The notes beneath the pieces are model-generated. The model did no database searches, had not been told where the DNA came from, and saw only the letters and a list, made by a program, of their open reading frames with translations. The position numbers and the translations under genes are program-made. DNA of 64,000 nt, taken from an uncultured Eubacterium sp. (lineage in GTDB: Bacteria > Bacillota > Clostridia > Lachnospirales > Lachnospiraceae). Positions within the stretch are counted from its first letter, which is position 1, and every line of letters begins with the position of its first letter. Location: positions 1-64,000 of the forward strand of contig CAMUML010000005.1 of the NCBI GenBank assembly GCA_947089855.1, written 5' to 3'. Below, piece by piece: positions 1 through 64,000 of this stretch.

Positions 1-244
1 CCGTATGTACAAACACCCGCTTCAATTCTATCGTTTCATCATCATATCTTCTGATAGCTCCACCGCCAATTACCCGGTTCTTTTCATACACAACGATTGC
101 TTCCTGAATATCATCCAACCGATTATATTTTTTGTATTTGTTTCTTTCTATCTTTTTCCCGACACGTCTATCCAGATCCATATCAAGAAGCCTGCAGTTT
201 TCTACAAAATCTTTATTCTTACCATCTGTTCTTTGAAATCTCAT
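1..244 (-). CDS. GNAT family N-acetyltransferase (partial, C-terminus beyond window)
   Basis: The first 81 codons are read on the minus strand from an ATG at 244, preceded by a good ribosome binding site (GGAGGG about 8 nt upstream); the rest runs off the left edge. The piece contains the GNAT N-terminal fold, including the beta4 signature GGGAIRRYDDETIELKRVFV, which leads into the acetyl-CoA loop outside the window. GNAT enzymes transfer an acetyl group from acetyl-CoA to an amine; the substrate cannot be told here. It starts 27 nt after the stop of the PPOX-type gene, so the two are probably co-transcribed. Confidence 0.8.
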   Translation of the reverse strand, partial: MRFQRTDGKNKDFVENCRLLDMDLDRRVGKKIERNKYKKYNRLDDIQEAIVVYEKNRVIGGGAIRRYDDETIELKRVFVHT

Positions 245-271
245 ACGAAAAGCCCTCCGGAAATTGAAAGC

Positions 272-688
272 CTAAAACTCATACCTTGTCCCATGTGAAA
301 GCAGCAGCCCATCTGTCAATTCCACACATAAAATAACCGTGTTTTCATCATCAAAATCATTATGCCCGTTATCAATCCATTCAGAAAACACTTCTTTCAG
401 CTTCTTTGCAATTCTATGGTTTTCTTCCTTTCCAAAATAGCCCAAATTTATCCCCTTGCCATGTGCAGTAAACCACTCGCCGGCTATTGCAATAACAGGA
501 TTATTTTCCATATGTTTTATCTTATTTGAAAGCGCATATGTAATAACATAAAACGCTCCATTCTCATAATAGGCATTTACATACCGTACATAAGGGACCC
601 CCTTTTCTATTGTCGCCAGCGCAATAACCGTATCTTTTCCAAAACGCTCTGTCATTATTTTTTCAGCTTCTTCACACATTTTTTTCAT
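272..688 (-). CDS. Pyridoxamine 5'-phosphate oxidase-like flavoprotein
   Basis: 138-residue single-domain protein of the PPOX split-barrel superfamily. The usual layout is visible: an N-terminal helix, a strand segment VIALATIEKGVPYVRYVNAY, then a region (residues 45-75) that in this family contacts FMN, and a short C-terminal strand ending SHGTRYEF. Family members bind FMN, F420 or heme and usually reduce small molecules; the substrate is unknown. AAGGAG lies 8 nt before the chosen ATG. It is followed closely by a GNAT gene, a common pairing in Clostridia. Function beyond 'flavin-binding oxidoreductase' is inference. Confidence 0.8.
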   Translation of the reverse strand: MKKMCEEAEKIMTERFGKDTVIALATIEKGVPYVRYVNAYYENGAFYVITYALSNKIKHMENNPVIAIAGEWFTAHGKGINLGYFGKEENHRIAKKLKEVFSEWIDNGHNDFDDENTVILCVELTDGLLLSHGTRYEF

Positions 689-804
689 ATGTCCATCTCC
701 TTTACTGCTTCCAAGCCGGAATACCAGAATTTATTTTTCATGTCAATCACTTTCCCGTTTTTTACAGTTCCTTACCGCTCGTAAATATCTCTGCCATATA
801 CAAA

Positions 805-842
805 TGAAACGGCAGCCCTAATTTTTAGGAACTGCCGTTTTA
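805..842 (-). terminator. Hairpin terminator downstream of galE
   Basis: Perfect 9-bp arms at 807-815 and 832-840 (AAACGGCAG / CTGCCGTTT), extended by CCT/AGG around an A/T-rich loop. A/T tracts on both sides make it usable in either direction. It sits 70 nt after the galE stop and before the PPOX gene, both on the minus strand. One arm carries AGGAACTG, a string shared with other hairpins in this window (5965, 18394, 47320). Confidence 0.65.
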
Positions 843-909
843 TGAATACGCATGGGAAAATATTTGCAAAGACTATTTTTATAAAACTGGCCTGACATCC
901 TGCCAATGG

Positions 910-1926
910 TTAATCTTCATAGCCATTTGGGTTATTTTTTTGCCATCTCCAGGAATCTTCGCACATTTCCAAAATCCCGTTTTCCGCTTTCCAGCCCAGC
1001 TCTTTTTCTGCCTTATCTGCATTGGAATAGCAGGTTGCAATATCCCCTGCGCGGCGTGGCTTGATGGTATATGGGATTTTGACGCCGTTTGCCTGTTCAA
1101 AGTTTTTCACTATATCTAATACACTGTAGCCGTGGCCGGTTCCAAGGTTATAGACGCAAAGCCCTGCCTTGTCTTCAATCTTCTTTAAGGCTTTTACATG
1201 CCCTACCGCAAGGTCAACTACATGGATATAATCCCTAACGCCTGTTCCATCCGGCGTATCATAGTCATCGCCAAATACGCCCAGTTCTTTTAGCTTGCCC
1301 ACTGCAACCTGGGTAATATATGGCATCAGGTTGTTTGGGATACCGTTTGGATTCTCGCCCATTAAGCCGCTTTTATGTGCGCCGATTGGATTAAAGTAGC
1401 GCAGCAGGATCACATTCCATTCGGGATCTGCCTTTTGCATGTCTGTCAGAATCTGCTCCAACATAGATTTTGTCCATCCATATGGGTTGGTACACTGGCC
1501 TTTCGGACATTCCTCGGTGATCGGGATCTGTGCCGGGTTGCCATATACGGTTGCAGATGAGGAAAAAATAATATTTTTACAGCCGTTTTGCCGCATGGCA
1601 TCGGTTAATGTCAATGTCCCGGAAATATTGTTGTTGTAGTATTCCCAAGGTTTCTGTACGGATTCCCCGACTGCTTTTAACCCTGCGAAATGGATGCAGC
1701 TGTCAATTTTATTTTCTGCAAAGATCTTGTTTAGTATACCACGGTCTAAAATATCGCCTTTATAAAATTTAAGGCTTTTCCCGGTGATCTGTTTTACACG
1801 GTCCAACGATTTTTCGCTTGCATTGCTTAAATTGTCCAGTACGACCGCCTCATATCCTGCATTTAATAATTCTACACATGTGTGGCTGCCAATATAGCCT
1901 GCCCCGCCTGTTACTAAAATTGCCAT
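910..1926 (-). CDS. galE: UDP-glucose 4-epimerase
   Basis: 338 residues, normal length for GalE. It interconverts UDP-glucose and UDP-galactose with bound NAD+, supplying galactosyl donors and completing the Leloir pathway. Visible signatures of an extended SDR: the NAD-binding GGAGYIGSH (residues 7-15), the Ser of FSSSATVYG (about 124) and the catalytic pair in YGWTK (Tyr149, Lys153), plus the NPIGAH substrate-loop region. AAAGGAG precedes the ATG. It appears monocistronic: no other galactose gene is adjacent, a divergent AraC regulator lies upstream, and a hairpin follows. Whether that regulator controls galE is not shown by the sequence. Confidence 0.96.
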
Positions 1927-2028
1927 ATCATATCTCCTTTCTGTTTTTCGATGTTTTTTGATAATCTTAGTGTATCTTTCTTTTGCGTGGTTGTACAGAA
2001 AAAAATGTCAAATAAACATGTAATTTTG

Positions 2029-2057
2029 TTGCATTCAAAGGCATGGCATATTATAAT
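2029..2057 (+). promoter_or_regulatory. Sigma-A type promoter for the AraC regulator
   Basis: TTGCAT (2029-2034) and TATAAT (2052-2057) are separated by exactly 17 nt, about 90 nt before the AraC start at 2146. The region is divergent with galE. Confidence 0.7.
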
Positions 2058-2145
2058 GGGATTGGCAGGCTGCACGTTGGAAACTGGCTAAAAAAGCGTA
2101 CTGCATGCCGGAAAAAGGTAAGGCTATGGGAAAGGGGCCCAAAGT

Positions 2146-2982
2146 ATGAATGCAAATTATAAAAATTCCTATAAGACAACAGAAAAAGAGCTTGTATCGC
2201 TTGCGGTATACAATACAGGTTTCCAGAAATGCGATCCGCTGTACCAATGGGGGCCGGGCATCCGGGACCATTATTTAATCCATCATGTAATTTCCGGAAA
2301 AGGCTGCCTGAAAGTAAAACGTAAAGAATACGGGCTTTGTGCGGGGGACTCTTTTTTGATTTATCCTGGGACAGAAGCTTCTTATACGGCTGATGCTCAA
2401 GAACCGTGGGAATACGCCTGGGTAGGGTTTAACGGTTCGGATGCGCCGATTATATTAAAGGCGACCGATTTTACACCTGGATGCCCAGTGATCGCCGCAA
2501 CCCCATATGGAGAAGAAATCGCCCATCAGATGCGCCATATTTACGATGTGCGCGGAAATGATTTTGAAAGCGCCGTAGAAATGACGGGGCGCCTTTATAC
2601 AACTTTAGCCCTTTATTTAAAAGGGGCAGGCCATACGCCCGCACAAAATAATTACCATACATATGTACAAAAAGCCATTGAATACATAGCTGCACATTAT
2701 TCTTATTCCATTACCGTGGAAGACATTGCGGATTATGTAGGGTTAAGCCGTAGCCACCTGTTCCGGTCTTTTGAACTTGTCCTGCAGGTGTCGCCGAAAG
2801 AATACTTAACGCAGTTCCGCATTAAACAGGCGTGCTACCTTTTAAAACATGCGGGGCTGTCCATTACGGCGATTGCCAATTCGGTGGGCTTTGAAAGCAG
2901 CCTGTATTTTTCCAAAGCTTTTAAGAAAGCAAAAGGGATGTCGCCGCGGGAATATAAGCAAAAGAACTTCAATCAGCCGTAA
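2146..2982 (+). CDS. AraC family transcriptional regulator (cupin sensor)
   Basis: 278 residues: an N-terminal AraC-type cupin sensor (about 20-150; it includes IRDHYLIHHVISGKGCLKVK, typical of sugar-responsive members) and a C-terminal double helix-turn-helix (about 170-270) with VEDIADYVGLSRSHLFRSFE and the closing ITAIANSVGFESSLYFSKAF and GMSPREY motifs. Such proteins usually activate sugar-use genes. It is the only plus-strand gene nearby and is divergent from galE, so a link to galactose or glycan metabolism is possible but unproven. GAAAGGGG before the ATG serves as RBS; a 17-nt-spaced promoter lies upstream. Confidence 0.9.
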   Translation: MNANYKNSYKTTEKELVSLAVYNTGFQKCDPLYQWGPGIRDHYLIHHVISGKGCLKVKRKEYGLCAGDSFLIYPGTEASYTADAQEPWEYAWVGFNGSDAPIILKATDFTPGCPVIAATPYGEEIAHQMRHIYDVRGNDFESAVEMTGRLYTTLALYLKGAGHTPAQNNYHTYVQKAIEYIAAHYSYSITVEDIADYVGLSRSHLFRSFELVLQVSPKEYLTQFRIKQACYLLKHAGLSITAIANSVGFESSLYFSKAFKKAKGMSPREYKQKNFNQP

Positions 2983-3009
2983 TATTTTAGTTTCTGTCTG
3001 GATAAAGCA

Positions 3010-3336
3010 CTAGAATGCTACAAATACTGCCCCAAGTATAATGCATGCAACGCCTGCCATTTTACGTTTTGTTATTTTTTCCTTTAAAACCAGGTAGGTA
3101 AGCACCATTGTCCAAATATAGGTAATGGATGTTAAGGGCAGTACAACAGAATAGTTCATATGGCGCAGCACAAGGATATTCATAACAGCTGCTGCCAAAT
3201 ATAGCCCCCCGCCAATATAAAGGTTCCAGTTTGCAAGCATTTGCCAAAGGCCGCCGCTTCCAGAAGCCTTTTTAAAGAAAATGGAAGCCGCAGCGCCCAT
3301 AAAAGTCATACATAAAAGCAGAACTACATAAATCAT
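3010..3336 (-). CDS. EamA/SMR-type small membrane transporter subunit (distal of pair)
   Basis: 108 residues with four predicted membrane helices and the EamA/DMT pattern MNYSVVLPLTSITYIWTMVL near the end of helix 3. It is half the length of a standard 10-helix DMT permease and resembles the ArnE/ArnF or SMR style of paired four-helix subunits. Its start overlaps the stop of the upstream gene by 4 nt, so the two are translationally coupled and probably form a heterodimer. The substrate is unknown; drug/metabolite efflux or lipid-linked sugar flipping are the family possibilities. Confidence 0.75.
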   Translation of the reverse strand: MIYVVLLLCMTFMGAAASIFFKKASGSGGLWQMLANWNLYIGGGLYLAAAVMNILVLRHMNYSVVLPLTSITYIWTMVLTYLVLKEKITKRKMAGVACIILGAVFVAF

Positions 3337-3674
3337 TCCTCGTCACCTCCGCCAATTAAGACTACGCCCAATGTGATTACGATAATACCAGCTACTTTTA
3401 ACGTGGTCATTTTTTCGTCCAGCACCAGCACGCCAAGCACTGCGCTTAATGCATAGTTTGTGCTCATCATTGGCTGTAAAACGGATACGCTCCCAAAGCG
3501 GTATGCAAACAGCATCAAAACAGCGCCTGCCCCATACAAGGCGAACCCCGCAAACAGCCAAGCTATCCCGCCGCCAGCAGAAAGCTTCCAAAAAAGCTGA
3601 CCCAAACATGCAAAAACGGCGGCGGTAACCATTAATAAAATCCCCTTTTTATTTTTCTCAAATGACTCTTTCAT
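3333..3674 (-). CDS. EamA/SMR-type small membrane transporter subunit (proximal of pair)
   Basis: 113 residues from the ATG at 3674, chosen over an upstream in-frame ATG at 3713 because AGAAGG lies about 10 nt before it. Four hydrophobic helices with the DMT motif SVLQPMMSTNYALSAVLGVL and a last helix followed by a short acidic tail (GGGDEE). It pairs with the 4-nt-overlapping downstream gene of the same fold; two homologous halves encoded separately is the usual arrangement for dual-topology small transporters. Confidence 0.75.
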   Translation of the reverse strand: MKESFEKNKKGILLMVTAAVFACLGQLFWKLSAGGGIAWLFAGFALYGAGAVLMLFAYRFGSVSVLQPMMSTNYALSAVLGVLVLDEKMTTLKVAGIIVITLGVVLIGGGDEE

Positions 3675-3699
3675 AACAATGCGCCTTCTTTCGTTATTG

Positions 3700-3827
3700 A
3701 TACTGACAAACACTAAAGTTTGCCAATTTACGCTGGCTCACGGGCGTCATCATCTTGAATCATATGGCAAACTTTATCGCTCATATTGAAAGCAATATGG
3801 AAAATTTCATCGCCCGTGAGTATAATA
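3700..3827 (+). repeat. Palindromic intergenic element, family D, copy 1
   Basis: Begins ATACTGACAAA, carries AAAGTTTGCCAA, CTCACGGGCGTC (3737-3748) and CATATGGCAAACTTT, and ends with CGCCCGTGAG (3811-3820) and TATAATA. The CTCACGGGCG and CGCCCGTGAG boxes can pair. The same ordered blocks occur at 12051-12140 and, inverted and diverged, at 14860-14938. It lies between divergent transcription units, and its right end overlaps the -10 of the DMT promoter. Confidence 0.7.
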
Positions 3828-3850
3828 GCATTCCATCCAAAAAAAAACAA
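3822..3850 (-). promoter_or_regulatory. Putative promoter for the DMT pair
   Basis: Read on the minus strand: TTGTTT (3850-3845), 17-nt spacer, TATTAT (3827-3822). The -10 falls within the right end of the palindromic repeat, so the repeat may have supplied part of the promoter. Confidence 0.45.
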
Positions 3851-3869
3851 CCTCTTATTTCATCAATTC

Positions 3870-3898
3870 TTGACCAATGTTTCCTAATATTATATGAT
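3870..3898 (+). promoter_or_regulatory. Sigma-A type promoter for the LUD-domain gene
   Basis: TTGACC (3870-3875) and TATGAT (3893-3898) with a 17-nt spacer, about 38 nt upstream of the start codon at 3937. Confidence 0.6.
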
Positions 3899-3936
3899 AG
3901 GTTTATCACTACATAGAAAATGGAGGGGTCATATTT

Positions 3937-4575
3937 ATGGATCCAAAACAAGTATATTACCAAAAACAGGCAGAAACGATCATAAAACAATTGGAAAAAC
4001 GGCGTATGGAAGGCTATTACTGCCCATCCAAAGAAGCGGCTGTCCAAACCGCGCTATCGTTAACAGCTCCGGATACGGCGGTATCTTTTGGCGGTTCCAT
4101 GTCGCTGGAACAGGCAGGCATCCTAGATGCGCTGCGGGCAAGGCAGGATATACGTTTAATCGACCGCAGCCTTGCAAAGACGCCGGAAGAGGTCCGGCAG
4201 GCTTATCTGGATTCCTTCCATGCGGACACTTATTTTATGAGTACCAATGCGGTTACCCTGGATGGCCAGCTGGTAAATGTCGATGGGAACGGAAACCGGG
4301 TAGCAGCCCTTATCTATGGCCCATTACAGGTCCTTATCGTTGCGGGCATGAATAAAGTTGTAACGGATGTGGAAGATGCCATACGCCGTGTCCACAATAT
4401 CGCATCACCGCAAAACTGCATCCGCCTTCAGAAACAGACACCTTGTGCGGCGACGGGCGTTTGCAGTGAATGTTTTGGAGACGACTGTATCTGCAGCCAG
4501 ACAGTTATCACCCGTCGCAGCGGGGTAAAAGGACGGATTAAAGTGTTGCTGGTTGGGGAAACATTGGGGTATTAA
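3937..4575 (+). CDS. LUD domain-containing protein (LutC/YkgG-like)
   Basis: 212 residues, matching the short single-domain LUD (DUF162) proteins. Hallmarks: AVSFGGSMSLEQAG in the N-terminal half, STNAVTLDGQLVNVDGNGNR in the middle, and VIVAGMNKVV-like strand followed by a cysteine-rich C-terminal stretch (CAATGVCSECFGDDCICS) that could hold a metal or cluster. In multi-gene operons LUD proteins help oxidise lactate (LutABC), but this gene stands alone without LutA/LutB partners, so its reaction is unknown. AAATGGAGGGG upstream gives a strong RBS. Confidence 0.85.
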   Translation: MDPKQVYYQKQAETIIKQLEKRRMEGYYCPSKEAAVQTALSLTAPDTAVSFGGSMSLEQAGILDALRARQDIRLIDRSLAKTPEEVRQAYLDSFHADTYFMSTNAVTLDGQLVNVDGNGNRVAALIYGPLQVLIVAGMNKVVTDVEDAIRRVHNIASPQNCIRLQKQTPCAATGVCSECFGDDCICSQTVITRRSGVKGRIKVLLVGETLGY

Positions 4576-4589
4576 CGATTCGGTGGACA

Positions 4590-4652
4590 GGCCTCCCGGA
4601 CGCTGCATCCAGAAGGAACAGCCCAGCTTTTGGATGCAGCGTCTGGGAGGCC
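4590..4652. terminator. Long hairpin between convergent genes
   Basis: Arms 4590-4610 and 4632-4652 form a 21-bp stem with one G-U/G-T type mismatch and a 21-nt loop. It lies between the convergent LUD and metallophosphoesterase genes. The outer GGCCTCCCGGACGC block recurs in hairpins at 8810, 12004 and 44197, so it is also a member of a repeat family. No long U-tract follows, so intrinsic termination is not certain. Confidence 0.5.
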
Positions 4653-4671
4653 AAGATACATAAAGAGATGG

Positions 4672-5940
4672 CTATTTGGATTTTTCTTCAAAAACCTCAT
4701 ACTGGTGCTTTGGCCCGCCACAGACTGGACAGCGTTCTGGTATCTGCCCGCCTGCCATAACATAACCGCAGATTGGGCATACATAAATGGACGTTTCTTT
4801 GAATGAATCCATATTGGAAGCCTGTTTTAAAAGGGCAGCGTGCTCTTTTTCTGCCGCACGGGCTGCTGCGTAAGCCTGCTCTGCCAGCGGGTTGCCGTGT
4901 GCTTTGGCATAGGCGCCAAGCATTTTATACAGATGTTCATATTCAAATTCCTCACTTGGCACATAAGTTTCTACTGATTCGAGAAATGCCTGTGGATGTT
5001 CGGTAACGGAATAAAAATTACGTGCGTGGTAGTATTCGGAAGCTGCCAAAGCCCGGAACAGGTTGGAAATACGGGTGAAACCCCTGCGCTGTGCCCGGTC
5101 TGCATACATTAAATATTTTAGGTGGGCCATCAGTTCCCCCTGCACTGTTTCCTGGATTTGGCGGTTTAAAATAGCGTCTTTGCGTTTACGCCGGTAGCTG
5201 TCTTGGGAAAGGTTGGAAAAAAGGTGCTTGAGTACACCGTCTTTTTCATAAAAATGTACAATATGGTGTTCTACGTCGCACGCCCGGATTTCTTTTGACA
5301 CGTCCTCGATCATAGCACCGCCGCCACCCGTACAGATAAGCGGGATTCCATCTACAACGTCCTCAAAGCGGGAATGTACATGGCCGCAGAGCAGGTATTT
5401 TACTTTTTTCTTCCATGGTCCATAAGCTTTCTGCAGACGGGCAAATTCTTCTTCGGAAACGCAGTTTAAAATAAAATGGTTTGGTACCGGGATATGGAAT
5501 GCAATTATGGCCTGTGTTACCCCGTCCATAGAAAGGACATCTTTTAACAGTGCCAGCCCTTCTTCTTCAAATGTGCGCATGGCGTTATCCAACACCACAA
5601 CTGCAAAATGCTCCAACAGCAAAGCGTAATTTTTCTGTCCAAAGTAGTCTGTATAAGCCCCGGTATCATGGTTGCCACGCAATGTATAGACATCGTTTGC
5701 GGCAACCGCATCCGTCATTTCCCTTATCGTTTCATAATAATGGCTTGTCCCGGCAGGTACCAGGTCGCCGACAATTAATGTAATATCGTCCCGGCCGCTT
5801 TCCTCCAAAGCGCCTGCATACACTTTCATATTGTAAGTACCAAGCCCTTCACAGCCGGGGTCGCCGATGATACCTATTGAATGTACGCCTGTTAGGCGCT
5901 GTATTGGTTCGGTTACCTGTATCATCCTTTTTTTATTCAT
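4672..5940 (-). CDS. Metallophosphoesterase-rubrerythrin-rubredoxin fusion protein
   Basis: 422 residues in three parts. Residues about 20-215 are a calcineurin-like phosphoesterase: VGDL (57-60), GNHD (89-92), His149 in FHIP and GHVH (186-189). The first metal motif is altered (GDPGCEG near 26-32, without the usual D-x-H histidine). Residues about 255-375 are a rubrerythrin-type ferritin-like four-helix domain with E-x-x-H pairs SEYYH (301-305) and EKEH (364-367). Residues 385-412 are a rubredoxin-like iron site with Cys388/391 and Cys404/407. Rubrerythrin with rubredoxin normally reduces peroxide in anaerobes; linking it to a phosphoesterase suggests a redox-gated hydrolase, which is inference. 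It has its own promoter and a hairpin leader. Confidence 0.85.
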   Translation of the reverse strand: MNKKRMIQVTEPIQRLTGVHSIGIIGDPGCEGLGTYNMKVYAGALEESGRDDITLIVGDLVPAGTSHYYETIREMTDAVAANDVYTLRGNHDTGAYTDYFGQKNYALLLEHFAVVVLDNAMRTFEEEGLALLKDVLSMDGVTQAIIAFHIPVPNHFILNCVSEEEFARLQKAYGPWKKKVKYLLCGHVHSRFEDVVDGIPLICTGGGGAMIEDVSKEIRACDVEHHIVHFYEKDGVLKHLFSNLSQDSYRRKRKDAILNRQIQETVQGELMAHLKYLMYADRAQRRGFTRISNLFRALAASEYYHARNFYSVTEHPQAFLESVETYVPSEEFEYEHLYKMLGAYAKAHGNPLAEQAYAAARAAEKEHAALLKQASNMDSFKETSIYVCPICGYVMAGGQIPERCPVCGGPKHQYEVFEEKSK

Positions 5941-5964
5941 TGTGTTATGCCCTTTCTAAATGTT

Positions 5965-5999
5965 AGGAACTGTGCATAAGTTATATATGCACAGTTCCT
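5965..5999. repeat. Hairpin in the 5' leader of the phosphoesterase-rubrerythrin gene
   Basis: Perfect 14-bp arms AGGAACTGTGCATA (5965-5978) and TATGCACAGTTCCT (5986-5999) around a 7-nt loop. It lies between the predicted promoter (6022-6050) and the start codon (5940) and would be transcribed as a leader stem. The AGGAACTGTGCA arm is shared with the 117-bp inverted repeat at 47318, so it is probably a reduced member of that family. Confidence 0.7.
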
Positions 6000-6021
6000 T
6001 AGTTATGGTATCTATGCTGCC

Positions 6022-6050
6022 ATTTTAACATATGGCTTGTGATTGCTCAA
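6022..6050 (-). promoter_or_regulatory. Putative promoter for the phosphoesterase-rubrerythrin gene
   Basis: Minus strand: TTGAGC (6050-6045), 17-nt spacer, TAAAAT (6027-6022), about 80 nt upstream of the start codon. Confidence 0.5.
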
Positions 6051-6090
6051 GTAACATTACATGTAAAGAAATCGCAACGGGTTTTCAAAA

Positions 6091-6234
6091 GTTACTATTC
6101 ACGGGCCAGGAATGCGCATAAACTGCGCATTCCGTGAGAACATGATTCAGGAGTGAGGGGCGATTTTGCGAAGCAAACTTTCAATATCGCCCCGAATTGT
6201 TACTGTGAGCGGCCCCCAGGCCGTGAATAGTAAC
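6091..6234 (+). mobile_element. 144-bp MITE, copy 1 (GTTACTATTCACGG termini)
   Basis: Starts GTTACTATTCACGG and ends with its reverse complement (14-bp perfect terminal inverted repeats). It is flanked on both sides by the 8-bp direct repeat TTTCAAAA, the footprint of a transposition event. Inside are small palindromes such as ATGCGCATAAACTGCGCAT and GCGATTTTGCGAAGC, but no open frame. A second copy at 18064-18207 is the same length, reversed, and differs at two positions by my reading. Confidence 0.9.
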
Positions 6235-6242
6235 TTTCAAAA

Positions 6243-6344
6243 TATACTGCAGGCCGCCAGGATTTACAGTAATTTAACTAAGAAAGTGATTGGCTGGCGG
6301 CCCGCGGTCGGGTTATACTGTAAATTTAACTGGTGTGCAGTATA
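6243..6344 (+). repeat. 102-bp palindromic element, family B, single-unit copy
   Basis: Bounded by TATACTGC (6243-6250) and GCAGTATA (6337-6344). It carries the ordered blocks GGCCGCCAGGATTTACAGT, GGCTGGCGGCC, GTCGG, and CTGTAAATTTAAC. The reverse complement of 52755-52996 has the same blocks, with the inner unit triplicated. It begins 8 nt after the MITE at 6091-6234, right at that element's target duplication. Confidence 0.75.
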
Positions 6345-6349
6345 AGAAA

Positions 6350-6386
6350 CGCCTGCTTGCCAGGCATAGCAAAACAGGCGCCTATT
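6350..6386 (-). terminator. argS terminator
   Basis: On the minus strand CGCCTGTTTTGC pairs with GCAAGCAGGCG (arms 6380-6369 and 6360-6350), followed by TTTCTTAT. It begins 13 nt after the argS stop codon. Confidence 0.7.
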
Positions 6387-6393
6387 TCTTCTT

Positions 6394-8160
6394 TTACATC
6401 CGTTCTGGAGCAGAAAAGCCAAGTACATCAATACAAGCTTCCATAATACCCAAACATAGTTCCAACAGCCGGATATATCCAGCCTGGCGTGCTTCCTCTT
6501 CTATTGCCAAAATCTTTGTTTCATGATAGAAATGGTTAAATGCATTTGCAAGGTCATATAGGTAAGCACACACTTTGTGCGGGGCCAGCTCTTCAAATGC
6601 AGACGCGACCATACCGTTGAAGCGTGCGGTTTCCAGCATCAGTGCTTTTTCGCTTTCACAAGTGGCCGGGAGGATTTCTTTCCCCTGTGCTTCTTTTCCA
6701 GACTGCCCATATTTTTTCAAAATAGACTTTATACGCACCATGGTATATAATAGGTATGGGCCCGTATTTCCCTCAAACGAAGTAAAACGGTCAATATCAA
6801 AAATATAGTCTTTTGATGCCTGGTTGGACAAATCCCCGTACTTAATGGCCGAAAGGGCGACTGTTTTTGCAGTTTCAGCAGCTTCTTGCCCACTTATAGT
6901 ATGGTTGTCGGCTATTTTTTGATACATCTGCTGGTTAATATCATCAAGCAGCGTAGACAGGCGCATAACCCCGCCTTCGCGTGTTTTAAACGGCTTGCCA
7001 TCCCTTCCGTTCATCGTACCAAACCCTAAAAAAGTCAGTTTGGTATCCGCTTTTACAAGGCCCGTTTTTCGTGCGCAGCGGAACACCTGTGTAAAATGCA
7101 GTTCCTGCCGTTTATCAACAACATATATCATTTCATTTGGATGGTAGCTTTCCATACGTTCTACTATCGTTGCAAGGTCGGTAGTATTGTATAAAGATGC
7201 GCCGTCTGATTTCAAAATCATACATGGAGGGATTTCCTTTGTATCGGTATCTTCTTTTACATCTACGACCAGCGCACCATTGGAGATGTATGCATAGCCT
7301 TCCTCTTTCATCCGCTGTACCATTGCCGGGATAAATGGCTGTGCGTCCGATTCCCCTTTCCAAAGGTCAAAGGAAACGCATAAATTTTCGTAATTTTTTT
7401 TCAGATCAGTAACGGATACCTGTAGAATATGGTTCAACAATGCCTGGTATCCGCGCCTGCCCTGCTGCAGCTCATATGTCGCCTGCATCGCGCGTTCTTT
7501 ATATTCCACGTCTCCTTTTGACTTTTCACTTGCCGTCGGGTAAATTTCCTCAAGTTGGGAGATCGTAAACGGAGCCTCTTTTGGATAATCCCCCGTAAAT
7601 GTTTCATCGAAATAGGCCAGCCCTGGTTCCCGTTCCTGCAATTCGGTTATGATCAGCCCCATTTGTAGGCCCCAGTCGCCCATGTGCACATCGCCAATAA
7701 CGGTATGCCCGCAAAAACGGCCCATGCGCTTTATGCTTTCCCCAATAATAGCAGAACGCAGATGCCCAACATGTAGCGGTTTTGCTACATTTGGCCCGCC
7801 GTAATCAATGATAACCGTCTTAGGCTGTTTTGTTTTTTCATTTCCAAAATCTGTGGAATTTAGCATCTGGCACAGATAGCCTGCCAGGAAGGTTTCGTTT
7901 ACTTTTAAATTTAAAAAGCCTGGCTTAACTGCTTCTGCCAAAGCGAATATTTGGCTGCCTGCCAGTTTCTGTGCTACTTCCTGTGCAATGGACAATGGCG
8001 CCTTTTTATATGTTTTGGCTGCCGCCAATGCGCCGTTGCACTGGAACTCGCATAAATCTGGGCGGTTTGATAACGTAACCTTGGCATATTTCCCATCATA
8101 GCCGCATGACGAAAATGCATTGGCCATCTCCTGGTCCATCTGCCCCATTAATTTTTCCAT
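6394..8160 (-). CDS. argS: Arginyl-tRNA synthetase
   Basis: 588 residues, a full-length class I synthetase that charges tRNA-Arg with arginine using ATP. The N-terminal Add-1 domain (about 1-110) that reads the tRNA D-loop is followed by the Rossmann core with the HIGH motif as HVGH (130-133, context GGPNVAKPLHVGHLRSAIIG), the GDVHMGDWGLQ motif, and an ArgRS-type loop FKTREGGVMRL in place of a canonical KMSKS. The C-terminal DALR anticodon-binding domain covers about 470-588. The small gene 8197-8598 lies 36 nt upstream and is probably co-transcribed from the promoter at 8651. I see no T-box leader. Confidence 0.97.
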   Translation of the reverse strand: MEKLMGQMDQEMANAFSSCGYDGKYAKVTLSNRPDLCEFQCNGALAAAKTYKKAPLSIAQEVAQKLAGSQIFALAEAVKPGFLNLKVNETFLAGYLCQMLNSTDFGNEKTKQPKTVIIDYGGPNVAKPLHVGHLRSAIIGESIKRMGRFCGHTVIGDVHMGDWGLQMGLIITELQEREPGLAYFDETFTGDYPKEAPFTISQLEEIYPTASEKSKGDVEYKERAMQATYELQQGRRGYQALLNHILQVSVTDLKKNYENLCVSFDLWKGESDAQPFIPAMVQRMKEEGYAYISNGALVVDVKEDTDTKEIPPCMILKSDGASLYNTTDLATIVERMESYHPNEMIYVVDKRQELHFTQVFRCARKTGLVKADTKLTFLGFGTMNGRDGKPFKTREGGVMRLSTLLDDINQQMYQKIADNHTISGQEAAETAKTVALSAIKYGDLSNQASKDYIFDIDRFTSFEGNTGPYLLYTMVRIKSILKKYGQSGKEAQGKEILPATCESEKALMLETARFNGMVASAFEELAPHKVCAYLYDLANAFNHFYHETKILAIEEEARQAGYIRLLELCLGIMEACIDVLGFSAPERM

Positions 8161-8196
8161 TTTTTAATCCCTTATCACCTTTCTTCTGCCTATGCG

Positions 8197-8598
8197 CTAA
8201 TTAGAACTTCCCTGCGCCTGTAGCTCCGACAATGCTGCATCAAAAGCTGCCTTTTTTTCTCCAAGTATTGCATTGATCTGCTCTTTTTTCGATTCATCTT
8301 GGATTGGTTTTTTTCCATAGTAGCCGGAATAGGAACCTGTTTTTGAATTATAGGAGTCTTCGGACATTTCGATGCTATTTCCAGGAGGCTCTTGTTCACC
8401 ATCCTGCTGGCCGAGCGGCCCTTGGCCTTCATCCTCGATTTCCTTTTCCAGTTTTTCTTTCTCTGCTTTCAGGCGTGCGGCTTCTTCCGCTTCTTGCAAG
8501 GTCTCATAATGCACATTCCAACCCTTGACAATACTGCGGTCCATTTTCCGCTTCCGATCCCTGATTGCAATTAGATCGATAGAATATACCGCTGGCAT
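8197..8598 (-). CDS. Hypothetical charged protein upstream of argS
   Basis: 133 residues, not recognised. The first 20 residues are basic (DRKRKMDR); residues about 33-60 form a strongly predicted charged helix (EEAARLKAEKEKLEKEIEDE, coiled-coil-like). A Gly/Gln/Ser-rich linker and a second short helix follow, with no signal peptide or membrane segment. GGGGAGGTG ahead of the ATG and an extended -10 promoter upstream support real expression. Position suggests co-transcription with argS, but no functional link can be claimed. Confidence 0.65.
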   Translation of the reverse strand: MPAVYSIDLIAIRDRKRKMDRSIVKGWNVHYETLQEAEEAARLKAEKEKLEKEIEDEGQGPLGQQDGEQEPPGNSIEMSEDSYNSKTGSYSGYYGKKPIQDESKKEQINAILGEKKAAFDAALSELQAQGSSN

Positions 8599-8650
8599 AT
8601 TTTCACCTCCCCGCTGTTTGAAAGCCTGTCTGTGCGGGCTTTTTATAGAT

Positions 8651-8680
8651 ATTATAGCATATGTAGCGGGATGATTTCAA
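8651..8680 (-). promoter_or_regulatory. Extended -10 promoter for the 8598 gene and argS
   Basis: Minus strand: TTGAAA (8680-8675), 18-nt spacer, TATAAT (8656-8651) with TG one base upstream (TGCTATAAT). About 50 nt before the start codon at 8598. Confidence 0.7.
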
Positions 8681-8717
8681 GAATTTATCTTTGTGGATTT
8701 TTATAGGGATGTTGTTG

Positions 8718-8835
8718 GTTACTATTCACGGGCAATGTCATTTACTTAAGAAATCCCTCACACAACCTGACCCAGAAAATGCCTAACCAGGAACGCTGTT
8801 AATTGTGGCCTCCCGGACGCCGGATGGGGGCCGCT
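8718..8835 (+). repeat. Truncated mosaic palindromic element (MITE end plus family C)
   Basis: Opens with GTTACTATTCACGG, the exact 14-bp MITE terminus, and passes directly into AATGTCATTTACTTAAG (8734-8750) and about 85 nt nearly identical to 44140-44225, including AACCAGGAACGCTG and GGCCTCCCGGACGCCGGATG. The right arm is lost: similarity stops near 8835, 100 nt before the Rpn nuclease gene. No matching right MITE end is seen. The whole 8599-8931 gap contains this element, the promoter at 8651 and no gene. Confidence 0.7.
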
Positions 8836-8940
8836 GCCTTGCCTGTCAGTTCCTGATAAAGTTTTTGTACTCCTCTCTACTATCCTTGAAAAGCAGAGAT
8901 ATTCGTGGTAATATGAACATACAGAAAGCAGGTGATAGTT

Positions 8941-9738
8941 TTGGACACTGCAGAGCAAAAGCGCCAGAAAGATTTAGAACGGCTGCGCAGTTTCAGACCG
9001 ATGGATGATGATTTTATGCGCTGCCTTTTCAAAGACAATGTTCCTTTGGCTGAAATGGTGCTTCGCATTATCACTGGAAAACCCGATTTAGTGATTACTG
9101 ACTGTCAGACGCAAAAGGATATGAAGCGGCTGGCTGGGGCGCGCTCCATTTGCCTGGACGCATACGGGACGGATTCTATCGGGAAAAAGTATGATATGGA
9201 AATTCAGCGGGAGGATAAGGGAGCAGACCCGCACCGGGCCAGATTTCATTCCAGTGTGCTGGATATTGAAAATCTGGATGCTGGACAGGAGTTTCGTGAA
9301 CTGCCTGATACATATACCATTTTCATCACCGAAAAGGACTTTTACGGGAAAGGTGAACCAGTTTATCTTATTGAGCGGATGAACATTACCACGGGTAAAC
9401 CTTTCGCGGACGGGGAACATATTCTTTATGTGAATGGCGAGTATCGGGGTGATTCCGACATAGGGAAGCTGATGCACGACTTTAACTGCACCGATGCCGC
9501 AGATATGAATTTCAAGCTGCTGGCAGACCGTACCAGATATTTGAAGGAAAATCCGAAAGGAGTGAGCGAGATGTGCAAGGTAATCGAGGATATGCGCAAT
9601 CAAGAGCGTAAAGAAACCATGATGGAGGTTGCAAAAAAACTGCTATTTGATGGGACGCTTACTCTTGAGAAAATCGCTGAATGTGTTGGACTTTCTCTTG
9701 ATGAAGTGAAAAGATTGCAGGCTGGACAAAGTACTTGA
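8941..9738 (+). CDS. Rpn family recombination-promoting nuclease / putative transposase
   Basis: 265 residues of the PD-(D/E)XK Rpn (YhgA-like) family. The nuclease core is visible as SICLDAYGTDSIGKKYDMEIQ, with the Asp, Glu and Gln of the D-(D/E)-x-Q type catalytic motif, followed by RARFHSSVLD. A C-terminal helix-turn-helix-like tail (LEKIAECVGLSLDEVKRLQAG) is typical of the Clostridia members. Rpn proteins cleave DNA and stimulate RecA-independent recombination in E. coli. TTG at 8941 is preferred because AGGTGA lies 5 nt upstream; an in-frame GTG at 8932 is the alternative. It follows a truncated palindromic element. Confidence 0.85.
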   Translation: MDTAEQKRQKDLERLRSFRPMDDDFMRCLFKDNVPLAEMVLRIITGKPDLVITDCQTQKDMKRLAGARSICLDAYGTDSIGKKYDMEIQREDKGADPHRARFHSSVLDIENLDAGQEFRELPDTYTIFITEKDFYGKGEPVYLIERMNITTGKPFADGEHILYVNGEYRGDSDIGKLMHDFNCTDAADMNFKLLADRTRYLKENPKGVSEMCKVIEDMRNQERKETMMEVAKKLLFDGTLTLEKIAECVGLSLDEVKRLQAGQST

Positions 9739-9760
9739 TTGGCTATATACGGGTTAAGGG

Positions 9761-9796
9761 CGGGAATCTGACAGCAGATTCCCGTCTTTGTTTTGT
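9761..9796 (+). terminator. Terminator of the Rpn nuclease gene
   Basis: CGGGAATCTG (9761-9770) pairs with CAGATTCCCG (9775-9784) around a 4-nt loop, followed by TCTTTGTTTTG. A classical intrinsic terminator 22 nt after the stop. Confidence 0.85.
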
Positions 9797-9853
9797 CCCC
9801 GTTCTGTGTTCAATTTCAAGGGCCGCTCTTGCTACGCTGTCAACAGGGATCTT

Positions 9854-11929
9854 TTATACGATCCGCTTAAACTTTTTCTCAATTTCCGTTTTTGACATGG
9901 AAATAATCGTAGGGCGTCCATGCGGACAATGGTAAGGGTTTTCCAATTCCAGCAAATCTGCCAGCAATTGCTCTACTTCTGCACGTGAAAGGTGTTGGCT
10001 TCCTTTTACGGCTGCTTTACAGGACATGGATGCGACCTTTTCTAAAATAGTCTCAGGCGTATGCTTGCCGGTATCCTGTGAAAGCCCATCCAGCATTTCG
10101 ATAAATAGGCTTTTTTCATCTAAATTGTACAAGTTTGCTGGAACCGCACATATGGCATATTCCCTGCCGCCAAAAGCATTTACCTCAAATCCGAGTTTTA
10201 AAAATTGTTGTTGATATTTTTGAAACAACTCTTGTTCTAGCATTGTCATAGTTATAATAACTGGAGGGCTTATTTGCTGTGCGGGAAACTCACGGCTGCC
10301 GTCTGACAATTTTTTCATCATATGTTCATACAATACTTTTTCATGTGCGGCGTGCTGGTCGATAATAAATAGTTCATTTTCTACCTGGACCAGCCAGTAT
10401 GTGTCAAAAAGCTGTCCGATTATTGTATAATTGCGGCGTTTGGCTTCTTGTATAAAATTAGTATGGTAAGAATTAGATTCGGCAAAGGCAAGCTGTCCGT
10501 AAACATCTGGAGAGCGGCAATCCTGCATTTGGCCGGTACTTTGCTGTACTTCCTGTTCCTGGCCGTTTTGATGCAAAGGAACGGGCATCCCTTCGCTGCT
10601 GCCGCATCCTGGCAATTGGGCTGTTCCGTCTGGCCCTGCGCCTGGCCTTGTTTGTATTGCCGGCCCTGTTTCTTTGCTATCTCCATACCCTATCGCCTGT
10701 GCTGTTTGCCTTTCTGGCCTGTCCATGCCCTGCCCTATCAGCTGTGTTGCTTGGACTTGTGTTTGGCAGCCGTCTGCTTGCAGGCGGTAAGTATATTTGC
10801 GTTCATAGGGGCTGTCTTTTTTCAAAGCGGCGGCAACGGCTTCCATACGTTTTCTTTCAAATGGTTCCGGGCCGCGGGATAGGCGGGGTTTTGCCTCTGG
10901 TTCCTGTTTTTTTTCTTTTGGGGGGACCTGCGGTATTAGGTCCTGCTGCTTTAAGGTATTTTGGAGGGTTTGTGTTAACACATGGTATATAGCTTCACTT
11001 TGCTGGAAACGGACCTCCATTTTTGCTGGATGTACATTGACATCGATAAAACGGCTGTCCATTGTAATCTGCAGCACGGTAAACGGATACTGATGTTTCA
11101 TTAAATAGGGCTTGTAGGCATCTTCTATACACTTTGTAATTAAATTGCTTTTGATATACCGGCCATTGATAAAATAAGTCTCAAAATTACGGTTGCCACG
11201 TGAAATAAACGGCTTTCCTATAAATCCCTCCACAGAAAGCAGATCTTGGCTTACGTGTACTGGAAGCACGCCGCCTGCAATATCGCGTCCAAAAATATGG
11301 TAAATAATATCTTTTAGCCGTGTATTTCCATTCGTATGCAGCTTCGGCTGGTTATTGACGATAAATTGAAATGAAATATCCGGATGCGACAATGCAAGCC
11401 GTTCTACCAGCGTACTGATATACGAAGCTTCTGTCTGCGGCGTTTTTAAAAACTTCTGCCGGGCAGGGGTATTAAAAAATAAATTCCGGACAAGAAAAGT
11501 TGTCCCTTCTGGAGCACCAATATCTTCGCAGCTTTTTTCTTTGGAGCCCTCAATCATATATTTTGTACCAGTCAATTCAGAAGTGGCCTTGGTAATCAGC
11601 TCTACCTGTGAGACGGATGCAATGCTGGAAAGCGCTTCGCCTCGAAACCCCAAGGAGGAAATCGTCAACAGGTCTTCGATGCTGGCCAGCTTACTTGTCG
11701 CATGGCGTAGGAATGCAGCCGGTACCTGCGCTTTTGGGATACCTTGCCCGTTGTCTGTAATCCGTATAAAAGAAGTGCCGCCGTCTTTGATTTCTATGGT
11801 AATAGCCGTTGCTTTGGCATCAATCGCGTTTTCAACCAGTTCTTTTACTACAGAAGACGGGCGTTCCACAACTTCCCCCGCAGCAATTTTGTCTATGGTC
11901 TGTTCATCTAATACTCGAATCTCTGACAT
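9854..11929 (-). CDS. mutL: DNA mismatch repair protein MutL
   Basis: 691 residues. The N-terminal GHKL ATPase (about 1-330) shows ELVENAIDA, DNGQGI (59-64) and GFRGEAL (94-100). A low-complexity Gln/Gly/Pro-rich linker spans about 345-480. The C-terminal dimerisation and endonuclease domain carries the nicking-endonuclease motif DQHAAHEKVLYE (524-535), SCKAAVKG (636-643) and CPHGRP (668-673), so this is the endonuclease-active type found in bacteria without MutH. It lies just downstream of mutS, with a palindromic repeat pair in the 220-nt gap, so the two may be separately or only partly co-transcribed. Confidence 0.97.
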   Translation of the reverse strand: MSEIRVLDEQTIDKIAAGEVVERPSSVVKELVENAIDAKATAITIEIKDGGTSFIRITDNGQGIPKAQVPAAFLRHATSKLASIEDLLTISSLGFRGEALSSIASVSQVELITKATSELTGTKYMIEGSKEKSCEDIGAPEGTTFLVRNLFFNTPARQKFLKTPQTEASYISTLVERLALSHPDISFQFIVNNQPKLHTNGNTRLKDIIYHIFGRDIAGGVLPVHVSQDLLSVEGFIGKPFISRGNRNFETYFINGRYIKSNLITKCIEDAYKPYLMKHQYPFTVLQITMDSRFIDVNVHPAKMEVRFQQSEAIYHVLTQTLQNTLKQQDLIPQVPPKEKKQEPEAKPRLSRGPEPFERKRMEAVAAALKKDSPYERKYTYRLQADGCQTQVQATQLIGQGMDRPERQTAQAIGYGDSKETGPAIQTRPGAGPDGTAQLPGCGSSEGMPVPLHQNGQEQEVQQSTGQMQDCRSPDVYGQLAFAESNSYHTNFIQEAKRRNYTIIGQLFDTYWLVQVENELFIIDQHAAHEKVLYEHMMKKLSDGSREFPAQQISPPVIITMTMLEQELFQKYQQQFLKLGFEVNAFGGREYAICAVPANLYNLDEKSLFIEMLDGLSQDTGKHTPETILEKVASMSCKAAVKGSQHLSRAEVEQLLADLLELENPYHCPHGRPTIISMSKTEIEKKFKRIV

Positions 11930-11953
11930 GTAGTTCTCCTAATCCTTAAAATA

Positions 11954-12050
11954 GTTACTACTCACGGCCTAATGTCATTTACTTAAGCGTAACCGTTCAA
12001 TTGTGGCCTCCCGGACGCCGGGTGAGGGGGCGTCCGGGAGGCCACAATGT
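11954..12050 (+). repeat. Mosaic palindromic element with strong hairpin between mutS and mutL
   Basis: Starts GTTACTACTCACGGCC (one change from the MITE terminus), continues AATGTCATTTACTTAAG (11971-11987, the family C left end), lacks the ~60-nt family C middle, and ends in a perfect 19-bp hairpin (12001-12019 with 12029-12047, 9-nt loop) built on GGCCTCCCGGACGCC. It directly abuts a family D element at 12051. The hairpin could end or process the mutS transcript. Confidence 0.7.
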
Positions 12051-12140
12051 ATACTGGCAAATACTAAAATTTGCCAAGTAACACCGACTCACGGGCGTCT
12101 TTGTCTTACATCATATGGCAAACTTTGCCGCTGTGGGTAT
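12051..12140 (+). repeat. Palindromic intergenic element, family D, copy 2
   Basis: ATACTGGCAAATACTAAAATTTGCCAAGT, then CTCACGGGCGTC, CATATGGCAAACTTTGCCGC and GGGTATAA, in the same order as 3700-3827. It lacks the ~35-nt block holding the second CGCCCGTGAG box of copy 1. It touches the 3' end of mutS (stop at 12150). Confidence 0.7.
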
Positions 12141-12149
12141 AACCGCCAG

Positions 12150-14807
12150 CTACCACCGGTTTTTCGCCATGTTTTGCAGCTCATTCAGTTTATTCATTGC
12201 TTCTAACGGTGTTATCGTGCTGATGTCTATGCTGCACAGCTGCTCGATAATGGCGTTATCTTTTGGGGTATCGAACAAGGAAATCTGTTCCGGCTGTACC
12301 CTGTCTGCTTCTTTTTTCGGTTTCCTGCTTTTTTTCGATGGCACTGCAAGGTTTTTGGCAGCTTGTGTAATATCATGTGTACTAAGTTCTTCTATAATTT
12401 CTTTTGCACGCAAGATCACGCCCTGCGGCACGCCGGCAAGTTTTGCGACCTGGATTCCGTAACTTTTGTCAGCGCCTCCTTTTACGATCTTGCGTAAAAA
12501 TACGATGTCGTCGCCTTTTTCTTTTACTGCAATACAGTAGTTGTTTACGTTGTCTAGTTTTCCCTCCAGTTCGGTCAGCTCATGGTAATGGGTTGCGAAC
12601 AATGTCTTTGCACCAAGCAGTTTTGGGTTCGAGATATGCTCTACAACAGCCCATGCAATGCTAAGGCCATCGAATGTGCTTGTCCCGCGCCCGATCTCAT
12701 CCAAAATCAACAGGCTTTTACTGGTCGCATTACGCAGGATATTGGCTACTTCTGTCATTTCTACCATAAAGGTACTCTGGCCACTTGCTAGGTCATCCGA
12801 TGCACCTACTCTTGTAAATACACGGTCGACTAATCCAATGTCTGCAGATTTTGCCGGGACAAAACTGCCCATCTGCGCCATCATGACAATTAAAGCTGTC
12901 TGACGCATATAGGTAGATTTGCCGGCCATATTTGGGCCGGTTATAATGGAAATACGGCTGTTTTCATTGTCCAAATAGGTATCGTTTGTAATAAACAGGT
13001 CGTGGCTGATCATTTTTTCCACAACGGGATGCCGCCCTTCACGGATGTCAATCATGCCGGATTCATTTAGTTTTGGGCGGCAATAATGGTTTTGCTCTGC
13101 CACAACGGCCAGGGACGCAAGTACGTCTAACGTAGCCACTGCTTTTGCGGTTTTTTGGATTCGTACAACCTGTTGTGCTACTTTTTTTCGGATTTCACAG
13201 AAAATATCATATTCCAGCGCCGTTAGTTTGTCTTCGGCCCCTAAGATCATATCTTCCAATTCTTTTAATTCCGGTGTAATGTAGCGTTCGGCATTGGCGA
13301 GCGTCTGCCTGCGGACATAGCGTTCTGGTACAAGGTTTTTGTATGAATTGGTGACCTCCAGATAATAGCCAAAAATTTTATTATATTTTATTTTTAAATT
13401 TTTAATCCCAGTTTCTTCCCGTTCCCGCTGTTCGACATCTGCCAGCCAGGTTTTGCCGTTTGTGCGTGCTTCCCGCAGCTTATCGATTTCTTCATGGAAA
13501 CCATTTTTTAAGATACCGCCTTCCCGCACGGAAATTGGCGCTTCTTCTTCGATGGATTGGTCAAGCAATTCATAAATGTCGGCCAAATCGTCCATATCGT
13601 CTTGCACTTGCTCCAAAAGCTGGCTTTGAAAATTTGCCAGCGCCTGTTTGACCGGTGCCAGCATTTTAATGGAATTGCGAAGTGCCAGCATATCCCTTGG
13701 GTTTGCTGTCTGGTAAGTTACACGTGTGGTCAGGCGCTCCAAATCATGGATAGGGTGTAGATATTCGCGGATCTCCTCCCGGTCTATGACCATTTCGTTG
13801 AGTTCTTCTATGGCGTCTAAGCGTTTTTCGATTTCACGGCGTTCAATTAAAGGCTGTTCCACATAGGAACGAAGCATCCTTGCACCCATTGCCGTCTTTG
13901 TCTTATCCAATACCCACAGCAGGGAACCACGCTTATTTTTTTCACGCATCGTCTCTACAAGTTCCAAGTTCCTGCGGGTCGAACTGTCGATCACCATAAA
14001 CATGCCAGAAGTATAGGGATGGATGGCTGACATATGTTCCAGGGAATTTTTTTGTGTTTCGTACAAATATTTTAACAGGGCGCCTGCTGCTGTTGTACCG
14101 CACGGGTAGTCTTTTAGGCCCAGCCCTTCGACACTGTTTACTTTAAAATGGCTTAACAGTGCCTGTGTTGCCGTTTCATCTGAAAAATACCATGCGTCCA
14201 GCGCATAGATGCTGGTACCAAGGCGGGCTTTTAGCTCTTCTATATCAAACCCGCTCATTAGGAATGCTTCGTTGCAGACAATTTCGGAAGGGGTAAACCG
14301 GCTAATTTCATCGGACAGCTTTGACAGTGTTTCTACTTCCGTAACGTAATAATCCCCAGTTGTAACATCTGCAATGGATAAGCCGTATCGGCTGTTATTG
14401 AAAACAACAGACATAATGTAATTATTTTTTGATTCATCCAGCGCCTGCATATTGGTATTGGTACCAGGCGTTACAATACGGATTACCTCACGGTTTACAA
14501 TGCCGCGTGTCTGTTTTGGGTCTTCCACCTGTTCACAGATGGCGACTTTATAGCCTTTTTCTACAAGCTTGTTTAAATAGGTTTCTACTGCATGGTACGG
14601 TACGCCGCACATTGGGGCGCGTTCAGCAAGGCCGCAGTTTTTGCCGGTAAGGGTCAGCTCCAGTTCTTCGGATGCTTTTAAGGCATCATCAAAAAACATT
14701 TCATAAAAATCGCCCAGGCGGTAGAATAAGATGCAGTCTTGGTAGCCAGCTTTCATTTTTAAATATTGCTGCATCATTGGGGTTGCTTGCGCCATTTGGT
14801 CTGACAT
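12150..14807 (-). CDS. mutS: DNA mismatch repair protein MutS
   Basis: 885 residues, full length. The mismatch-reading domain I starts QATPMMQQYLKMKAGYQDCILFYRLGDFYEMFFDDA and includes the Phe-x-Glu wedge (FYEMF). Connector, lever and clamp domains follow. The C-terminal ABC-type ATPase has Walker A GPNMAGKST near residue 620, Walker B LLILDEIGRGTSTFDG, and the helix-turn-helix dimer region. It recognises mispairs and recruits MutL, whose gene is next downstream. The Lys/Arg-rich stretch SKKSRKPKKEADRV just before the C-terminal helix is usual. Start chosen at the ATG before SDQMAQ. Confidence 0.98.
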   Translation of the reverse strand: MSDQMAQATPMMQQYLKMKAGYQDCILFYRLGDFYEMFFDDALKASEELELTLTGKNCGLAERAPMCGVPYHAVETYLNKLVEKGYKVAICEQVEDPKQTRGIVNREVIRIVTPGTNTNMQALDESKNNYIMSVVFNNSRYGLSIADVTTGDYYVTEVETLSKLSDEISRFTPSEIVCNEAFLMSGFDIEELKARLGTSIYALDAWYFSDETATQALLSHFKVNSVEGLGLKDYPCGTTAAGALLKYLYETQKNSLEHMSAIHPYTSGMFMVIDSSTRRNLELVETMREKNKRGSLLWVLDKTKTAMGARMLRSYVEQPLIERREIEKRLDAIEELNEMVIDREEIREYLHPIHDLERLTTRVTYQTANPRDMLALRNSIKMLAPVKQALANFQSQLLEQVQDDMDDLADIYELLDQSIEEEAPISVREGGILKNGFHEEIDKLREARTNGKTWLADVEQREREETGIKNLKIKYNKIFGYYLEVTNSYKNLVPERYVRRQTLANAERYITPELKELEDMILGAEDKLTALEYDIFCEIRKKVAQQVVRIQKTAKAVATLDVLASLAVVAEQNHYCRPKLNESGMIDIREGRHPVVEKMISHDLFITNDTYLDNENSRISIITGPNMAGKSTYMRQTALIVMMAQMGSFVPAKSADIGLVDRVFTRVGASDDLASGQSTFMVEMTEVANILRNATSKSLLILDEIGRGTSTFDGLSIAWAVVEHISNPKLLGAKTLFATHYHELTELEGKLDNVNNYCIAVKEKGDDIVFLRKIVKGGADKSYGIQVAKLAGVPQGVILRAKEIIEELSTHDITQAAKNLAVPSKKSRKPKKEADRVQPEQISLFDTPKDNAIIEQLCSIDISTITPLEAMNKLNELQNMAKNRW

Positions 14808-14859
14808 TTGTTTGAAACCTCACTATTCTGTAAATTATCGTATGTTGGATTTTGGATAT

Positions 14860-14938
14860 GGCTTTATTTGCCATATAGCTTTTTGTATGGACGCTCGTGG
14901 GCCGGGGCTACTGGCAAATTTTATTGCCCATCAGTATA
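14860..14938 (-). repeat. Palindromic intergenic element, family D, copy 3 (inverted, diverged)
   Basis: Read on the minus strand it runs ATACTG, GGGCAATAAAATTTGCCAGTA, CCACGAGCGTCC and TATATGGCAAATAAA, matching the block order of copies at 3700 and 12051 with several changes. It fills most of the gap between the FAD dehydrogenase stop and the mutS start. Confidence 0.5.
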
Positions 14939-14939
14939 G

Positions 14940-16580
14940 TTAAACGGGTTTATACAAGGCCCGGATGGCTTCCGCCACTTTCATACCGTCCATTGCCGCA
15001 GACATAATGCCGCCTGCATAACCAGCACCTTCCCCACATGGATAAATCCCGTGGATGCCGCTTTGGAACTGTTCATCCCTTAATATACGCACTGGGGAAG
15101 AGGTACGGCTTTCTACACCGGAAAGAATGGCATCATAACGGTTAAAATCCGGGATATATCGGGCAAACTGTTCCATTCCATCGATAAACGCCTCCCGAAG
15201 CGGCTTTGGCAGCAGGCCGGATAAATCGGCAAACGCACAGGCCCCTTTTGCCTGGGATGCAAAATCGCCGTAGCCATTGGATACAGCCCCCGTTTTATAG
15301 TCGCCGTATAGCTGCTGCGGGATTTTTCCGCCGCAAAGTGCATAAGCACGCGATTCTAATTCCTGCTGGAATGCGACGCCGCTCAACGGCTGGTTGGCAC
15401 ATGCCGGATAATCGTCCGGGGTAACCGTTACGATTACCGCACTATTGGCATTGCTGCCATCGCGTTTATGATAGCTCATACCATTTACTGCCAGCAGGTG
15501 TTCCTGCGACGATGCATTGGCTACATATCCGCCTGGGCACATGCAAAACGAATATACGCCCCTTGTGTTGCCCACACTGCCAGACTGTGCCGTTACTTTA
15601 TAGGAAGCTGGCGGAAGGTAGCGCATATCTGCGCCTTTATACTGCTGGGCATTGACCATTTTTTGCGGATGCTCTACCCGCAGCCCAACAGCAAACGGTT
15701 TTGCCTGCATCGGCACACCTTTTTGCAAAAGCATTTCAAACGTATCCCTGGCACTGTGCCCAACGGCCAGCACCAAAAGGCTTGTGGCTATCTGGCTTTG
15801 TTTGCCGCGGGTTTCTACGGTAACAGAAACCAGTTGCCTGCCCTGGACCCCTTCTTCATACTGTATATCGGTTAGTTTTGTTTCAAATGAAAACGTGCCG
15901 CCCATACTGGTAATGGCTTCCCTTAGGGTTTTTACTACGTCAACCAGCATATCTGTCCCGATATGCGGCTTGTTGACATATAAAATACTGCTGTCGGCGC
16001 CGCATTCCACAAGCGTTTCTAAGACGAACTGGTTTCTGCCCAAACGGTCTTTTTCCAATGTATTCAGTTTTCCGTCCGAAAAGGCGCCTGCGCCTCCTTC
16101 CCCAAACTGGACATTGGATTCTGTATCCAGGCTGCCGTCTGCCCAAAATTTTTCTACATCTTGTTTTCGCGCCTGCACCATTTTCCCGCGCTCTAAAATA
16201 ACCGGATGGTATCCGTACAAGGCCAGCAGGTAAGCGCAAAACAGCCCTGCCGGGCCACTGCCGGCGATTACCGGCCGCTGTGCCAGCTCTATATTTCCTG
16301 CTTTGGGGAAGAGGTATGTTTTTTTGCTGGTTAACATAATATTTTTATTGTGAATCTTTTTTAAAAATGAGCGTTCGCCCTGCGCATCGGCATCTTCCAA
16401 TTCTACATCTACAGTGTATACATAAGATAATTCCTGCTTGCGCCTTGCATCAATCGATTGCCGCCGGATCTGGAAAGTAAACGGCACCCCATCCTCAAGT
16501 TTTAGGGCCTTTTGAATCTTTTGTGCAATATCTGCCCGGTTGTGCTTTAACGGGACTTTGATCTGTTGAATTTGTATCAT
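14940..16580 (-). CDS. FAD-dependent dehydrogenase (COG2509 type)
   Basis: 546 residues from the ATG at 16580 (AGGA 7 nt upstream; a longer frame to 16688 would overlap the neighbour and lacks an RBS). It begins with an Ile/Gln-rich domain IQIQQIKVPLKHNRADI typical of this family, then a dinucleotide fold with RPVIAGSGPAGLFCAYLLALYGYHPVILERG (FAD ADP-binding GxGxxG and acidic strand end). Conserved blocks LNTLEKDR, CMCPGGYVANASS and PCGEGAGYAGGIMSAAMDG complete the flavin site. The substrate is unknown; the family is widespread in Clostridia. It follows a second FAD enzyme gene by 38 nt, likely in one operon. Confidence 0.88.
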   Translation of the reverse strand: MIQIQQIKVPLKHNRADIAQKIQKALKLEDGVPFTFQIRRQSIDARRKQELSYVYTVDVELEDADAQGERSFLKKIHNKNIMLTSKKTYLFPKAGNIELAQRPVIAGSGPAGLFCAYLLALYGYHPVILERGKMVQARKQDVEKFWADGSLDTESNVQFGEGGAGAFSDGKLNTLEKDRLGRNQFVLETLVECGADSSILYVNKPHIGTDMLVDVVKTLREAITSMGGTFSFETKLTDIQYEEGVQGRQLVSVTVETRGKQSQIATSLLVLAVGHSARDTFEMLLQKGVPMQAKPFAVGLRVEHPQKMVNAQQYKGADMRYLPPASYKVTAQSGSVGNTRGVYSFCMCPGGYVANASSQEHLLAVNGMSYHKRDGSNANSAVIVTVTPDDYPACANQPLSGVAFQQELESRAYALCGGKIPQQLYGDYKTGAVSNGYGDFASQAKGACAFADLSGLLPKPLREAFIDGMEQFARYIPDFNRYDAILSGVESRTSSPVRILRDEQFQSGIHGIYPCGEGAGYAGGIMSAAMDGMKVAEAIRALYKPV

Positions 16581-16618
16581 AAGTTTTCCTGCTTTCCTTT
16601 TATAAAATAATACATAAG

Positions 16619-17914
16619 TTAAAATAGCAACGTTTTGCAAAAACGGGCGCTGGATGTACCAGCTATGTAGCCGCTTGCCCATGCCCACTGCAAGTTATAG
16701 CCGCCGCATTTTCCGTCTACATCTATGATTTCCCCTGCGAAAAACAATCCTGGGGCAATCTTGGATTCCATACGCGGTGCGTGGATTTCCTGTATAGGGA
16801 CACCACCTGCGGTAGACTGTGCAAAATCAAAACCGTTTGTATCTGTAATTGTGACTTGGTACGCTTTCAAAACATATGCCAGGTTTGCAGCCTGCTTGCG
16901 GCTGCATTGCTTACACGGCATACCGGGTTCCAATTTGGCCCGTTTGAGCAGGGCAATGTTTAATTTATCAGGGAGGAAGCCAATCAGGCATTGCTCTATA
17001 TCCTTGTGTGCATGGTAGATGCTGTGGAACCGTCCGTATAAATAAGTTTCCAGTTCCAATGCGTCCATCTGCGGCTGGAAATCCAGCGTTATCCATACCT
17101 TCCTGCCACTGGCCAAAGCCTTGGCTGCAATCCGGCTAAATTGGAATATTACAATACCAGAGAGGCCATAAGCGGTTATTTGCAGCTCGCCCTGCTCGTT
17201 TGCCGCCTGTGTTCCGTCCACGTATAGGGCAGCGGTGCAAAAAACCCGCACGCCTGCTGGAAGCTTCCATTTTTGAAAATCCGCACGTAATGCTGTAAGC
17301 GCTGGCAGCGGCTTTGCAATTGTGTGGCCAAGCTGCCTGGCATAAAGATAGCCGCTGCCGTCGCTGCCTGTTTTGGGGGCTGCTTTTCCGCCGGTAGCTA
17401 AAATGCAGCTTTTCGAATAAAATGTGCCGTTTTTGGTGCTGATTTCAAAAATAGCAGTATTTTTGTACCGTATTTTACGGATCGAACGGATGCCTACACA
17501 ACAAGCTAACGGCACCTGCAGCCGCTGTATTTCGGCAAGCAGGGCGCTTCTGACAGAAGCAGCCTGCCCGCTTTCCGGGTAAATGCAGGTTCCGTTTTTT
17601 TGTAATGGGCGTATGCCAAGCTGTGAAAAAAAACGGGTGGCTTCTGTGTAAGGGAACTGCCCGAGCACGGCTTCTAGAAAGGCTGGGTCCTCACAATAGT
17701 AATGTTCTTGGCCTTGGTCTGCGTTTGTAAAATTACACTTTCCATTGCCGGTTGCGGGCAGTTTTTTGGCTGCTTGATCCATATGTTCTAATAAAATGGC
17801 TTTGGCACCGGCCCTTGCGGCGGATATAGCGGCCATCAGCCCTGAGGCGCCGGCGCCGATAATTGCTGTGTCATAGATGGGGCTGTTTTTGGGCGGCTTT
17901 TTTGTATGATTCAT
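16619..17914 (-). CDS. HI0933/YhiN family FAD-binding oxidoreductase
   Basis: 431 residues of the HI0933-like (BaiN/aminoacetone oxidase-like) flavoprotein family. The N-terminal FAD motif is DTAIIGAGASGLMAAISAARAGAKAILLE-type (GxGxxG near residues 20-25); GNGKCNFTN near 57-65 and CILATGGKAAPKTGSDGSGY are family blocks, and the end carries APGLFFAGEIIDVDGKCGGYNLQWAWASG. The reaction is not settled for most members. GGAG lies 7 nt before the ATG. Followed 38 nt later by another FAD enzyme gene, so the two may form a small redox operon. Confidence 0.88.
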   Translation of the reverse strand: MNHTKKPPKNSPIYDTAIIGAGASGLMAAISAARAGAKAILLEHMDQAAKKLPATGNGKCNFTNADQGQEHYYCEDPAFLEAVLGQFPYTEATRFFSQLGIRPLQKNGTCIYPESGQAASVRSALLAEIQRLQVPLACCVGIRSIRKIRYKNTAIFEISTKNGTFYSKSCILATGGKAAPKTGSDGSGYLYARQLGHTIAKPLPALTALRADFQKWKLPAGVRVFCTAALYVDGTQAANEQGELQITAYGLSGIVIFQFSRIAAKALASGRKVWITLDFQPQMDALELETYLYGRFHSIYHAHKDIEQCLIGFLPDKLNIALLKRAKLEPGMPCKQCSRKQAANLAYVLKAYQVTITDTNGFDFAQSTAGGVPIQEIHAPRMESKIAPGLFFAGEIIDVDGKCGGYNLQWAWASGYIAGTSSARFCKTLLF

Positions 17915-18063
17915 TTTACTGCTCCGTAATTTTTAGGTTTTTATGGGGGAGGGACGCTGGATGGCGGGGCGGCTGCTGTTATATTTTATTATTATGTATG
18001 CTGCGTCTTTCGCTTTACTGCAAGTGAAAGGATAATTTCTTTTATGGATCTGGACACCCATAG
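17915..18063. other. Non-coding start of a 690-nt intergenic region
   Basis: The gap 17915-18606 separates the FAD enzyme gene from the BofC-like gene. The first 150 nt hold no open frame, only a G-rich stretch GACGCTGGATGGCGGGGCGG near 17951 that resembles loops of the GGACGC hairpins. The rest of the gap is occupied by two MITEs, an outer inverted repeat and a terminator-like hairpin, listed separately. Confidence 0.5.
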
Positions 18064-18207
18064 GTTACTATTCATGGCCTGGGGGCCGCTCACAGTAACA
18101 ATTCGGGGCGATATGGAAAGTTTGCTTCGCAAAATCGCCCCTCACTCCTGAATCATGTTCTCACGGAATGCGCAGTTTATGCGCATTCCTGGCCCGTGAA
18201 TAGTAAC
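18064..18207 (-). mobile_element. 144-bp MITE, copy 2 (reverse orientation)
   Basis: Reverse complement of the element at 6091-6234, exactly the same 144-bp length, with two substitutions by manual comparison (one inside, one in the terminal repeat, where CACGG became CATGG). It is flanked by the 7-bp direct repeat CCCATAG. No coding capacity. Confidence 0.9.
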
Positions 18208-18393
18208 CCCATAGCAACTATATCATATTTTTTGGTTTGTTTAAAGTGATGTATAAGAAATCATTCAATATTTTATTTTGCAAAACGCAATCATTAGTAA
18301 TCACTATGTTTGAAACGTTTCTGTAAAATTCAAAAAGGCGGATGGATTTCATTTCGGTTCCATACGCCTTTATTTGCTATTTTGATAGTAATA

Positions 18394-18518
18394 AGGAACT
18401 GTAAAGAAATAATCGTTACTATTCACAGCTAATTTTCTCTTGACAAACATTCTAAGTTATGAAGCTGTGAATAGTAACAAATAATCTAACTTTATCCGAT
18501 TATTTCTTTACAGTTCCT
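18394..18518. repeat. Inverted-repeat element interrupted by a MITE
   Basis: Perfect 21-bp arms at 18394-18414 and 18498-18518 (AGGAACTGTAAAGAAATAATC and its complement). Removing the 64-bp insertion and one copy of its 8-bp duplication restores a simple hairpin with an 11-nt loop. It shares the AGGAACTG arm start with hairpins at 807, 5965 and 47320. Confidence 0.8.
18415..18478 (+). mobile_element. 64-bp MITE nested in another inverted repeat
   Basis: Perfect 16-bp terminal inverted repeats GTTACTATTCACAGCT / AGCTGTGAATAGTAAC, flanked by the perfect 8-bp direct repeat AAATAATC. The first 12 bases match the 144-bp MITE ends, so both were probably moved by the same transposase. The core is A/T-rich and non-coding. 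Confidence 0.88.
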
Positions 18519-18548
18519 AACCTTTTATCCGCACATTCTGGAATAGGA

Positions 18549-18601
18549 GCAGGAAGCCAGTCCACCGCCCCCTCATCCAGCGTCCGCCCCAGGCTTCCTG
18601 C
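18549..18601 (-). terminator. Hairpin after the BofC-like gene
   Basis: GCAGGAAGCC (18549-18558) and GGCTTCCTGC (18592-18601) form a 10-bp stem immediately past the stop codon at 18607. The loop on the minus strand reads GGACGCTGGATGAGGGGGCG, the same loop type as the family C hairpins. No clear U-tract, so termination is tentative. Confidence 0.45.
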
Positions 18602-18606
18602 CCATT

Positions 18607-19095
18607 TCAACTAGTACAGCTTTCCAAATACCCATATAACTCTTGCTCATTTTGAAAAAACTTCCCCCGCTCCAGTTCCTGGCACTGCCGGTCTGTCAGC
18701 ATAGCACAGGGAATCCCTGTATGGAAAAATAACTGCCCGGTATGGCAATGGTACACATCCAGATACCCGCCGCAGATTTTTAATTCAAATTGGTATGCAG
18801 CTGCACCGCCGCTGGCCGGCTGTACCTGTTCGCCGGAAGACGTATTCTTTTGCGCCTGCGGCGTTTTCTCCCAGCCTTCTTGGCTGCCTGCCTGCCCGTT
18901 TCCTATTTCAAGGCCGGCCGCTGTATCCCCTGTTTCCGCCTGCACCTTTGTATCCCCATATTGCATGTGGCTTTTCTGCCCCTGCGGATTGTTTCTATGT
19001 GACCGGTACTGGACCGCTGCTATAATTGCGGCACCGCAGATAAGCAGCAGGCACAAGGTAAACCAAAAAATGCGCATACTTCTTTTATGGTTCAT
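18607..19095 (-). CDS. BofC C-terminal domain-like membrane-anchored protein
   Basis: 162 residues: one N-terminal membrane helix (about 9-29), a Gly/Gln/Ser-rich linker (40-95), and a C-terminal domain of about 55 residues with GGYLDVYH, TGIPCAMLTDRQCQELERG and ELYGYLESCTS. That last block resembles the C-terminal domain of BofC, the intermembrane regulator of pro-sigma-K processing in Bacillus, and of many short Clostridia proteins. A sporulation role is inference; the domain alone does not prove it. GGAGG lies before the ATG. Confidence 0.55.
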   Translation of the reverse strand: MNHKRSMRIFWFTLCLLLICGAAIIAAVQYRSHRNNPQGQKSHMQYGDTKVQAETGDTAAGLEIGNGQAGSQEGWEKTPQAQKNTSSGEQVQPASGGAAAYQFELKICGGYLDVYHCHTGQLFFHTGIPCAMLTDRQCQELERGKFFQNEQELYGYLESCTS

Positions 19096-19268
19096 GAAAC
19101 TACCTCCATCTCATATGCCAGATTTTACCGATGTCTGGTTTACCAAGAAGTATGCACATTTTCTTTTGATTTTATTCCTGCATTGCCAATTTCTATTTGT
19201 ACGGCGGCTTTTTTATTCCAAATCCCAAATTTTTCCCCTACACCGTTTCGATTGGCCAATGGATAGGG

Positions 19269-20930
19269 CTACGAATGGGAACCGTGCGCCGTGATAAACC
19301 GCGGCAGCACCCTTAACATAAATTTACCGCCCGGGAACATCCGCATTTCTTCCAGCGTTAACGCCCGCAGCAAAAGCAGCAGGACCACATAGATTAAAAA
19401 CCCTGCCACAGCTGCAATTGGCACGGTCACGTACTTTTGCGCCAGCACCTGGCTGGCCCCAAATTCAATGATCCAGCTAAACGATGCCGAAACTACGGCA
19501 CATACGGCTGGCAGCAGGAAGGTTTTCATAAATTCCGGTGCCCAGTACCCGCTGCGGTAAAGCGACAGCTGGTTTAAAACGGTGGCGCTTATGCTAAACA
19601 CCGCCATTGCCGCGACTACTGCATAGATGTTTAGGCTGGTAAATTTCAGTAAAGCAACTAGGGTGGCTATGTGCAGGGCAAGGGAAATGCCGCTGTTTAT
19701 CACCGGAGCGCGCAGCTTTCCAATCCCTTGCAGGATCCCTGCCGTTACGGTGGACAGTGAATAAAAAATCACGGTAACGCCCCCTGCCAACAACAGGCCG
19801 GATGCCAGTGGCCGTGTATCCTGGAATAAAAATTCCATTACCGGCGCTGACAGCAGCATTAGCCCAAAGGCAAATGGGAAAGCGATCAACATGGAATAAC
19901 GCAGTGCCAGTTCTGTTTTTTCCACAACCCCTTCTTGGTCGTTTTTGGCATAAGATGCGGTAATGCTGGGAATACAGGCAGCTCCGATCGCTGCTGCAAT
20001 GGCAACTGGCAGGTTGACCAGGGTTTTGAACTTTCCAGAAAATACGCCCCACCATAGTGCTATTTGTTCCTGGGATGCAGTATCTTTCATCATATGTTTA
20101 AAAATCCCCTGTTCAACCACAATATTGATATTATATAGCGCACTGGCTGCCAAAATAGGCAGCACGGTTAACAGCATAGCACGGAACAGCTGTTTATAGG
20201 GCACTTTTTTTGCCTGTTCCCTGCGTATCCTGCGTTTGGAAGAACGGAAAAATGCTTTGTACAACACATATAAAAACAGTAGGGAAACAGCAGCCCCCAC
20301 GGTTGTCCCAAGGGCTGCGCCTGCTGCGCCGTAAGCGGCACGGTAGCCTTCCTCATTTGCCAGTACCCGGCCGACCTGCAGCCCATAGGAAGACAGCAAG
20401 TATGCTGCGCCAACGCTCACAAAGGCATTGACCAGCTGTTCCAATACCTGTGAAACGGCGCTTGGGCTCATATTTTCCATACCCTGGAAAAACCCGCGCA
20501 GCACGCCTAAAAGGGCTGTGGCCACCAGCGTAGGCGCAAGCATCCGAAGCGCATACAGGCTTAACGGCGTATGGAAGACCGTACCGGTAATGTAGCGTGC
20601 CCCGAAAAACACAACGGCACACGCGGCCGCACCGGCTGCGGCTGCAAAGAGGAATGCGCATTTTAGCACACGGAATGCATTTTTCATTTCCCCTTTTGTC
20701 CGATAGCTGGATACCAGCCTGGATACGGCCATCGGCAGGCTATAAGACGATATTAAAAGCAGGATATTATAAATATCAAATGCACAGCCATAATAGTTAT
20801 TGCCCAGGTCCCCAATAATCGAAGTCAATGGGATCCGGTAAATAAGCCCGATCACCCTGCCAAGCACTGCCGCAAGTGCAAGCGTCCCGCCTTGTATTAA
20901 AAAGTTGCGATTTCTGTTTTTATTTGCCAT
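19269..20930 (-). CDS. SpoVB/MurJ-like polysaccharide flippase
   Basis: 553 residues with about 14 membrane helices, of the MVF/PST oligosaccharide-lipid flippase group. It opens NFLIQGGTLALAAVLGRVIGLIYRIPLTSIIGDLG, with DIYNILLLISSYSLPMAVSRLVS, the pattern of SpoVB-type proteins of Clostridia that export lipid-linked cell wall or cortex precursors. Assignment to spore cortex (SpoVB) versus vegetative lipid II or polymer export (MurJ/YtgP) cannot be made from sequence alone. The arrangement with a BofC-like gene downstream and DUF3048 upstream points to envelope work. Confidence 0.82.
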   Translation of the reverse strand: MANKNRNRNFLIQGGTLALAAVLGRVIGLIYRIPLTSIIGDLGNNYYGCAFDIYNILLLISSYSLPMAVSRLVSSYRTKGEMKNAFRVLKCAFLFAAAAGAAACAVVFFGARYITGTVFHTPLSLYALRMLAPTLVATALLGVLRGFFQGMENMSPSAVSQVLEQLVNAFVSVGAAYLLSSYGLQVGRVLANEEGYRAAYGAAGAALGTTVGAAVSLLFLYVLYKAFFRSSKRRIRREQAKKVPYKQLFRAMLLTVLPILAASALYNINIVVEQGIFKHMMKDTASQEQIALWWGVFSGKFKTLVNLPVAIAAAIGAACIPSITASYAKNDQEGVVEKTELALRYSMLIAFPFAFGLMLLSAPVMEFLFQDTRPLASGLLLAGGVTVIFYSLSTVTAGILQGIGKLRAPVINSGISLALHIATLVALLKFTSLNIYAVVAAMAVFSISATVLNQLSLYRSGYWAPEFMKTFLLPAVCAVVSASFSWIIEFGASQVLAQKYVTVPIAAVAGFLIYVVLLLLLRALTLEEMRMFPGGKFMLRVLPRFITAHGSHS

Positions 20931-20964
20931 AAATCTTCACTACCCTGCTTTTTATAGGTTTGTT

Positions 20965-22170
20965 TTATTGCATCTGCGAAGCATCCGCATAAAACTTTAT
21001 ACGCTCAGGATGGGCATTGTCCACAGTACAGACCCATGTTTTCCCCTGGTTCAGTGTAATTTCAGCCCCATTGCTGTCGTAATAACGGGTTGGCGAAAAC
21101 GTATCGGGGCATTCCCAGGTAACCTCGGCTGCTTTCCCATCTGTAATATACCACCCAGCCCCACTGCCAGTAGTAGCAACTTCCAGATACCCGTTGTCGT
21201 CCAGCACACGTATATCCGCTTTTTGTATCAGGATATTTTTCACTGCAAGCTGGTTCCCGTCGTTTCCGTCAATTTGGCGTCCGCCATACTGATAACGATA
21301 GTATAAGCCATCCTGCCCATTATATTCAAAATATGGCTTGTTTATCAGATAGCCAGGGCAGACAGCGCCAGCGTCCTGGATGGACGCACCGCTTAACGTG
21401 GCTGGCTCATCGTCTTTGGCGAATTGGAACGTACCTTGATAATCCTGCGTGTGCTCTTTCCCATACTGTTTTAGCTCAATTCCTTTTACCAGCCCTGCCC
21501 CGGTCGCATAGGCATTATGCGGCGCTTTTTTGGTCGAATCGCGGTAGATAACCGCCGCATCTACCGCATGTTCCATACAATTTAAGTCGTCGATCTGCCC
21601 GCTTTCCAAAAACCCCTGTGCGTAAGAAGCCTGTCCGTAGTGCAGGTAAACTGCATCAAACCCCATAGAATAATAAGCAAAATACAGCCTGCCGCTGCGC
21701 ACCGACCCAAGCTTGCTCAACCCTTCGTAGTCCTGGAAAATCCCCATTAACCGTGTGAGCCCGCCTTCTACCGGCGCTTCGTAAACCACCTGCGCCTGCC
21801 CAATGCCAAACTGCGGAAGCGCAGAATCCGTATTGCCGATCATACAGGAAACCGGGCGTTTTACTGCCAGCCGTTTATCGATCCATTCCCCGGTCAGAAA
21901 GCTGCGCACCTGCCCCTTATGGGGGTCATCCTCAGTAGCCGTATCTTCTAAAACCGTATCCGCATCTGGCCCGCTTTCTATATCCAGGTCCGTTTCCTCT
22001 TTCACCTGCCCTTCAGGCGCTACGGGTGCTGGTTCTTGCTTTTTTCCACATCCGCCGGCAAATAGGCCCATACTGGCCGCTGTAAGCAGGCATACGGCCA
22101 GCTTTGCCCTTTTGCACCGCATGGGTATATGGTTCCACTTTTGTCTGCTTTGTCTCATCGGCACCTTCAT
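20965..22170 (-). CDS. DUF3048 domain lipoprotein (YerB-like)
   Basis: 401 residues. A signal peptide with lipobox-like LFAGGC (Cys about residue 41) indicates a lipid-anchored extracellular protein, followed by an acidic linker with EEDTDLDIESGPDADTV-like composition. The two DUF3048 regions cover about 100-250 (KRPVSCMIGNTDSALPQFGIGQAQVVYEAPVEGGLTRLMGIFQDY) and 290-395 (ending NQGKTWVCTVDN). Function is unknown; B. subtilis YerB is the named relative. An ATG at 22158 is an equally possible start because AAGGA lies better placed for it. Confidence 0.85.
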   Translation of the reverse strand: MKVPMRQSRQKWNHIPMRCKRAKLAVCLLTAASMGLFAGGCGKKQEPAPVAPEGQVKEETDLDIESGPDADTVLEDTATEDDPHKGQVRSFLTGEWIDKRLAVKRPVSCMIGNTDSALPQFGIGQAQVVYEAPVEGGLTRLMGIFQDYEGLSKLGSVRSGRLYFAYYSMGFDAVYLHYGQASYAQGFLESGQIDDLNCMEHAVDAAVIYRDSTKKAPHNAYATGAGLVKGIELKQYGKEHTQDYQGTFQFAKDDEPATLSGASIQDAGAVCPGYLINKPYFEYNGQDGLYYRYQYGGRQIDGNDGNQLAVKNILIQKADIRVLDDNGYLEVATTGSGAGWYITDGKAAEVTWECPDTFSPTRYYDSNGAEITLNQGKTWVCTVDNAHPERIKFYADASQMQ

Positions 22171-22233
22171 TCCTTTCGTCTTACGAACATTTTTTAAGCC
22201 GCCTATCCGGCTTTTGCGTTTGCTTATGCTTAT

Positions 22234-22728
22234 TTAGCGCAAGATCCCCATCCCTTCCAGGATGTCCCGCTGCTTTTGTTCCATAACAGCTGCTTCCCCC
22301 GCTTCCATATGGTCGTATCCAAATAAATGCAGCATGCTATGTACAATCAAAAATGCAAATTCCCGCTGCTCGCTGTGGCCATAGCACAGCGCCTGCTGTT
22401 TTACCCTATCGACATTTAGGATAATATCCCCAAGGACGGCTTCCCCGGTCTCTGGGTCGACATTGCCCGCGCCTGCCTGAAAACCGGTAAAATCCCCAGC
22501 TTCCAAAAAACTGAGCATTGGAAAGGACAAGACGTCCGTCGGGCTGTCAACCTGGCGGTATTCCTGGTTTAACTTGTGTATGCCCGCATCGTCTGTCAGC
22601 AGCAGGTATACTTCTGCTTCAAGCGGGAACTGCACCTGTGCCAGTGAGGACTGGACCACATCACGGGCGGTTTTTATATAGTCAAATGAAAACGGTACCG
22701 CTACATCCTCTTCGATATTTATCGTCAT
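22234..22728 (-). CDS. ybeY: Endoribonuclease YbeY (16S rRNA maturation)
   Basis: 164 residues with the UPF0054 zinc signature H130-x3-H134-x5-H140 (HSMLHLFGYDHMEAGE) and the upstream DVLSFPML strand. YbeY is a single-strand endoribonuclease needed for 16S rRNA 3' processing and ribosome quality control. GAGGAGG precedes the ATG. Its start overlaps the stop of the HD-family gene by 4 nt. Together with phoH and yqfC/yqfD this is the widely conserved Firmicutes cluster; only the tail genes (dgkA, cdd, era) are missing here. Confidence 0.96.
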   Translation of the reverse strand: MTINIEEDVAVPFSFDYIKTARDVVQSSLAQVQFPLEAEVYLLLTDDAGIHKLNQEYRQVDSPTDVLSFPMLSFLEAGDFTGFQAGAGNVDPETGEAVLGDIILNVDRVKQQALCYGHSEQREFAFLIVHSMLHLFGYDHMEAGEAAVMEQKQRDILEGMGILR

Positions 22729-23915
22729 AACAATTCCTCCTCTTTTGCCAGAAATTCACGGATCTTTAAAAACTGGTTCATACTCAGCCCGCTCTGGTCA
22801 TAAATACCGGAGGAAGACTGTTCGTTCAGCGTCTGGTAGATGATCATATCCCGGTTCCAGGAACTGGACAGCGTCGACTTGTCCATCAATTCGAATTTTG
22901 TCACCAGCATGTCCGTAATATGTACGACCGCTGATTCGATCATCGATATTGGATTGATTTCCCCGTAATATTCACTTAAAATCTGGATCACCAGATGTGG
23001 GAAACAGTTGTTCTGTGCAATTTTTACCCCGTTTTCAATAAACGGCTCCCCTTCGAGCTTTCCAATACGGTAATAAAACCCGCCGACCGCGGCCAGCTTT
23101 ACATCGGCCCCAATATCAGCCGCACAATGCGCTGCGATCTTTGATACGCGGATGGCATGGTTGTAATCGACCTGGGAATATTTCTTAATCTCGCGCACCA
23201 GGTGGAAACTTGGGTCTACAATGGTATCCAGGCTGATTTCCCCAAAATGCTCCAGCCTATGGTGCAGGCTGTCATACAAAAAATGCATCCCAATCACACT
23301 AATCGCGCCGCTTAAAATGCAAAGCATAAAAAACCACGGCACTGGCGTACCGCCTTCCATATACGAAAATAACACCGGGACAGCAATGCTTAATGCAAGC
23401 GCCGACATTTCCGCAAACTTGCGGTATTCTGCCCGTTCATACATTCTTGTCAGCATAACGCCAAGGAACATCAGCATTAGGCTGCATGCCATAACGTATA
23501 CTGACGCCTGTGTACATAGCGTCAGCTGCACGTCAAAAAACAAAGACAATACCAGCGCTTGTTCCCGGTGCAGTGCGGCAGACAGCAAAAAGGCCATTAC
23601 CAGTACCGGCGCCGTATAATCCGGGCAAAACGAAATAAGCGCCAGGCCAATTTCGCCAAGCGTTACATACACGCACATCCGTTCATAATCTTCCGCTGAA
23701 TCGGGCTTGTCCGAATAGTGGAGCCTGCCGCTTTCCAGATAAAAGACAAAGAGCACGGCAAAGAGTGCATCCACAAATACAAGCGCTAAAATATCCCCTA
23801 GGTGCAGTTTGTGGACGGCACCTAGCACAGCGCCAGACAGGACGGTTACTGCGGCAATATATGCAAGTTTTAGCACACGCATGGTAATAAACCGTTCTTC
23901 TGTCATATTTTCCAT
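22725..23915 (-). CDS. 7TM-HD family protein with degenerate HD site (PgpH/YqfF-like)
   Basis: 396 residues, well short of the ~700 typical for PgpH/YqfF, because the extracellular 7TMR-HDED domain is absent. About seven membrane helices occupy residues 15-215; the cytoplasmic HD-like domain follows (about 225-396). The key region reads DYNHAIRVSKIAAHC and then GGFYYRIGKLEG, where active enzymes have YYHDIGK: the HD dyad is replaced by YR. Active PgpH cleaves cyclic di-AMP; this copy is probably not a phosphodiesterase and may be a structural or sensing pseudoenzyme. Gene order phoH-HD-ybeY is conserved, which supports orthology of position. Confidence 0.8.
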   Translation of the reverse strand: MENMTEERFITMRVLKLAYIAAVTVLSGAVLGAVHKLHLGDILALVFVDALFAVLFVFYLESGRLHYSDKPDSAEDYERMCVYVTLGEIGLALISFCPDYTAPVLVMAFLLSAALHREQALVLSLFFDVQLTLCTQASVYVMACSLMLMFLGVMLTRMYERAEYRKFAEMSALALSIAVPVLFSYMEGGTPVPWFFMLCILSGAISVIGMHFLYDSLHHRLEHFGEISLDTIVDPSFHLVREIKKYSQVDYNHAIRVSKIAAHCAADIGADVKLAAVGGFYYRIGKLEGEPFIENGVKIAQNNCFPHLVIQILSEYYGEINPISMIESAVVHITDMLVTKFELMDKSTLSSSWNRDMIIYQTLNEQSSSGIYDQSGLSMNQFLKIREFLAKEEELL

Positions 23916-24952
23916 TTTGCCACCTGCTTTTTCTGCCGCTTATCCCCTTCCGGCTTAAGGCGGCCGTCTTGCCCTTTCTGTGGTGCTGCTTTTTCCTGCT
24001 TTTTTTCATACGCATCGTATGCGTTTACAATTTTTTGTACCAGTGGATGGCGCACGACATCCAGGCTGGATAACCGGCAGATGCCGATCTCTTCGATATT
24101 TTTTACCACTTTAACTGCTACGTCTAGGCCTGAGGACGCCCCTGGCGTCAGGTCTTTTTGCGTCGCATCCCCCGTGACTACGACTTTGGATCCAAACCCG
24201 ATACGGGTTAAAAACATTTTCATCTGTGCAGGCGTCGTATTTTGCGCTTCGTCTAAAATAATAAACGAATTGTCCAAGGTCCGCCCACGCATATAGGCCA
24301 ACGGCGCTACTTCTATCAGGCCGTTTTCCATATTTTTCAGAAAGCTGTCTGCCCCCATGATCTGGTGCAGCGCATCATATAAGGGCCTTAAATACGGGTC
24401 AACCTTGTGCTGTAAGTCGCCTGGCAGAAAGCCAAGCTTCTCGCCTGCTTCGATGGCAGGGCGGGTTAAGATAATACGGCCGACCGTTTCTTTTTTAAAT
24501 GCGTCCACTGCCATAGCGATCGCCAGGTATGTTTTTCCGGTCCCTGCAGGGCCCATGCCGAATACGATCATGCGGTTTCGAATGGCAGCCACATATTCCT
24601 TTTGGCCAAGCGTTTTCGGGCGTATCGGCTTGCCGTTTACCGTATAGCCGATGCATTCTTGGTCGATTTCAGCCAACGTGGCTGTTTCATGCCCTTTCAC
24701 AAGGGAAATCGCATAATCGACATTTTGCTCCGTAATATCATCCCCTTTTTCAGATAGCTCCAATAGCTGTAAAAGTACCTGGCTGGCGGCATCTGTATGC
24801 GCCTGCGCCCCCAAGACCTTTACTTCCCCATCCCTGCAGATAGCCGTTACGCCAAATGCACGTTCTATTTTCTTAAGGTAAAAGTCGAACTGCCCAAACA
24901 CATTGGTCATATGCCTTGCGGGCAGTGTTATGGCTGTCTCATTCAGACTCAT
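23903..24952 (-). CDS. phoH: PhoH family ATPase
   Basis: 349 residues. P-loop Walker A in VFGMGPAGTGKTYLAIAMA (near residue 136), Walker B in SFIILDEAQNTTPAQMKMFLTRIG and the following sensor VVTGDATQKDL, all typical of PhoH-type NTPases. The short N-terminal region resembles the PhoH/YbeZ fold. PhoH proteins are thought to be RNA helicase-like ATPases acting with YbeY. A Lys/Gln-rich tail (KKQEKAAPQKGQD) is extra. The stop overlaps the next gene's start by 13 nt, implying coupling. Confidence 0.93.
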   Translation of the reverse strand: MSLNETAITLPARHMTNVFGQFDFYLKKIERAFGVTAICRDGEVKVLGAQAHTDAASQVLLQLLELSEKGDDITEQNVDYAISLVKGHETATLAEIDQECIGYTVNGKPIRPKTLGQKEYVAAIRNRMIVFGMGPAGTGKTYLAIAMAVDAFKKETVGRIILTRPAIEAGEKLGFLPGDLQHKVDPYLRPLYDALHQIMGADSFLKNMENGLIEVAPLAYMRGRTLDNSFIILDEAQNTTPAQMKMFLTRIGFGSKVVVTGDATQKDLTPGASSGLDVAVKVVKNIEEIGICRLSSLDVVRHPLVQKIVNAYDAYEKKQEKAAPQKGQDGRLKPEGDKRQKKQVAKWKI

Positions 24953-25008
24953 TTTAGCATCCCCTTCATCCTCCGCACTAGCCGGAATGGCATGGCCTGG
25001 CAGCCGCC

Positions 25009-26280
25009 TTATTCAGATTCCTTACCAGCATCCCCTTCGTCCGTTTCCAGTGAATGCCCGGTACTTACAGCATATCGGAATGTATGTTCCAGCGCCGTAA
25101 TTTTGCCAGATGCGGTATATTTATTTTTTCCTGCTTTTATCATAACATGTTTTTCTAAAATGAGAACACCTTTTTGCGTTAAATTTTCCAAAAATTCCCT
25201 TAAATTTTCCTCCGCCTGGGCTTTTGCCTCCGGCAGCGTATACTCCCCCTGCGTTACCTTATATTCCTCATATTCCCGTTTTACAAAATAAATGGGCAGG
25301 TAAAAGGAATCGAACAAATGAAGCTGCTTCCTTGTGTCCATGACGGAATACTGCTGGTAGCCCGGCTTTTTCCAGGGGGCCTGGAAATAGGAATCACCGA
25401 TGCTGATGCCATAGCGGTTTTGGGTGCGTCCGCTGTAGATACGCTGTTCATGTTTTTTTGGAAAACTGTCCTTATAGGAAAGCTCGGTCTTAAGCTGGAT
25501 GTCTGCATCTGCCGTACAATATTGGTAGGCGGATACTTCCTGGCTGTCATTGTAAATGGGCAGCACGCCTGCTACCAGTACATCCCCTTTTTTTACGTGG
25601 TCACCCTGTTTTACCATAGGTGTCCCTTTGCGGACGAAGATGCTTTCAATTGTGCCGTTATGCAGCGCCAGCAGGTCATACCCTTGTTCTTTTTGGTTTT
25701 TTAACGTTTCCGGGAGCTGGTCAGCCGCTTGGCTGGCAGCCACCACCAGATTTTCCTGCACATCGATGGTCAGCGTCGTCCCTTCCCGTTTCACCGAAGT
25801 CCAGATAATGCTTTCAAAACAGCTGCGGATCTCTTCTTCTAATTTTGTGCAGTCTATGCCAGAAATATGAGTCCCATAGGAACTGTTTTTTTCTTCCAGG
25901 AATTTTAGCATACTGTCATCGGTTACGCTGTCGTTTCCATTAATATTGATTTTCCAAATAAACCGGGATAATGTGTATAAGACTGCCATACATAAGAAAA
26001 TGCTGGCAAATAAAATTTTCCGCCTGCGGTACCGGTAGAAGAAAAACGGGATTCCATTTTTACGGCCAATATGGACACGTGTGCCGGATTTTTTCAGCAG
26101 CGGCTTTAGGCAGCGGAAACCCTGCACCGATATTTTAAAATAGTACATGTCTTTTTGCTGGCGCAGGTCCCAGATTAAAATATCATGGTTGCTGCATAAA
26201 TTCAAAAACCGCTCTGGTGCATAGCCCCACAGCGCAACCTCCACATACCCGCGAAAAAACTTGATCAGACGCAACAGCAT
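25009..26280 (-). CDS. yqfD: Sporulation protein YqfD
   Basis: 423 residues of the YqfD family. The N-terminal part RLIKFFRGYVEVALWGYAPERFLNLC is the family opening; one membrane helix lies at about 90-112 (KILFASIFLCMAVLYTLSRF), and the large extracytoplasmic domain includes VKREGTTLTIDVQE and KGTPMVKQGDHVKKGDVLVAG. YqfD is made in the mother cell under sigma-E in Bacillus and is conserved in endospore formers; its biochemical role is unclear. GAGGTG precedes the ATG, 8 nt after yqfC. Confidence 0.93.
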   Translation of the reverse strand: MLLRLIKFFRGYVEVALWGYAPERFLNLCSNHDILIWDLRQQKDMYYFKISVQGFRCLKPLLKKSGTRVHIGRKNGIPFFFYRYRRRKILFASIFLCMAVLYTLSRFIWKININGNDSVTDDSMLKFLEEKNSSYGTHISGIDCTKLEEEIRSCFESIIWTSVKREGTTLTIDVQENLVVAASQAADQLPETLKNQKEQGYDLLALHNGTIESIFVRKGTPMVKQGDHVKKGDVLVAGVLPIYNDSQEVSAYQYCTADADIQLKTELSYKDSFPKKHEQRIYSGRTQNRYGISIGDSYFQAPWKKPGYQQYSVMDTRKQLHLFDSFYLPIYFVKREYEEYKVTQGEYTLPEAKAQAEENLREFLENLTQKGVLILEKHVMIKAGKNKYTASGKITALEHTFRYAVSTGHSLETDEGDAGKESE

Positions 26281-26288
26281 ATCACACC

Positions 26289-26576
26289 TCAGTTTTCATA
26301 TAAGATCTGTTCAATGCAGCCTTTAATTTTCATTTCTTCATTGGTGTAATATTCTACTTCCAGCCGCTTGCCGATAACCAGTACCCTGCATCCTTTTGCC
26401 TGGATGCGGATATGGTCGTCTTTGTACTCCAGGATGCCGCGGTAATTTTCGATAAATAATTCACTTTGGCCGGTAACGGACAACATCACGCAGCCGTAAG
26501 CCAGATCTGCCGGCAGGTCAAATGCTTTTACAACGCTGTTTTTTAGATCACTCGTCAGGTTGGTTCGTTTTTTCAT
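26289..26576 (-). CDS. yqfC: Sporulation protein YqfC
   Basis: 95 residues of the YabP/YqfC family: KAFDLPADLAYGCVMLSVTGQSELFIENYRGILEYKDDHIRIQAKGCRVLVIGKRLEVEYYTNEEMKIKG-like beta-rich fold, with the conserved ENYRGILEY block. Partner of yqfD in mother-cell sporulation operons. GGAG lies 5 nt ahead of the ATG. A sigma-E/K-like -10 sits upstream. Confidence 0.93.
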   Translation of the reverse strand: MKKRTNLTSDLKNSVVKAFDLPADLAYGCVMLSVTGQSELFIENYRGILEYKDDHIRIQAKGCRVLVIGKRLEVEYYTNEEMKIKGCIEQILYEN

Positions 26577-26652
26577 AGCGGCTCCGGCGCGGCCCCTGGA
26601 CGCAGTACGGGCTGCACCCTGGGGCTACGTTTGTGTCTGTAATATTGATATT

Positions 26653-26660
26653 ATTGTATG
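26653..26660 (-). promoter_or_regulatory. Candidate sporulation-sigma -10 upstream of yqfC
   Basis: The minus strand reads GCATACAATA, matching the sigma-E -10 consensus CATACAnT (also CATAnnnTA of sigma-K), 77 nt before yqfC. No convincing -35 is seen at the right distance, so this is tentative. The gap 26577-26721 has no other feature. Confidence 0.35.
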
Positions 26661-26721
26661 CACAAAACTGGGCCGGTATGTGTGCAATTATGGCCAGACG
26701 GCCACAAAGAAAATCCGCCTT

Positions 26722-27210
26722 TTAATATCCGGTTTCCCCATCCAAGGATTCATCGTGTGTGACCCACTCTTCTACCTCGATCTTACGGTATTCCTCATCC
26801 GTATCGCGGATATATACCCTGCTTATCCCAGCATTGATAATCAGGCGCTTGCACATGGAGCAGCTATTGGAATGCTTGATATAAGCGCCTGTGTCTGCTT
26901 CCCGTCCGGATAAGTACATGGACGCGCCGATCATTTTTTCACGTTCCGCACTGATAATCGCGTTTGCTTCTGCATGGACGCTGCGGCACAGTTCATAGCG
27001 CTCGCCCCTTGGGATATTTAGTTTTTTGCGTAGGCAATACCCAAGATCTGTACAGTTTTTACGGCCCCTTGGAGCACCGACGTAGCCGGTCGCGATCACT
27101 TCATCATTTTTTACAATCACCGCGCCGTAATGCCTGCGCAGGCAGGTACAACGCTTCGAGACCACATCGGCCAAATCCAGGTAATAATTTATCTTATCGC
27201 GTCTTGCCAT
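26722..27210 (-). CDS. Deoxycytidylate (dCMP) deaminase family protein
   Basis: 162 residues from the ATG at 27210 (AAAGGA 6 nt upstream; a longer frame to 27237 lacks an RBS). The zinc and catalytic motif is HAEANAIISAE, with the second half as NSCSMCKRLIINAGI (the usual P-C-x-x-C appears as S-C-S-M-C). CTCLRRHYGAVIVKNDEVIATGYVGAPRG is the nucleotide-site strand region typical of dCMP deaminases, including ComE-operon proteins. The reaction is dCMP to dUMP, feeding dTMP synthesis. The preceding small membrane gene ends 24 nt upstream. Confidence 0.9.
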   Translation of the reverse strand: MARRDKINYYLDLADVVSKRCTCLRRHYGAVIVKNDEVIATGYVGAPRGRKNCTDLGYCLRKKLNIPRGERYELCRSVHAEANAIISAEREKMIGASMYLSGREADTGAYIKHSNSCSMCKRLIINAGISRVYIRDTDEEYRKIEVEEWVTHDESLDGETGY

Positions 27211-27233
27211 GTTTGGTTCCTTTCTGTAAACGG

Positions 27234-27539
27234 TCAATCATTTTTTTCCGTTATCATGCTCCATGCTTCACGTATGGCGTCCAGCTGTGTCTGGAACTGC
27301 TCTTTTTGCAGCATAGATACAATATCGTCTGTCGAATAATGGTAAAAACGGCTGCCTGTTTGGTCGCACAGCACAAATGCAGTAAAAATAAATACCGCAA
27401 TCAGAAGCCGCACCTTAAAAAAAGATGCGGCCCCTTCCTGCGGCGGCTCTTCATACGCATCTTGGCCTGCAAGATGGAACGAACGCCTGACGTCTTCTAC
27501 ATACTGTTTTCTTGCCTGTGCATAGTCATGGTCGAGCAT
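27234..27539 (-). CDS. Small single-pass membrane protein, unknown
   Basis: 101 residues. A charged N-terminal region (1-43) precedes one hydrophobic helix (about 44-58, RLLIAVFIFTAFVLC) and a 40-residue charged tail (DDIVSMLQKEQFQTQLDAIREAW, helical). Not recognised. It is placed between the his operon and the dCMP deaminase gene; its stop lies 24 nt before that start. No signal sequence or catalytic motif is seen. Confidence 0.55.
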   Translation of the reverse strand: MLDHDYAQARKQYVEDVRRSFHLAGQDAYEEPPQEGAASFFKVRLLIAVFIFTAFVLCDQTGSRFYHYSTDDIVSMLQKEQFQTQLDAIREAWSMITEKND

Positions 27540-27637
27540 TGGACCGCCCCTTTTTCTAGATTTTGGTTGGTATAGTGTATGCAGGCAGGCCCATATCTAT
27601 TCCATCTGCGGCCATGCCGTGCAGCGCGGTACAGCCT

Positions 27638-28918
27638 TTAACGCTGTGAAAGCTCCATTGTAATATCTTCCCAGGTCAACCCTTTTTCCACCATTAAAAC
27701 CATTAGGTGGTACAAAAAGTCGGCCGCTTCATATTTAATTTCCTCCGGGTCCGGATTTTTGGCTGCGATTACGATTTCCGTTGCTTCCTCCCCGATTTTT
27801 TTCAGTATTTTATCCAGCCCTTTATCCAGCAGGTAATTGGTATAGGAACCTTCTTTCGGGTTGGTTTTGCGTTCCATGATCACAGCGTATTCATCTTCAA
27901 ATACTTTCAAAGGGTTACGTTCCATATATTCTTTATGCACAATCTTATTATGGAAACAGCTGTACTGCCCGGTATGGCAGGCAGCCCCGACCTGGGACAC
28001 TTTTGCCAGGATCGTATCGTGGTCGCAGTCAGCCGTAAGTGATTTTACATACTGGATATGGCCGGAAGTCAGCCCTTTCGTCCAAAGTTCCTGGCGGCTC
28101 CTGCTGTAATATGTCATTTTTCCGGTTGTAATCGTTTTATTAAATGCCTGTTCGTTCATATAGGCTAACATTAACACTTCCCCGGTACGGTAATCCTGCG
28201 CAACCACCGGTATTAGGCCGTCAGGGCCAAGTTTAAAGTCGTTCCACTTTAAGGCAGGTTCAAAATTATCCATCTTAATGCCGTTTACTGAAAGCGTGGA
28301 CTTTAACTCCATGACGTTTACGTCAATATCGTTTAAAAATGCACCGTAAATGCCGCGGGAGTGTTCACGCTTAAGGATGCCCAGCATCCGGTCCAGGTTA
28401 TTTTCTTCACAGATGGCCACATATTGGGTATCTGTAAGGTTCTCTATGGAATCTAAGATCTTTGCGTTCATAACCAGCATTTCATGGACCTTTTCCTGGA
28501 TGGTTTCCCGGTGCTTAAAGATAAAGTCAATGTTCTTAACGGAAACCAGTATTTTATCATTGCCAAAGCGGCTGCTGGCTTCATCTACGAGTTCAAAACA
28601 GTACGGTTTTGAACCATTGATCAAAACTTGCTTGCACCCGGCATACAGCAGCTTTTTAATATCTTCCAGCCGTTTTACGTTGCCGCCGCCGCAGGTTGGG
28701 ATTTCGACCAGGCGGTTTAATTCCCGGACCGTGTGCAGGTTTTTGTCATGTTCTTCGTCGCTATTTGACAAGTCAAATACAAAAATTTTATCGATGCCGC
28801 CGTCATTGTAGGATTTTGCAAGAAACCGCAGGTCTCCTGCGGGGGCAAAATCATCTGGGCTGCAGACGGGGATACCGTCTTTGATATAAAGCGTCGCCGC
28901 TAGTATTTTATGTTCCAT
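27638..28918 (-). CDS. hisIE: HisIE with N-terminal HisA/HisF-like domain
   Basis: 426 residues from the ATG at 28918. Residues about 1-222 are a HisA/HisF-type TIM barrel; about 224-325 the phosphoribosyl-AMP cyclohydrolase (HisI), with GLIPVVAQDYRTGEVLMLAYMN, the SLTADCDHD site and zinc cysteines 298, 314 and 321; about 340-426 the phosphoribosyl-ATP pyrophosphatase (HisE), with KKIGEEATEIVIAAKN and YEAADFLYHLMVLM. HisIE carries out steps 2 and 3 of histidine synthesis. The barrel has LYIKDG where isomerase and cyclase have a catalytic Asp before the RDG/KDG turn, so the barrel is probably inactive. It ends the his operon. Confidence 0.9.
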   Translation of the reverse strand: MEHKILAATLYIKDGIPVCSPDDFAPAGDLRFLAKSYNDGGIDKIFVFDLSNSDEEHDKNLHTVRELNRLVEIPTCGGGNVKRLEDIKKLLYAGCKQVLINGSKPYCFELVDEASSRFGNDKILVSVKNIDFIFKHRETIQEKVHEMLVMNAKILDSIENLTDTQYVAICEENNLDRMLGILKREHSRGIYGAFLNDIDVNVMELKSTLSVNGIKMDNFEPALKWNDFKLGPDGLIPVVAQDYRTGEVLMLAYMNEQAFNKTITTGKMTYYSRSRQELWTKGLTSGHIQYVKSLTADCDHDTILAKVSQVGAACHTGQYSCFHNKIVHKEYMERNPLKVFEDEYAVIMERKTNPKEGSYTNYLLDKGLDKILKKIGEEATEIVIAAKNPDPEEIKYEAADFLYHLMVLMVEKGLTWEDITMELSQR

Positions 28919-28963
28919 AATATCTAAACCTTTCCTACGCTGTTTATCGTTATGATTCACGTT

Positions 28964-30256
28964 TTATCGTTCAAACCGTATCCGGACGGCATTTGCATGC
29001 GCATCCAGATGTTCGCATTCTGCAAATTGTACAATATCTTTGTATACGGGCTTTAGTGCTTCCCTTGAATATGAGATAATACTTGATTTCTTTATAAAAT
29101 CGTCGACACTAAGCGGCGAGAAAAACCTGGCGGTGCCATTGGTCGGCAGCACATGGTTTGGCCCTGCAAAATAGTCGCCTAACGGTTCGCAGCTGTGCGG
29201 GCCTAAGAAAATCGCCCCTGCATTGCGGACCTTTGTCATTGTCTCAAACGGGTCTTTTGTTAAGATCTCCAAATGTTCCGATGCGATTTCATTTGCCGCG
29301 TCTACCGCTTCGTCCATATTGCCTGCAACCAGGATATATCCATACTGGTCCAATGATTTCTGGATAATTTCCCTGCGCGGCAGTTTTTCCGCCATCTGGC
29401 CCACCTGCGCGGAAACCGCCAAAGCAAGCTGGCGCGACGTAGTGATCAATATGGCGGAAGCCATCTCGTCGTGTTCTGCCTGCGATAATAAGTCGGCTGC
29501 TACATAGGCAGGGTCTGCCGTATCGTCTGCCAGCACTAAGATCTCGCTCGGGCCGGCGATCGAATCAATGCTGACATAGCCAAATACGGCTTTTTTTGCA
29601 AGTGCCACATAAATATTGCCCGGCCCTACGATCTTATCTACCCTTGGGATGCTTTCGGTACCAAATGCCATTGCGGCAATTGCCTGTGCGCCCCCGGCTT
29701 TATAAATAGCATCCACACCGGCTTCCTTTGCCGCTACCAGCGTAGACGGCGTTACCTTGCCGTCTTTTCCAGGCGGCGTAGCCATAATCACATGCAAAAC
29801 GCCTGCCGTTTTCGCCGGGACTGTATTCATCAGCACAGAAGAAGGATATGCCGCTTTGCCGCCTGGCACATAGATGCCGGCTGTATGCAGCGGCGTTACC
29901 TTTTGTCCCAGCAGGACCCCGTTTTCCTGTGAGGTAAACCAGGACTGCTGGAGCTGTTTTTCATGAAACTGCCGGATATTGGCTAACGATTTGCGGATTA
30001 CCGATAGCAAATCCGGATCTACTTTTTCATAAGCCTCATCCACCTCTGCTTCGGTTACCCGGATGTTTCCGGCATGGATGTCAGCGCCGTCAAAACGCCT
30101 GGTATAATCAAAGACAGCCGCATCCTGTTTTGTACGCACGTTTTCAATAATCTCATTTACACGGTGTTCATATTCCCCGTAACTGTTCGGGCTTCTTTTT
30201 AGCAATTCTTCCAGCAGGTTTTGAGCCGTTTCTTTTGTCAGTTCCACTATCCTCAT
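28964..30256 (-). CDS. hisD: Histidinol dehydrogenase
   Basis: 430 residues from the ATG at 30256 (AAAGGA 7 nt before). It oxidises L-histidinol to histidine in two NAD+-dependent steps. Seen: GIYVPGGKAAYPSSVLMN (NAD loop), the signature AGPSEILVLADDTADPAYVAADLLSQAEHDE with zinc ligands (Gln, His), and PTNGTARFFSPLSVDDFIKK near the end. Spacing to hisIE is 45 nt and to hisG about 50 nt, consistent with one operon. Length matches the family. Confidence 0.97.
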   Translation of the reverse strand: MRIVELTKETAQNLLEELLKRSPNSYGEYEHRVNEIIENVRTKQDAAVFDYTRRFDGADIHAGNIRVTEAEVDEAYEKVDPDLLSVIRKSLANIRQFHEKQLQQSWFTSQENGVLLGQKVTPLHTAGIYVPGGKAAYPSSVLMNTVPAKTAGVLHVIMATPPGKDGKVTPSTLVAAKEAGVDAIYKAGGAQAIAAMAFGTESIPRVDKIVGPGNIYVALAKKAVFGYVSIDSIAGPSEILVLADDTADPAYVAADLLSQAEHDEMASAILITTSRQLALAVSAQVGQMAEKLPRREIIQKSLDQYGYILVAGNMDEAVDAANEIASEHLEILTKDPFETMTKVRNAGAIFLGPHSCEPLGDYFAGPNHVLPTNGTARFFSPLSVDDFIKKSSIISYSREALKPVYKDIVQFAECEHLDAHANAVRIRFER

Positions 30257-30309
30257 GGCAGGTTCCTTTCTATAATATTGCAGCCGCATTTTTTTACAAC
30301 AGTTATTTT

Positions 30310-30957
30310 TTAAAATAATACTTCTTTTAGTGCAGCGATCAATTTTGTAATACGTTCATGTTCCATCTTCATGCTAACGGGATTGACTACCATACGGGCA
30401 GACAACGGGCAGACATCCTCCAGGACATCCAGGCCGTTTTCACGCAGCGTGGAGCCGGTTTCTACTATATCTACAATCACTTCCGACAGCCCGACGATCG
30501 GTGCAAGTTCAATCGAACCGTTTAGCTTGATAATCTCTACGGTCTGGTGTTTTTTATTATAAAAATAGTCTTTTGCGATATGCGGATACTTTGATGCAAC
30601 GCGGATCAGCTCCCTGCGCTGCAGCAGCCCGGCTGCTTCTTTTGGGCCGCAGACGCACATCCTACAGCGGCCAAACCCTAGGTCAAGCACTTCAAAAATC
30701 TTACGGTTTTCTTCCAGCACCGTATCTTCCCCTACCACGCCAATATCGGCGGCACCATATTCCACATAAGTCGGCACATCCGGCCCTTTTGCCAAAAAGA
30801 ACCGCATATGCGCTTCTTCATTTACAAAAATAAGCTTCCGCGTCTCTTTATCTTGCATTTCCTTACATGGAATGCCGATTTTTTCAAATAACTCCATTGT
30901 TTTCCTTGCAAGCCTGCCTTTACCAAGGGCAAACGTCAAGTACCTGTCCTGTTCCAT
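30310..30957 (-). CDS. hisG: ATP phosphoribosyltransferase, short form
   Basis: 215 residues, the short HisG that lacks the C-terminal regulatory domain and therefore needs HisZ, encoded just upstream. It performs the first committed step, ATP + PRPP to phosphoribosyl-ATP. Signatures: LTFALGKGRLARKTMELFEKIGI at the N-terminus, YGAADIGVVGEDTVLE, and the PRPP loop GLSEVIVDIVETGSTLRENGL. Feedback by histidine in the HisGZ complex is known for the family. Confidence 0.96.
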   Translation of the reverse strand: MEQDRYLTFALGKGRLARKTMELFEKIGIPCKEMQDKETRKLIFVNEEAHMRFFLAKGPDVPTYVEYGAADIGVVGEDTVLEENRKIFEVLDLGFGRCRMCVCGPKEAAGLLQRRELIRVASKYPHIAKDYFYNKKHQTVEIIKLNGSIELAPIVGLSEVIVDIVETGSTLRENGLDVLEDVCPLSARMVVNPVSMKMEHERITKLIAALKEVLF

Positions 30958-31006
30958 TCCCTGTCCCCTGCTCTTCTATCAATTTCCAAAGATTCCAACG
31001 TTTTGC

Positions 31007-32206
31007 TTATTCCGCCTTGCTTATAAAAAACTGGATGCGGGCTGCCTGGATACGTGCTGCATAGGATTCGTAATCCGCTGCTGTTTTGCCGCCGCTTTGG
31101 CAAACAAGCTCCACATAGCAGCCGGCAGCACGCTGTTTCCTTGCGTAAACAACCGCGTCTTCCCGATGTGCAGCGTCATATACGACGAGCTGTGTTTTAT
31201 GTTCCAGTGGGATATTGACCTTTTGGCGGGCCAGTGCCGCCATCAGCTGGTCAATCACAATGACAAACCCGATTGCGGGCGCGTCTTTCCCAAAATGGTC
31301 CAGCAGGCGGTCATAACGGCCCCCTTTTACGATTGGCTCCCCGCTCCCGTAGGTATAACCCTGGAAGATAATACCGGAATAGTACTGGTAGCTGCTGGTC
31401 ACGCCAAGTTCAAAACTGATATATTTATCAATGCCATATAATAAGATCAGCGACTGCAGCTGCTCTAGGCGCCCCATTGCATGGGAAACCTTTTTATATT
31501 TTTCCGCAATCTTTTTCGCATTTTGAAAATCATCCGCCGACTGGTATATCCGGCCAAGCATAGAAAAAAGCTTTTTTAAATCCGCATCCAGATGTTTGGA
31601 CTCTATAAAGCTTTCAACTCCAAAAAAATTATTGTTGCGGATCAGGCTGTAAAGCGTTTCTTCTTCCTCGCCGTCAAAACCGGCTGCTTCCATCATGCCC
31701 TGCAAGATGCCGACATGCCCGACGCTGATTTGAAACTCCTTTAAACCTGCCCGCAGCAGGCATTCCGCCATCATGGATAAGATTTCAGCATCCGCATCTA
31801 CCGTATTATCCCCGATAAGCTCCGCACCAAGCTGGGTACATTCTTTTAGCCGCCCCTGCAGGCTGCTGGTATTGATAAAGGTATTGCCTTTATAGCTAAA
31901 ACGCAGCGGCATTGTTTCTTCTTTATAATAATTTGCTACAAAACGTGCGATCGACGGCGTAATATCCGGGCGCAGCACAAGCGTATTGCCCTCCCGGTCA
32001 AAAAATTTGTATAAATCTTTTGATTTTGTCGTGCCCACTTCTTTTCCAAAAATATCAAAAAATTCAAAAGACGGCGTCTGGATCGGATGATACCCGTAGG
32101 ATTCCAAAATGCCGTGCAGTTTTCCTTCCAAATATAATTTTTTTTCACATTCTCCGTTGTAGATGTCGCGGACACCTTCCGGGGTATGCAAAAGCTGCTG
32201 TTTCAT
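31007..32206 (-). CDS. hisZ: ATP phosphoribosyltransferase regulatory subunit
   Basis: 399 residues from the ATG at 32206; a GTG at 32251 is possible but has no RBS. It resembles the catalytic core of histidyl-tRNA synthetase (TPEGVRDIYNGECEKKLYLEGKLHGILESYGYHPIQTPSFEFFDIF; VLRPDITPSIARFVANYY) and ends without the HisRS anticodon-binding domain, and it is encoded immediately before short-form hisG, so HisZ is preferred over hisS. It allosterically activates HisG. First gene of the operon, behind a consensus promoter. Confidence 0.93.
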   Translation of the reverse strand: MKQQLLHTPEGVRDIYNGECEKKLYLEGKLHGILESYGYHPIQTPSFEFFDIFGKEVGTTKSKDLYKFFDREGNTLVLRPDITPSIARFVANYYKEETMPLRFSYKGNTFINTSSLQGRLKECTQLGAELIGDNTVDADAEILSMMAECLLRAGLKEFQISVGHVGILQGMMEAAGFDGEEEETLYSLIRNNNFFGVESFIESKHLDADLKKLFSMLGRIYQSADDFQNAKKIAEKYKKVSHAMGRLEQLQSLILLYGIDKYISFELGVTSSYQYYSGIIFQGYTYGSGEPIVKGGRYDRLLDHFGKDAPAIGFVIVIDQLMAALARQKVNIPLEHKTQLVVYDAAHREDAVVYARKQRAAGCYVELVCQSGGKTAADYESYAARIQAARIQFFISKAE

Positions 32207-32299
32207 GGCCTTGCTTTGCTCCTTAAACTCTTCTAAATTTTGTAATACCACTGGCCGGTATTTTCGCGCATTAACGTGTCAGCGTGTCAAACAGACTTT

Positions 32300-32328
32300 A
32301 TTATACCGTATGTCCTATGCATTGTCAA
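32300..32328 (-). promoter_or_regulatory. Consensus sigma-A promoter of the his operon
   Basis: Minus strand: TTGACA (32328-32323), exactly 17 nt, TATAAT (32305-32300). Both hexamers match consensus perfectly. The -35 overlaps the last codons of recU. The leader to hisZ is about 90 nt, too short for a T-box; no His-rich leader peptide was noticed. Confidence 0.9.
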
Positions 32329-32858
32329 TCTCTGCGTGCCAAATCTTTTTGCAGGGCATCCAGATAAGGCACAAGGAGCCCGCCTGATGGACGGAAAATA
32401 AAATCAGTATCTAATTCTTGATAGACAAAGCTCTTTCTGCCGCCTGCTTCCATCCGCCCCCAAAACTGTAGCAGTTCTGCCAGGCGCAGGTAATAAAACT
32501 CCTCCCTGGAAGAATAAAAGACCAGGATAAACGCAACCCCGCCCTGTTTTTCAAAGTTTTTCATAAATGCGGCCTGGTGGGCATGGATATTCCGCAGCGG
32601 GAACGTATCCGTGCGGCACTCTTTGGCGTCGAAACAGACCGGTATCCCCTGCACGGCACCGATATAGTCTACCGTACTTTTCTGTTCAAAATAAGCAAGC
32701 GTAATATGGCGTGTGTGCTTGTCAATCGATACTGGCGTGATCGGGGTCGGTATTTTCTGGATCAATGCCAAGCCATGTGCCAGGTATTTTTCATTTGTCC
32801 GGTTAATATATTCTTCCAAAGCCGAGCCACGCAGGCCACGGGAATTCCATGTTGGCAT
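32325..32858 (-). CDS. recU: Holliday junction resolvase RecU
   Basis: 177 residues. Opens WNSRGLRGSALEEYINRTNEKYLAHGLALIQKIPTPITPV, the RecU start; the nuclease core shows STVDYIGAVQGIPVCFDAKE (catalytic Asp and Asp-x-Lys type site) and LRNIHAHQAAFMKNFEKQGGVAFILV. It cuts four-way DNA junctions with RuvAB and RecA help. Here it is followed by hisZ, not beside ponA as in Bacillus. Standard length. Confidence 0.95.
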   Translation of the reverse strand: MPTWNSRGLRGSALEEYINRTNEKYLAHGLALIQKIPTPITPVSIDKHTRHITLAYFEQKSTVDYIGAVQGIPVCFDAKECRTDTFPLRNIHAHQAAFMKNFEKQGGVAFILVFYSSREEFYYLRLAELLQFWGRMEAGGRKSFVYQELDTDFIFRPSGGLLVPYLDALQKDLARRD

Positions 32859-32901
32859 AACAAACCCTACCTTTGTAAGACGGGCGCCGCCTGCCCCGCT
32901 G

Positions 32902-33900
32902 TTATGTTTGCGGCTGCCCTGCCTCTAGCAGGGACATTGCCCGTTTAAAATCATCCGGCACAGGCGCGGTAATTTCCCTGCCATCCGCCAGGCACACGCG
33001 CCAGGCATGGAGCAGTTGGCGCGTTACGCCCGCACCCTGAAAAAAATACGCATTGCATGCTGGATCCCCATACTTTGGGTCCCCCACAACCGGATGGCCA
33101 ATAGAAGCCAGATGGGCACGTATCTGATGGGGCCTGCCAGTAATTAAATGTACTTCCAACATCGTATAAGACCGGTAGCTGGCAACCCGGCGGTAGGCCG
33201 TTTCTATATACTGGCTGCCAGCCTGGCCTGGGACTAGGCTGGCAGAATCATAAACCTGCACTTTATTTTTCGATGGATCCTTGTACAGAAAGCCCTCTAG
33301 ATGCCCTTCCTTTTCTAATACGCCGCATACAATACAGATATAATATTTTGCAATGGTGCGTTGCTTTAGCTGCTGTGCCATTTCCTGCAAGCCATGCAGC
33401 GTTTTGCCAACGATCAGGATACCGGAGGTATTGCGGTCCAACCGGCTGCATACAGAAGGCCGGAATGTCCGCAGCTCTTGTTTGGTAATGCTGCCGGAAT
33501 CTAACAGGTATTGGATAGCCAGCTCATTGGCAGAAAGGTCCTTGCGTATAGCTTTTTGGGAAAGCAGCCCGGCCGGTTTATTGATAGCCAGGATATGGCG
33601 GTTTTCATACAATACTTCCAGGGGAAAAAATGGCGAAGCAGATACCCGGCCGTTTTCACCGGAAATACCATTTGTTTTATCAAGGCTGAATTTATCAAAT
33701 GTTTCGTCGGACAGGTACAGCTGGATATAGTCTCCAACAGCCAGCTGGGTACTGCCCTCCGCCTTTTTGCCATTTAATACAATGTTCTTTTTCCGCATCA
33801 TTTTATATAGGAAGCTTCCCGGGGCTTGCGGAAGGAGTTTTCGTAAATATTTATCAAAACGTTGGCCGGCTTCGTTTGGACCGATTTGAAATTCTTTCAT
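32902..33900 (-). CDS. RluA family 23S rRNA pseudouridine synthase
   Basis: 332 residues. The N-terminal S4 RNA-binding domain (EAGQRFDKYLRKLLPQAPGS to VGDYIQLYL, about 8-75) precedes the catalytic domain with the nucleophilic Asp in CSRLDRNTSGILIVGKT and the RluA blocks GRPHQIRAHLASIGHPVVGDPKYG and HAWRV. It converts uridine to pseudouridine in rRNA; the exact site is not clear (RluC/RluD type). Its start lies 47 nt inside the upstream ygiQ gene, an unusual but readable overlap. Confidence 0.93.
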   Translation of the reverse strand: MKEFQIGPNEAGQRFDKYLRKLLPQAPGSFLYKMMRKKNIVLNGKKAEGSTQLAVGDYIQLYLSDETFDKFSLDKTNGISGENGRVSASPFFPLEVLYENRHILAINKPAGLLSQKAIRKDLSANELAIQYLLDSGSITKQELRTFRPSVCSRLDRNTSGILIVGKTLHGLQEMAQQLKQRTIAKYYICIVCGVLEKEGHLEGFLYKDPSKNKVQVYDSASLVPGQAGSQYIETAYRRVASYRSYTMLEVHLITGRPHQIRAHLASIGHPVVGDPKYGDPACNAYFFQGAGVTRQLLHAWRVCLADGREITAPVPDDFKRAMSLLEAGQPQT

Positions 33901-35824
33901 GTTTTCGTTTCCTGCTGCCTTCTTTTATCGTTTGGCTGCCAGTCTTTTTGCCTGGCCTTTTATGTGGTTTTTTATCTATTTTTCTTCCAGGCTGTATTCT
34001 TGTACGGCTGCTTTTTGGCCCTTTTTTCGGGCGTATCAGGCATTTAGGGCCGTCCCCGATCAGATCGGTACGCCCGGCTTTTATAAGCGCCTCCCGCACC
34101 AGGCTTTCATTTTTCGGGTTCCGGTATTGGATCAATGCCCGCTGCATCGCCTTTTCATGTGGGTTATTGGCGGTATAGACAGGCTGCATTGTGCGCGGGT
34201 CAAGTCCAGTATAGTACATGCAGGTCGATATGGTCGACGGCGTTGGGTAAAAATCCTGCACCTGCTGCGGCGCATAGCCCATGTCCCGCAGAAATTCTGC
34301 CAGTTCGATGGCTTCTTTTAAAGTGGATCCAGGATGCGAAGACATCAGGTACGGCACCAGGTACTGCTTTTTGCCAAGCTCCTGGTTCATCCTTTGATAT
34401 ACCTTTCCAAACTGGCGGTAAACTTCCGCCGAAGGCTTGCCCATTTTTTGCAAAACCGTATCGGATATATGTTCCGGTGCAATTTTTAACTGCCCGCTGA
34501 CATGGTGTTCGCACAATTCCCGCAAAAACTGCCGGTCTTTGTCATAAATCAGGTAATCATAGCGGATGCCGGAACGGATAAAGACTTTTTTTACACCCTC
34601 TAACCCCCGCAGTTTGCGCAGCAGCTCCCTATAATCGTGGTGGTCCGCCACCAGGTGCCTGCATGGGGACGGGAACAGGCATTGCCTGCCTTTGCAGGCG
34701 CCTTGCGTCAGCTGCTTTTCGCAGGCTGGATGGCGGAAATTTGCCGTTGGGCCGCCGACATCATGGATATAGCCTTTAAAGTCTGGCTCCTTTATCAGCT
34801 TTTTTGCTTCGGCAAGAATCGATGCATGGCTCCTGCTTTGGACAATTCGGCCCTGGTGGAATGTCAGGGCACAGAAACTGCACCCGCCAAAACAGCCCCG
34901 GCTGCTGACCAGGCCAAACCGCACTTCGGAAATCGCCGGGACCCCGCCATATTTCTGGTAAGACGGATGGAATGTGCGCATATACGCAAGCCCATAAATA
35001 TCATCCATTTCCATCTCGCTTAACGGCTTTGCCGCAGGATTTTGCACGACATAGCGCCCGTTGCCGTAAGCTTCATACAGCCGCTTGCCATTAAAGGGGT
35101 CGGTATTTTGATACTGTATCAAAAAGCTGCGGGCATAAGCTGCCTTATCGGACCGTATTTGCTCAAATGCCGGCAATTCTAAAGCGTCATACGATGCCAG
35201 CTCCAGATCCTTTGTCTTAAATACTGTCCCTGGGACAAAGGTAATGTCACGGACGGCAATCCCGCTTGCAAGCGCGTCGGCGATTTCCACAATACTGCGC
35301 TCCCCCATCCCATAACTGATCAAATCCGCACCGGAATCCAGCAGGATGGAACGTTTTACTTTATCCGACCAGTAATCGTAATGGCCAAGCCTGCGCAGGG
35401 AAGCTTCAATGCCGCCAATTACGATCGGGGTCTTTTTATAAGTACGGCGAATCAAGTTGCAGTAGACAACGGTAGCATAATCCGGGCGTTTCCCCATCAC
35501 GCCCCCAGGCGAATATGCGTCCGTGCTGCGGCGTTTTTTGGATACACTGTAATGTTTTACCATAGAATCCATATTTCCGGCTGTTACCAAAAAAGCGAGG
35601 CGCGGTTCCCCAAACTCCAAAATGCTGGTGCCGTCTTTCCAGTCCGGCTGCGCAAGGATACCAACCGTATAGCCATGTGCCTCAAGCACACGGCTGATTA
35701 CGGCATGGCCAAACGACGGATGGTCCACATAGGCATCCCCAATAATATAGACAAAATCCAGCTGGGCAATGCCGCGTGCCTGCATGTCTGCTTTGCTGGC
35801 TGGTAAAAATCCTGATACTGACAT
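33854..35824 (-). CDS. YgiQ family radical SAM protein
   Basis: 656 residues from the ATG at 35824, taken because the longer frame would overlap the upstream peptidase gene and because GGGGGA lies just ahead. The radical SAM cluster is SSRGCFGGCSFCALTFHQGR (Cys-x3-Cys-x2-Cys near residue 311), with an N-terminal B12-binding-like region and a conserved CLFPSPCRHL block, typical of UPF0313/YgiQ. The reaction is unknown; a radical modification role is inferred. The C-terminus is extremely Lys/Arg-rich (GPKSSRTRIQPGRKIDKKPH), consistent with nucleic-acid contact. Confidence 0.92.
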   Translation of the reverse strand: MSVSGFLPASKADMQARGIAQLDFVYIIGDAYVDHPSFGHAVISRVLEAHGYTVGILAQPDWKDGTSILEFGEPRLAFLVTAGNMDSMVKHYSVSKKRRSTDAYSPGGVMGKRPDYATVVYCNLIRRTYKKTPIVIGGIEASLRRLGHYDYWSDKVKRSILLDSGADLISYGMGERSIVEIADALASGIAVRDITFVPGTVFKTKDLELASYDALELPAFEQIRSDKAAYARSFLIQYQNTDPFNGKRLYEAYGNGRYVVQNPAAKPLSEMEMDDIYGLAYMRTFHPSYQKYGGVPAISEVRFGLVSSRGCFGGCSFCALTFHQGRIVQSRSHASILAEAKKLIKEPDFKGYIHDVGGPTANFRHPACEKQLTQGACKGRQCLFPSPCRHLVADHHDYRELLRKLRGLEGVKKVFIRSGIRYDYLIYDKDRQFLRELCEHHVSGQLKIAPEHISDTVLQKMGKPSAEVYRQFGKVYQRMNQELGKKQYLVPYLMSSHPGSTLKEAIELAEFLRDMGYAPQQVQDFYPTPSTISTCMYYTGLDPRTMQPVYTANNPHEKAMQRALIQYRNPKNESLVREALIKAGRTDLIGDGPKCLIRPKKGPKSSRTRIQPGRKIDKKPHKRPGKKTGSQTIKEGSRKRKHERISNRSKRSRPTF

Positions 35825-35849
35825 TTTGTATTTCCCCCGCACCCTTTCG

Positions 35850-36716
35850 TTATCCTTTTGGCGGCCAATCCGGATATTCATACTGCAATTTGTTTTTTTC
35901 TAAGATCTTAAGCAGGTAATATGGGTTATAGCTGACTTCTTCCCCATCGGTATTGTTTACATACATCCCAAAATGCAGGTGTACCGGAAAGTTGCCGGTG
36001 GTACCTTCTACTTCACTATAGCCGGTATCGCCCATATAGCCGATCAGCTGCCCTGCTAAAACCTCTGACCCTTCCGCTATGCCCTCCTCATACCCCGCAA
36101 GATGGGCGTAATAGTAATAGACGCCATGCGGGCTGCGGATACCGATACGGTAGCCGCCTTTGGGCAGCCAGCCCATTTTCTCTACTTTGCCGCTGCTGCA
36201 GCTGATAACCGGGTAATACCCCCTTTGCTGGACGTCTGCCATAATATCCGTCCCTTCATGGCCACGCACGCCGCCGTAAGTGCGCTCGGACTGCCAGCTG
36301 TTTTCATAAGATATGCCGGCCTCCTGTTTATCCGGTGCTTCCGGTACCGGAAAATACACGGCATCCGACAAAAGGGCTTGAACGGTTTTTGTAGCCGCCT
36401 CCAATTGTTCCGGCGCCTGCGCTGCTTCTAGCTGCTGCTGCCTATGCAGGTCAGCTTCCTTAGCAGACTGGCACAACAGGTAGACAGATAACGCCTGTGC
36501 CTGCCCTTCCTGGTCAGGTTCCCGTTTCATAATCGCTTCATAATCTTCTTTGGGAAGCGTAAATGCGCGCAGGCGTGCCTGTGCCTCTGTTTCATTTAAA
36601 AGCAGCGCCTTTTTTGCCCCGACACCATGTGCCTGCCCAATGCGGCGTGCCAGGATAAGGTCCAGGCTTGCAATAAGAAACAGCAGGATAATACAAAAGA
36701 TACGTTTTCGATTCAT
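35850..36716 (-). CDS. M23 family metallopeptidase (LytM-type)
   Basis: 288 residues from the ATG at 36716. An N-terminal membrane anchor (about 4-22) is followed by a helical linker, then a LytM/peptidase M23 domain (about 140-275) with GHEGTDIM (His and Asp zinc ligands near 151-155) and HLHFGMY (HxH near 246-248), so the zinc site is intact. It should cut peptide crossbridges of peptidoglycan, or act as a SpoIIQ-like scaffold. Its divergent neighbour is ylbJ, which hints at, but does not prove, a sporulation link. Confidence 0.9.
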   Translation of the reverse strand: MNRKRIFCIILLFLIASLDLILARRIGQAHGVGAKKALLLNETEAQARLRAFTLPKEDYEAIMKREPDQEGQAQALSVYLLCQSAKEADLHRQQQLEAAQAPEQLEAATKTVQALLSDAVYFPVPEAPDKQEAGISYENSWQSERTYGGVRGHEGTDIMADVQQRGYYPVISCSSGKVEKMGWLPKGGYRIGIRSPHGVYYYYAHLAGYEEGIAEGSEVLAGQLIGYMGDTGYSEVEGTTGNFPVHLHFGMYVNNTDGEEVSYNPYYLLKILEKNKLQYEYPDWPPKG

Positions 36717-36763
36717 GTTTCCCCCCAATCCAGCGTATACTAATAAAAAAAATACGTGCTGTC

Positions 36764-37675
36764 ATGAAAAAAAGGTTATCTATATTTATTATCATGCTGT
36801 TTATCCTATTCATATTATTTTATCCGCGTGACTGCGTAGCTGCAGCAGCAGACGGGCTGATCCTATGGTATGAAAATATACTGCCGGCGCTCTTGCCGTT
36901 TACGATATTTTCCAACCTATTTATCCAGTCAGGATACCTGGATGATATGATACGCGCCGGCACCCCATTACTAAACCGGCTGTTTTTCCACCACCCGCAG
37001 GCGGCCTATCCGGTCATTGCAGGTTTCTTATTCGGGTTCCCGATTGGGAGCAAGACTACGGCAGACCTTTTGCGGCAAGGCAAACTGACCCTAAAGGAAG
37101 CCAATATCCTCTGTGCGATGTGCAATAATATCAGCCCCGTATTTGTTAGTACATACCTGCTTGCATCATCGTTGAACCTTTATCATAAAACGTGGGTTAC
37201 CTATGCGGTATTATACCTGCCGCCGCTTTTATCCGGCCTTTTTTTACTGTGGCGGCAAAAAGCATGCAGCAGTGCCAAGCCAGCTGCCACAAACTCCAAC
37301 CTGAGCTTTCAAATGATTGATGCCGGGATTATGGACGGTTTCGAAACACTTTTAAAACTAGGCGGCTACATTATGCTCTTTTCCCTGTTAACCCGCATGT
37401 GTATGCGTATAGCCAATGGCCATGAACTGGCGCTCATGTGCCTGACAGGGCTAACGGAGATTACGAACGGAATCCATATGATCGCACAAAGCCCTTCCTA
37501 CCCTTTAACGATAAAGTACCCAATGGCTATTGGCATTACAGCATTGGGCGGGTTAAGCGGGTTTGCACAAACCGCTTCCATGACGAAGGGGACTGGGATT
37601 TCCATGCGTTTTTACTTCCTCTTCCGTATCGTGCAGGCAGCGGTTTCCACTGGTTTGGCAGCCTTGTTTTTCTAA
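36764..37675 (+). CDS. ylbJ: Sporulation integral membrane protein YlbJ
   Basis: 303 residues with about eight membrane helices, of the Gate/nucleoside-recognition type YlbJ family. Seen: YENILPALLPFTIFSNLF, HHPQAAYPVIAGFLFGFPIGSKTTADLLRQGKL, CNNISPVFVSTYLL and LTGLTEITNGI. YlbJ is sigma-E controlled and required for spore cortex formation in Bacillus. The upstream sequence GTATACTAATAAAAA followed by TGCTGTCATG closely matches that before the small protein gene at 52509, suggesting a shared promoter type. Confidence 0.92.
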   Translation: MKKRLSIFIIMLFILFILFYPRDCVAAAADGLILWYENILPALLPFTIFSNLFIQSGYLDDMIRAGTPLLNRLFFHHPQAAYPVIAGFLFGFPIGSKTTADLLRQGKLTLKEANILCAMCNNISPVFVSTYLLASSLNLYHKTWVTYAVLYLPPLLSGLFLLWRQKACSSAKPAATNSNLSFQMIDAGIMDGFETLLKLGGYIMLFSLLTRMCMRIANGHELALMCLTGLTEITNGIHMIAQSPSYPLTIKYPMAIGITALGGLSGFAQTASMTKGTGISMRFYFLFRIVQAAVSTGLAALFF

Positions 37676-37685
37676 AGGCCAGGCG

Positions 37686-38324
37686 TTAGGTCTGTTTTGC
37701 GGCCCGCTCTGGCCCTGCCTCGCCGCCCTGGGCCGCTTGTTTGGCTTCTGCCCCTGCTTCCTGTACCGGTTCTTCTGGAGCTGTTTCGGACGGCATCAGT
37801 TCCGCCCTGTTTGCCGTTACGACATCCAGTGTATTTTGGATGGATGTATTCAGCTGTGCAAAATTTGTCTTAAAAATATTCTGTGAGCCGCTTAACAGCT
37901 GCTCAAGCGCCTGCAGCATACTGTCTGCATAGGCAATCGCACCCATACGGATCTCATTCGCATCGTTTGTCGCCTCATTGAGCAGGTCCTGCGCCTGTTT
38001 TTGCGCAATGGCTACTACTTCATTTGCCTGTGCATATGCCTGCTGCATAATTTCATGTTCCCTGACAAGTTCATCCTTTTGAATTTTCGCCTGTGAAATA
38101 ATGGTTTCTGCCTTCTGCTGCGCGTCAGCCAGTATCGCTTCTTTGTTGCTGATTATCCTCTGGTAACGTTTTACTTCGTCCGGCGTCTTCTGACGCAGTT
38201 CCGCGATCAGCTCCTGGAGTTCATCTTTATTTACCACTATCTTTGTACTTGAAAGCGGCTGGAATTTACAGCCTTCAATAAAATCCTCTATTTCTTCTAT
38301 TATCTGCTCCATATTACTGCTCAT
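37686..38324 (-). CDS. Coiled-coil protein of V-ATPase subunit H/DivIVA-like type
   Basis: 212 residues from the ATG at 38324 (AAGGAG 8 nt upstream). Residues 50-140 form a long uninterrupted helix of Ala/Gln/Glu/Lys-rich heptads (KAETIISQAKIQKDELVREHEIMQQAYAQANEVVA), often annotated as ATPase-like or DivIVA-like in Lachnospiraceae. The C-terminus is acidic and disordered. No catalytic motif. Convergent with ylbJ and immediately downstream of coaD. Function unknown; a scaffolding role in division or polarity is speculation. Confidence 0.65.
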   Translation of the reverse strand: MSSNMEQIIEEIEDFIEGCKFQPLSSTKIVVNKDELQELIAELRQKTPDEVKRYQRIISNKEAILADAQQKAETIISQAKIQKDELVREHEIMQQAYAQANEVVAIAQKQAQDLLNEATNDANEIRMGAIAYADSMLQALEQLLSGSQNIFKTNFAQLNTSIQNTLDVVTANRAELMPSETAPEEPVQEAGAEAKQAAQGGEAGPERAAKQT

Positions 38325-38410
38325 GCGCAACACTCCTTAATTTTATCTTAATTACCATTTTGCCTTTCAATCATGGATATTCAATTCAAATAAAAAAATT
38401 TTATGCTGAT

Positions 38411-38893
38411 TTATTTAATTCCAAATTTTGCATAAATACGCCCAATTGTCTGTTTCGGCACAAAACGGGAAATATCACCCCCATAAGATGCAAATTCTTT
38501 GACAATGGTTGAGCTAAGGTAGGCATATTCCAGGCTGCTGGTAAGAAAAATCGTTTCCATCTCCGGATACACTTCGTGGTTTGTCTGCGCAATCTGAAGT
38601 TCATATTCAAAATCCGTTACCGCGCGCAGGCCCCGGACAATTATTGTAGCATCAATGCGTTTTGCAAAATCAACTAACAGTCCGTCAAACGAATCTATTT
38701 TTACATTTGGAAGATATGCGGTCAGCTCTTCTAACATACTAACACGTTCATCAACGAAAAACAATGAATTTTTTGCACTGTTGTTCAATACGCCGACTAC
38801 AAGTTCGTCTACCAGCTTCGAAGAACGCTCGATAATATCAATATGCCCATTTGTCACCGGGTCAAAACTGCCCGGATAAATCGCTCTTTTCAT
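38411..38893 (-). CDS. coaD: Pantetheine-phosphate adenylyltransferase
   Basis: 160 residues. It adenylates 4'-phosphopantetheine with ATP to form dephospho-CoA, the penultimate step of CoA synthesis. The nucleotidyltransferase signature is [21 protein letters not shown] (T-x-G-H), with the [19 protein letters not shown] and the closing [15 protein letters not shown] motif. Coupled directly to rsmD (1-nt gap), the usual Firmicutes pair. Full length. Confidence 0.97.
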
Positions 38894-38894
38894 A

Positions 38895-39449
38895 TCAGAC
38901 CTCTTTTGTCAGAAATATATGTTTATTCGTCTTATATCTTTTTTCCCTGGCAACCAAAAAACCCAATTCCCGTACATAGGAAAAATCGGTATCCAAAGCT
39001 GCTTCCACTATGGCCAGCGACCCCTGTTTTACCATGCTGCTGCTGCTTAAATACGCCAGCACCCCTTTTTCATAACCGCTTTTATAAGGAGGATCCATAA
39101 AGATATAATCAAAAGTATATTTACCTTCTAACGAGCGGAGCGCACTGGATACTTCCATAATAAGCAAATCTGCCTGGCCACTAAGCCTGGTAAACTGGAG
39201 GTTTTGCTGGATCAAGGCCCCAGCCTGCCTGCTGCTGTCTACCAATACGGCACAGGCAGCCCCTCTGCTTAATGCCTCAATACCCATTTGGCCGCTTCCG
39301 GCAAACAAGTCCAAAAAATAACTCCCAGCAATCCCTGGCTGCAATATATTAAATAGCGTCTCTTTTATGCGGTCGGTCGTTGGCCTGACATCCTTTCCTT
39401 CCAATGTTTTTAACGGCAGCCGCCTTGCCGTACCAGCAATTACCCTCAT
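38895..39449 (-). CDS. rsmD: 16S rRNA (guanine(966)-N2)-methyltransferase RsmD
   Basis: 184 residues. SAM-binding [20 protein letters not shown] and the catalytic DPPY in [15 protein letters not shown] define RsmD. The start [36 protein letters not shown] is typical of the family. It methylates G966 of 16S rRNA (E. coli numbering). Pairs with coaD downstream and a CinA-type gene upstream. Confidence 0.96.
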
Positions 39450-39471
39450 AGCTGTCTCCTATCCGTTTTTT

Positions 39472-39984
39472 TCAGCCTTCCGTGAAAGAAACGTTGCAAA
39501 GTGCCTGTTCTGCCAGCAGCAAAGCCGCTTCTACTGCCATACTGCGCACCTGCGCCCGTTCCCCCGCAAAATAGTGTTCTTCAATAACCGTAACGCCTTT
39601 GATGTGGCAGCTGACATAAACAAGCCCTGCGGGCTTTTGCGGCGTACCGCCGTCCGGGCCTGCAATACCTGTGGTTGCAAGCGCTACTTCTACCCCCGCT
39701 GCCGCAGCTGCGCCGTCTGCCATTGCCTGCGCCGTCTGGCTGCTGACCGCTCCGTAAGTTTCCAATGTCTGATGCGGGACATGGAGCAGCTTTTCCTTGG
39801 CATCATTTGAATAAGTAATATAACCTTCCTGAAATATTTGCGAAACGCCGGGCACATTCACCAGCCGCCCAGCCAGCAGCCCGCCAGTACAGGATTCTGC
39901 AGTTGCGGCCTTATATCCGCGCTGCTTCAAAAGGGCAGCCACCCGTGCTTCCAAAGAATATTCTTGTTTCCATTCAGATTCCAT
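39472..39984 (-). CDS. CinA C-terminal domain protein (nicotinamide-nucleotide amidase type)
   Basis: 170 residues from the ATG at 39984 (AGAGGA 8 nt before; the 18-residue Lys-rich extension to 40038 is disfavoured). It is only the C-terminal domain of CinA (TAESCTGGLLAGRLVNVPGVSQIFQEGYITYSNDAK and TTGIAGPDGGTPQKPAGLVYVS), as in PncC, which deamidates nicotinamide mononucleotide. The COG1058 N-terminal domain of full CinA is absent. In the competence and repair cluster pgsA-cinA that is usual for Firmicutes, normally followed by recA; recA is not in this window. Confidence 0.9.
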   Translation of the reverse strand: MESEWKQEYSLEARVAALLKQRGYKAATAESCTGGLLAGRLVNVPGVSQIFQEGYITYSNDAKEKLLHVPHQTLETYGAVSSQTAQAMADGAAAAAGVEVALATTGIAGPDGGTPQKPAGLVYVSCHIKGVTVIEEHYFAGERAQVRSMAVEAALLLAEQALCNVSFTEG

Positions 39985-40040
39985 TTTTTTAGTCCTCTTT
40001 TTATTTTTTATTTCTCTTTGTTTTACTTGATTCGTCAATC

Positions 40041-40583
40041 CTAATGCTGTTCTTTCATCACATTTTTATTTTTATACAAATAATCGATCAAAGAAATTAC
40101 CGTAAGCGCCAAAGCAATATAGGTCAAAGCCACGCCAAGCATCCTAAAAAATGGCTGGTCTATATCCAGGATTAATACGATGATCATCAGCATTTGAAAG
40201 GTTGTCTTAAATTTTCCCCAATAGCTTGCCGCAATCACTATTTTTTGTTCGGCCGCAATCAAACGAAAACCGCTGATAATAAATTCCCTTGCGATAATGA
40301 TAATAACAATCCATGCCGCAAGCTGTTTGGTTTCGACCAGGCAGATCAAGGCAGAACATACAAGCAGCTTATCAGCTAGTGGATCCATAAATTTGCCGAA
40401 ATTTGTCACCATATTGTATCTACGTGCAATTTTTCCATCCAGCAGGTCTGTTAAGCTTGCAATGATAAAAATAATAACAGCAATATATTTCCCATTGCCT
40501 GCAAAGTAGGGAACTAGCAGGAAAATGACAAAAAGCGGGATTAACAGTACACGCAGCATTGTTAGTTTGTTTGGCAGATTCAT
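40041..40583 (-). CDS. pgsA: CDP-diacylglycerol-glycerol-3-phosphate 3-phosphatidyltransferase
   Basis: 180 residues, integral membrane CDP-alcohol phosphotransferase with the signature DGKIARRYNMVTNFGKFMDPLADK, that is D-G-x2-A-R-x8-G-x3-D-x3-D. It makes phosphatidylglycerol phosphate, first step to anionic phospholipids. N-terminal MNLPNKLTMLRVLLIPLFVIFLL is the usual first helix. Start overlaps rimO by 4 nt; translationally coupled. About five membrane helices. Confidence 0.96.
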   Translation of the reverse strand: MNLPNKLTMLRVLLIPLFVIFLLVPYFAGNGKYIAVIIFIIASLTDLLDGKIARRYNMVTNFGKFMDPLADKLLVCSALICLVETKQLAAWIVIIIIAREFIISGFRLIAAEQKIVIAASYWGKFKTTFQMLMIIVLILDIDQPFFRMLGVALTYIALALTVISLIDYLYKNKNVMKEQH

Positions 40584-41938
40584 AAGTATCCCTCCTCGTT
40601 CCTTTCCATTTGCATTTCCGCAGCCAGGTCATACCCTTCCGCTTTGGTAACCAGTACGTTTACAAAATCCCCCGTCATCAATTCATAGCCTGCATCCGTA
40701 ATAAACACATAGCCGTCTATATCGGGCGCATCCCGGTAAGACCTTGCAGCGTACACATGCTCCTGCGGCAGCTTTCCTTCTACAAATACCTTGGCCACTT
40801 GGCCTTCCATCCCCTTTGCGCGGTCAAATGCAATTTCCTGCTGGAGTTCCATAACTTCATCCACCCAGTCCAGTTTGGTTTCTTCCGCTACCTGGTCTGG
40901 AAACTCTGCCGCCGGTGTGCCTTCTTCCGGTGAATATGCAAACGCACCTAGCCGGTCAAACTCCATTTCATTGATAAATTCCATTAATTCTTCATGCTGC
41001 TCCTGTGTTTCCCCTGGGAATCCGCATATTATTGTAGTGCGAAGGCATATATCCGGAATTTCACGGCGCAGCTTTGAAATGATGTCCGCCAGCTCCTGTT
41101 TACCTGCCCTGCGCCCCATACGGCGCAACACCTCGTCGTTGCAATGCTGGATGGGTATATCCAGGTAATGGCATACTTTTTCGCAACGTTTGACCGCTGC
41201 AATCAGTTTATCATCGATTTCTTCCGGATAGCAGTATAGGATGCGGATCCATTCCAGTCCAGGGATTTCATTTAACCGGTCCAGCAGACGGTATAATGAT
41301 TTTTCACCATACAGGTCTATACCGTACAGCGTTGTTTCCTGTGCGACCAAGATCAATTCTTTAACGCCTGCCCCAGCCAGTTCTTCTGCCTGCGCAGCCA
41401 GTTCTTCGATAGGCACGCTGCGGTATGCCCCGCGGATGGATGGGATAATGCAATACGTACAGTGTTTATTGCACCCTTCTGCGATTTTCAAATATGCATA
41501 ATGCCCGCCCGTGGTCAGGCTGCGCTTAACACGGCCGTAAAGCTTTGGCAAGCCCTCCAAAGTACCAAAATCCTCATACGGCCTGCCGCCCAACACTTCG
41601 TGCAGTGCATGGACGACCGTATCATAGGCATTTGTCCCTAACACAGCGTCCACTTCTGGGATTTCTTCCCGGATCTCCTGCTGGTAGCGCTGCGCCAGGC
41701 ATCCGGTGACCAGCAGTGCCCTGCACGTCCCTTCCTTTTTATATTCTGCCATTTCCAAAATAGTATCCACGCTTTCTGCTTTGGCATCATTGATAAAACA
41801 GCAGGTGTTGACAATAATAACGTCCGCAGCAGATGCATCGCCGGTAATGGATATTCCGTCTGCCTGCAGCATACCGAGCATATATTCTGAATCTACGAGG
41901 TTTTTGTCACAGCCAAGTGACGCAAAAAATAAATTCAT
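40580..41938 (-). CDS. rimO: Ribosomal protein S12 methylthiotransferase RimO
   Basis: 452 residues. The N-terminal MTTase domain starts FFASLGCDKNLVDSEYMLGML with cluster cysteines; the radical SAM site is EGCNKHCTYCIIPSIRGAYRS near residue 155-163; a C-terminal TRAM domain is at about 380-445. It adds a methylthio group to an Asp of ribosomal protein S12. The ASLGCDKN start distinguishes RimO from MiaB. A strong terminator stands between rpoZ and this gene, so expression may need its own promoter. Confidence 0.96.
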   Translation of the reverse strand: MNLFFASLGCDKNLVDSEYMLGMLQADGISITGDASAADVIIVNTCCFINDAKAESVDTILEMAEYKKEGTCRALLVTGCLAQRYQQEIREEIPEVDAVLGTNAYDTVVHALHEVLGGRPYEDFGTLEGLPKLYGRVKRSLTTGGHYAYLKIAEGCNKHCTYCIIPSIRGAYRSVPIEELAAQAEELAGAGVKELILVAQETTLYGIDLYGEKSLYRLLDRLNEIPGLEWIRILYCYPEEIDDKLIAAVKRCEKVCHYLDIPIQHCNDEVLRRMGRRAGKQELADIISKLRREIPDICLRTTIICGFPGETQEQHEELMEFINEMEFDRLGAFAYSPEEGTPAAEFPDQVAEETKLDWVDEVMELQQEIAFDRAKGMEGQVAKVFVEGKLPQEHVYAARSYRDAPDIDGYVFITDAGYELMTGDFVNVLVTKAEGYDLAAEMQMERNEEGYL

Positions 41939-41964
41939 ATTTATATTTCTCCTTGTAAAACTTG

Positions 41965-41992
41965 TAAAAAAGGTTGTGCGCGCTGCACAACC
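41965..41992 (-). terminator. Intrinsic terminator between rpoZ and rimO
   Basis: Minus strand: GGTTGTGC (41992-41985), 5-nt loop, GCACAACC (41979-41972), then TTTTTT (41971-41966). It follows rpoZ by about 85 nt and stands 27 nt before rimO, in an otherwise co-directional cluster, so it may attenuate downstream genes. Confidence 0.85.
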
Positions 41993-42076
41993 CTCCGCTC
42001 AGATTTCAAAATGCCCATGCATAGCAGCACTTTTCATACTGTTTTTGTCCGTTTTTTTGTATTGCCATTGATGCGG

Positions 42077-42343
42077 CTACTGCTCTGGCGGAGCATCATC
42101 AACCGTATCGCCTTCCCCGACAATTTTTACTTTCCCTTCATATAGCTCCTGGACAGCCACAGACAAAGGCTTGCGGCCTGCCGCTTTGGCGACCATCGGT
42201 TCATCGCCGCCAATAATCTGCCTTGCCCGTTTTGCCGTTGCAATTACAATGGAATAACGGCTGTTGATCACCGGTTCTTCACCAATTACTGTCAAATCGC
42301 TGTTTACAACCTGCATTAATTCTACATAAGATGGATGTATCAT
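42077..42343 (-). CDS. rpoZ: RNA polymerase omega subunit
   Basis: 88 residues. The omega signature is RYSIVIATAKRARQIIGGDEPM, where omega contacts the beta' subunit, followed by KPLSVAVQELYEGKVKI. Omega aids polymerase assembly and stability. It follows remA by 16 nt, with no gmk gene between them, which is the usual arrangement in related genomes. Acidic tail DDAPPEQ. Confidence 0.95.
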   Translation of the reverse strand: MIHPSYVELMQVVNSDLTVIGEEPVINSRYSIVIATAKRARQIIGGDEPMVAKAAGRKPLSVAVQELYEGKVKIVGEGDTVDDAPPEQ

Positions 42344-42359
42344 GCTGTTATCTCCTTTA

Positions 42360-42614
42360 CTACTCTACCATTTTTTCGTCCATGCCAAAACGCCCGGCAA
42401 GCGTATCCGGCTGTAACGCAGATATAATAGCCATATTATTGATTGTATAAATCACGCTCCTTGTCCGGCGCCCTTGTGTGGCATCAATTAAGCGGTTTTC
42501 TTCTTTTGCACGCTGGATCAGCCGTTTTGCCGGTGCAGAATCTGGGGTCACAATGCATAAGACTTTATCTGTATTGACGACATTGCCAAATCCAATATTC
42601 ATTAATTTTGACAC
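42360..42614 (-). CDS. remA: Extracellular matrix/biofilm regulator RemA (DUF370)
   Basis: 84 residues from a GTG at 42614, chosen because AAGGGGG lies 6 nt upstream and because the protein then begins VSKLMNIGFGNVVN, matching the length and start of Bacillus RemA. A longer frame to 42692 would overlap yicC. Conserved blocks: SAPAKRLIQRAKEENRLIDATQGRRTRSVI, including the DATxGRRTR loop that contacts DNA. RemA is a DNA-binding activator of matrix genes in B. subtilis; the target genes here are unknown. Confidence 0.92.
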   Translation of the reverse strand: MSKLMNIGFGNVVNTDKVLCIVTPDSAPAKRLIQRAKEENRLIDATQGRRTRSVIYTINNMAIISALQPDTLAGRFGMDEKMVE

Positions 42615-42654
42615 TAAAATCCCCCTTACCATCCGGATCTTTGCGCATGGCAGC

Positions 42655-43533
42655 CTACTCAATATTTTGGATCTGTTCCCGGACCTTTTCAATCGCTGTT
42701 TTCAGTTCAATCCCGGCATCGGACACAGCCAGGTCATTGGCTTTGGATAAAATCGTATTTGCCTCCCGGTTCATCTCCTGTGCAATAAAATCCAGCTTCC
42801 TTCCTATGCTCCCGCCCTCGGACAATTCCTTTTTGACCGCTTCAATATGGCTGCGCAGGCGCACAGTTTCTTCATCCACACAGATCTTATCTGCATAAAT
42901 CGTAACTTCCGCCGCAATGCGGCTTTCATCTACTTGTTTGTCCTCTAGCAGCTCTTTTACTTTTACTTTTAATTTTTCGCGGTATTGCGCAATGATCTGC
43001 GGCGCGCGTTCTTCAATAAAATGCACATTTGTAAGCATCTCATCCAGCTTGCTGCTTAAATCCTGTTTTAAGTTCTCGCCTTCCCTTATCCGGGACTCTA
43101 CAAACTGGCCGGCTGCACCCGTTACGGCTTCTTCCAGGGCTGCTTTTAATTCCGTTTCATCGGCATCCTGTTCTTCCATTGTAAATACATCTGGAAACCT
43201 GGCCAGGGTACTGACGCTGACATCGTCTACAAGGCGGTATGTCTTAGCCATCCTTCGCAGATACTTTAAATATTCCCCAGCAAGCGCTTCATGATACTGC
43301 AAGGCGGAATTGGATTCTGAAAAATCTTCATATGTCACAAAGACATCCACTTTGCCCCTTTGAATGTACTGTTTTAACATGGTACGGATTGCGCTTTCGA
43401 AATTGCTGAGTTTTTTTGGTATTTTAATATTAATATCAAGATACCTATGATTTACAGCTTTCATTTCAACTGTGATTTTCATATTGTCCCTGACAGCTTC
43501 GTGCCTGCCAAAGCCAGTCATGCTTTTAATCAT
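42655..43533 (-). CDS. YicC family endoribonuclease
   Basis: 292 residues. Begins IKSMTGFGRHEAVRDNMKITVEMKAVNHRYLDINIKIPKKLSNFE, the YicC_N domain, and ends with the DUF1732 domain SEGGSIGRKLDFIAQEMNREANTILSKANDLAVSDAGIELKTAIEKVREQIQNIE. E. coli YicC and relatives are RNases that affect sRNA turnover. First gene of the yicC-remA-rpoZ group, behind a 17-nt spaced promoter. Confidence 0.94.
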   Translation of the reverse strand: MIKSMTGFGRHEAVRDNMKITVEMKAVNHRYLDINIKIPKKLSNFESAIRTMLKQYIQRGKVDVFVTYEDFSESNSALQYHEALAGEYLKYLRRMAKTYRLVDDVSVSTLARFPDVFTMEEQDADETELKAALEEAVTGAAGQFVESRIREGENLKQDLSSKLDEMLTNVHFIEERAPQIIAQYREKLKVKVKELLEDKQVDESRIAAEVTIYADKICVDEETVRLRSHIEAVKKELSEGGSIGRKLDFIAQEMNREANTILSKANDLAVSDAGIELKTAIEKVREQIQNIE

Positions 43534-43644
43534 AATAAATTCTTCCTCCAGCCGGGCCTTGAGAGGGTTCCATTGGTTTAACCGGCATTGATGGCAGTGG
43601 TTCGCAATTGTTACTTTTATAGTACTTTGTGCATAGATATATTT

Positions 43645-43673
43645 ATTATAGACATTTGGAGGCTATTAGTCAA
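43645..43673 (-). promoter_or_regulatory. Sigma-A promoter for yicC-remA-rpoZ
   Basis: Minus strand: TTGACT (43673-43668), 17-nt spacer, TATAAT (43650-43645). It gives a leader of about 105 nt before the yicC ATG at 43533. Confidence 0.8.
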
Positions 43674-43712
43674 TTTGTTTCTTGGAAAAATTTAGGAATT
43701 AGGAAAATACTT

Positions 43713-43848
43713 GTAACAGTTCAGGTAGGTCTGCGCATTTACTGCGCTGAACGTATGAAAATGTAGTGGCTGCAGGTATCCAGCCCATCGCGAAGCGATT
43801 TTCAATGGCTGGATACGTAACAGTTCAATGGGTTATCTGAACTGTTAC
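43713..43848 (+). mobile_element. 136-bp MITE with GTAACAGTTCAG termini
   Basis: Terminal inverted repeats GTAACAGTTCAG / CTGAACTGTTAC (12 bp) and a perfect 8-bp target duplication AAATACTT on both sides. Inside are GTATCCAGCC with GGCTGGATAC (a stem with CGCGAAGCG loop) and an internal copy of the terminus GTAACAGTTCA near 43817. A subterminal CTGCGCATTTACTGCGC palindrome echoes the ATGCGCATAAACTGCGCAT of the 144-bp MITE. No coding capacity. Confidence 0.88.
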
Positions 43849-44124
43849 AAATACTTATTGATGGTTGCGGAGGGGACGCCGCAGGAGGGGGTATCACACA
43901 AATCAGGCTGTGATAAAGCATAACAAAAAAGCCGTCCATTGCATTATCGATGGGCCAAAGGATATGTTTTCAACCTGTTTCTATAATGCTATGTTACGGC
44001 GTTTTATATATTTTGTTATTAATCTTCAATTCCTGGTATTTATAAGCCACGTGGATTTATTAGCCCGGCATACCCATACATAGCCTCGCCCTGCTGCTGC
44101 TATTTTTGTTGCTATTTACGGCCC
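43849..44124. other. Non-coding spacer
   Basis: Between the MITE at 43713 and the palindromic element at 44125. A frame of 72 codons at 43865 lacks an RBS and resembles nothing known, so no gene is called. Together with the flanking elements this accounts for the 43534-44262 gap. Confidence 0.5.
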
Positions 44125-44258
44125 AATATCATTTATTTAAGAAATCCCTCACACAACCTGGCCCAGAAAATGCCTAACCAGGAACGCTGTTAATTGTGGC
44201 CTCCCGGACGCCGGATGGGGGGGGGCCGGGAGGCCACAATGTTTAAGTAAATGACATT
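44125..44258 (+). repeat. Palindromic element, family C, complete copy
   Basis: 134 bp, bounded by AATATCATTTATTTAAG (left) and TTTAAGTAAATGACATT (right), imperfect inverted repeats of 17 bp. The core carries AACCAGGAACGCTG and a hairpin GGCCTCCCGG / CCGGGAGGCC with a G-rich loop. About 90 nt are nearly identical to the truncated copy at 8734-8835. It touches the stop codon of the AraC-GyrI gene and may act as its terminator. Confidence 0.75.
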
Positions 44259-44262
44259 TAAC

Positions 44263-45105
44263 CTATTTTTTCACTACAGGTATCCATACTTCGTATTTTG
44301 CATTTTGCGGGTCAGGGTTTAAATAAACCTCGACATCGGGGGCATTTCCGTACTCATACCCTGAAGACGGCAGCCATTCCGTTACGATCCGCCGTTCCAA
44401 TTCCTGGATAGACTGATTGGCCCCTTCCCCAGAAAATATTGCCCAAGTAGCTGCCGGTACTATATATTCATCCAGTTCCTGTTTTTCTTGGGAAGTAGAT
44501 ACTGCGATATAATACCTCCATTGTTCCGTGCTATTACAGCTGCTGACGCCAAGCACCCCCATAGGTGGCGTGTCCATCATACGGATTAGCCTCTGCAATG
44601 TTCCATCCGCAGATATTTCCTGCCATTTCGGTGGAATAACTTCAAAATTTTTTTCAATGTCTTTATACAGCGGTACAGATACACCTACAATACGAAAAGC
44701 CTCTTTTGTTTCAATCCGGTAATTCATTTCTTCCACTCCTTTGACTATGATTTTAAATAAAATAGGCGGAAAGGATTTTACGGATACGCCGCCATTTTTT
44801 ACAGCAGACGGTGCTATCCCATGAACAGACTGGAACGCCCGGTTAAATGAAGTAGGCGAACTATATCCATATTTACCTGCAACATCAATGATTTTCATGT
44901 TACCCTGTAAATCTACAGCAGCAAGCGACATTTTTCTCCTACGGATATATTCAGACAACGGAATCCCAGCCATATAGCTAAACATCCTCTGAAAATGATA
45001 GGAAGAACAACCGGCAATCTTACCAAGCTGTTCATAACTAACCTCTCCCGTTAAATGTCCTTCTATATAACTTATCGCATCATTTAACCTTTCCATCCAT
45101 TCCAT
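44263..45105 (-). CDS. AraC family regulator with GyrI-like effector domain
   Basis: 280 residues. The N-terminal AraC DNA-binding region (about 5-105) has YEQLGKIAGCSSYHFQRMFSYMAGIPLSEYIRRRKMS and VAGKYGYSSPTSFNRAFQSVHG; the C-terminal GyrI-like small-molecule domain (about 120-280) has FRIVGVSVPLY and a final VEVYLNPDPQNAKYEVWIPV. This DNA-binding-first order fits multidrug-sensing regulators such as Rob or SoxS-GyrI fusions. Monocistronic, with its own 17-nt spaced promoter upstream and a palindromic repeat at its end. The ligand is unknown. Confidence 0.9.
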   Translation of the reverse strand: MEWMERLNDAISYIEGHLTGEVSYEQLGKIAGCSSYHFQRMFSYMAGIPLSEYIRRRKMSLAAVDLQGNMKIIDVAGKYGYSSPTSFNRAFQSVHGIAPSAVKNGGVSVKSFPPILFKIIVKGVEEMNYRIETKEAFRIVGVSVPLYKDIEKNFEVIPPKWQEISADGTLQRLIRMMDTPPMGVLGVSSCNSTEQWRYYIAVSTSQEKQELDEYIVPAATWAIFSGEGANQSIQELERRIVTEWLPSSGYEYGNAPDVEVYLNPDPQNAKYEVWIPVVKK

Positions 45106-45135
45106 AACAAATATCCTCCTAACAGATCCTAGTAT

Positions 45136-45164
45136 ATACTACAGTTCCACCTATTTCCTCTCAA
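45136..45164 (-). promoter_or_regulatory. Putative promoter for the AraC-GyrI gene
   Basis: Minus strand: TTGAGA (45164-45159), 17-nt spacer, TAGTAT (45141-45136), 31 nt before the start at 45105. Confidence 0.5.
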
Positions 45165-45349
45165 TCTTTGCACAAAAAAGAGAGCTTGCATTATTAACGC
45201 TTTCATCACAGGGCATATCCTAACTTTGCTGTTTAAGGAAAAAAAGCTGCCCATACAAGTAGGTAAAAGCAAAAAAAACCTATAGTAATTGCCAGCCTAC
45301 AGCTTTGCCACAGTGTTCATTGCGATACACATACAGCCTGAGAAAAACA

Positions 45350-45404
45350 GCCGGAGGAGGGGGCGGCGTGCTCACCTCCTCCCCACCCCCCCCCCAAAAA
45401 AAAA
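45350..45404. other. Homopolymer and G/C-rich hairpin after rqcH
   Basis: Directly after the rqcH stop (minus strand) lie nine T then ten G (45404-45386), followed by GGGGAGGAGG that can pair with CCTCCTCC 20 nt on. A terminator role is possible, though the T-run precedes rather than follows the stem. The 45106-45404 gap holds no other feature than the AraC-GyrI promoter. Confidence 0.5.
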
Positions 45405-47141
45405 CTATTCGCTCACCAATTCTATCCCCGAAATATCCGGATGGATAGCCATCGAATAGTTCGTATAATACACAACAAACCCCGGCGCCGACCCATTTGG
45501 TTTTTTCACATTTTTACGTTGCAGGTAATCGACCTCCAGTTTTTCTGCATCCCGCCCCTGCGAATAATAGCCTGCAAGCATTGCCGCCTCTTCAAAGGTA
45601 CGGTCTGGCAGCTCTTCCCCGTTTGTTTTCACAACGACATGGGAACCTGGCATCTTTTTTGCATGGAACCACCAGTCCCCGCCATTAGCGAATTTAAACG
45701 TCAATTCTTCGTTTTGGTAGTTGTTTTTTCCTATATAAATGTCAAATCCATCCGAAGAACGGTAGTGGAACGGCCTGCTTTTGGCTTTTTGTTTCCGGTC
45801 CTTCCCTTTGCGGCGGATATAGCCGTATTCTGCCAGCTCTTCTTTAATCTGGATAAAATCGTCTTCATTGACTGCAATATCCAACGAGGCAGCAATTGAG
45901 CCGAGGTGTTCTATTTCTGCTTTGGTTTCTACGGTTAGCCCTGTTAACGCTTCGTTGGTGCGTTTCAGTTTGTTGTATTTTTCAAAATATTTTTTTGCAT
46001 TCTCCATTGGGGAAAGCTGGGGATCCAATGGGATGGCGGTCATTTCATTTGTATAATAGTTCAGCGCTTCCAGCGTTTTGGCGCCTTCTGGCAGGTTGTA
46101 GCCGTATGTGGTGATCAATTCGCCGTACACTTTGTATTTTTCCCGTTTTTGTGTATCTTGCAGCTGCTTTAACTGCAGCTGGTATTTTTTGTGGCTGCGG
46201 TCCAACGCTGTAGAAACGATTTTGCGCAGGTCTGCGGATTTTTGCCGGATACGCGTATACGTATCACGTGCGGCAAAAAAATGTTCCAAAATATTGGAAA
46301 TAGACGGGCTGGTTTCACATGCAAGGTGGGCGTATTGGTTCAGCCGGATGGAAGAAAACTCAAACGGCTTTTGGTTTTCCAGCACGATGTTTGGCTCAAA
46401 CACCCCTTCTTTTATATCCTGCATAGCTAAAAAAAACTGGTTGCATAAATGCTGTTTTTCATCGCTGTTTAAGCTGGCTGTTGGCGCGTCCGCATCGATG
46501 CCTGCACGGTAGCAGATTTCATTTGCCGCACATGGGCTGATGCCAGTAAATGCTGTGTAGACGGCTTTTGCCACCTTAGCGGGCTTTGCCAATACGTTTG
46601 TATAAAACTGTTCCGGCTGTGCGTTAAGCGGGTTTAATTTCCCTTGTGTCGGGATAAAATATGGCCGGCCTGGCAGCACTTCCCGCACGGAGCTGACCTG
46701 GGCCGGGACGTGTTTGATGCTGTCGATGATCATTTTGTTTTCATCCATAAAGATGATATTGCTGTGTTTGCCCATAACCTCTATTGTAAGCGTTTTGAGC
46801 CTGACATCTCCTAGGTCGTCTAGGTGCTCGACTTCAAAATGTATGATACGCTCCATATCTGGCTGCCATATTTTTATAATACGCCCGTTCGAAATATGCT
46901 TGCGCAGCAGCATGCAAAAATTTGGAGCCGTCAGCGGGCTGGGTTTATTGGTACTAGCCAGGTATACGAGCGGCAGGGAAGCACTGGCAGACAAAAAGAG
47001 CCGCTTTTGGCCGTCCTGCCCTTTTAACGTTAACAGCAGCGCATCTTTTTCTGGCTGGGCAATTTTAGAAATACGCGCGTTAAGCACGGTCTGGTTTAGC
47101 TCATAAACCAAGTTTGCAATTACAATTCCATCAAAAGCCAT
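45405..47141 (-). CDS. rqcH: Rqc2/NFACT family ribosome quality control protein RqcH
   Basis: 578 residues, the NFACT family once called fibronectin-binding protein (FbpA/PavA). NFACT-N (FDGIVIANLVYELNQTVLNARISKIAQPEKDALLLTLKG), a helical middle coiled coil (about 300-420) and the NFACT-R domain with HYRSSDGFDIYIGKNNYQNEELTFKFANGGDWWFHAKKMPGSHVVVK (DWWFHAK and GSHVV motifs). RqcH binds stalled 50S subunits with peptidyl-tRNA and adds alanine tails. Complete length. Confidence 0.95.
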   Translation of the reverse strand: MAFDGIVIANLVYELNQTVLNARISKIAQPEKDALLLTLKGQDGQKRLFLSASASLPLVYLASTNKPSPLTAPNFCMLLRKHISNGRIIKIWQPDMERIIHFEVEHLDDLGDVRLKTLTIEVMGKHSNIIFMDENKMIIDSIKHVPAQVSSVREVLPGRPYFIPTQGKLNPLNAQPEQFYTNVLAKPAKVAKAVYTAFTGISPCAANEICYRAGIDADAPTASLNSDEKQHLCNQFFLAMQDIKEGVFEPNIVLENQKPFEFSSIRLNQYAHLACETSPSISNILEHFFAARDTYTRIRQKSADLRKIVSTALDRSHKKYQLQLKQLQDTQKREKYKVYGELITTYGYNLPEGAKTLEALNYYTNEMTAIPLDPQLSPMENAKKYFEKYNKLKRTNEALTGLTVETKAEIEHLGSIAASLDIAVNEDDFIQIKEELAEYGYIRRKGKDRKQKAKSRPFHYRSSDGFDIYIGKNNYQNEELTFKFANGGDWWFHAKKMPGSHVVVKTNGEELPDRTFEEAAMLAGYYSQGRDAEKLEVDYLQRKNVKKPNGSAPGFVVYYTNYSMAIHPDISGIELVSE

Positions 47142-47317
47142 AATTGTTCGGCCCTCCTATTTCTGTTTTTCATTTTTCTGTTTTTATAGTACTGTTATCC
47201 GCGTAGCTATTATTTTTATTTTTTTCTGTGTTCCATTGTTTGTGTGTTTGCTGTGTTTTTCCGTATGGCTGCTATACTTCCTGATACAGTGTACCGCAAA
47301 TCTGGTTGCCGGGCAAG

Positions 47318-47434
47318 TAAGGAACTGTGCAAAAATAACTTATGCCAGTTAAAAATATGCGCCTGATTTTTGACTGGCACGCTCGAAGTAAAATCCTGTG
47401 CAACTTGCATAAGTTATTTTTGCACAGTTCCTTA
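47318..47434. repeat. 117-bp element with 28-bp perfect terminal inverted repeats
   Basis: Arms 47318-47345 and 47407-47434 are exact reverse complements over 28 bp (beginning TAAGGAACTGTGCA). The centre includes GCCAGT / ACTGGC arms. It lies between rqcH and the SASP gene. Shares AGGAACTGTGCA with the hairpin at 5965 and AGGAACTG with 18394. No flanking duplication is evident. It fills the centre of the 394-nt gap 47142-47536; nothing coding was seen there. Confidence 0.85.
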
Positions 47435-47473
47435 GAATGCAGATATTTCCAGTCTAAAAATCCTGCTGGCGGG

Positions 47474-47480
47474 CATAATA
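47474..47480 (+). promoter_or_regulatory. Candidate sigma-G/F -10 before the SASP gene
   Basis: CATAATA agrees with the forespore sigma-G -10 (CATAMTA), 57 nt upstream of the SASP start. No convincing -35 was found; support comes mostly from the nature of the gene. Confidence 0.4.
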
Positions 47481-47536
47481 GCTATGTAAACAAAAGCTGT
47501 TTACAACCACCACTCAAGATAAAGGAGGAAATCACT

Positions 47537-47743
47537 ATGAGTAATCATTCTAATCAGAGCGCAGTACCAGAGGCAAAGGGAGCATTGAACCGTTTTAAAT
47601 TCGAGGTAGCCGACGAACTTGGCGTACCGTTAAAAGAAGGCTATAATGGCGACTTGACTTCCCGCCAGAACGGTTCCGTGGGTGGTTATATGGTGAAAAA
47701 AATGATTGAAGCCCAGGAGAAACAAATGGCCGACAGAAGGTAA
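47537..47743 (+). CDS. Small acid-soluble spore protein, alpha/beta type
   Basis: 68 residues from the ATG at 47537, directly after AAAGGAGG; the frame open upstream to 47342 is not translated because it passes through the palindromic element. The alpha/beta SASP signatures KFEVADELGVPLKEGYNGDLTSRQNGSVGGYMVKKMIE are present, including the GPR protease cleavage region (FEVADELG). SASPs coat DNA in the spore and are cut at germination. Direct evidence that the organism forms endospores. Confidence 0.96.
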   Translation: MSNHSNQSAVPEAKGALNRFKFEVADELGVPLKEGYNGDLTSRQNGSVGGYMVKKMIEAQEKQMADRR

Positions 47744-47757
47744 TACGGCCGGCAGAT

Positions 47758-47817
47758 AAAAAAGGCTGATGCATTGGGTGGGCCACCCGCTGCACCAGCC
47801 TTTTTCCACGTGGAAAA
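47758..47817. terminator. Bidirectional terminator between SASP gene and recG
   Basis: AAAGGCTG (47761-47768) with CAGCCTTTTT (47796-47805), interrupted stem with inner GGGTGG/CCACCC and TGCA blocks; A-run on the left and T-run on the right serve both strands. It is followed by the perfect palindrome TTTTCCACGTGGAAAA (47802-47817), a further small hairpin. Confidence 0.8.
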
Positions 47818-47825
47818 TAACGGTT

Positions 47826-49910
47826 TTATAAATTCAGCCGCTCCATCCTGCTTTCTAAATACTGCATAGCCATTTTACGCAGCCCTTCATGGGCTGGCTG
47901 CTCCAGCTTTGGGTCTACATCCAATATCCGCTGTACTTCTTCGGATGCCTGCTGCATAATACGGGCATCCTGGTAAATATCTGCAAGCTGGAATGCCATA
48001 TCCCCACTCTGCCTGATGCCGAAGAAATCGCCTGGGCCGCGTAGCTTTAAGTCTTCTGCAGCGATCAGGAATCCGTCGTTTGTTTTATTTAGGATTTCCA
48101 GCCGTTTTGCGCTGCCTGCTGTATCGGAGGTATTGACCATAATACAATAGGACTGTGCATCGCCGCGCCCTACCCGCCCACGCAGCTGGTGGAGCTGTGC
48201 CAGGCCAAAACGCTGTGCATCTTCGATCATCATTACGGTCGCATTTGGGTCATTTACCCCTACCTCTACAACGGTGGTAGATACCAGCACTTGGATTTCA
48301 CCTGCTGCAAACGATTCCATAATCTTATTTTTCATATCCGGACGCATCTTTCCGTGCAGGAATTCCACTGCGACACCGTCTGGCAGAGCTTTTTTGACCA
48401 CTTCGCTGTAGTCAATCACATTTTCCCCTTCTGAATGTTCACTGGCCTCTACCAATGGGCAGATCACATATGCCTGGTGCCCGGCCTGCACTTCTTTGCG
48501 GATAAAATCGTAAGCCTTTGGCCGCCACCCCTTCCCAACTACACAGTTTTTGACTGGAAGCCGTTTTGCAGGGGCTTCGTCAATAACGGAAATATCCAAA
48601 TCCCCATATAGGATGATCGCAAGCGTCCTCGGTATTGGTGTGGCGCTCATTACAAGGATATGTGGGCAATGGCCTTTTAAGGAAAATGCTTCCCGCTGGC
48701 GGACGCCGAACCGGTGCTGTTCATCTGTAACCACAAGCGCAAGGCTGTCATAGACGGCCTTTTCCTGGAACAACGCATGGGTCCCGACCACCATTGCATC
48801 GGAAAACAGCTGCATCCGCTCATAAGCCCGCCGTTTCTGCTTTGCTGTCATAGAACCGGTCAGCAGGACAAGGTGGGCTTTTATGCCAAACAGGCTGCAA
48901 TACTGTGTAAATGTTTCATAATGCTGTGCTGCCAATACTTCCGTAGGGGCCATAATGGCGGACTGGTACCCGTTTTGGGAAACAAGGTACATTGCCAAAA
49001 ATGCAAGGATTGTTTTGCCGGAACCTACATCCCCCTGGATAAGCCGCTGCATAATATAGGGGCCGCATAGGTCTTTTTGGATTTCCTGCAGTACCCGGCG
49101 CTGTGCCCCGGTCAGCTGGTAGGGGAGCTTGTCCAACAGCGGCTGCAAAAGCCCGCTGCTGCCGGATGCCCCATCCGGTACCACATACTGGTTTTCAATT
49201 TTTTGCACCTGCTCTTTTTGCAGGCGCATGGATAAAATAAACAAAAAAAATTCATCAAAGACCAGCCGCCTGCGCGCCTTAGCCAAAGCGTCAAAATCTT
49301 GCGGGAAATGGATTTGCCTTACCGCATAGTTATATTCAGCAAGGCTGCAGGCTTCCCTTGTTTCCGCTGGCAGGCAGTCGGGCAAAAGCAGGCCCTTTTC
49401 CAAAACCTGGCGCAGCGTTTTTTTATACAAGTTGTTCGTAAGCCCGGCAGTCAGGCCATAAATAGGCTGCATGGATCCAGATACCGCTTGGTACTGTGGT
49501 TCAGTATAGATCACAGGCTGTTCCATCGAAGGTTGGCCGCTTTTATCCTGTACCATCCCATATAAGATAAATGTCTGGCCTTTCTTTAAAGTATTTTTTA
49601 CATAAGGCATACGGAACCACAAAAACTCTATTTGTGCGTCCATATGCCTGCCGTAGCAGATCGTAACAGGCATTGACCGTGTATACTTGACCATCGCCGG
49701 TTCTTCTACGCGAAGCACGACCGCCTGGCGTTGCCCAATGGATATGTTGCTGGCCTCAACCGGTTCTGGAAACTTTGTATATTCCCTTGGAAAACGAAGG
49801 AGTATATCACCAATGGTGTATACTCCAATTTTTTGAAACAGCTGTTCCGTTTTCGCCCCGACACCTTTCACACTGCTGACTGGTGCCTGCATGCTTATCG
49901 TAACGTCCAT
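47826..49910 (-). CDS. recG: ATP-dependent DNA helicase RecG
   Basis: 694 residues. Wedge domain (about 1-250), then helicase domains with Walker A LIQGDVGSGKTILAFLAMY (near 293), Walker B as VVTDEQHRFGVRQREAFS (DEQH near 395), SATPIPRTLA, and the closing motif QLHQLRGRVGRGDAQSYC. RecG reverses stalled forks and branch-migrates Holliday junctions. It is downstream of fakA with a 14-nt gap, in the conserved yloU-fakA-recG order. Confidence 0.97.
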   Translation of the reverse strand: MDVTISMQAPVSSVKGVGAKTEQLFQKIGVYTIGDILLRFPREYTKFPEPVEASNISIGQRQAVVLRVEEPAMVKYTRSMPVTICYGRHMDAQIEFLWFRMPYVKNTLKKGQTFILYGMVQDKSGQPSMEQPVIYTEPQYQAVSGSMQPIYGLTAGLTNNLYKKTLRQVLEKGLLLPDCLPAETREACSLAEYNYAVRQIHFPQDFDALAKARRRLVFDEFFLFILSMRLQKEQVQKIENQYVVPDGASGSSGLLQPLLDKLPYQLTGAQRRVLQEIQKDLCGPYIMQRLIQGDVGSGKTILAFLAMYLVSQNGYQSAIMAPTEVLAAQHYETFTQYCSLFGIKAHLVLLTGSMTAKQKRRAYERMQLFSDAMVVGTHALFQEKAVYDSLALVVTDEQHRFGVRQREAFSLKGHCPHILVMSATPIPRTLAIILYGDLDISVIDEAPAKRLPVKNCVVGKGWRPKAYDFIRKEVQAGHQAYVICPLVEASEHSEGENVIDYSEVVKKALPDGVAVEFLHGKMRPDMKNKIMESFAAGEIQVLVSTTVVEVGVNDPNATVMMIEDAQRFGLAQLHQLRGRVGRGDAQSYCIMVNTSDTAGSAKRLEILNKTNDGFLIAAEDLKLRGPGDFFGIRQSGDMAFQLADIYQDARIMQQASEEVQRILDVDPKLEQPAHEGLRKMAMQYLESRMERLNL

Positions 49911-49924
49911 GAAATCCTCCGGAA

Positions 49925-51613
49925 TTATTCTACGGAAATCAAATAGTAGTAAATCGGCTGGCCGCCATACTGCACTTCTATTTCCAAATCTTCGTGCCGG
50001 CCGGCAATTTTATGTGCAACAGCCTGCGCATCTTCTTCGGTTACCCCTTCACCGTAATAGACACTAACAATTGCTGCATCCTCGTCGATCATACATTCTG
50101 CCGTTTCAAGCGCTACCGCTTCCAGTTCTTTTCCGACTGCAAGGATAGTTTTGTCTCCTACACCCATATAGTCGTCCTGCTTGATCTGTTTTTCATCGAT
50201 AACGGTATCACGCACCGCATAGGTCACTTGGCCGGTTTTTACATTTTTTATTTCTTCCAGCATACGGGCAGTATTGTCCTGTACGGACTGTTCTGGTATA
50301 AAATTAATCATCGCTGTAATGCCCTGCGGGATCGTTTTGGTCGGGATTACTTGTACCTGTTTGTTTTCACATAAAGCTGCTGCCTGGTCTGCCGCCAGGA
50401 TAATGTTCTTATTATTGGGCAACACAAAAATATGGTCTGCATTGACCTTGTTTACTGCATTTAGTATATCCTCCGTACTTGGGTTCATCGTCTGCCCGCC
50501 TTCGATCATATAATCAGCGCCAAGGCCCTTAAAAACCTCGCTTAAACCCTCCCCTGCGGATACTGCAATAAAGCCGACGTCTTTGTGCGGCATAGGCGGC
50601 GCTTCTTCCTGCGTCGCTTGCGCTGCCTGGCTGGCAGCGATTTTTTCTGCATCTTTGATCAGCCGTTCCTGGTGCTCTTCGCGCATATTGTCAATTTTTA
50701 TCTTGCTTAAAGACCCATGTGCCAATGCTTCCTGGATTGCAAGTCCCGGATCATTGGTATGTACATGGGTCTTTACGATTTCATCGTCCGCCACTACCAC
50801 GATCGAGTCGCCAATGGATTCCAAAAATGATTTATACCTGCGCTCCTGCCCTTCAGCCAGAGGCTGGTTTAATACAATTATAAATTCCGTACAGTAACCG
50901 AACTTAATCTCGGCTTCGGTTTCTTTTGTGATCTTCCTTACCGCCGACTGTGGTTCTGCCTGGATGTCATAGTCTATTTCACGCCCAAGCAACGCATCGT
51001 ATGCACCCTGCAAGATCACAACAAGGCCCTGCCCGCCGGAGTCTACAACGCCTGCCTGTTTTAATACCGGGAGCATCTCCGGTGTTTTTTTCAAGACAAG
51101 CTCCGCCTCTTTTACTACTTCGTCAATAAAATAAACTAAGTTATCCGTTTCTTCTGCCAGTTCTGCCGCTTTATCCGCCGCCCCCCTCGCGACTGTGAGT
51201 ATCGTGCCCTCTTTTGGCTTCATAACCGCCTTGTATGCCGTTTCCACTGCCTTTTGGATAGCCGCGGCTAAAATAGGGACGGTAACCTGCGTTTCTTTTG
51301 CGATCACCTTTGTAAACCCACGGAAAAGCTGGGATAAGATAACGCCGGAATTCCCCCTTGCGCCGCGTAGGGATCCAGACGACATTGCCTTTGCTATCGA
51401 TGCCATATCCGGCTCTTTCAATGCGCTTACTTCCTTTGCCGCAGACATAATCGTCATGGTCATATTAGTGCCGGTATCGCCGTCAGGAACCGGGAATACA
51501 TTCAGCTCATTAATCCATTCTTTTTTTGATTCCAGGTTTTTCGCTCCATTTAAAAACATTTTTGCCAAGACCGCAGCGTCTAACGAACTTAACGAATTGA
51601 TTTCCACTTCCAA
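49925..51613 (-). CDS. fakA: Fatty acid kinase catalytic subunit FakA (DAK2 domain, YloV)
   Basis: 562 residues. The N-terminal DAK2/DhaL domain (about 10-200) has VPDGDTGTNMTMTIMSAAKE with the Asp residues for Mg-ATP and SGSLRGARGNSGVILSQLFRG; the middle DAK1-like region and C-terminal DUF1949-like domain complete the FakA layout. FakA phosphorylates fatty acids delivered by FakB for phospholipid synthesis. FakB is not seen here. Co-directional with yloU, 8 nt downstream. Confidence 0.93.
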   Translation of the reverse strand: MEVEINSLSSLDAAVLAKMFLNGAKNLESKKEWINELNVFPVPDGDTGTNMTMTIMSAAKEVSALKEPDMASIAKAMSSGSLRGARGNSGVILSQLFRGFTKVIAKETQVTVPILAAAIQKAVETAYKAVMKPKEGTILTVARGAADKAAELAEETDNLVYFIDEVVKEAELVLKKTPEMLPVLKQAGVVDSGGQGLVVILQGAYDALLGREIDYDIQAEPQSAVRKITKETEAEIKFGYCTEFIIVLNQPLAEGQERRYKSFLESIGDSIVVVADDEIVKTHVHTNDPGLAIQEALAHGSLSKIKIDNMREEHQERLIKDAEKIAASQAAQATQEEAPPMPHKDVGFIAVSAGEGLSEVFKGLGADYMIEGGQTMNPSTEDILNAVNKVNADHIFVLPNNKNIILAADQAAALCENKQVQVIPTKTIPQGITAMINFIPEQSVQDNTARMLEEIKNVKTGQVTYAVRDTVIDEKQIKQDDYMGVGDKTILAVGKELEAVALETAECMIDEDAAIVSVYYGEGVTEEDAQAVAHKIAGRHEDLEIEVQYGGQPIYYYLISVE

Positions 51614-51621
51614 TATCCTCC

Positions 51622-51981
51622 TTAATCAATTACACGGACGCCTTCAACGAAAATGTTGATTTTTTTGATGTGCATCCCCGTGAATTCTTCTACACGATAT
51701 TTGACCGTACTGATTAGATTGTCGGTTACCGTGCTGATACTTACGCCATATGAAATAATGACATGAAAATCAATGGTAATAGCATTGTTCTCATCAACGG
51801 TTACATTTATGCCGTGGGTAAGGTAATCTTTTTTTAGCAATTTTACGATGCCGTCTTTCATATTTACCGCAGCCATGCCAACGATGCCGAAACACTCGAC
51901 CGCAACGGAGCCGGCATAAGTTGCAATTACGTCATTTCCGATTACAACCTTTCCGTATTCGTTTTCAAACTGACCTTTCAT
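51622..51981 (-). CDS. Asp23/Gls24 family protein (YloU)
   Basis: 119 residues of the Asp23 family, with start FENEYGKVVIGNDVIATYAGSVAVECFGIVGMA and end VKYRVEEFTGMHIKKINIFVEGV. Members are small cytosolic or membrane-linked proteins tied to envelope stress or fatty-acid kinase. In this order it is always the partner of FakA. GGAGG precedes the ATG; a TATAAT -10 at 52036-52031 on the minus strand may drive it, but the -35 is weak. Confidence 0.93.
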   Translation of the reverse strand: MKGQFENEYGKVVIGNDVIATYAGSVAVECFGIVGMAAVNMKDGIVKLLKKDYLTHGINVTVDENNAITIDFHVIISYGVSISTVTDNLISTVKYRVEEFTGMHIKKINIFVEGVRVID

Positions 51982-52096
51982 AGCATACCTCCAATCATAC
52001 TTGCGAAACTCAGAAAACTAGTTAGAAGTTATTATAACCGCTTTTTAGCAAAAAGAAAACTAAATTTTTACATTTTTGAAAAAAATGAATTTTACC

Positions 52097-52125
52097 TTGC
52101 ATTTGTGCTAGCCATCTGCTAGAAT
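52097..52125 (+). promoter_or_regulatory. Extended -10 promoter for rpmB
   Basis: TTGCAT (52097-52102), 17-nt spacer, TAGAAT (52120-52125) preceded by TGC, about 95 nt upstream of rpmB. Confidence 0.65.
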
Positions 52126-52221
52126 GATTGTGTTGTGAGTCTGAATATTTTTCCAGATTCGGAGTAACTGTCCGGACAAGCTGGCCGGTTGCCATTTGGA
52201 TTTGTATAAGGAGGTGTTAAT

Positions 52222-52407
52222 ATGGCGAAATGTCAAGTTTGTGGAAAAAGCGTTCTTTTCGGTAACAATGTGAGCCATTCACATAGAAGGACTAATCGGA
52301 TGTTCAAACCTAATGTAAAATCAGTCAGGTGCAAAGTAAACGGCGCTACAAAAAAGATGTATGTCTGCACTGCCTGCTTAAGGTCCGGTAAGGTTGAAAG
52401 GGCGTAG
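52222..52407 (+). CDS. rpmB: 50S ribosomal protein L28, zinc-ribbon form
   Basis: 61 residues. Bacterial L28 start KCQVCGKSVLFGNNVSHSHRRTNR and end VCTACLRSGKVER give the two CxxC pairs (CQVC, CTAC) of the zinc-binding C+ type. AAGGAGG precedes the ATG. Monocistronic, divergent from yloU, as in most Firmicutes. Confidence 0.97.
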   Translation: MAKCQVCGKSVLFGNNVSHSHRRTNRMFKPNVKSVRCKVNGATKKMYVCTACLRSGKVERA

Positions 52408-52421
52408 TTTTTTCTATGGTT

Positions 52422-52451
52422 AAAAAAGCTGCTGGGCAGGCAGCTTTTTTT
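52422..52451 (+). terminator. rpmB terminator
   Basis: AAAAAAGCTGC (52422-52432) pairs with GCAGCTTTTTT (52440-52450), 7-nt loop; 15 nt after the stop. Confidence 0.9.
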
Positions 52452-52455
52452 GTGG

Positions 52456-52483
52456 ACTAATTGCCAGTTTTATTCATATACTA
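52456..52483 (+). promoter_or_regulatory. Sporulation-type promoter for a small membrane protein
   Basis: CATATACTA (52475-52483) fits the sigma-K -10 (CATAnnnTA), with AC at 52456-52457 spaced 17 nt, as in the sigma-K -35. A sigma-E reading is also possible. The same TATACTAATAAAAA string precedes ylbJ at 36737. Confidence 0.5.
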
Positions 52484-52508
52484 ATAAAAACAGCAAAAAC
52501 ACGCTGTT

Positions 52509-52655
52509 ATGTGGAATATGAAAAAAATATGTGGTTTTGCCATGTTCTGGATTGCAGTTGGCATGGTCATTATGCTGTTTATTGAAGATATATGGCTGGC
52601 ACTGGCAATTATTGGGATCCTTTTTATCTGCGGGTACAATTTGTTTTGCGGATAG
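52509..52655 (+). CDS. Small (45-48 aa) two-helix membrane protein
   Basis: A short frame not easily spotted because of its size. From ATG 52509 it encodes 48 residues (45 from the ATG at 52518): a basic start MKKICG, a hydrophobic helix FAMFWIAVGMVIMLF, a short acidic turn IEDI, and a second helix LALAIIGILFICGYNLFC. The composition and two-helix hairpin shape are unlikely by chance, and similar proteins exist in Lachnospiraceae as I recall. No strong Shine-Dalgarno is seen. A sporulation-type promoter precedes it. Function unknown. Confidence 0.65.
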   Translation: MWNMKKICGFAMFWIAVGMVIMLFIEDIWLALAIIGILFICGYNLFCG

Positions 52656-52754
52656 GGGCGCTGCTGCCGAAAGGCTGCGGGCTCCTAGGGTTACCTATCT
52701 ATCGGGACGGATGTGCGGGCGCTGGTTTCGCGCCCGCACATTGTGCTGCAATAT

Positions 52755-52996
52755 TATACTGCACGCCGGTTAAATTTACAGAATGCTCCGACTGCAGGCC
52801 GCAAGCCATATACTTTCCTGTCTGCGTCACTGTAAATTCTTGCGGCCTGCAGTATATCCGACTGCAGGCCGCAAGCCATATACTTTCTTGTCTGCGTCAC
52901 TGTAAATTCTTGCGGCCTGCAGTATATCCGACTGCAGGCCGCAAGCCATATACTTTCTTGTCTGCGTCACTGTAAATTCTTGCGGCCAGCAGTATA
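52755..52996 (-). repeat. Family B element with triplicated 70-bp unit
   Basis: Bounded by TATACTGC (52755-52762) and GCAGTATA (52989-52996), 242 bp. Three tandem 70-bp units start at CCGACTGCAGG (52788, 52858, 52928), each with the inverted pair CTGCAGGCCGCAAG / CTTGCGGCCTGCAG; the third ends GGCCAGCAG. The rest matches the 102-bp copy at 6243 in reverse. 242 = 102 + 2x70. This fills nearly all of the gap 52656-53006. Confidence 0.85.
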
Positions 52997-53006
52997 ATTG
53001 CAACAG

Positions 53007-53417
53007 CTACTTTAAGGAACCGCCCAATTGGTTTTCTAATTCTTCCGCAGCCTTTTTTTGTGCTTGTGCATCTGCTTCCGGTTTTTCTTTTGTTGTAAAT
53101 TTATTTACAAAATCTGGTATCATATCTAAAATCTTGGTAATGCCGTCTTGATTTTTCACATTTACAAGTTTCGTAGTCCCATTTTGGATTACGAGGACTG
53201 CGCTTGGCGTTATTTTTCCGCCCATACCGCCGCCGCCGTTGTTTTTATTTTCTCCGGCAAACGCACCAGCTGCTACGCCAAATGATACATCGATCAACGG
53301 AAGGATAATGGTATCGCCAATATGCACGGCGTCTCCAACGACTGTTTTTGTTGTAATAAAATTGTCCATCCCTTTAAATAAAGATGCTACTGTTGCACTA
53401 AGACTATTATCTGACAT
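53007..53417 (-). CDS. GerW family sporulation protein (YtfJ)
   Basis: 136 residues from the ATG at 53417 (AGGAGG just before; the longer frame to 53465 is disfavoured). The GerW/YtfJ pattern VVGDAVHIGDTIILPLIDVSFGVAAGAFAGE and a Gly-rich loop GGGGMGGKITPSAVLVIQNG is clear; the tail is Lys/Gln-rich. YtfJ is a forespore protein tied to germination in Bacillus. It follows the DUF2953 gene, the standard pairing in Clostridia. Confidence 0.92.
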   Translation of the reverse strand: MSDNSLSATVASLFKGMDNFITTKTVVGDAVHIGDTIILPLIDVSFGVAAGAFAGENKNNGGGGMGGKITPSAVLVIQNGTTKLVNVKNQDGITKILDMIPDFVNKFTTKEKPEADAQAQKKAAEELENQLGGSLK

Positions 53418-53464
53418 ATTTTTTCCTCCTAACCTGTTGTGGATATTTTTGTAAACCTTTCCCA

Positions 53465-54532
53465 TCAGCTTGCCCTGCCTGCCAGTTTACGGAAGGCCCG
53501 CATAAATGACCGATCCCTTATCAGGCGCAGCAGGCCCAGTAAAAATACAAATACCGTAACCTTTCCTTTCACCATCAGCTCGCCTTCTATATAGATTTGA
53601 TCTGACGTAAAATCCGGCAGTACCTTACATGGATAGCGGTATACTTGCGGCAGTAGGCTGATAAGGCCCAATACCGCACCTGTCAATGCTGGGTCTGAAA
53701 GCGAAAAAGTAATATCCGCTTTTAATTTACGCGGTTTATAGCTGCGGATCAGCAGGCATATCTCCCTCCATACATGGCTGACAGCATTGCGGTTTGCCCC
53801 GTCCTTCCACTCATTATGCAGGCGCCCTACTTTCTCACGCAAACTGGCGGCTTTTTCTTTTTTATTATATTTTAATTGTTTTTTTGACTTTTTATGTGGC
53901 TTTTTCTTTTTTTTAGCAGTTTGGGCAGATGCTTCCTGGCTTTCTGGCTGGACACCTGGTGTATTTGCTTTACTGTCTGTAGGTGTATGTCCTTGTTTTA
54001 CGCCATCCTCCTTCATGTTTCGTGTGGCGTTTTGGCCTACGCTTTGGTTTCCGGCAATATCTCCTTGCTGGCCTGTACGTTGGTGCCCAGTTCGATCGGG
54101 CTGCTTGCCTGTATTTGGGTGTTCCCCATCTAATTGCTTGCCTAGATCATGGCCACTGCTTGTATCGGGCTGGCCAACGGCAGGCATATCTGCCTTTTTT
54201 TTGTGTTTTTTCCGTTTTGTAAACCATGCAAAAAGTTTTAATAGGTCAATCCCAGCCAGATGCAGCGAACTGGCAAACCCTTGCGGGCCGTAATTGACCG
54301 ATACATGGATAAAATGGAAAAGCCAGCTCACATTTGCCAGTACCTGTAAGTTCTTGACCGGATTTTTTTCCTCCCGCCCCATATTCCTTTCATTCTGGAA
54401 CTGTGCCTGGTAACGTACTGGTACAAATGCGATCAGCACCAGGGCAACTAGGAAGGCCAGTAACAGGGCAAGCAGTATCCACCCTAAGATTTTAAGCAGC
54501 AGAAAAAGAAAAAGCCCGGCTGTTTTTATCAT
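53465..54532 (-). CDS. DUF2953 domain membrane protein
   Basis: 355 residues. Hydrophobic N-terminus (about 3-35), a DUF2953 core part (VNYGPQGFASSLHLAGIDLLKLF), an inserted low-complexity Gln/Gly/Lys-rich stretch (about 105-235, KKKKKPHKKSKKQLKYNKKEK-like), then the second DUF2953 part (ADITFSLSDPALTGAVLGLISLLPQVY and FTSDQIYIEGELMVKGKV). It co-occurs with GerW in sporulating Clostridia; function unknown. The start overlaps the previous gene by 4 nt. Confidence 0.88.
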   Translation of the reverse strand: MIKTAGLFLFLLLKILGWILLALLLAFLVALVLIAFVPVRYQAQFQNERNMGREEKNPVKNLQVLANVSWLFHFIHVSVNYGPQGFASSLHLAGIDLLKLFAWFTKRKKHKKKADMPAVGQPDTSSGHDLGKQLDGEHPNTGKQPDRTGHQRTGQQGDIAGNQSVGQNATRNMKEDGVKQGHTPTDSKANTPGVQPESQEASAQTAKKKKKPHKKSKKQLKYNKKEKAASLREKVGRLHNEWKDGANRNAVSHVWREICLLIRSYKPRKLKADITFSLSDPALTGAVLGLISLLPQVYRYPCKVLPDFTSDQIYIEGELMVKGKVTVFVFLLGLLRLIRDRSFMRAFRKLAGRAS

Positions 54533-54870
54533 GTCTGATCACCTGCCTTTTTCTGCTGCAGCAGGAAGCTCTTTACGGCAAACCCGCCCGTTTTTTTATA
54601 TACGTCAACCACGATTGCTGCCGCTGTCTCCAATGCCTCATTGTACCCTTTGGCAATGCCGACAATGAATAAATCCTGCTTTGGATAACAACGCTGTTTC
54701 AGCTCCCTGGCCGGAATGATTTCCAGAAGGTTTGTTCCATACCTGCACAACACAATAATAAATAGATTGCATAAATATGCATGATGGTTAATTTTCCATT
54801 TTAACCGTTTGACCTTTTCTGGTTTTCTGGAGATACTTTCCCCAATATATAAATTTTCATACCAAATCAT
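54529..54870 (-). CDS. Conserved hypothetical protein upstream of DUF2953
   Basis: 113 residues, no domain recognised. It opens MIWYENLYIGESI and has a KQDLFIVGIAKGYNEALETAAAIV block with a central hydrophobic strand; similar proteins are found in Lachnospiraceae ahead of DUF2953-GerW, as I recall. Not membrane-bound by eye. The 4-nt overlap with DUF2953 suggests coupling, and thus a possible sporulation context. Confidence 0.65.
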   Translation of the reverse strand: MIWYENLYIGESISRKPEKVKRLKWKINHHAYLCNLFIIVLCRYGTNLLEIIPARELKQRCYPKQDLFIVGIAKGYNEALETAAAIVVDVYKKTGGFAVKSFLLQQKKAGDQT

Positions 54871-54977
54871 CCAGACTCCTTATGGCTTTTTGCCAAAATT
54901 TGCCAGCCAGTGGGCCCAAACATAACACCACCCATCCGTTTTTGCCCAAGAAGCGGGAAAACCGCTGACGCGGCGGA

Positions 54978-55013
54978 ACAGTCCAGCCAAACTAGGCTGC
55001 CTGGACTATTCCT
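54978..55013. other. Hairpin between NUDIX and 54870 gene
   Basis: AGTCCAG (54978-54984) region pairs with CTGGACT near 55007-55013, with inner GCC/GGC. No T-run, so a weak or bidirectional terminator at best. Confidence 0.3.
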
Positions 55014-55024
55014 ATGTGGATTCC

Positions 55025-55477
55025 CTAAAAATATTTTTTGCTTCCCCACAGGTTGCTTTTTTTCAGGCTCAGGTACTCGCTATAAGCCTGTTCCAGTATC
55101 TGCTTTTCATTGGAAAATTTCAGCAGATGGTATGCCTCATGAAATTTGTAGTAACCGGAGTCCACAAAATACTCTTCCCATTGTGGCTTGCTGTAATAAT
55201 TGTCGGCCATCATCAAATACCAGTGGACTTCCTTTTCCACAGTGTCTTCTGGTACATTAAACGTATACTGGCTTCTACCAACATATTTGATAATTGCCGC
55301 ATTCACGCCGGTTTCTTCCCATACCTCCCGGGCCGCTGTCTCCTTGTAATCTTCGCCGTCTTCGACAGTCCCTTTCGGAAGGACCCATCCTTCGTACTTG
55401 TTTTTGTAATTCTTATAGAGCAGCAGAATTTTACCACGGAATATTACCACACCACCACAACTGGTTGCTTGTATCAT
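55025..55477 (-). CDS. NUDIX hydrolase
   Basis: 150 residues. The NUDIX box is GTVEDGEDYKETAAREVWEETGV (G-x5-E-x7-R-E-x2-E-E-x-G), near residues 36-58, following SCGGVVIFRGKILLLYKNYKNKYEGWVLPKG. Members cleave nucleoside diphosphates linked to another moiety, such as oxidised nucleotides, ADP-ribose or Ap4A. The substrate cannot be told. Located between the PBP gene and the GerW cluster. Standard single-domain length. Confidence 0.92.
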   Translation of the reverse strand: MIQATSCGGVVIFRGKILLLYKNYKNKYEGWVLPKGTVEDGEDYKETAAREVWEETGVNAAIIKYVGRSQYTFNVPEDTVEKEVHWYLMMADNYYSKPQWEEYFVDSGYYKFHEAYHLLKFSNEKQILEQAYSEYLSLKKSNLWGSKKYF

Positions 55478-55564
55478 AACAGCACCTCCTGAAGTGGCCT
55501 TGTTTGCAAAAACAAATAGCTATTCAGTAGTATACCCCTTTTTGTGGCAACATGCAAGGAAATC

Positions 55565-57178
55565 TTACGGGTTTGCAATCCCTGCAAAATAAGCATCAAA
55601 CACTGCCTTTGCCACCGGCACCGCAAACGTCCCTCCTGTTCCGGCCCCTTCCACTACGACCGATACCACGATGTCTTCCCATCCTTTTTTCGAAGCAAAA
55701 CCCACAAACCATGCATGGCTGTCTTTTGCGTCGGTAAATTCTGCGGATCCGGTTTTTCCGCCAGCCGTATAGCTTTGGCCGGCCAGGCTGGAACTGGTCC
55801 CCTGCGTTACGCCTGCCTGCAGATATTGCTTTAAAACGGCAGCCTTTTTCTTGGTTAGTAGTGTATCATATTCAGCCGGTTCATTTGCCAACACTTCATT
55901 TCCGTTGTAGTTAGTCACCTTATCTATGATATATGGCTTCATTAAAATCCCTTTATTGTCAATTGCAGACATAACTAATGCCAAATGGTACGGTGATACG
56001 AGCGTTTTTCCCTGCCCAATGGATGTCTGCATTATTTCGCTGCTTGCAGCGCCGGCTGATAAGGCATAACTGCTTTTGCTGTATGGAAAATCGCATGGCA
56101 GCGGTGAATTAAAAAGCAGGCTGTTGTTGCTTTTTGCAAATTTATCGAGGTTTAATGAAAGGCCAATATCTACAAATGACGTATTGCAGGAATCTGCCAA
56201 GGCTGATTTTAAATCTACTTGCCCGTGCACTTCATTGTGGAAGCAATGGATGGTGCTGTTTTCTTTTGTGATGCTGCCTTGGCAATTGTACGTGTATTTT
56301 TTATAATCTTTGTGTTCTTGTATATATTCAAACAGTGTAAAAATCTTAAAAGTAGAACCAGGCGGGTAAAGGCCCTGGGTCGCGCGGTTTAACAGTACAG
56401 AGGACTGGCTGCCCGCAGATGTCAGGCTTTCCCATTCTGAAGCGATCGTATTAGGGTCAAAATCCGGTTTGGAAACCATTGCAAGTATTTTCCCTGTTGA
56501 TGGCTGCATTACAACTACTGCACCTTGGTAGCTTCCAAGCGCGTCGTAAGCTGCCTTTTGGACTGCCGTATCCAAAGTTGTAACGACGGTATCGCCAGTA
56601 TTTTTTTTATCACGCAGCCCGTTTAAAATATTTTCCAAAAAAAATGCATGGGAACGCAAAAGCGGAAAGTTGCCAAACAGTTCGATGCCGGATTTTCCAT
56701 TGGTGTGGAAGCCTATGGCATGTGCAAACATCCTGCCATATGGGTAGCTTCTAGATTCGGTGCCGTCGGCAGCAACGTTTGTTGTAGCCAGTACATCCCC
56801 CTGTGCGGATACAATGTCCCCGCGGATGGTGCGTTTAGCAAGCAAATCCTGCCGGGCATTGTAAGGGCTGTTAATAAACGCTTCGCTTTTTTCTGACTGA
56901 AAATATACGAAATATGCGATCATCCCTAAGAATACTGCTAGGAATAGATACGTAACGACCGCAAATTCGCGGTTTGGAACCATATATTTTTCTTGCCTGT
57001 TGTGGTTTTCCTGCCAATTTTTAGCCGCTGTTACGGCTGCTCCCCGGATACCCGCAGCACCTTTTGGCCGTCCTTGCGGTTCTTGTTTTTTCTTATTTTC
57101 CTGTTTTTCTTCCTTTAAAAATCTTGCTACGTCCTTTTTTCTTTCCCTCTCTTCGATTTCTTCCAGATTTTCTTTCAT
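55565..57178 (-). CDS. Penicillin-binding transpeptidase (class B PBP)
   Basis: 537 residues. A charged cytoplasmic N-terminus (1-65), one membrane helix (about 73-95), a short pedestal, and a transpeptidase domain with the three motifs S-x-x-K (STFK in YPPGSTFKIF, near 273), S-x-N (SCN near 329) and K-T-G (GGKTGSAEF, near 473). Class B enzymes crosslink peptidoglycan with a SEDS partner; the upstream FtsW/RodA-like gene overlaps by 86 nt, so the pair is coupled. Role in division, elongation or spore cortex (SpoVD) is not resolved. Confidence 0.93.
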   Translation of the reverse strand: MKENLEEIEERERKKDVARFLKEEKQENKKKQEPQGRPKGAAGIRGAAVTAAKNWQENHNRQEKYMVPNREFAVVTYLFLAVFLGMIAYFVYFQSEKSEAFINSPYNARQDLLAKRTIRGDIVSAQGDVLATTNVAADGTESRSYPYGRMFAHAIGFHTNGKSGIELFGNFPLLRSHAFFLENILNGLRDKKNTGDTVVTTLDTAVQKAAYDALGSYQGAVVVMQPSTGKILAMVSKPDFDPNTIASEWESLTSAGSQSSVLLNRATQGLYPPGSTFKIFTLFEYIQEHKDYKKYTYNCQGSITKENSTIHCFHNEVHGQVDLKSALADSCNTSFVDIGLSLNLDKFAKSNNSLLFNSPLPCDFPYSKSSYALSAGAASSEIMQTSIGQGKTLVSPYHLALVMSAIDNKGILMKPYIIDKVTNYNGNEVLANEPAEYDTLLTKKKAAVLKQYLQAGVTQGTSSSLAGQSYTAGGKTGSAEFTDAKDSHAWFVGFASKKGWEDIVVSVVVEGAGTGGTFAVPVAKAVFDAYFAGIANP

Positions 57179-58490
57179 CCGATACCTCTTCGTCTTCCCG
57201 GACTATATATAGCCCCTGAATAATGGCAAATATAATAAACGTACTAAGCAGGGAACTGCCGCCATAGCTGACCAGCGGGAGTGTTACCCCGGTAGACGGG
57301 ATAAATTTTATTACGCCGCCGACGGTTAGAAATACCTGAAATCCATATACGGTACCAAGCCCCAGTGCAACCAGCTTATAAAACGGGTCATGTATCTGCA
57401 TCGCAATATTTAAAAACATCAAATAACAGCTTGCGCATACCATGATCAGGCAGATTGCAAAAATGCCGCCCAGTTCTTCCGAAACCGCAGCAAACACAAA
57501 ATCTTCTTCTACAACGGGAATTTTTTTTGGCATGCCCTGATAAAGCCCCATACCAAACCACCCTCCTGTCCCAATGGCGAACAATGACTGGCTGACTTGG
57601 TACCCTTCATTATCAATCACAGAAAGCGGGTCTTTCCAAGCAAGGACACGTACCTGCACATGGTGGAACAGCTTGTAGGCAGCTACCGAAGCAACACTGC
57701 CGCAGGCAAGGCCGCCGACAAGGTAAAACGGGTTCCTGGCTGCTACATACAGCATAATTAAATAAGTAATAAAAAAAATCAGTGCGGCACCCAAATCTTT
57801 TGATACCACTAAAATCAGCACATACAGGGCTGCCACAACCGTTGCTTTTATTACCTGTGGATAGCTGGTAGCCTGGTATAGCATGGAAGCTACAAAAAAA
57901 ACAAATATGATTTTAACAAATTCGGACGGCTGGACAGCAATGCCTGCAACCGTAAACGAAAGTTTTGCACCATTGCTGAACTTGCCAAGCACCGCAACCG
58001 CCAATAGCGGGAGGATCCCGGCTGCCGCGTAAATCCATGCCAGTTTATTTAGGAAATGCAGCTTGCGGATAATAAATGGGACAAGCAATGTAATAACGGA
58101 CGCCGCTACTGTAATCTGGTATTGCCGGACTGCCTTATCAGGATCGAGGCGGTATAAAATAATAAACCCAACTGCCAGCAGCATACACATATTATTTACA
58201 ATTAATCTAGATGCGCACCTGTAAATATATTTGTAAATGATCAGGATACAGCACAAAAGCGCTGCTTGCATCACATAGGCTTTTAAAACATCCAGTGACC
58301 TTTGCACGCCAAATATAACTACGAACGCATTTAAATGTATTAAAAATATAAGCTTCGTCTGCTTTTTCAACATCCTCTTCTGCCGTTTTTCTGACCGTTT
58401 GCGGTTCAATGCGGTAAAACATAAAAATGTGTAGCACGCAAATAAAAAAATCATCAGATACTTAGACAGCTCAATGATTAGGTTTGTCAT
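57093..58490 (-). CDS. FtsW/RodA/SpoVE family SEDS glycosyltransferase
   Basis: 465 residues with about 10 membrane helices, a SEDS peptidoglycan polymerase. Seen: FGVQRSLDVLKAY start, SNGAKLSFTVAGIAVQPSEFVKIIFVFF, IEEDFVFAAVSEELG-type block (VVEEDFVFAAVSEELGG), FQVFLTVGGVIKFIPSTGVTLPLVSYGGSSLLSTF, ending in a basic tail. The gene overlaps the PBP gene by 86 nt. Whether it serves division (FtsW), elongation (RodA) or sporulation (SpoVE) is not decided. Confidence 0.93.
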   Translation of the reverse strand: MTNLIIELSKYLMIFLFACYTFLCFTALNRKRSEKRQKRMLKKQTKLIFLIHLNAFVVIFGVQRSLDVLKAYVMQAALLCCILIIYKYIYRCASRLIVNNMCMLLAVGFIILYRLDPDKAVRQYQITVAASVITLLVPFIIRKLHFLNKLAWIYAAAGILPLLAVAVLGKFSNGAKLSFTVAGIAVQPSEFVKIIFVFFVASMLYQATSYPQVIKATVVAALYVLILVVSKDLGAALIFFITYLIMLYVAARNPFYLVGGLACGSVASVAAYKLFHHVQVRVLAWKDPLSVIDNEGYQVSQSLFAIGTGGWFGMGLYQGMPKKIPVVEEDFVFAAVSEELGGIFAICLIMVCASCYLMFLNIAMQIHDPFYKLVALGLGTVYGFQVFLTVGGVIKFIPSTGVTLPLVSYGGSSLLSTFIIFAIIQGLYIVREDEEVSDERKSGRNRREGKKKGRSKIFKGRKTGK

Positions 58491-58497
58491 AGTTCCC

Positions 58498-60738
58498 CTA
58501 CTCTACCCCACGTTTATAGTGGCCATTTGTATAAGCGCCAACCAGCCTGGACATATCCGGTACCGTATGCTCCAGAAAAGACTGGCGGCTGCAATTTAAG
58601 ATTAAGCGCACTTCCTGCGCGGATTCTATTGTAAAATGTAACCGGTAAGCTGAAAAATGCAGCTTGTCCAATTCATCTGGCAATTGGATAAGCGACAACG
58701 GCTGTGTATTGTAGATTGTATTATAACATTCACTGCAATGGTTCTTAACCGGAAACTTTTTCGCATACCGGTCTTTTAAGTAGCACAGGCCCCTCTTTTT
58801 TGTACATGCCCCCAAGGTCCGGTAAATACACTGGGTACTTGTCATAAGCGGTATATATCCATAGGCCATAAGCTCCTGTGTGGAGCCTTCCCGCAAAAAC
58901 CGTTTCCGGCCTGCCCACGCCAAAAGTTCCTTTCTATTTAATTCCAGCGGAATTGTAATATGGCGCCATCCTTCGGACGCAAAATAGCCTGCGGTATCGT
59001 TGGAATATGCGTAAAGGCTGTGGTCCAATACACAACAGCCCTGGCTTGTTTGCTGTGCTTTTATAAAGCCAAGTTCATCATAGGTTTTTAACAGGTAGCC
59101 GTCAATGCCTGTCCGCCCTATCTCTTGCCAATGCTTTTCATAAAACTGTGCGGTTTTCCTGCGAAAAACCGCCGGCAATATGAGATACGCCTGTTTTCCA
59201 AAAGAATGGATAAGGCTTACATCTTTTTCTAATTGTGTGGCAAACTGGCTGTGTGTATACATGGAAGCATCCAGATAAATACGGGATAAAAAATCATGCT
59301 TCACTGCTTCTGCAAGCTGTGCCGCTTCTTCTACCGCTGCATAAAATACATTTGGGCTGCTGGATGTTTGCTGCTTGGCAGCCCTTCCAATGGTATTCGG
59401 TTTCCGGTTTCCTGTTCTGCGGTAGGGTTTCAAAATCTGTTCCGTTAGATTGGCAAGTGCATCCCTGCGAAGCTGGTTTAGCTGCTGTTTGGGCAAAAAT
59501 ACGGAATCATCCATATCACACTCCATTGATTCCATCATAAACGGCGTGTTTCCGGTTTTGGATAGCTGCACCTTAAGGCTTTCCCTGGTTAATGGCTGGT
59601 TGGCCGCAGCCTGCGTGATGCCCTGCTCTGCGCACGCTGTATACGTTTCATTGGATACCTGGAGCTTTGCAGGCTCTCCGGTTTTCAAATATGCCTTTGC
59701 ATGGACCGGTATTTTTAATTCCTTTTCGGTATACTGTTTTTTTACCGTATCCAAAATTGTACTGCCGCCTGTTTCATGCGCAGGACGCCTAGCCGTCAGC
59801 ATATCGGGCCCGTGGTACTGGCTGTAATAGCCGGTTGTAAATCCACTGCGGTTCCCCATATCCAAAAGCTGCTGGTAGTCCTTTTCCTGCACAGCTATTA
59901 CGCCACAGTCCAGATATTGGTCTATATATTTGCGGTAAATTGCTGTAACTCCGGCCGTATAGGCGGCAGGCTTCATCCGCCCTTCAATTTTAAAGGAATC
60001 AATCCCTGCCTCGATCAATTGGCCGACTTTTCCAATCGTACACAGGTCTTTGGGGCTTAACAGACAACTTCCTTGTTTGGAAACCGGATGCCCTTGCCTG
60101 GATAATACCGTATATGGCAGGCGGCATGGCTGTGCGCACCGCCCACGGTTGCCGCTGCGGCCGCCTAGCATACTGCTAAATAGGCACTGCCCGGAATAAC
60201 AATAGCAGAGTGCGCCATGTACAAAACATTCTATCTCTATCTCTACTTCGCTGCGGACTGCATAAATTTCTTCCAATGATAATTCCCTGGCTGGAATAAT
60301 ACGCGCTGCGCCGCATTGTTTTAAATAGGCTGCACCATACGTACCGGAAATTGACATTTGCGTGCTGATATGGATAGGAATCCCGCAAAAATAAGTGCGG
60401 ATAAACTGCATAACGCCAAAATCCTGGACAATAATGGCATCCAGCCCTGCTTCATAATAGGGCAGCAGATAACCGTATAAGGCATCCATTTCTTCCTGTT
60501 TCAGCAGTGTATTCACGGCCAAGTAAACCTTGCGCCCGTGTAAATGCGCATAGTCCATGATACGCAGCAATTCTTCTTCGGAAAAATTGCCTGCATAAGC
60601 CCTTGCACCAAAACGGCTGCCGCCTAGGTATATGGCATCGGCCCCGGCATGGAAGGCCGCATAGCCTGCTTCAAGGGAACCAGCCGGCGCAAGCAGTTCC
60701 GGCCTGCCCTTTGTTTTCTTTTTTAACATTGTTTCCAT
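58498..60738 (-). CDS. Peptidase U32 family protein (with DUF3656)
   Basis: 746 residues from the ATG at 60738 (GGAG 6 nt upstream; a start at 60750 is possible). The U32 signature CFVHGALCYCYSGQCLFSS and following GNRGRCAQPCRLPY are complete, as in collagenase-like peptidases and the RlhA/TrhP RNA-hydroxylation proteins. The C-terminal 400 residues include DUF3656-like repeats and a second U32-like region with SQFATQLEKDVSLIHSFGK. In this position (ruvB-zapA-U32) it is a common Lachnospiraceae order. Enzymatic role uncertain: protease or tRNA/rRNA hydroxylation partner. Confidence 0.9.
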   Translation of the reverse strand: METMLKKKTKGRPELLAPAGSLEAGYAAFHAGADAIYLGGSRFGARAYAGNFSEEELLRIMDYAHLHGRKVYLAVNTLLKQEEMDALYGYLLPYYEAGLDAIIVQDFGVMQFIRTYFCGIPIHISTQMSISGTYGAAYLKQCGAARIIPARELSLEEIYAVRSEVEIEIECFVHGALCYCYSGQCLFSSMLGGRSGNRGRCAQPCRLPYTVLSRQGHPVSKQGSCLLSPKDLCTIGKVGQLIEAGIDSFKIEGRMKPAAYTAGVTAIYRKYIDQYLDCGVIAVQEKDYQQLLDMGNRSGFTTGYYSQYHGPDMLTARRPAHETGGSTILDTVKKQYTEKELKIPVHAKAYLKTGEPAKLQVSNETYTACAEQGITQAAANQPLTRESLKVQLSKTGNTPFMMESMECDMDDSVFLPKQQLNQLRRDALANLTEQILKPYRRTGNRKPNTIGRAAKQQTSSSPNVFYAAVEEAAQLAEAVKHDFLSRIYLDASMYTHSQFATQLEKDVSLIHSFGKQAYLILPAVFRRKTAQFYEKHWQEIGRTGIDGYLLKTYDELGFIKAQQTSQGCCVLDHSLYAYSNDTAGYFASEGWRHITIPLELNRKELLAWAGRKRFLREGSTQELMAYGYIPLMTSTQCIYRTLGACTKKRGLCYLKDRYAKKFPVKNHCSECYNTIYNTQPLSLIQLPDELDKLHFSAYRLHFTIESAQEVRLILNCSRQSFLEHTVPDMSRLVGAYTNGHYKRGVE

Positions 60739-60798
60739 ATGCATCTCCATGCTTGGCTAGCTTCATATACTTAAATCGTAATTTGTTCGTATAAAATA

Positions 60799-60835
60799 GG
60801 GACAGAATCACTCTATCCCCCCATTTTATCTCTTA
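60799..60835 (-). terminator. Weak hairpin after zapA
   Basis: Minus strand GGGATAGAGTGATTCTGTCCC (60819-60799) with short imperfect arms, then TATTTTATACG. Sits right after the zapA stop at 60840. Moderately plausible as a terminator. Confidence 0.4.
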
Positions 60836-60839
60836 TATA

Positions 60840-62999
60840 CTAACGCTTATTCTTTTGCTTTTTTTTACTTTTTTTCTTTTTTTTTTCTGCTTGGCCAGCC
60901 TGCGCTTCTTGTTCCAGCCGTTCCAGTTCAGCAATTTCCCTTGCGATCGCCTGCAGCTCCGGGTCGTCATCTTCCGAAACTTCCTGCAGGACGGAAGAGG
61001 TAAGTACCGGTTCCTGGACAACCTCTATGTTAGCGTCCTCTGGCACTCCAGCATCTGGATCCACATCGGTACCAGCTTCTTTTATATCTATATCCATTCC
61101 GTCCGCAGCCTCTTTTGGCAATTCTACTTCTGGTTCTTTCAAAGGCTTTTGCGTATCATCCATATCTTTTAGCCCTTCCTGTGCTAACGGACCCTTATTT
61201 TGTGTGCCTTCAAGGTTTTTCGATGCTGGTTTTTCTTCTGGTTCCAGCAATTCTTTTAATTCTTCTTCATATAGCTGCGCCATTGACATGGAAGACGGCT
61301 TTTCTACCGGTGCGAGCAGTTCTTCCAACTCTTCTTTGGATAACTCGGCCATTGCCGGTGCTGCTGGTGCTGCCGGTTCTTTTGGCGGTGCCAGCAATAC
61401 TTCCAGCTCTTCTTCGGACAGCCTAGGCATTTCCGTTACCGGTTCTTTTACGGGCTGCTTGATAGGCGCTAACAGCTCCGCTAGTTCTTCCTCTGTCAAG
61501 CCTGCCAGCATCTGTGTTAATTCTTTTTCAGACAGCCCCGCATTTTGTAGTACCTGCTTTGTTTCCTGGCCTTTTTCCCCCTCTTCTTTATCCGTATCTG
61601 GCTGGATTGGCTTTGGTGGCTGGCCTTTTTCGGCTTTTAATTCCCCTTCCGGGGAAGCCGCCCCTTTTTGTTCTATCGTATGTATTTGTGCTGCATCTGT
61701 AAGCCCTGGCTCCGTTTTAACACTGTCTTCGATTGCACTCCCGCCATCTGGCTCCAAATCTGCCTGCCTTTTATCTGCCGCTTTGATGCCTATCGCTGTA
61801 TCTGCCTGCTTTTGGCCTGGCAAAATACTGCTTTCCCCTAGTTCCTGCATCCCATCAGGTATAGTTTCAGCGTGATCCCCTGGTTCCGGCGTCCCATCAG
61901 GTACAGTTTCAGCGTGATCCCCTGGTTCTGGCGTCCCATCAGGTACAGTTTCAGCGTGATCCCCTAATTCCTGCATCCCATCAGGTACAGTTTCATCGTG
62001 ATTCCCTAGTTCCTGCATCCCATCAGATACAGTTTCAGCGTGATCCACTAATTCCTGCACCCCGTCGGACGGTGCGCCCAAGGCACTTCCATTCTCTTGT
62101 TTTTCATCTTCCGGGGTGTCCGGGGTATTTTTTTTGACTTTTTTTTCGTTTAATGGGACACTGTTAGGGCCGCCCTTTGCGGTAGTTTTTTTTGCTTCCG
62201 GCAAGGTGTTTAAGGCACTTTTACGTCCCTTGTCCGGTTCGGGTGCTGTGCTGCTTTTGCGGGATGCCGGTACACCTCCATCTTCTGCCTTTTGGCTAGT
62301 TAAGCCATCCGCAGCTTTTTTTTCTGCAGCTGCCAAAGGCTGCCCTTGCCCTGATGCATCTGCATCTTTGCTTTCGGCTGTGCCCGCTTCCTTTTGTTGT
62401 GCGGTATCCTGCCCGCCATCTGTCCCAAGCAGTGCGTCTGCAAGTGCTTCTTCCAGATTCTTTTTATTCAGGCGCAATTCTTTATTTGAGGCTTCCAGCT
62501 CCCTGCGTTCCTGTTCGCTTAAACGGAGGATTTCTTCAAACTGGCGGTTTTTCTCATCGGATACTTTTGCATTGTTGAGCAGCAGCTGGTATTTATCTTC
62601 CAGCTTTTTGTAATTTTCTTCCAGAACCTGCTCCCGCTCTGTCTTGCGGCTCCGTTCACGGCGCTCACGGTCCAGCTTTTCCAGCAGTTCTTCTACTTTC
62701 ATCTGTGTATCTACAAGTTCATGTTTTAGCTCAAACAAGTCCTTTTCCGCTTTTTTATAATTTTCCTCCATATCTTCAAATTGTGCTTTTGCTTTGAAAT
62801 AGTCATCTGCAATGTTTAATTGAATTAATATGGATTTCATATCGTTGGAAATCCTGCGGAATTCTTCACGTTCGGTAATTTCAGAAATCTTGGCATTGAT
62901 ATAGGATGCAACTCGCTGAAGGTAACCTTCTTCTTCATAACCGCTTAATGTATATACTTTTCCCGCAATCATTACATCCGTACTTTTTTTTGCAGCCAT
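60840..62999 (-). CDS. zapA: Very long ZapA-domain cell division protein with repeats
   Basis: 719 residues, about three to six times the usual ZapA. Residues 1-80 are a ZapA domain (VMIAGKVYTLSGYEEEGYLQRVASYINAKISEI), which promotes FtsZ bundling. Residues about 75-190 form a coiled coil (FEDMEENYKKAEKDLFELKHEL, ELEASNKELRLNKK). The remainder is an acidic, disordered extension: residues 318-387 are five 14-residue repeats (DGMQELGDHAETVP), and about 490-585 are four LxEEELxELLAP repeats joined by Pro-rich linkers. The last 15 residues are poly-Lys (KKKKKSKKKQ). The extension has no recognised domain. Confidence 0.88.
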   Translation of the reverse strand: MAAKKSTDVMIAGKVYTLSGYEEEGYLQRVASYINAKISEITEREEFRRISNDMKSILIQLNIADDYFKAKAQFEDMEENYKKAEKDLFELKHELVDTQMKVEELLEKLDRERRERSRKTEREQVLEENYKKLEDKYQLLLNNAKVSDEKNRQFEEILRLSEQERRELEASNKELRLNKKNLEEALADALLGTDGGQDTAQQKEAGTAESKDADASGQGQPLAAAEKKAADGLTSQKAEDGGVPASRKSSTAPEPDKGRKSALNTLPEAKKTTAKGGPNSVPLNEKKVKKNTPDTPEDEKQENGSALGAPSDGVQELVDHAETVSDGMQELGNHDETVPDGMQELGDHAETVPDGTPEPGDHAETVPDGTPEPGDHAETIPDGMQELGESSILPGQKQADTAIGIKAADKRQADLEPDGGSAIEDSVKTEPGLTDAAQIHTIEQKGAASPEGELKAEKGQPPKPIQPDTDKEEGEKGQETKQVLQNAGLSEKELTQMLAGLTEEELAELLAPIKQPVKEPVTEMPRLSEEELEVLLAPPKEPAAPAAPAMAELSKEELEELLAPVEKPSSMSMAQLYEEELKELLEPEEKPASKNLEGTQNKGPLAQEGLKDMDDTQKPLKEPEVELPKEAADGMDIDIKEAGTDVDPDAGVPEDANIEVVQEPVLTSSVLQEVSEDDDPELQAIAREIAELERLEQEAQAGQAEKKKKKSKKKQKNKR
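61839..62048. repeat. Five tandem 42-bp repeats inside zapA
   Basis: Units begin at 61839, 61881, 61923, 61965 and 62007, each 42 bp, with a partial sixth from 62049. They preserve the reading frame (14 residues per unit) and differ at a few positions, so they expanded in frame by slippage or unequal exchange. Confidence 0.9.
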
Positions 63000-63073
63000 C
63001 GTCTTGTATTCTCCTTAATTTCTGTAGGACAAAAATTCCAACATTACTATTGCATAACAGTTCCTATTAATAC

Positions 63074-63102
63074 ATTATACTGATTCCTTTAAGGAAAAAC
63101 AA
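63074..63102 (-). promoter_or_regulatory. Sigma-A promoter before zapA
   Basis: Minus strand: TTGTTT (63102-63097), 17-nt spacer, TATAAT (63079-63074), about 75 nt upstream of zapA; its -35 lies at the ruvB end. The spacer contains TCCTTAAAGGA. Confidence 0.6.
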
Positions 63103-63105
63103 CCA

Positions 63106-64000
63106 TTATTTTACAATACCAAAATGATCATAAGCAAAATCCGTGGCCATACGCCCTTTTGGCGTCCGGTTTAACAGGCCGTTTAATACTAAAAATGGTT
63201 CATAGACATCCTCAATCGTCCCTGGATCTTCCCCAATGGATGCTGCTAACGTATCCAGGCCAACCGGCCCTCCGGCAAATTTATTGATAATGGTAAGCAA
63301 AATGCTCCGGTCGTTCTGGTCTAGGCCCATTTTGTCTACTTCCAGCAAATCCAAAGAAAACGCCGCTACTTCCTGCGTAATCTTGCCGTCGTATTTTATT
63401 TGTGCAAAATCACGCACGCGCCTTAACAGCCGGTTTGCAAGGCGTGGCGTCCCCCTGGAACGGCGTGCCAGTTCGTATGCGCCTGCAGTGTCAATTTCCA
63501 CTTGCAGTTTCACCGCAGAATGGATTATGATTGTCTGTAGTTCTTCTACCGTATAAAAATCCATATGGTGGATAACGCCAAACCGGTCACGCAGTGGCGC
63601 CGACAGCAGGCCAGCCCGTGTTGTTGCGCCTACGAGTGTAAACTGTGGCAGGTCCAGACGGATAGAACGTGCCGTTGCACCTTTTCCGATCATAATATCA
63701 ATCGCATAATCTTCCATTGCCGGATAAAGGACTTCTTCTACCTGACGGTTCAGCCGGTGGATCTCATCGACGAACAGGACATCCCCTTCCTGAAGGCTGC
63801 TTAAGATTGCTGCCATTTCACCTGGTTTGCCGATCGCAGGGCCAGAAGTGATTTTTAAATGGGTACCCATTTCATTGGCAATAATGCCGGATAATGTCGT
63901 CTTCCCAAGCCCGGGCGGCCCAAAAAACAGCACATGGTCCAAGGCTTCTTTCCGCTGTTTTGCAGCTTCAATGTATATTTTTAAATTCTTTTTTGTTTTT
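63106..64000 (-). CDS. ruvB: Holliday junction branch migration ATPase RuvB (partial, N-terminus beyond window)
   Basis: The last 298 codons are present; the start lies right of the window. Readable from the edge: [18 protein letters not shown], then Walker [15 protein letters not shown], Walker B in [26 protein letters not shown], sensor 1 [10 protein letters not shown], Arg finger region [18 protein letters not shown], and C-terminal winged helix ending [20 protein letters not shown]. RuvB drives branch migration with RuvA. A start at 63942 would cut the core in half and is rejected; the frame stays open to the window end. Confidence 0.97.

Follow-up and report, generated by a model that had tools for sequence, protein, structure and literature searches.

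ISDge4 of Deinococcus geothermalis, placed by its authors in the ISBst12 group, resembles the element reported here in its end pattern (GTnACTnnTCA) and in its 8-bp direct repeat, and has a single large transposase; unlike our element, it is autonomous, its ends (GTGACTACTCAGCA/GTAACTGCTCAGCA) are only partly alike, and the available portion of its description mentions no hairpin module (PMC12898284). MITECca01 of Cardinium is likewise derived from an insertion sequence (IS), is the most abundant mobile element of its genome (169 copies) and lies mostly between genes, but it belongs to the IS982 family, has an intact parent in the genome, and the accessible text about it does not mention "secondary structure" (PMC9769881). 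QMITE2 of Coxiella shares direct repeats of 7-9 bp, a core of 113-145 bp and a transcript that folds, but has terminal repeats of 23-29 bp and another host, and the excerpts at hand describe no core shared across genera (PMC10969869). The CIR repeats of Caulobacter and Brucella have two hairpin arms, a linker and a structure that is conserved between species; they differ in sequence, and the part of the review that tabulates them gives no terminal inverted repeats and an uncertain duplication (PMC2229807). Our element belongs to a structured superfamily. In the open-licence literature we found no IS66-type miniature inverted-repeat transposable element (MITE) with the interior module described below, which is weak evidence of novelty, and a search with the end sequence returned only three unrelated papers, on plants and a virus.

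Copies of the element and related repeats in the window

We analysed a window of 64,000 nucleotides, the whole stretch of DNA studied here, from the genome assembly of an uncultured Eubacterium sp. (4.08 Mb in 101 contigs, 90% complete; hereafter the host genome). A sequence-only reading had proposed that the window holds two opposite copies of a 144-bp MITE. This was borne out: the copies are equal in length, lie on opposite strands at 6091-6234 and 18064-18207, and differ, as had been judged by eye, at two positions (position 93, A/C; position 133, G/A). The 14-bp terminal inverted repeats ascribed to both are exact in copy 1, but one end of copy 2 (GTTACTATTCATGG) carries one mismatch. The flanking direct repeats, TTTCAAAA (8 bp) at copy 1 and CCCATAG (7 bp) at copy 2, were confirmed, and the inner palindromes that had been noted proved to be real, with RNA folds 5.1 to 6.9 standard deviations below shuffles for both copies and both strands. 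The two copies comprise the following features:

6091-6234, plus strand: 144-bp MITE, copy 1
6083-6090, unstranded: left target-site duplication of copy 1, TTTCAAAA
6235-6242, unstranded: right target-site duplication of copy 1, TTTCAAAA
6091-6104, plus strand: left terminal inverted repeat of copy 1, GTTACTATTCACGG
6221-6234, minus strand: right terminal inverted repeat of copy 1
6109-6133, plus strand: hairpin H1 of copy 1, with a 10-bp stem and a 5-nt loop
6134-6156, plus strand: conserved linker of copy 1, GTGAGAACATGATTCAGGAGTGA
6157-6193, plus strand: bulged hairpin H2 of copy 1, outer stem GGGGCGAT/ATCGCCCC
6199-6234, plus strand: terminal hairpin H3 of copy 1
18064-18207, minus strand: 144-bp MITE, copy 2
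18057-18063, unstranded: left target-site duplication of copy 2, CCCATAG (7 bp)
18208-18214, unstranded: right target-site duplication of copy 2, CCCATAG (7 bp)

H2 of copy 1 contains the inner hairpin TTTGC-GAA-GCAAA and the 3' bulge CTTTCAAT, and H3 is formed by the right terminal repeat paired with its own imperfect inverted copy further inside. The only open reading frames (ORFs) that overlap the 144 bp of copy 1 are five of 25-59 aa. The repeat is thus a MITE by its shortness without a transposase gene, its inverted ends, its target duplications, its dispersed copies and the ends that it has in common with an IS66-type element (L122, see below).

Related elements and ends were also detected in the window. 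Apart from the duplication in the third line, which belongs to the element above it, the entries below had been missed by the sequence-only reading:

18415-18478, unstranded: 64-bp element with ends GTTACTATTCACAG and 8-bp duplication AAATAATC
43713-43848, plus strand: divergent relative with ends GTAACAGTTCAG/CTGAACTGTTAC
43705-43712 and 43849-43856: 8-bp duplication AAATACTT flanking the 43713-43848 element
8718-8731, plus strand: single terminal repeat, followed by GGCAATGTCATTTACTTAAG
11954-11967, plus strand: single terminal repeat with one mismatch, continuing similarly to 8718
44108-44121, plus strand: single terminal repeat with two mismatches, continuing similarly to 8718

The ends of the 64-bp element are nearly those of the 144-bp MITE and its interior has no strong fold (no z-score below 0), while the element at 43713-43848 keeps the H1-linker-H2 plan with different stems. 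No partner within three mismatches was found near the end at 8718. The single ends at 8718, 11954 and 44108, together with L050:2447-2712 and L053:2705-2970, represent a repeat with AATGTCATTTACTTAAG-like inner inverted repeats that is often joined to one GTTACTATTCACGG end; together with part of the 144-bp MITE it makes up mosaics of 266 bp that have 8-bp duplications of their own. Copy 1 is adjoined by a palindromic repeat of about 101 bp (window 6244-6344), of which more copies occur in L005, L058, L048, L010 and at window 52755-52855. Finally, a relative of the module in the host genome lies around position 585 of L066 (minus strand), with the H2 stem TGAATCCAGCCC and the left end GTTACAGTTCAGCCC.

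Copy number, insertion sites and distribution

The prediction of many copies with the same ends was confirmed. The host genome contains at least 40 matches that cover 138 or more of the 144 bases at 96-100% identity, a lower bound given that 40 of 219 candidates at first look were scored; one of them lies inside a 266-bp mosaic, and a short fragment was found in addition. The 14-bp end at no more than one mismatch occurs 179 times forward and 163 times in reverse (342 occurrences; 83 and 93 exact ones on the two strands), whereas the same 14-mer pattern read backwards occurs 1 + 2 = 3 times, which excludes chance for the terminal 14-mer. From 68 fetched stretches of the host genome and the window we collected 51 distinct elements of 140-147 bp, a set that stands for these stretches and not for the whole genome and that includes nested and partly damaged copies. 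Their mean identity was 97.4% to the consensus and 95.5% pairwise. Contigs C7, C11, C15 and C26 start or stop within about 100 bases of an end sequence (among the first 100 places), as expected if repeats with these ends, perhaps with a missing autonomous element among them, broke the assembly.

Target duplications were present at 43 of the 51 copies: 35 were perfect 8-bp repeats, 6 were 8-bp repeats with one mismatch, one was of 9 bp and one of 7 bp, the latter being that of window copy 2. The other eight copies had no recognisable duplication, and some of these sit in or beside other copies. When flank pairs were shuffled between copies, an 8-bp match at no more than one mismatch arose in 164 of 10,200 trials. 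The perfect 8-bp duplications across all length classes (43 sequences) showed at most a mild A/T lean.

Empty sites, which the sequence-only reading had also predicted, were recovered for 3 of 53 joined flank pairs (every length class having a duplication), which matched uninterrupted repeats elsewhere in the host genome. The copy at C12:14997 interrupts the repeat of about 101 bp, which is whole at several other places including window 6244-6344; that at C5:118853 interrupts a repeat found whole in L244 and L054; and a 160-bp element at C3:33416 interrupts a repeat whose uninterrupted form occurs in L252, L005 and L051 at 73-86% identity. Three other candidates were not counted, as C43:30661 had only a 36-base inverted match within its own locus and C54:21994 and C13:7231 were self matches. 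The gene pair around copy 2 is adjacent without the element in the nine same-genus genomes where both genes were placed. We compared the element with up to 1.5 kb of the argS side of copy 1 in 12 genomes and obtained no match; in L215 this region carries two end-like sites, each with three mismatches, and L212 has a degenerate linker and an H2-like piece elsewhere in the locus. Since the query genes are 65-78% identical across species of the genus, these comparisons show absence of the element and not a base-perfect empty site.

Matches to the element were found in 11 of 61 genomes, nine of them in the same genus (both counts with the host genome) and two in other genera of the host's family, taken to be the Lachnospiraceae, where the matches were short. 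An identical 144-bp element was present in L142, labelled uncultured Hungatella sp. The exact 14-bp end occurred in 35 of 397 genomes and 32 of 334 genera of the family, with most occurrences in the host genome. Searching with a 16-bp end only, we obtained at least 113 stretches; among the 80 listed, 44 were labelled Lachnospiraceae and the others mostly other Clostridia, with single labels such as Bacteroidales, Bacilli and Chitinophagaceae. The plasmid and phage collections gave no match to the element. The exact 16-mer was found in five stretches of viral contigs (L256-L260): L258 has two ends 192 bp apart, L260 matches the covariance model described below, and L256 and L259 have one end each near the contig start. 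The fifth, L257, lies inside a 2784-aa open frame, looks like chance and was rejected as an element.

Candidate parents in the IS66 family

The sequence-only reading had expected to see the same termini on a full-length element that encodes a DDE transposase. Such an element was found in L122, with the same ends and an IS66-type transposase, but it comes from another genus and has no clear 8-bp target duplication at its flanks. L122 belongs to a goat omasum metagenome-assembled genome labelled Oscillospiraceae and was fetched by the end sequence alone. Its element measures 2453 bp between matching ends and encodes a 585-aa protein that scores 53.7 bits against the Pfam IS66 transposase domain PF03050 (cut-off 23.1) and 172.2 bits against the NCBIfam IS66 model, just below the cut-off of 180; an additional small ORF matched no family.

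Among genomes of the same genus, G004 contains IS66-type loci with GTAACTGTTCAG/GTAACTATTCAG ends. We scanned 25 loci for duplications (L122 and 24 others) and found perfect 8-bp ones at seven, all in G004. The end pattern of the same-genus IS66 elements with 8-bp duplications is GTnACTnTTCA. The one G004 protein tested scored 272.6 against the NCBIfam cut-off of 180, and a 481-aa ORF is the only one of at least 300 aa in the G004 element, smaller ORFs falling outside that look. The element of G005 is 2314 bp long, and its GTTACTTTTCACACCC ends are also those of 160-bp MITEs in the host genome; its protein scored 43.0 bits with Pfam IS66 and 120.5 with NCBIfam IS66, under the cut-off of 180, and its flanks share AACAGGA (7 bp, by eye). 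In G002, of the same genus, a piece of 412 bp has GTTACTATTCACG-type ends, is flanked by TTCAAAAG at either side and includes a C-terminal transposase remnant that is 60% identical to L122. The host assembly, 90% complete, yielded no intact IS66 transposase with these ends; it contains remnants only, including C21:27567, and the IS66 piece on C3 has none of the four end types at two or fewer mismatches (2.5 kb, L254). Based on the elements of L122, G004, G005 and G002 and on the ends of ISDge4, the parent very probably belongs to the IS66 family and, within it, to an ISBst12-like part, a name given for the resemblance of the ends to those of ISDge4.

It is therefore very likely that the 144-bp repeat is a MITE with IS66-type mobilisation. 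A transposase would recognise the GTTACTATTCACGG ends and insert the element by an 8-bp staggered cut, and the ends and duplications suggest that this movement occurs in trans. If another transposase moved the copies and the ends were alike by chance, the host assembly could well be without an intact IS66 element and L122 without a clear duplication, as we observed; 8-bp duplications occur in other IS families too. Three MITE end types, though, each have a like-ended IS66-type element, namely GTTACTATTCACGG (L122), GTTACTTTTCACACCC (G005) and GTAACTGTTCAGCAC (G004), and we consider a different transposase improbable. It is hardly credible that the copies are REP/RAYT-like or other hairpin-moved repeats without duplications: they are indeed small, mostly intergenic and hairpin-rich, but REP/RAYT repeats are moved by a Y1 enzyme and make no target duplication, whereas the present copies have terminal inverted repeats and duplications at 43 of the 51 sites.

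A larger unit of 3528 bp was observed at L273:567-4094 (G215), with GTTACTATTCAC ends and the perfect 8-bp duplication CTCGCAAC. It contains PdxT-, PdxS- and GntR/aminotransferase-type genes and no transposase among its ORFs of at least 90 aa, and its left end is 81% identical over 184 bp to DNA beside an IS66-type transposase gene in G018. The vitamin B6 genes are thus the cargo of a unit for which movement in trans is probable. Mobile insertion cassettes carry genes, unlike the 144-bp MITE, which carries none. According to the available part of their description they are transposase-less units moved in trans (PMC3281130), as the MITE probably is, and they resemble this pdx unit.

The interior module and its possible role

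The interior of the element is a conserved module composed of H1, a linker, a bulged H2 with a GNA loop and the terminal H3, and it is real as a pattern. The element can be aligned along its full length with relatives from other species. Across 22 aligned sequences, two of them from the window, the pairing of H1, H2 and H3 was kept in 98.9% of cells. Both sides of a pair had changed at 4 pairs and in 10 cells; shuffles gave 1.5 and 1.9, and a slid-partner control no more than 2 pairs and 3 cells. Further pair types (15) fell below the shuffled mean of 16.5, that is, in the opposite direction. Alignments A3 and A4 are fitted to the model and were left out of the pair counts.

With a covariance model we obtained 58 matches from one set of 100 sources and 34 from a second set of 58, L260-L262 being in both. 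Stems that differ entirely, combined with other ends, were seen in many matches (e.g. L040, L091, L271, L107 and window 43713-43848); L040 has GTAACTGTTCAGCAC ends and the duplication AAAAGGAG. Applied to a sample of 200 genomes from 199 genera of the family, the model, in which the ends are included, matched 25 genomes of 24 genera, often at several places in each. Inspection of 28 loci from this search identified, by our criteria, 11 full elements with linker, ends and duplication (5 perfect, 6 with one mismatch; L299 is the weakest), 11 linker-like stretches without clear ends, among which L314 and L318 (7 mismatches) are likely chance, and 6 loci with no linker within 7 mismatches. The model locus L322 has ends and a duplication, but a different interior. 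At no more than 6 mismatches of 22, the linker was confirmed in 18 genomes of 17 genera, the host genome counted.

The linker (consensus GTAAGAAnRTGATTCAGGnGTG) is among the most constant parts, together with the position of H1 directly before it and, in H2, the inner hairpin with its three-base loop and a T-rich...AAT bulge on the 3' side. We recovered 126 distinct linker sites at no more than 5 mismatches in the fetched loci, viral loci set apart, of which 106 had H1 (loops of 3-8, stems of 6-12, counted from 8), 101 had H2 and 91 had both. As a chance control, the linker pattern was searched in viral contigs, where 20 stretches gave 13 distinct sites, none with H1 and none with H2. A strict H1 geometry with a stem of 10 and a loop of 5 was abandoned, as it fitted only 47 of 81 distinct sites, chance viral hits included. 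The H1 arms comprise 22 different 8-nt sequences, of which about ten are clearly distinct from GGAATGCG and the others differ from it only slightly; the H2 stems comprise 13 different 7-nt strings, several being near-variants of one stem. The H2 loop is GNA in 91 of 101 modules (GAA 63, GGA 17, GCA 6, GTA 5) and in 47 of the 51 host copies. A scan demanding no loop or bulge sequence yielded equal numbers of distinct modules in real and in reversed sequence (42 each), and one stem recurs in many of those from real sequence; the GNA loop was present in 27 vs 1 of them, the bulge motif in 31 vs 1, and both in 26 vs 0. An earlier scan that demanded the GNA loop and the bulge was left out of the evidence. 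These module counts are not a random sample, as many loci were fetched by ends, similarity or the covariance model; the search by the 16-bp end only supplied a part of them free of selection for the module.

Folding of 17 chosen elements, some of them members of the superfamily, with 16 bases trimmed per end gave z-scores of -1.9 to -14 for 16 interiors; an interior rich in hairpins is a frequent feature of elements with these ends. Searches of autonomous elements did not turn up the module, and the idea that it is one end of an autonomous element was rejected. We also considered whether the linker contains a GANTC methylation site like that of CIR repeats, and discarded the idea because the fourth base of GATTC varies among relatives (GATNC).

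Among the 51 host copies, 10 of 46 positions in the H1 and H2 stems were variable, against 27 of 48 at other interior positions (Fisher p = 0.0007), and substitutions numbered 22 in stems vs 100 at the other interior positions. Singletons differed less (9 vs 17), and H3 varied at 17 of 22 counted positions. Stem pair changes within the host genome were kept as wobble in 21 cases, broken in 15 and compensated in one. The counts for stems, other positions and singletons fit a constraint on the copies that multiply and not on each copy after landing, in a single genome whose shared variants are non-independent. By plain ORFs of at least 100 aa, 44 of the 51 copies could be placed in a gene context: 22 tandem, 13 divergent, 2 convergent and 7 inside such an ORF. 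The tandem copies are unbiased, 11 lying along and 11 against the direction of the genes. Copy 1 (6091-6234) has no promoter or terminator match inside, and no Rfam 15 family reached its gathering score over the window or E ≤ 1 over 6050-6280. A function as terminator or promoter was set aside for the lack of a match inside copy 1 and of an orientation bias.

The H1-linker-H2-H3 module is probably kept by selection on its folded single-strand shape. Our tentative reading, held at less than even confidence, is that the fold promotes amplification at the level of DNA; hairpins in single-stranded DNA could, for instance, bring the ends of the 144-bp molecule together, or bind a host factor or the transposase. 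We lean to it because the copies show no orientation bias, no promoter match was found and the loop belongs to a type that forms very stable structures in DNA, GNA triloops being described as very stable DNA minihairpins in the portion of the source available (PMC6479982, citing Yoshizawa 1997). Against a need at this level, our searches of autonomous elements did not reveal the module, so that a requirement by the transposase would be puzzling.

The hairpins may instead be a by-product, palindromes kept perfect by replication template switching with no selection on shape, which is possible if somewhat doubtful. Template-switch correction changes the two arms together and would thereby look like covariation; hairpins also abound in other MITEs that have these ends and different interiors, and H3 holds an inverted copy of the terminal repeat. 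Such a process is not expected to preserve a bulge on one side only (TTTnAAT type), the GNA loop seen in 91 of 101 modules, or a linker that stays unpaired while the stems differ. An arrangement in which the stems vary around a linker that is conserved, as is the one-sided bulge, is found in structured RNAs, and would suit an interior that acts as a functional RNA, either a structured transcript or a cis-acting one, selected for its fold. The strong folds agree with this, as do MITE transcripts reported to fold in the accessible text of PMC10969869. It nonetheless appears rather unlikely in view of the missing Rfam match, the lack of a promoter or terminator match inside 6091-6234, the even split of tandem copies with and against genes, and the stability of GNA triloops in DNA (PMC6479982, as far as available), with which an RNA is still compatible. 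Returning to selection on the folded strand, a bolder and distinctly speculative version, which we think unlikely, would see here a family-wide lineage of structured selfish nucleic acids, in which H1-linker-H2 is the unit under selection, travels with several end types across genera (two of them matched to IS66) and acts as a strand-specific signal in single-stranded DNA (or RNA) that makes short elements better IS66 substrates than their parents.

For annotation and assembly, it is relevant that some 340 end sequences and several contig ends of this genome are repeats. MITEs are often seen as deletion leftovers of a parent element; here the interior was not found in the parents searched, and the fold is common to MITEs with different ends. 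If the fold helps movement, it could explain, in a way open to testing, why some MITEs are more numerous than their parents, and it would provide a means to study IS66 transposition, a process that the available part of the ISDge4 report calls insufficiently characterised (PMC12898284).
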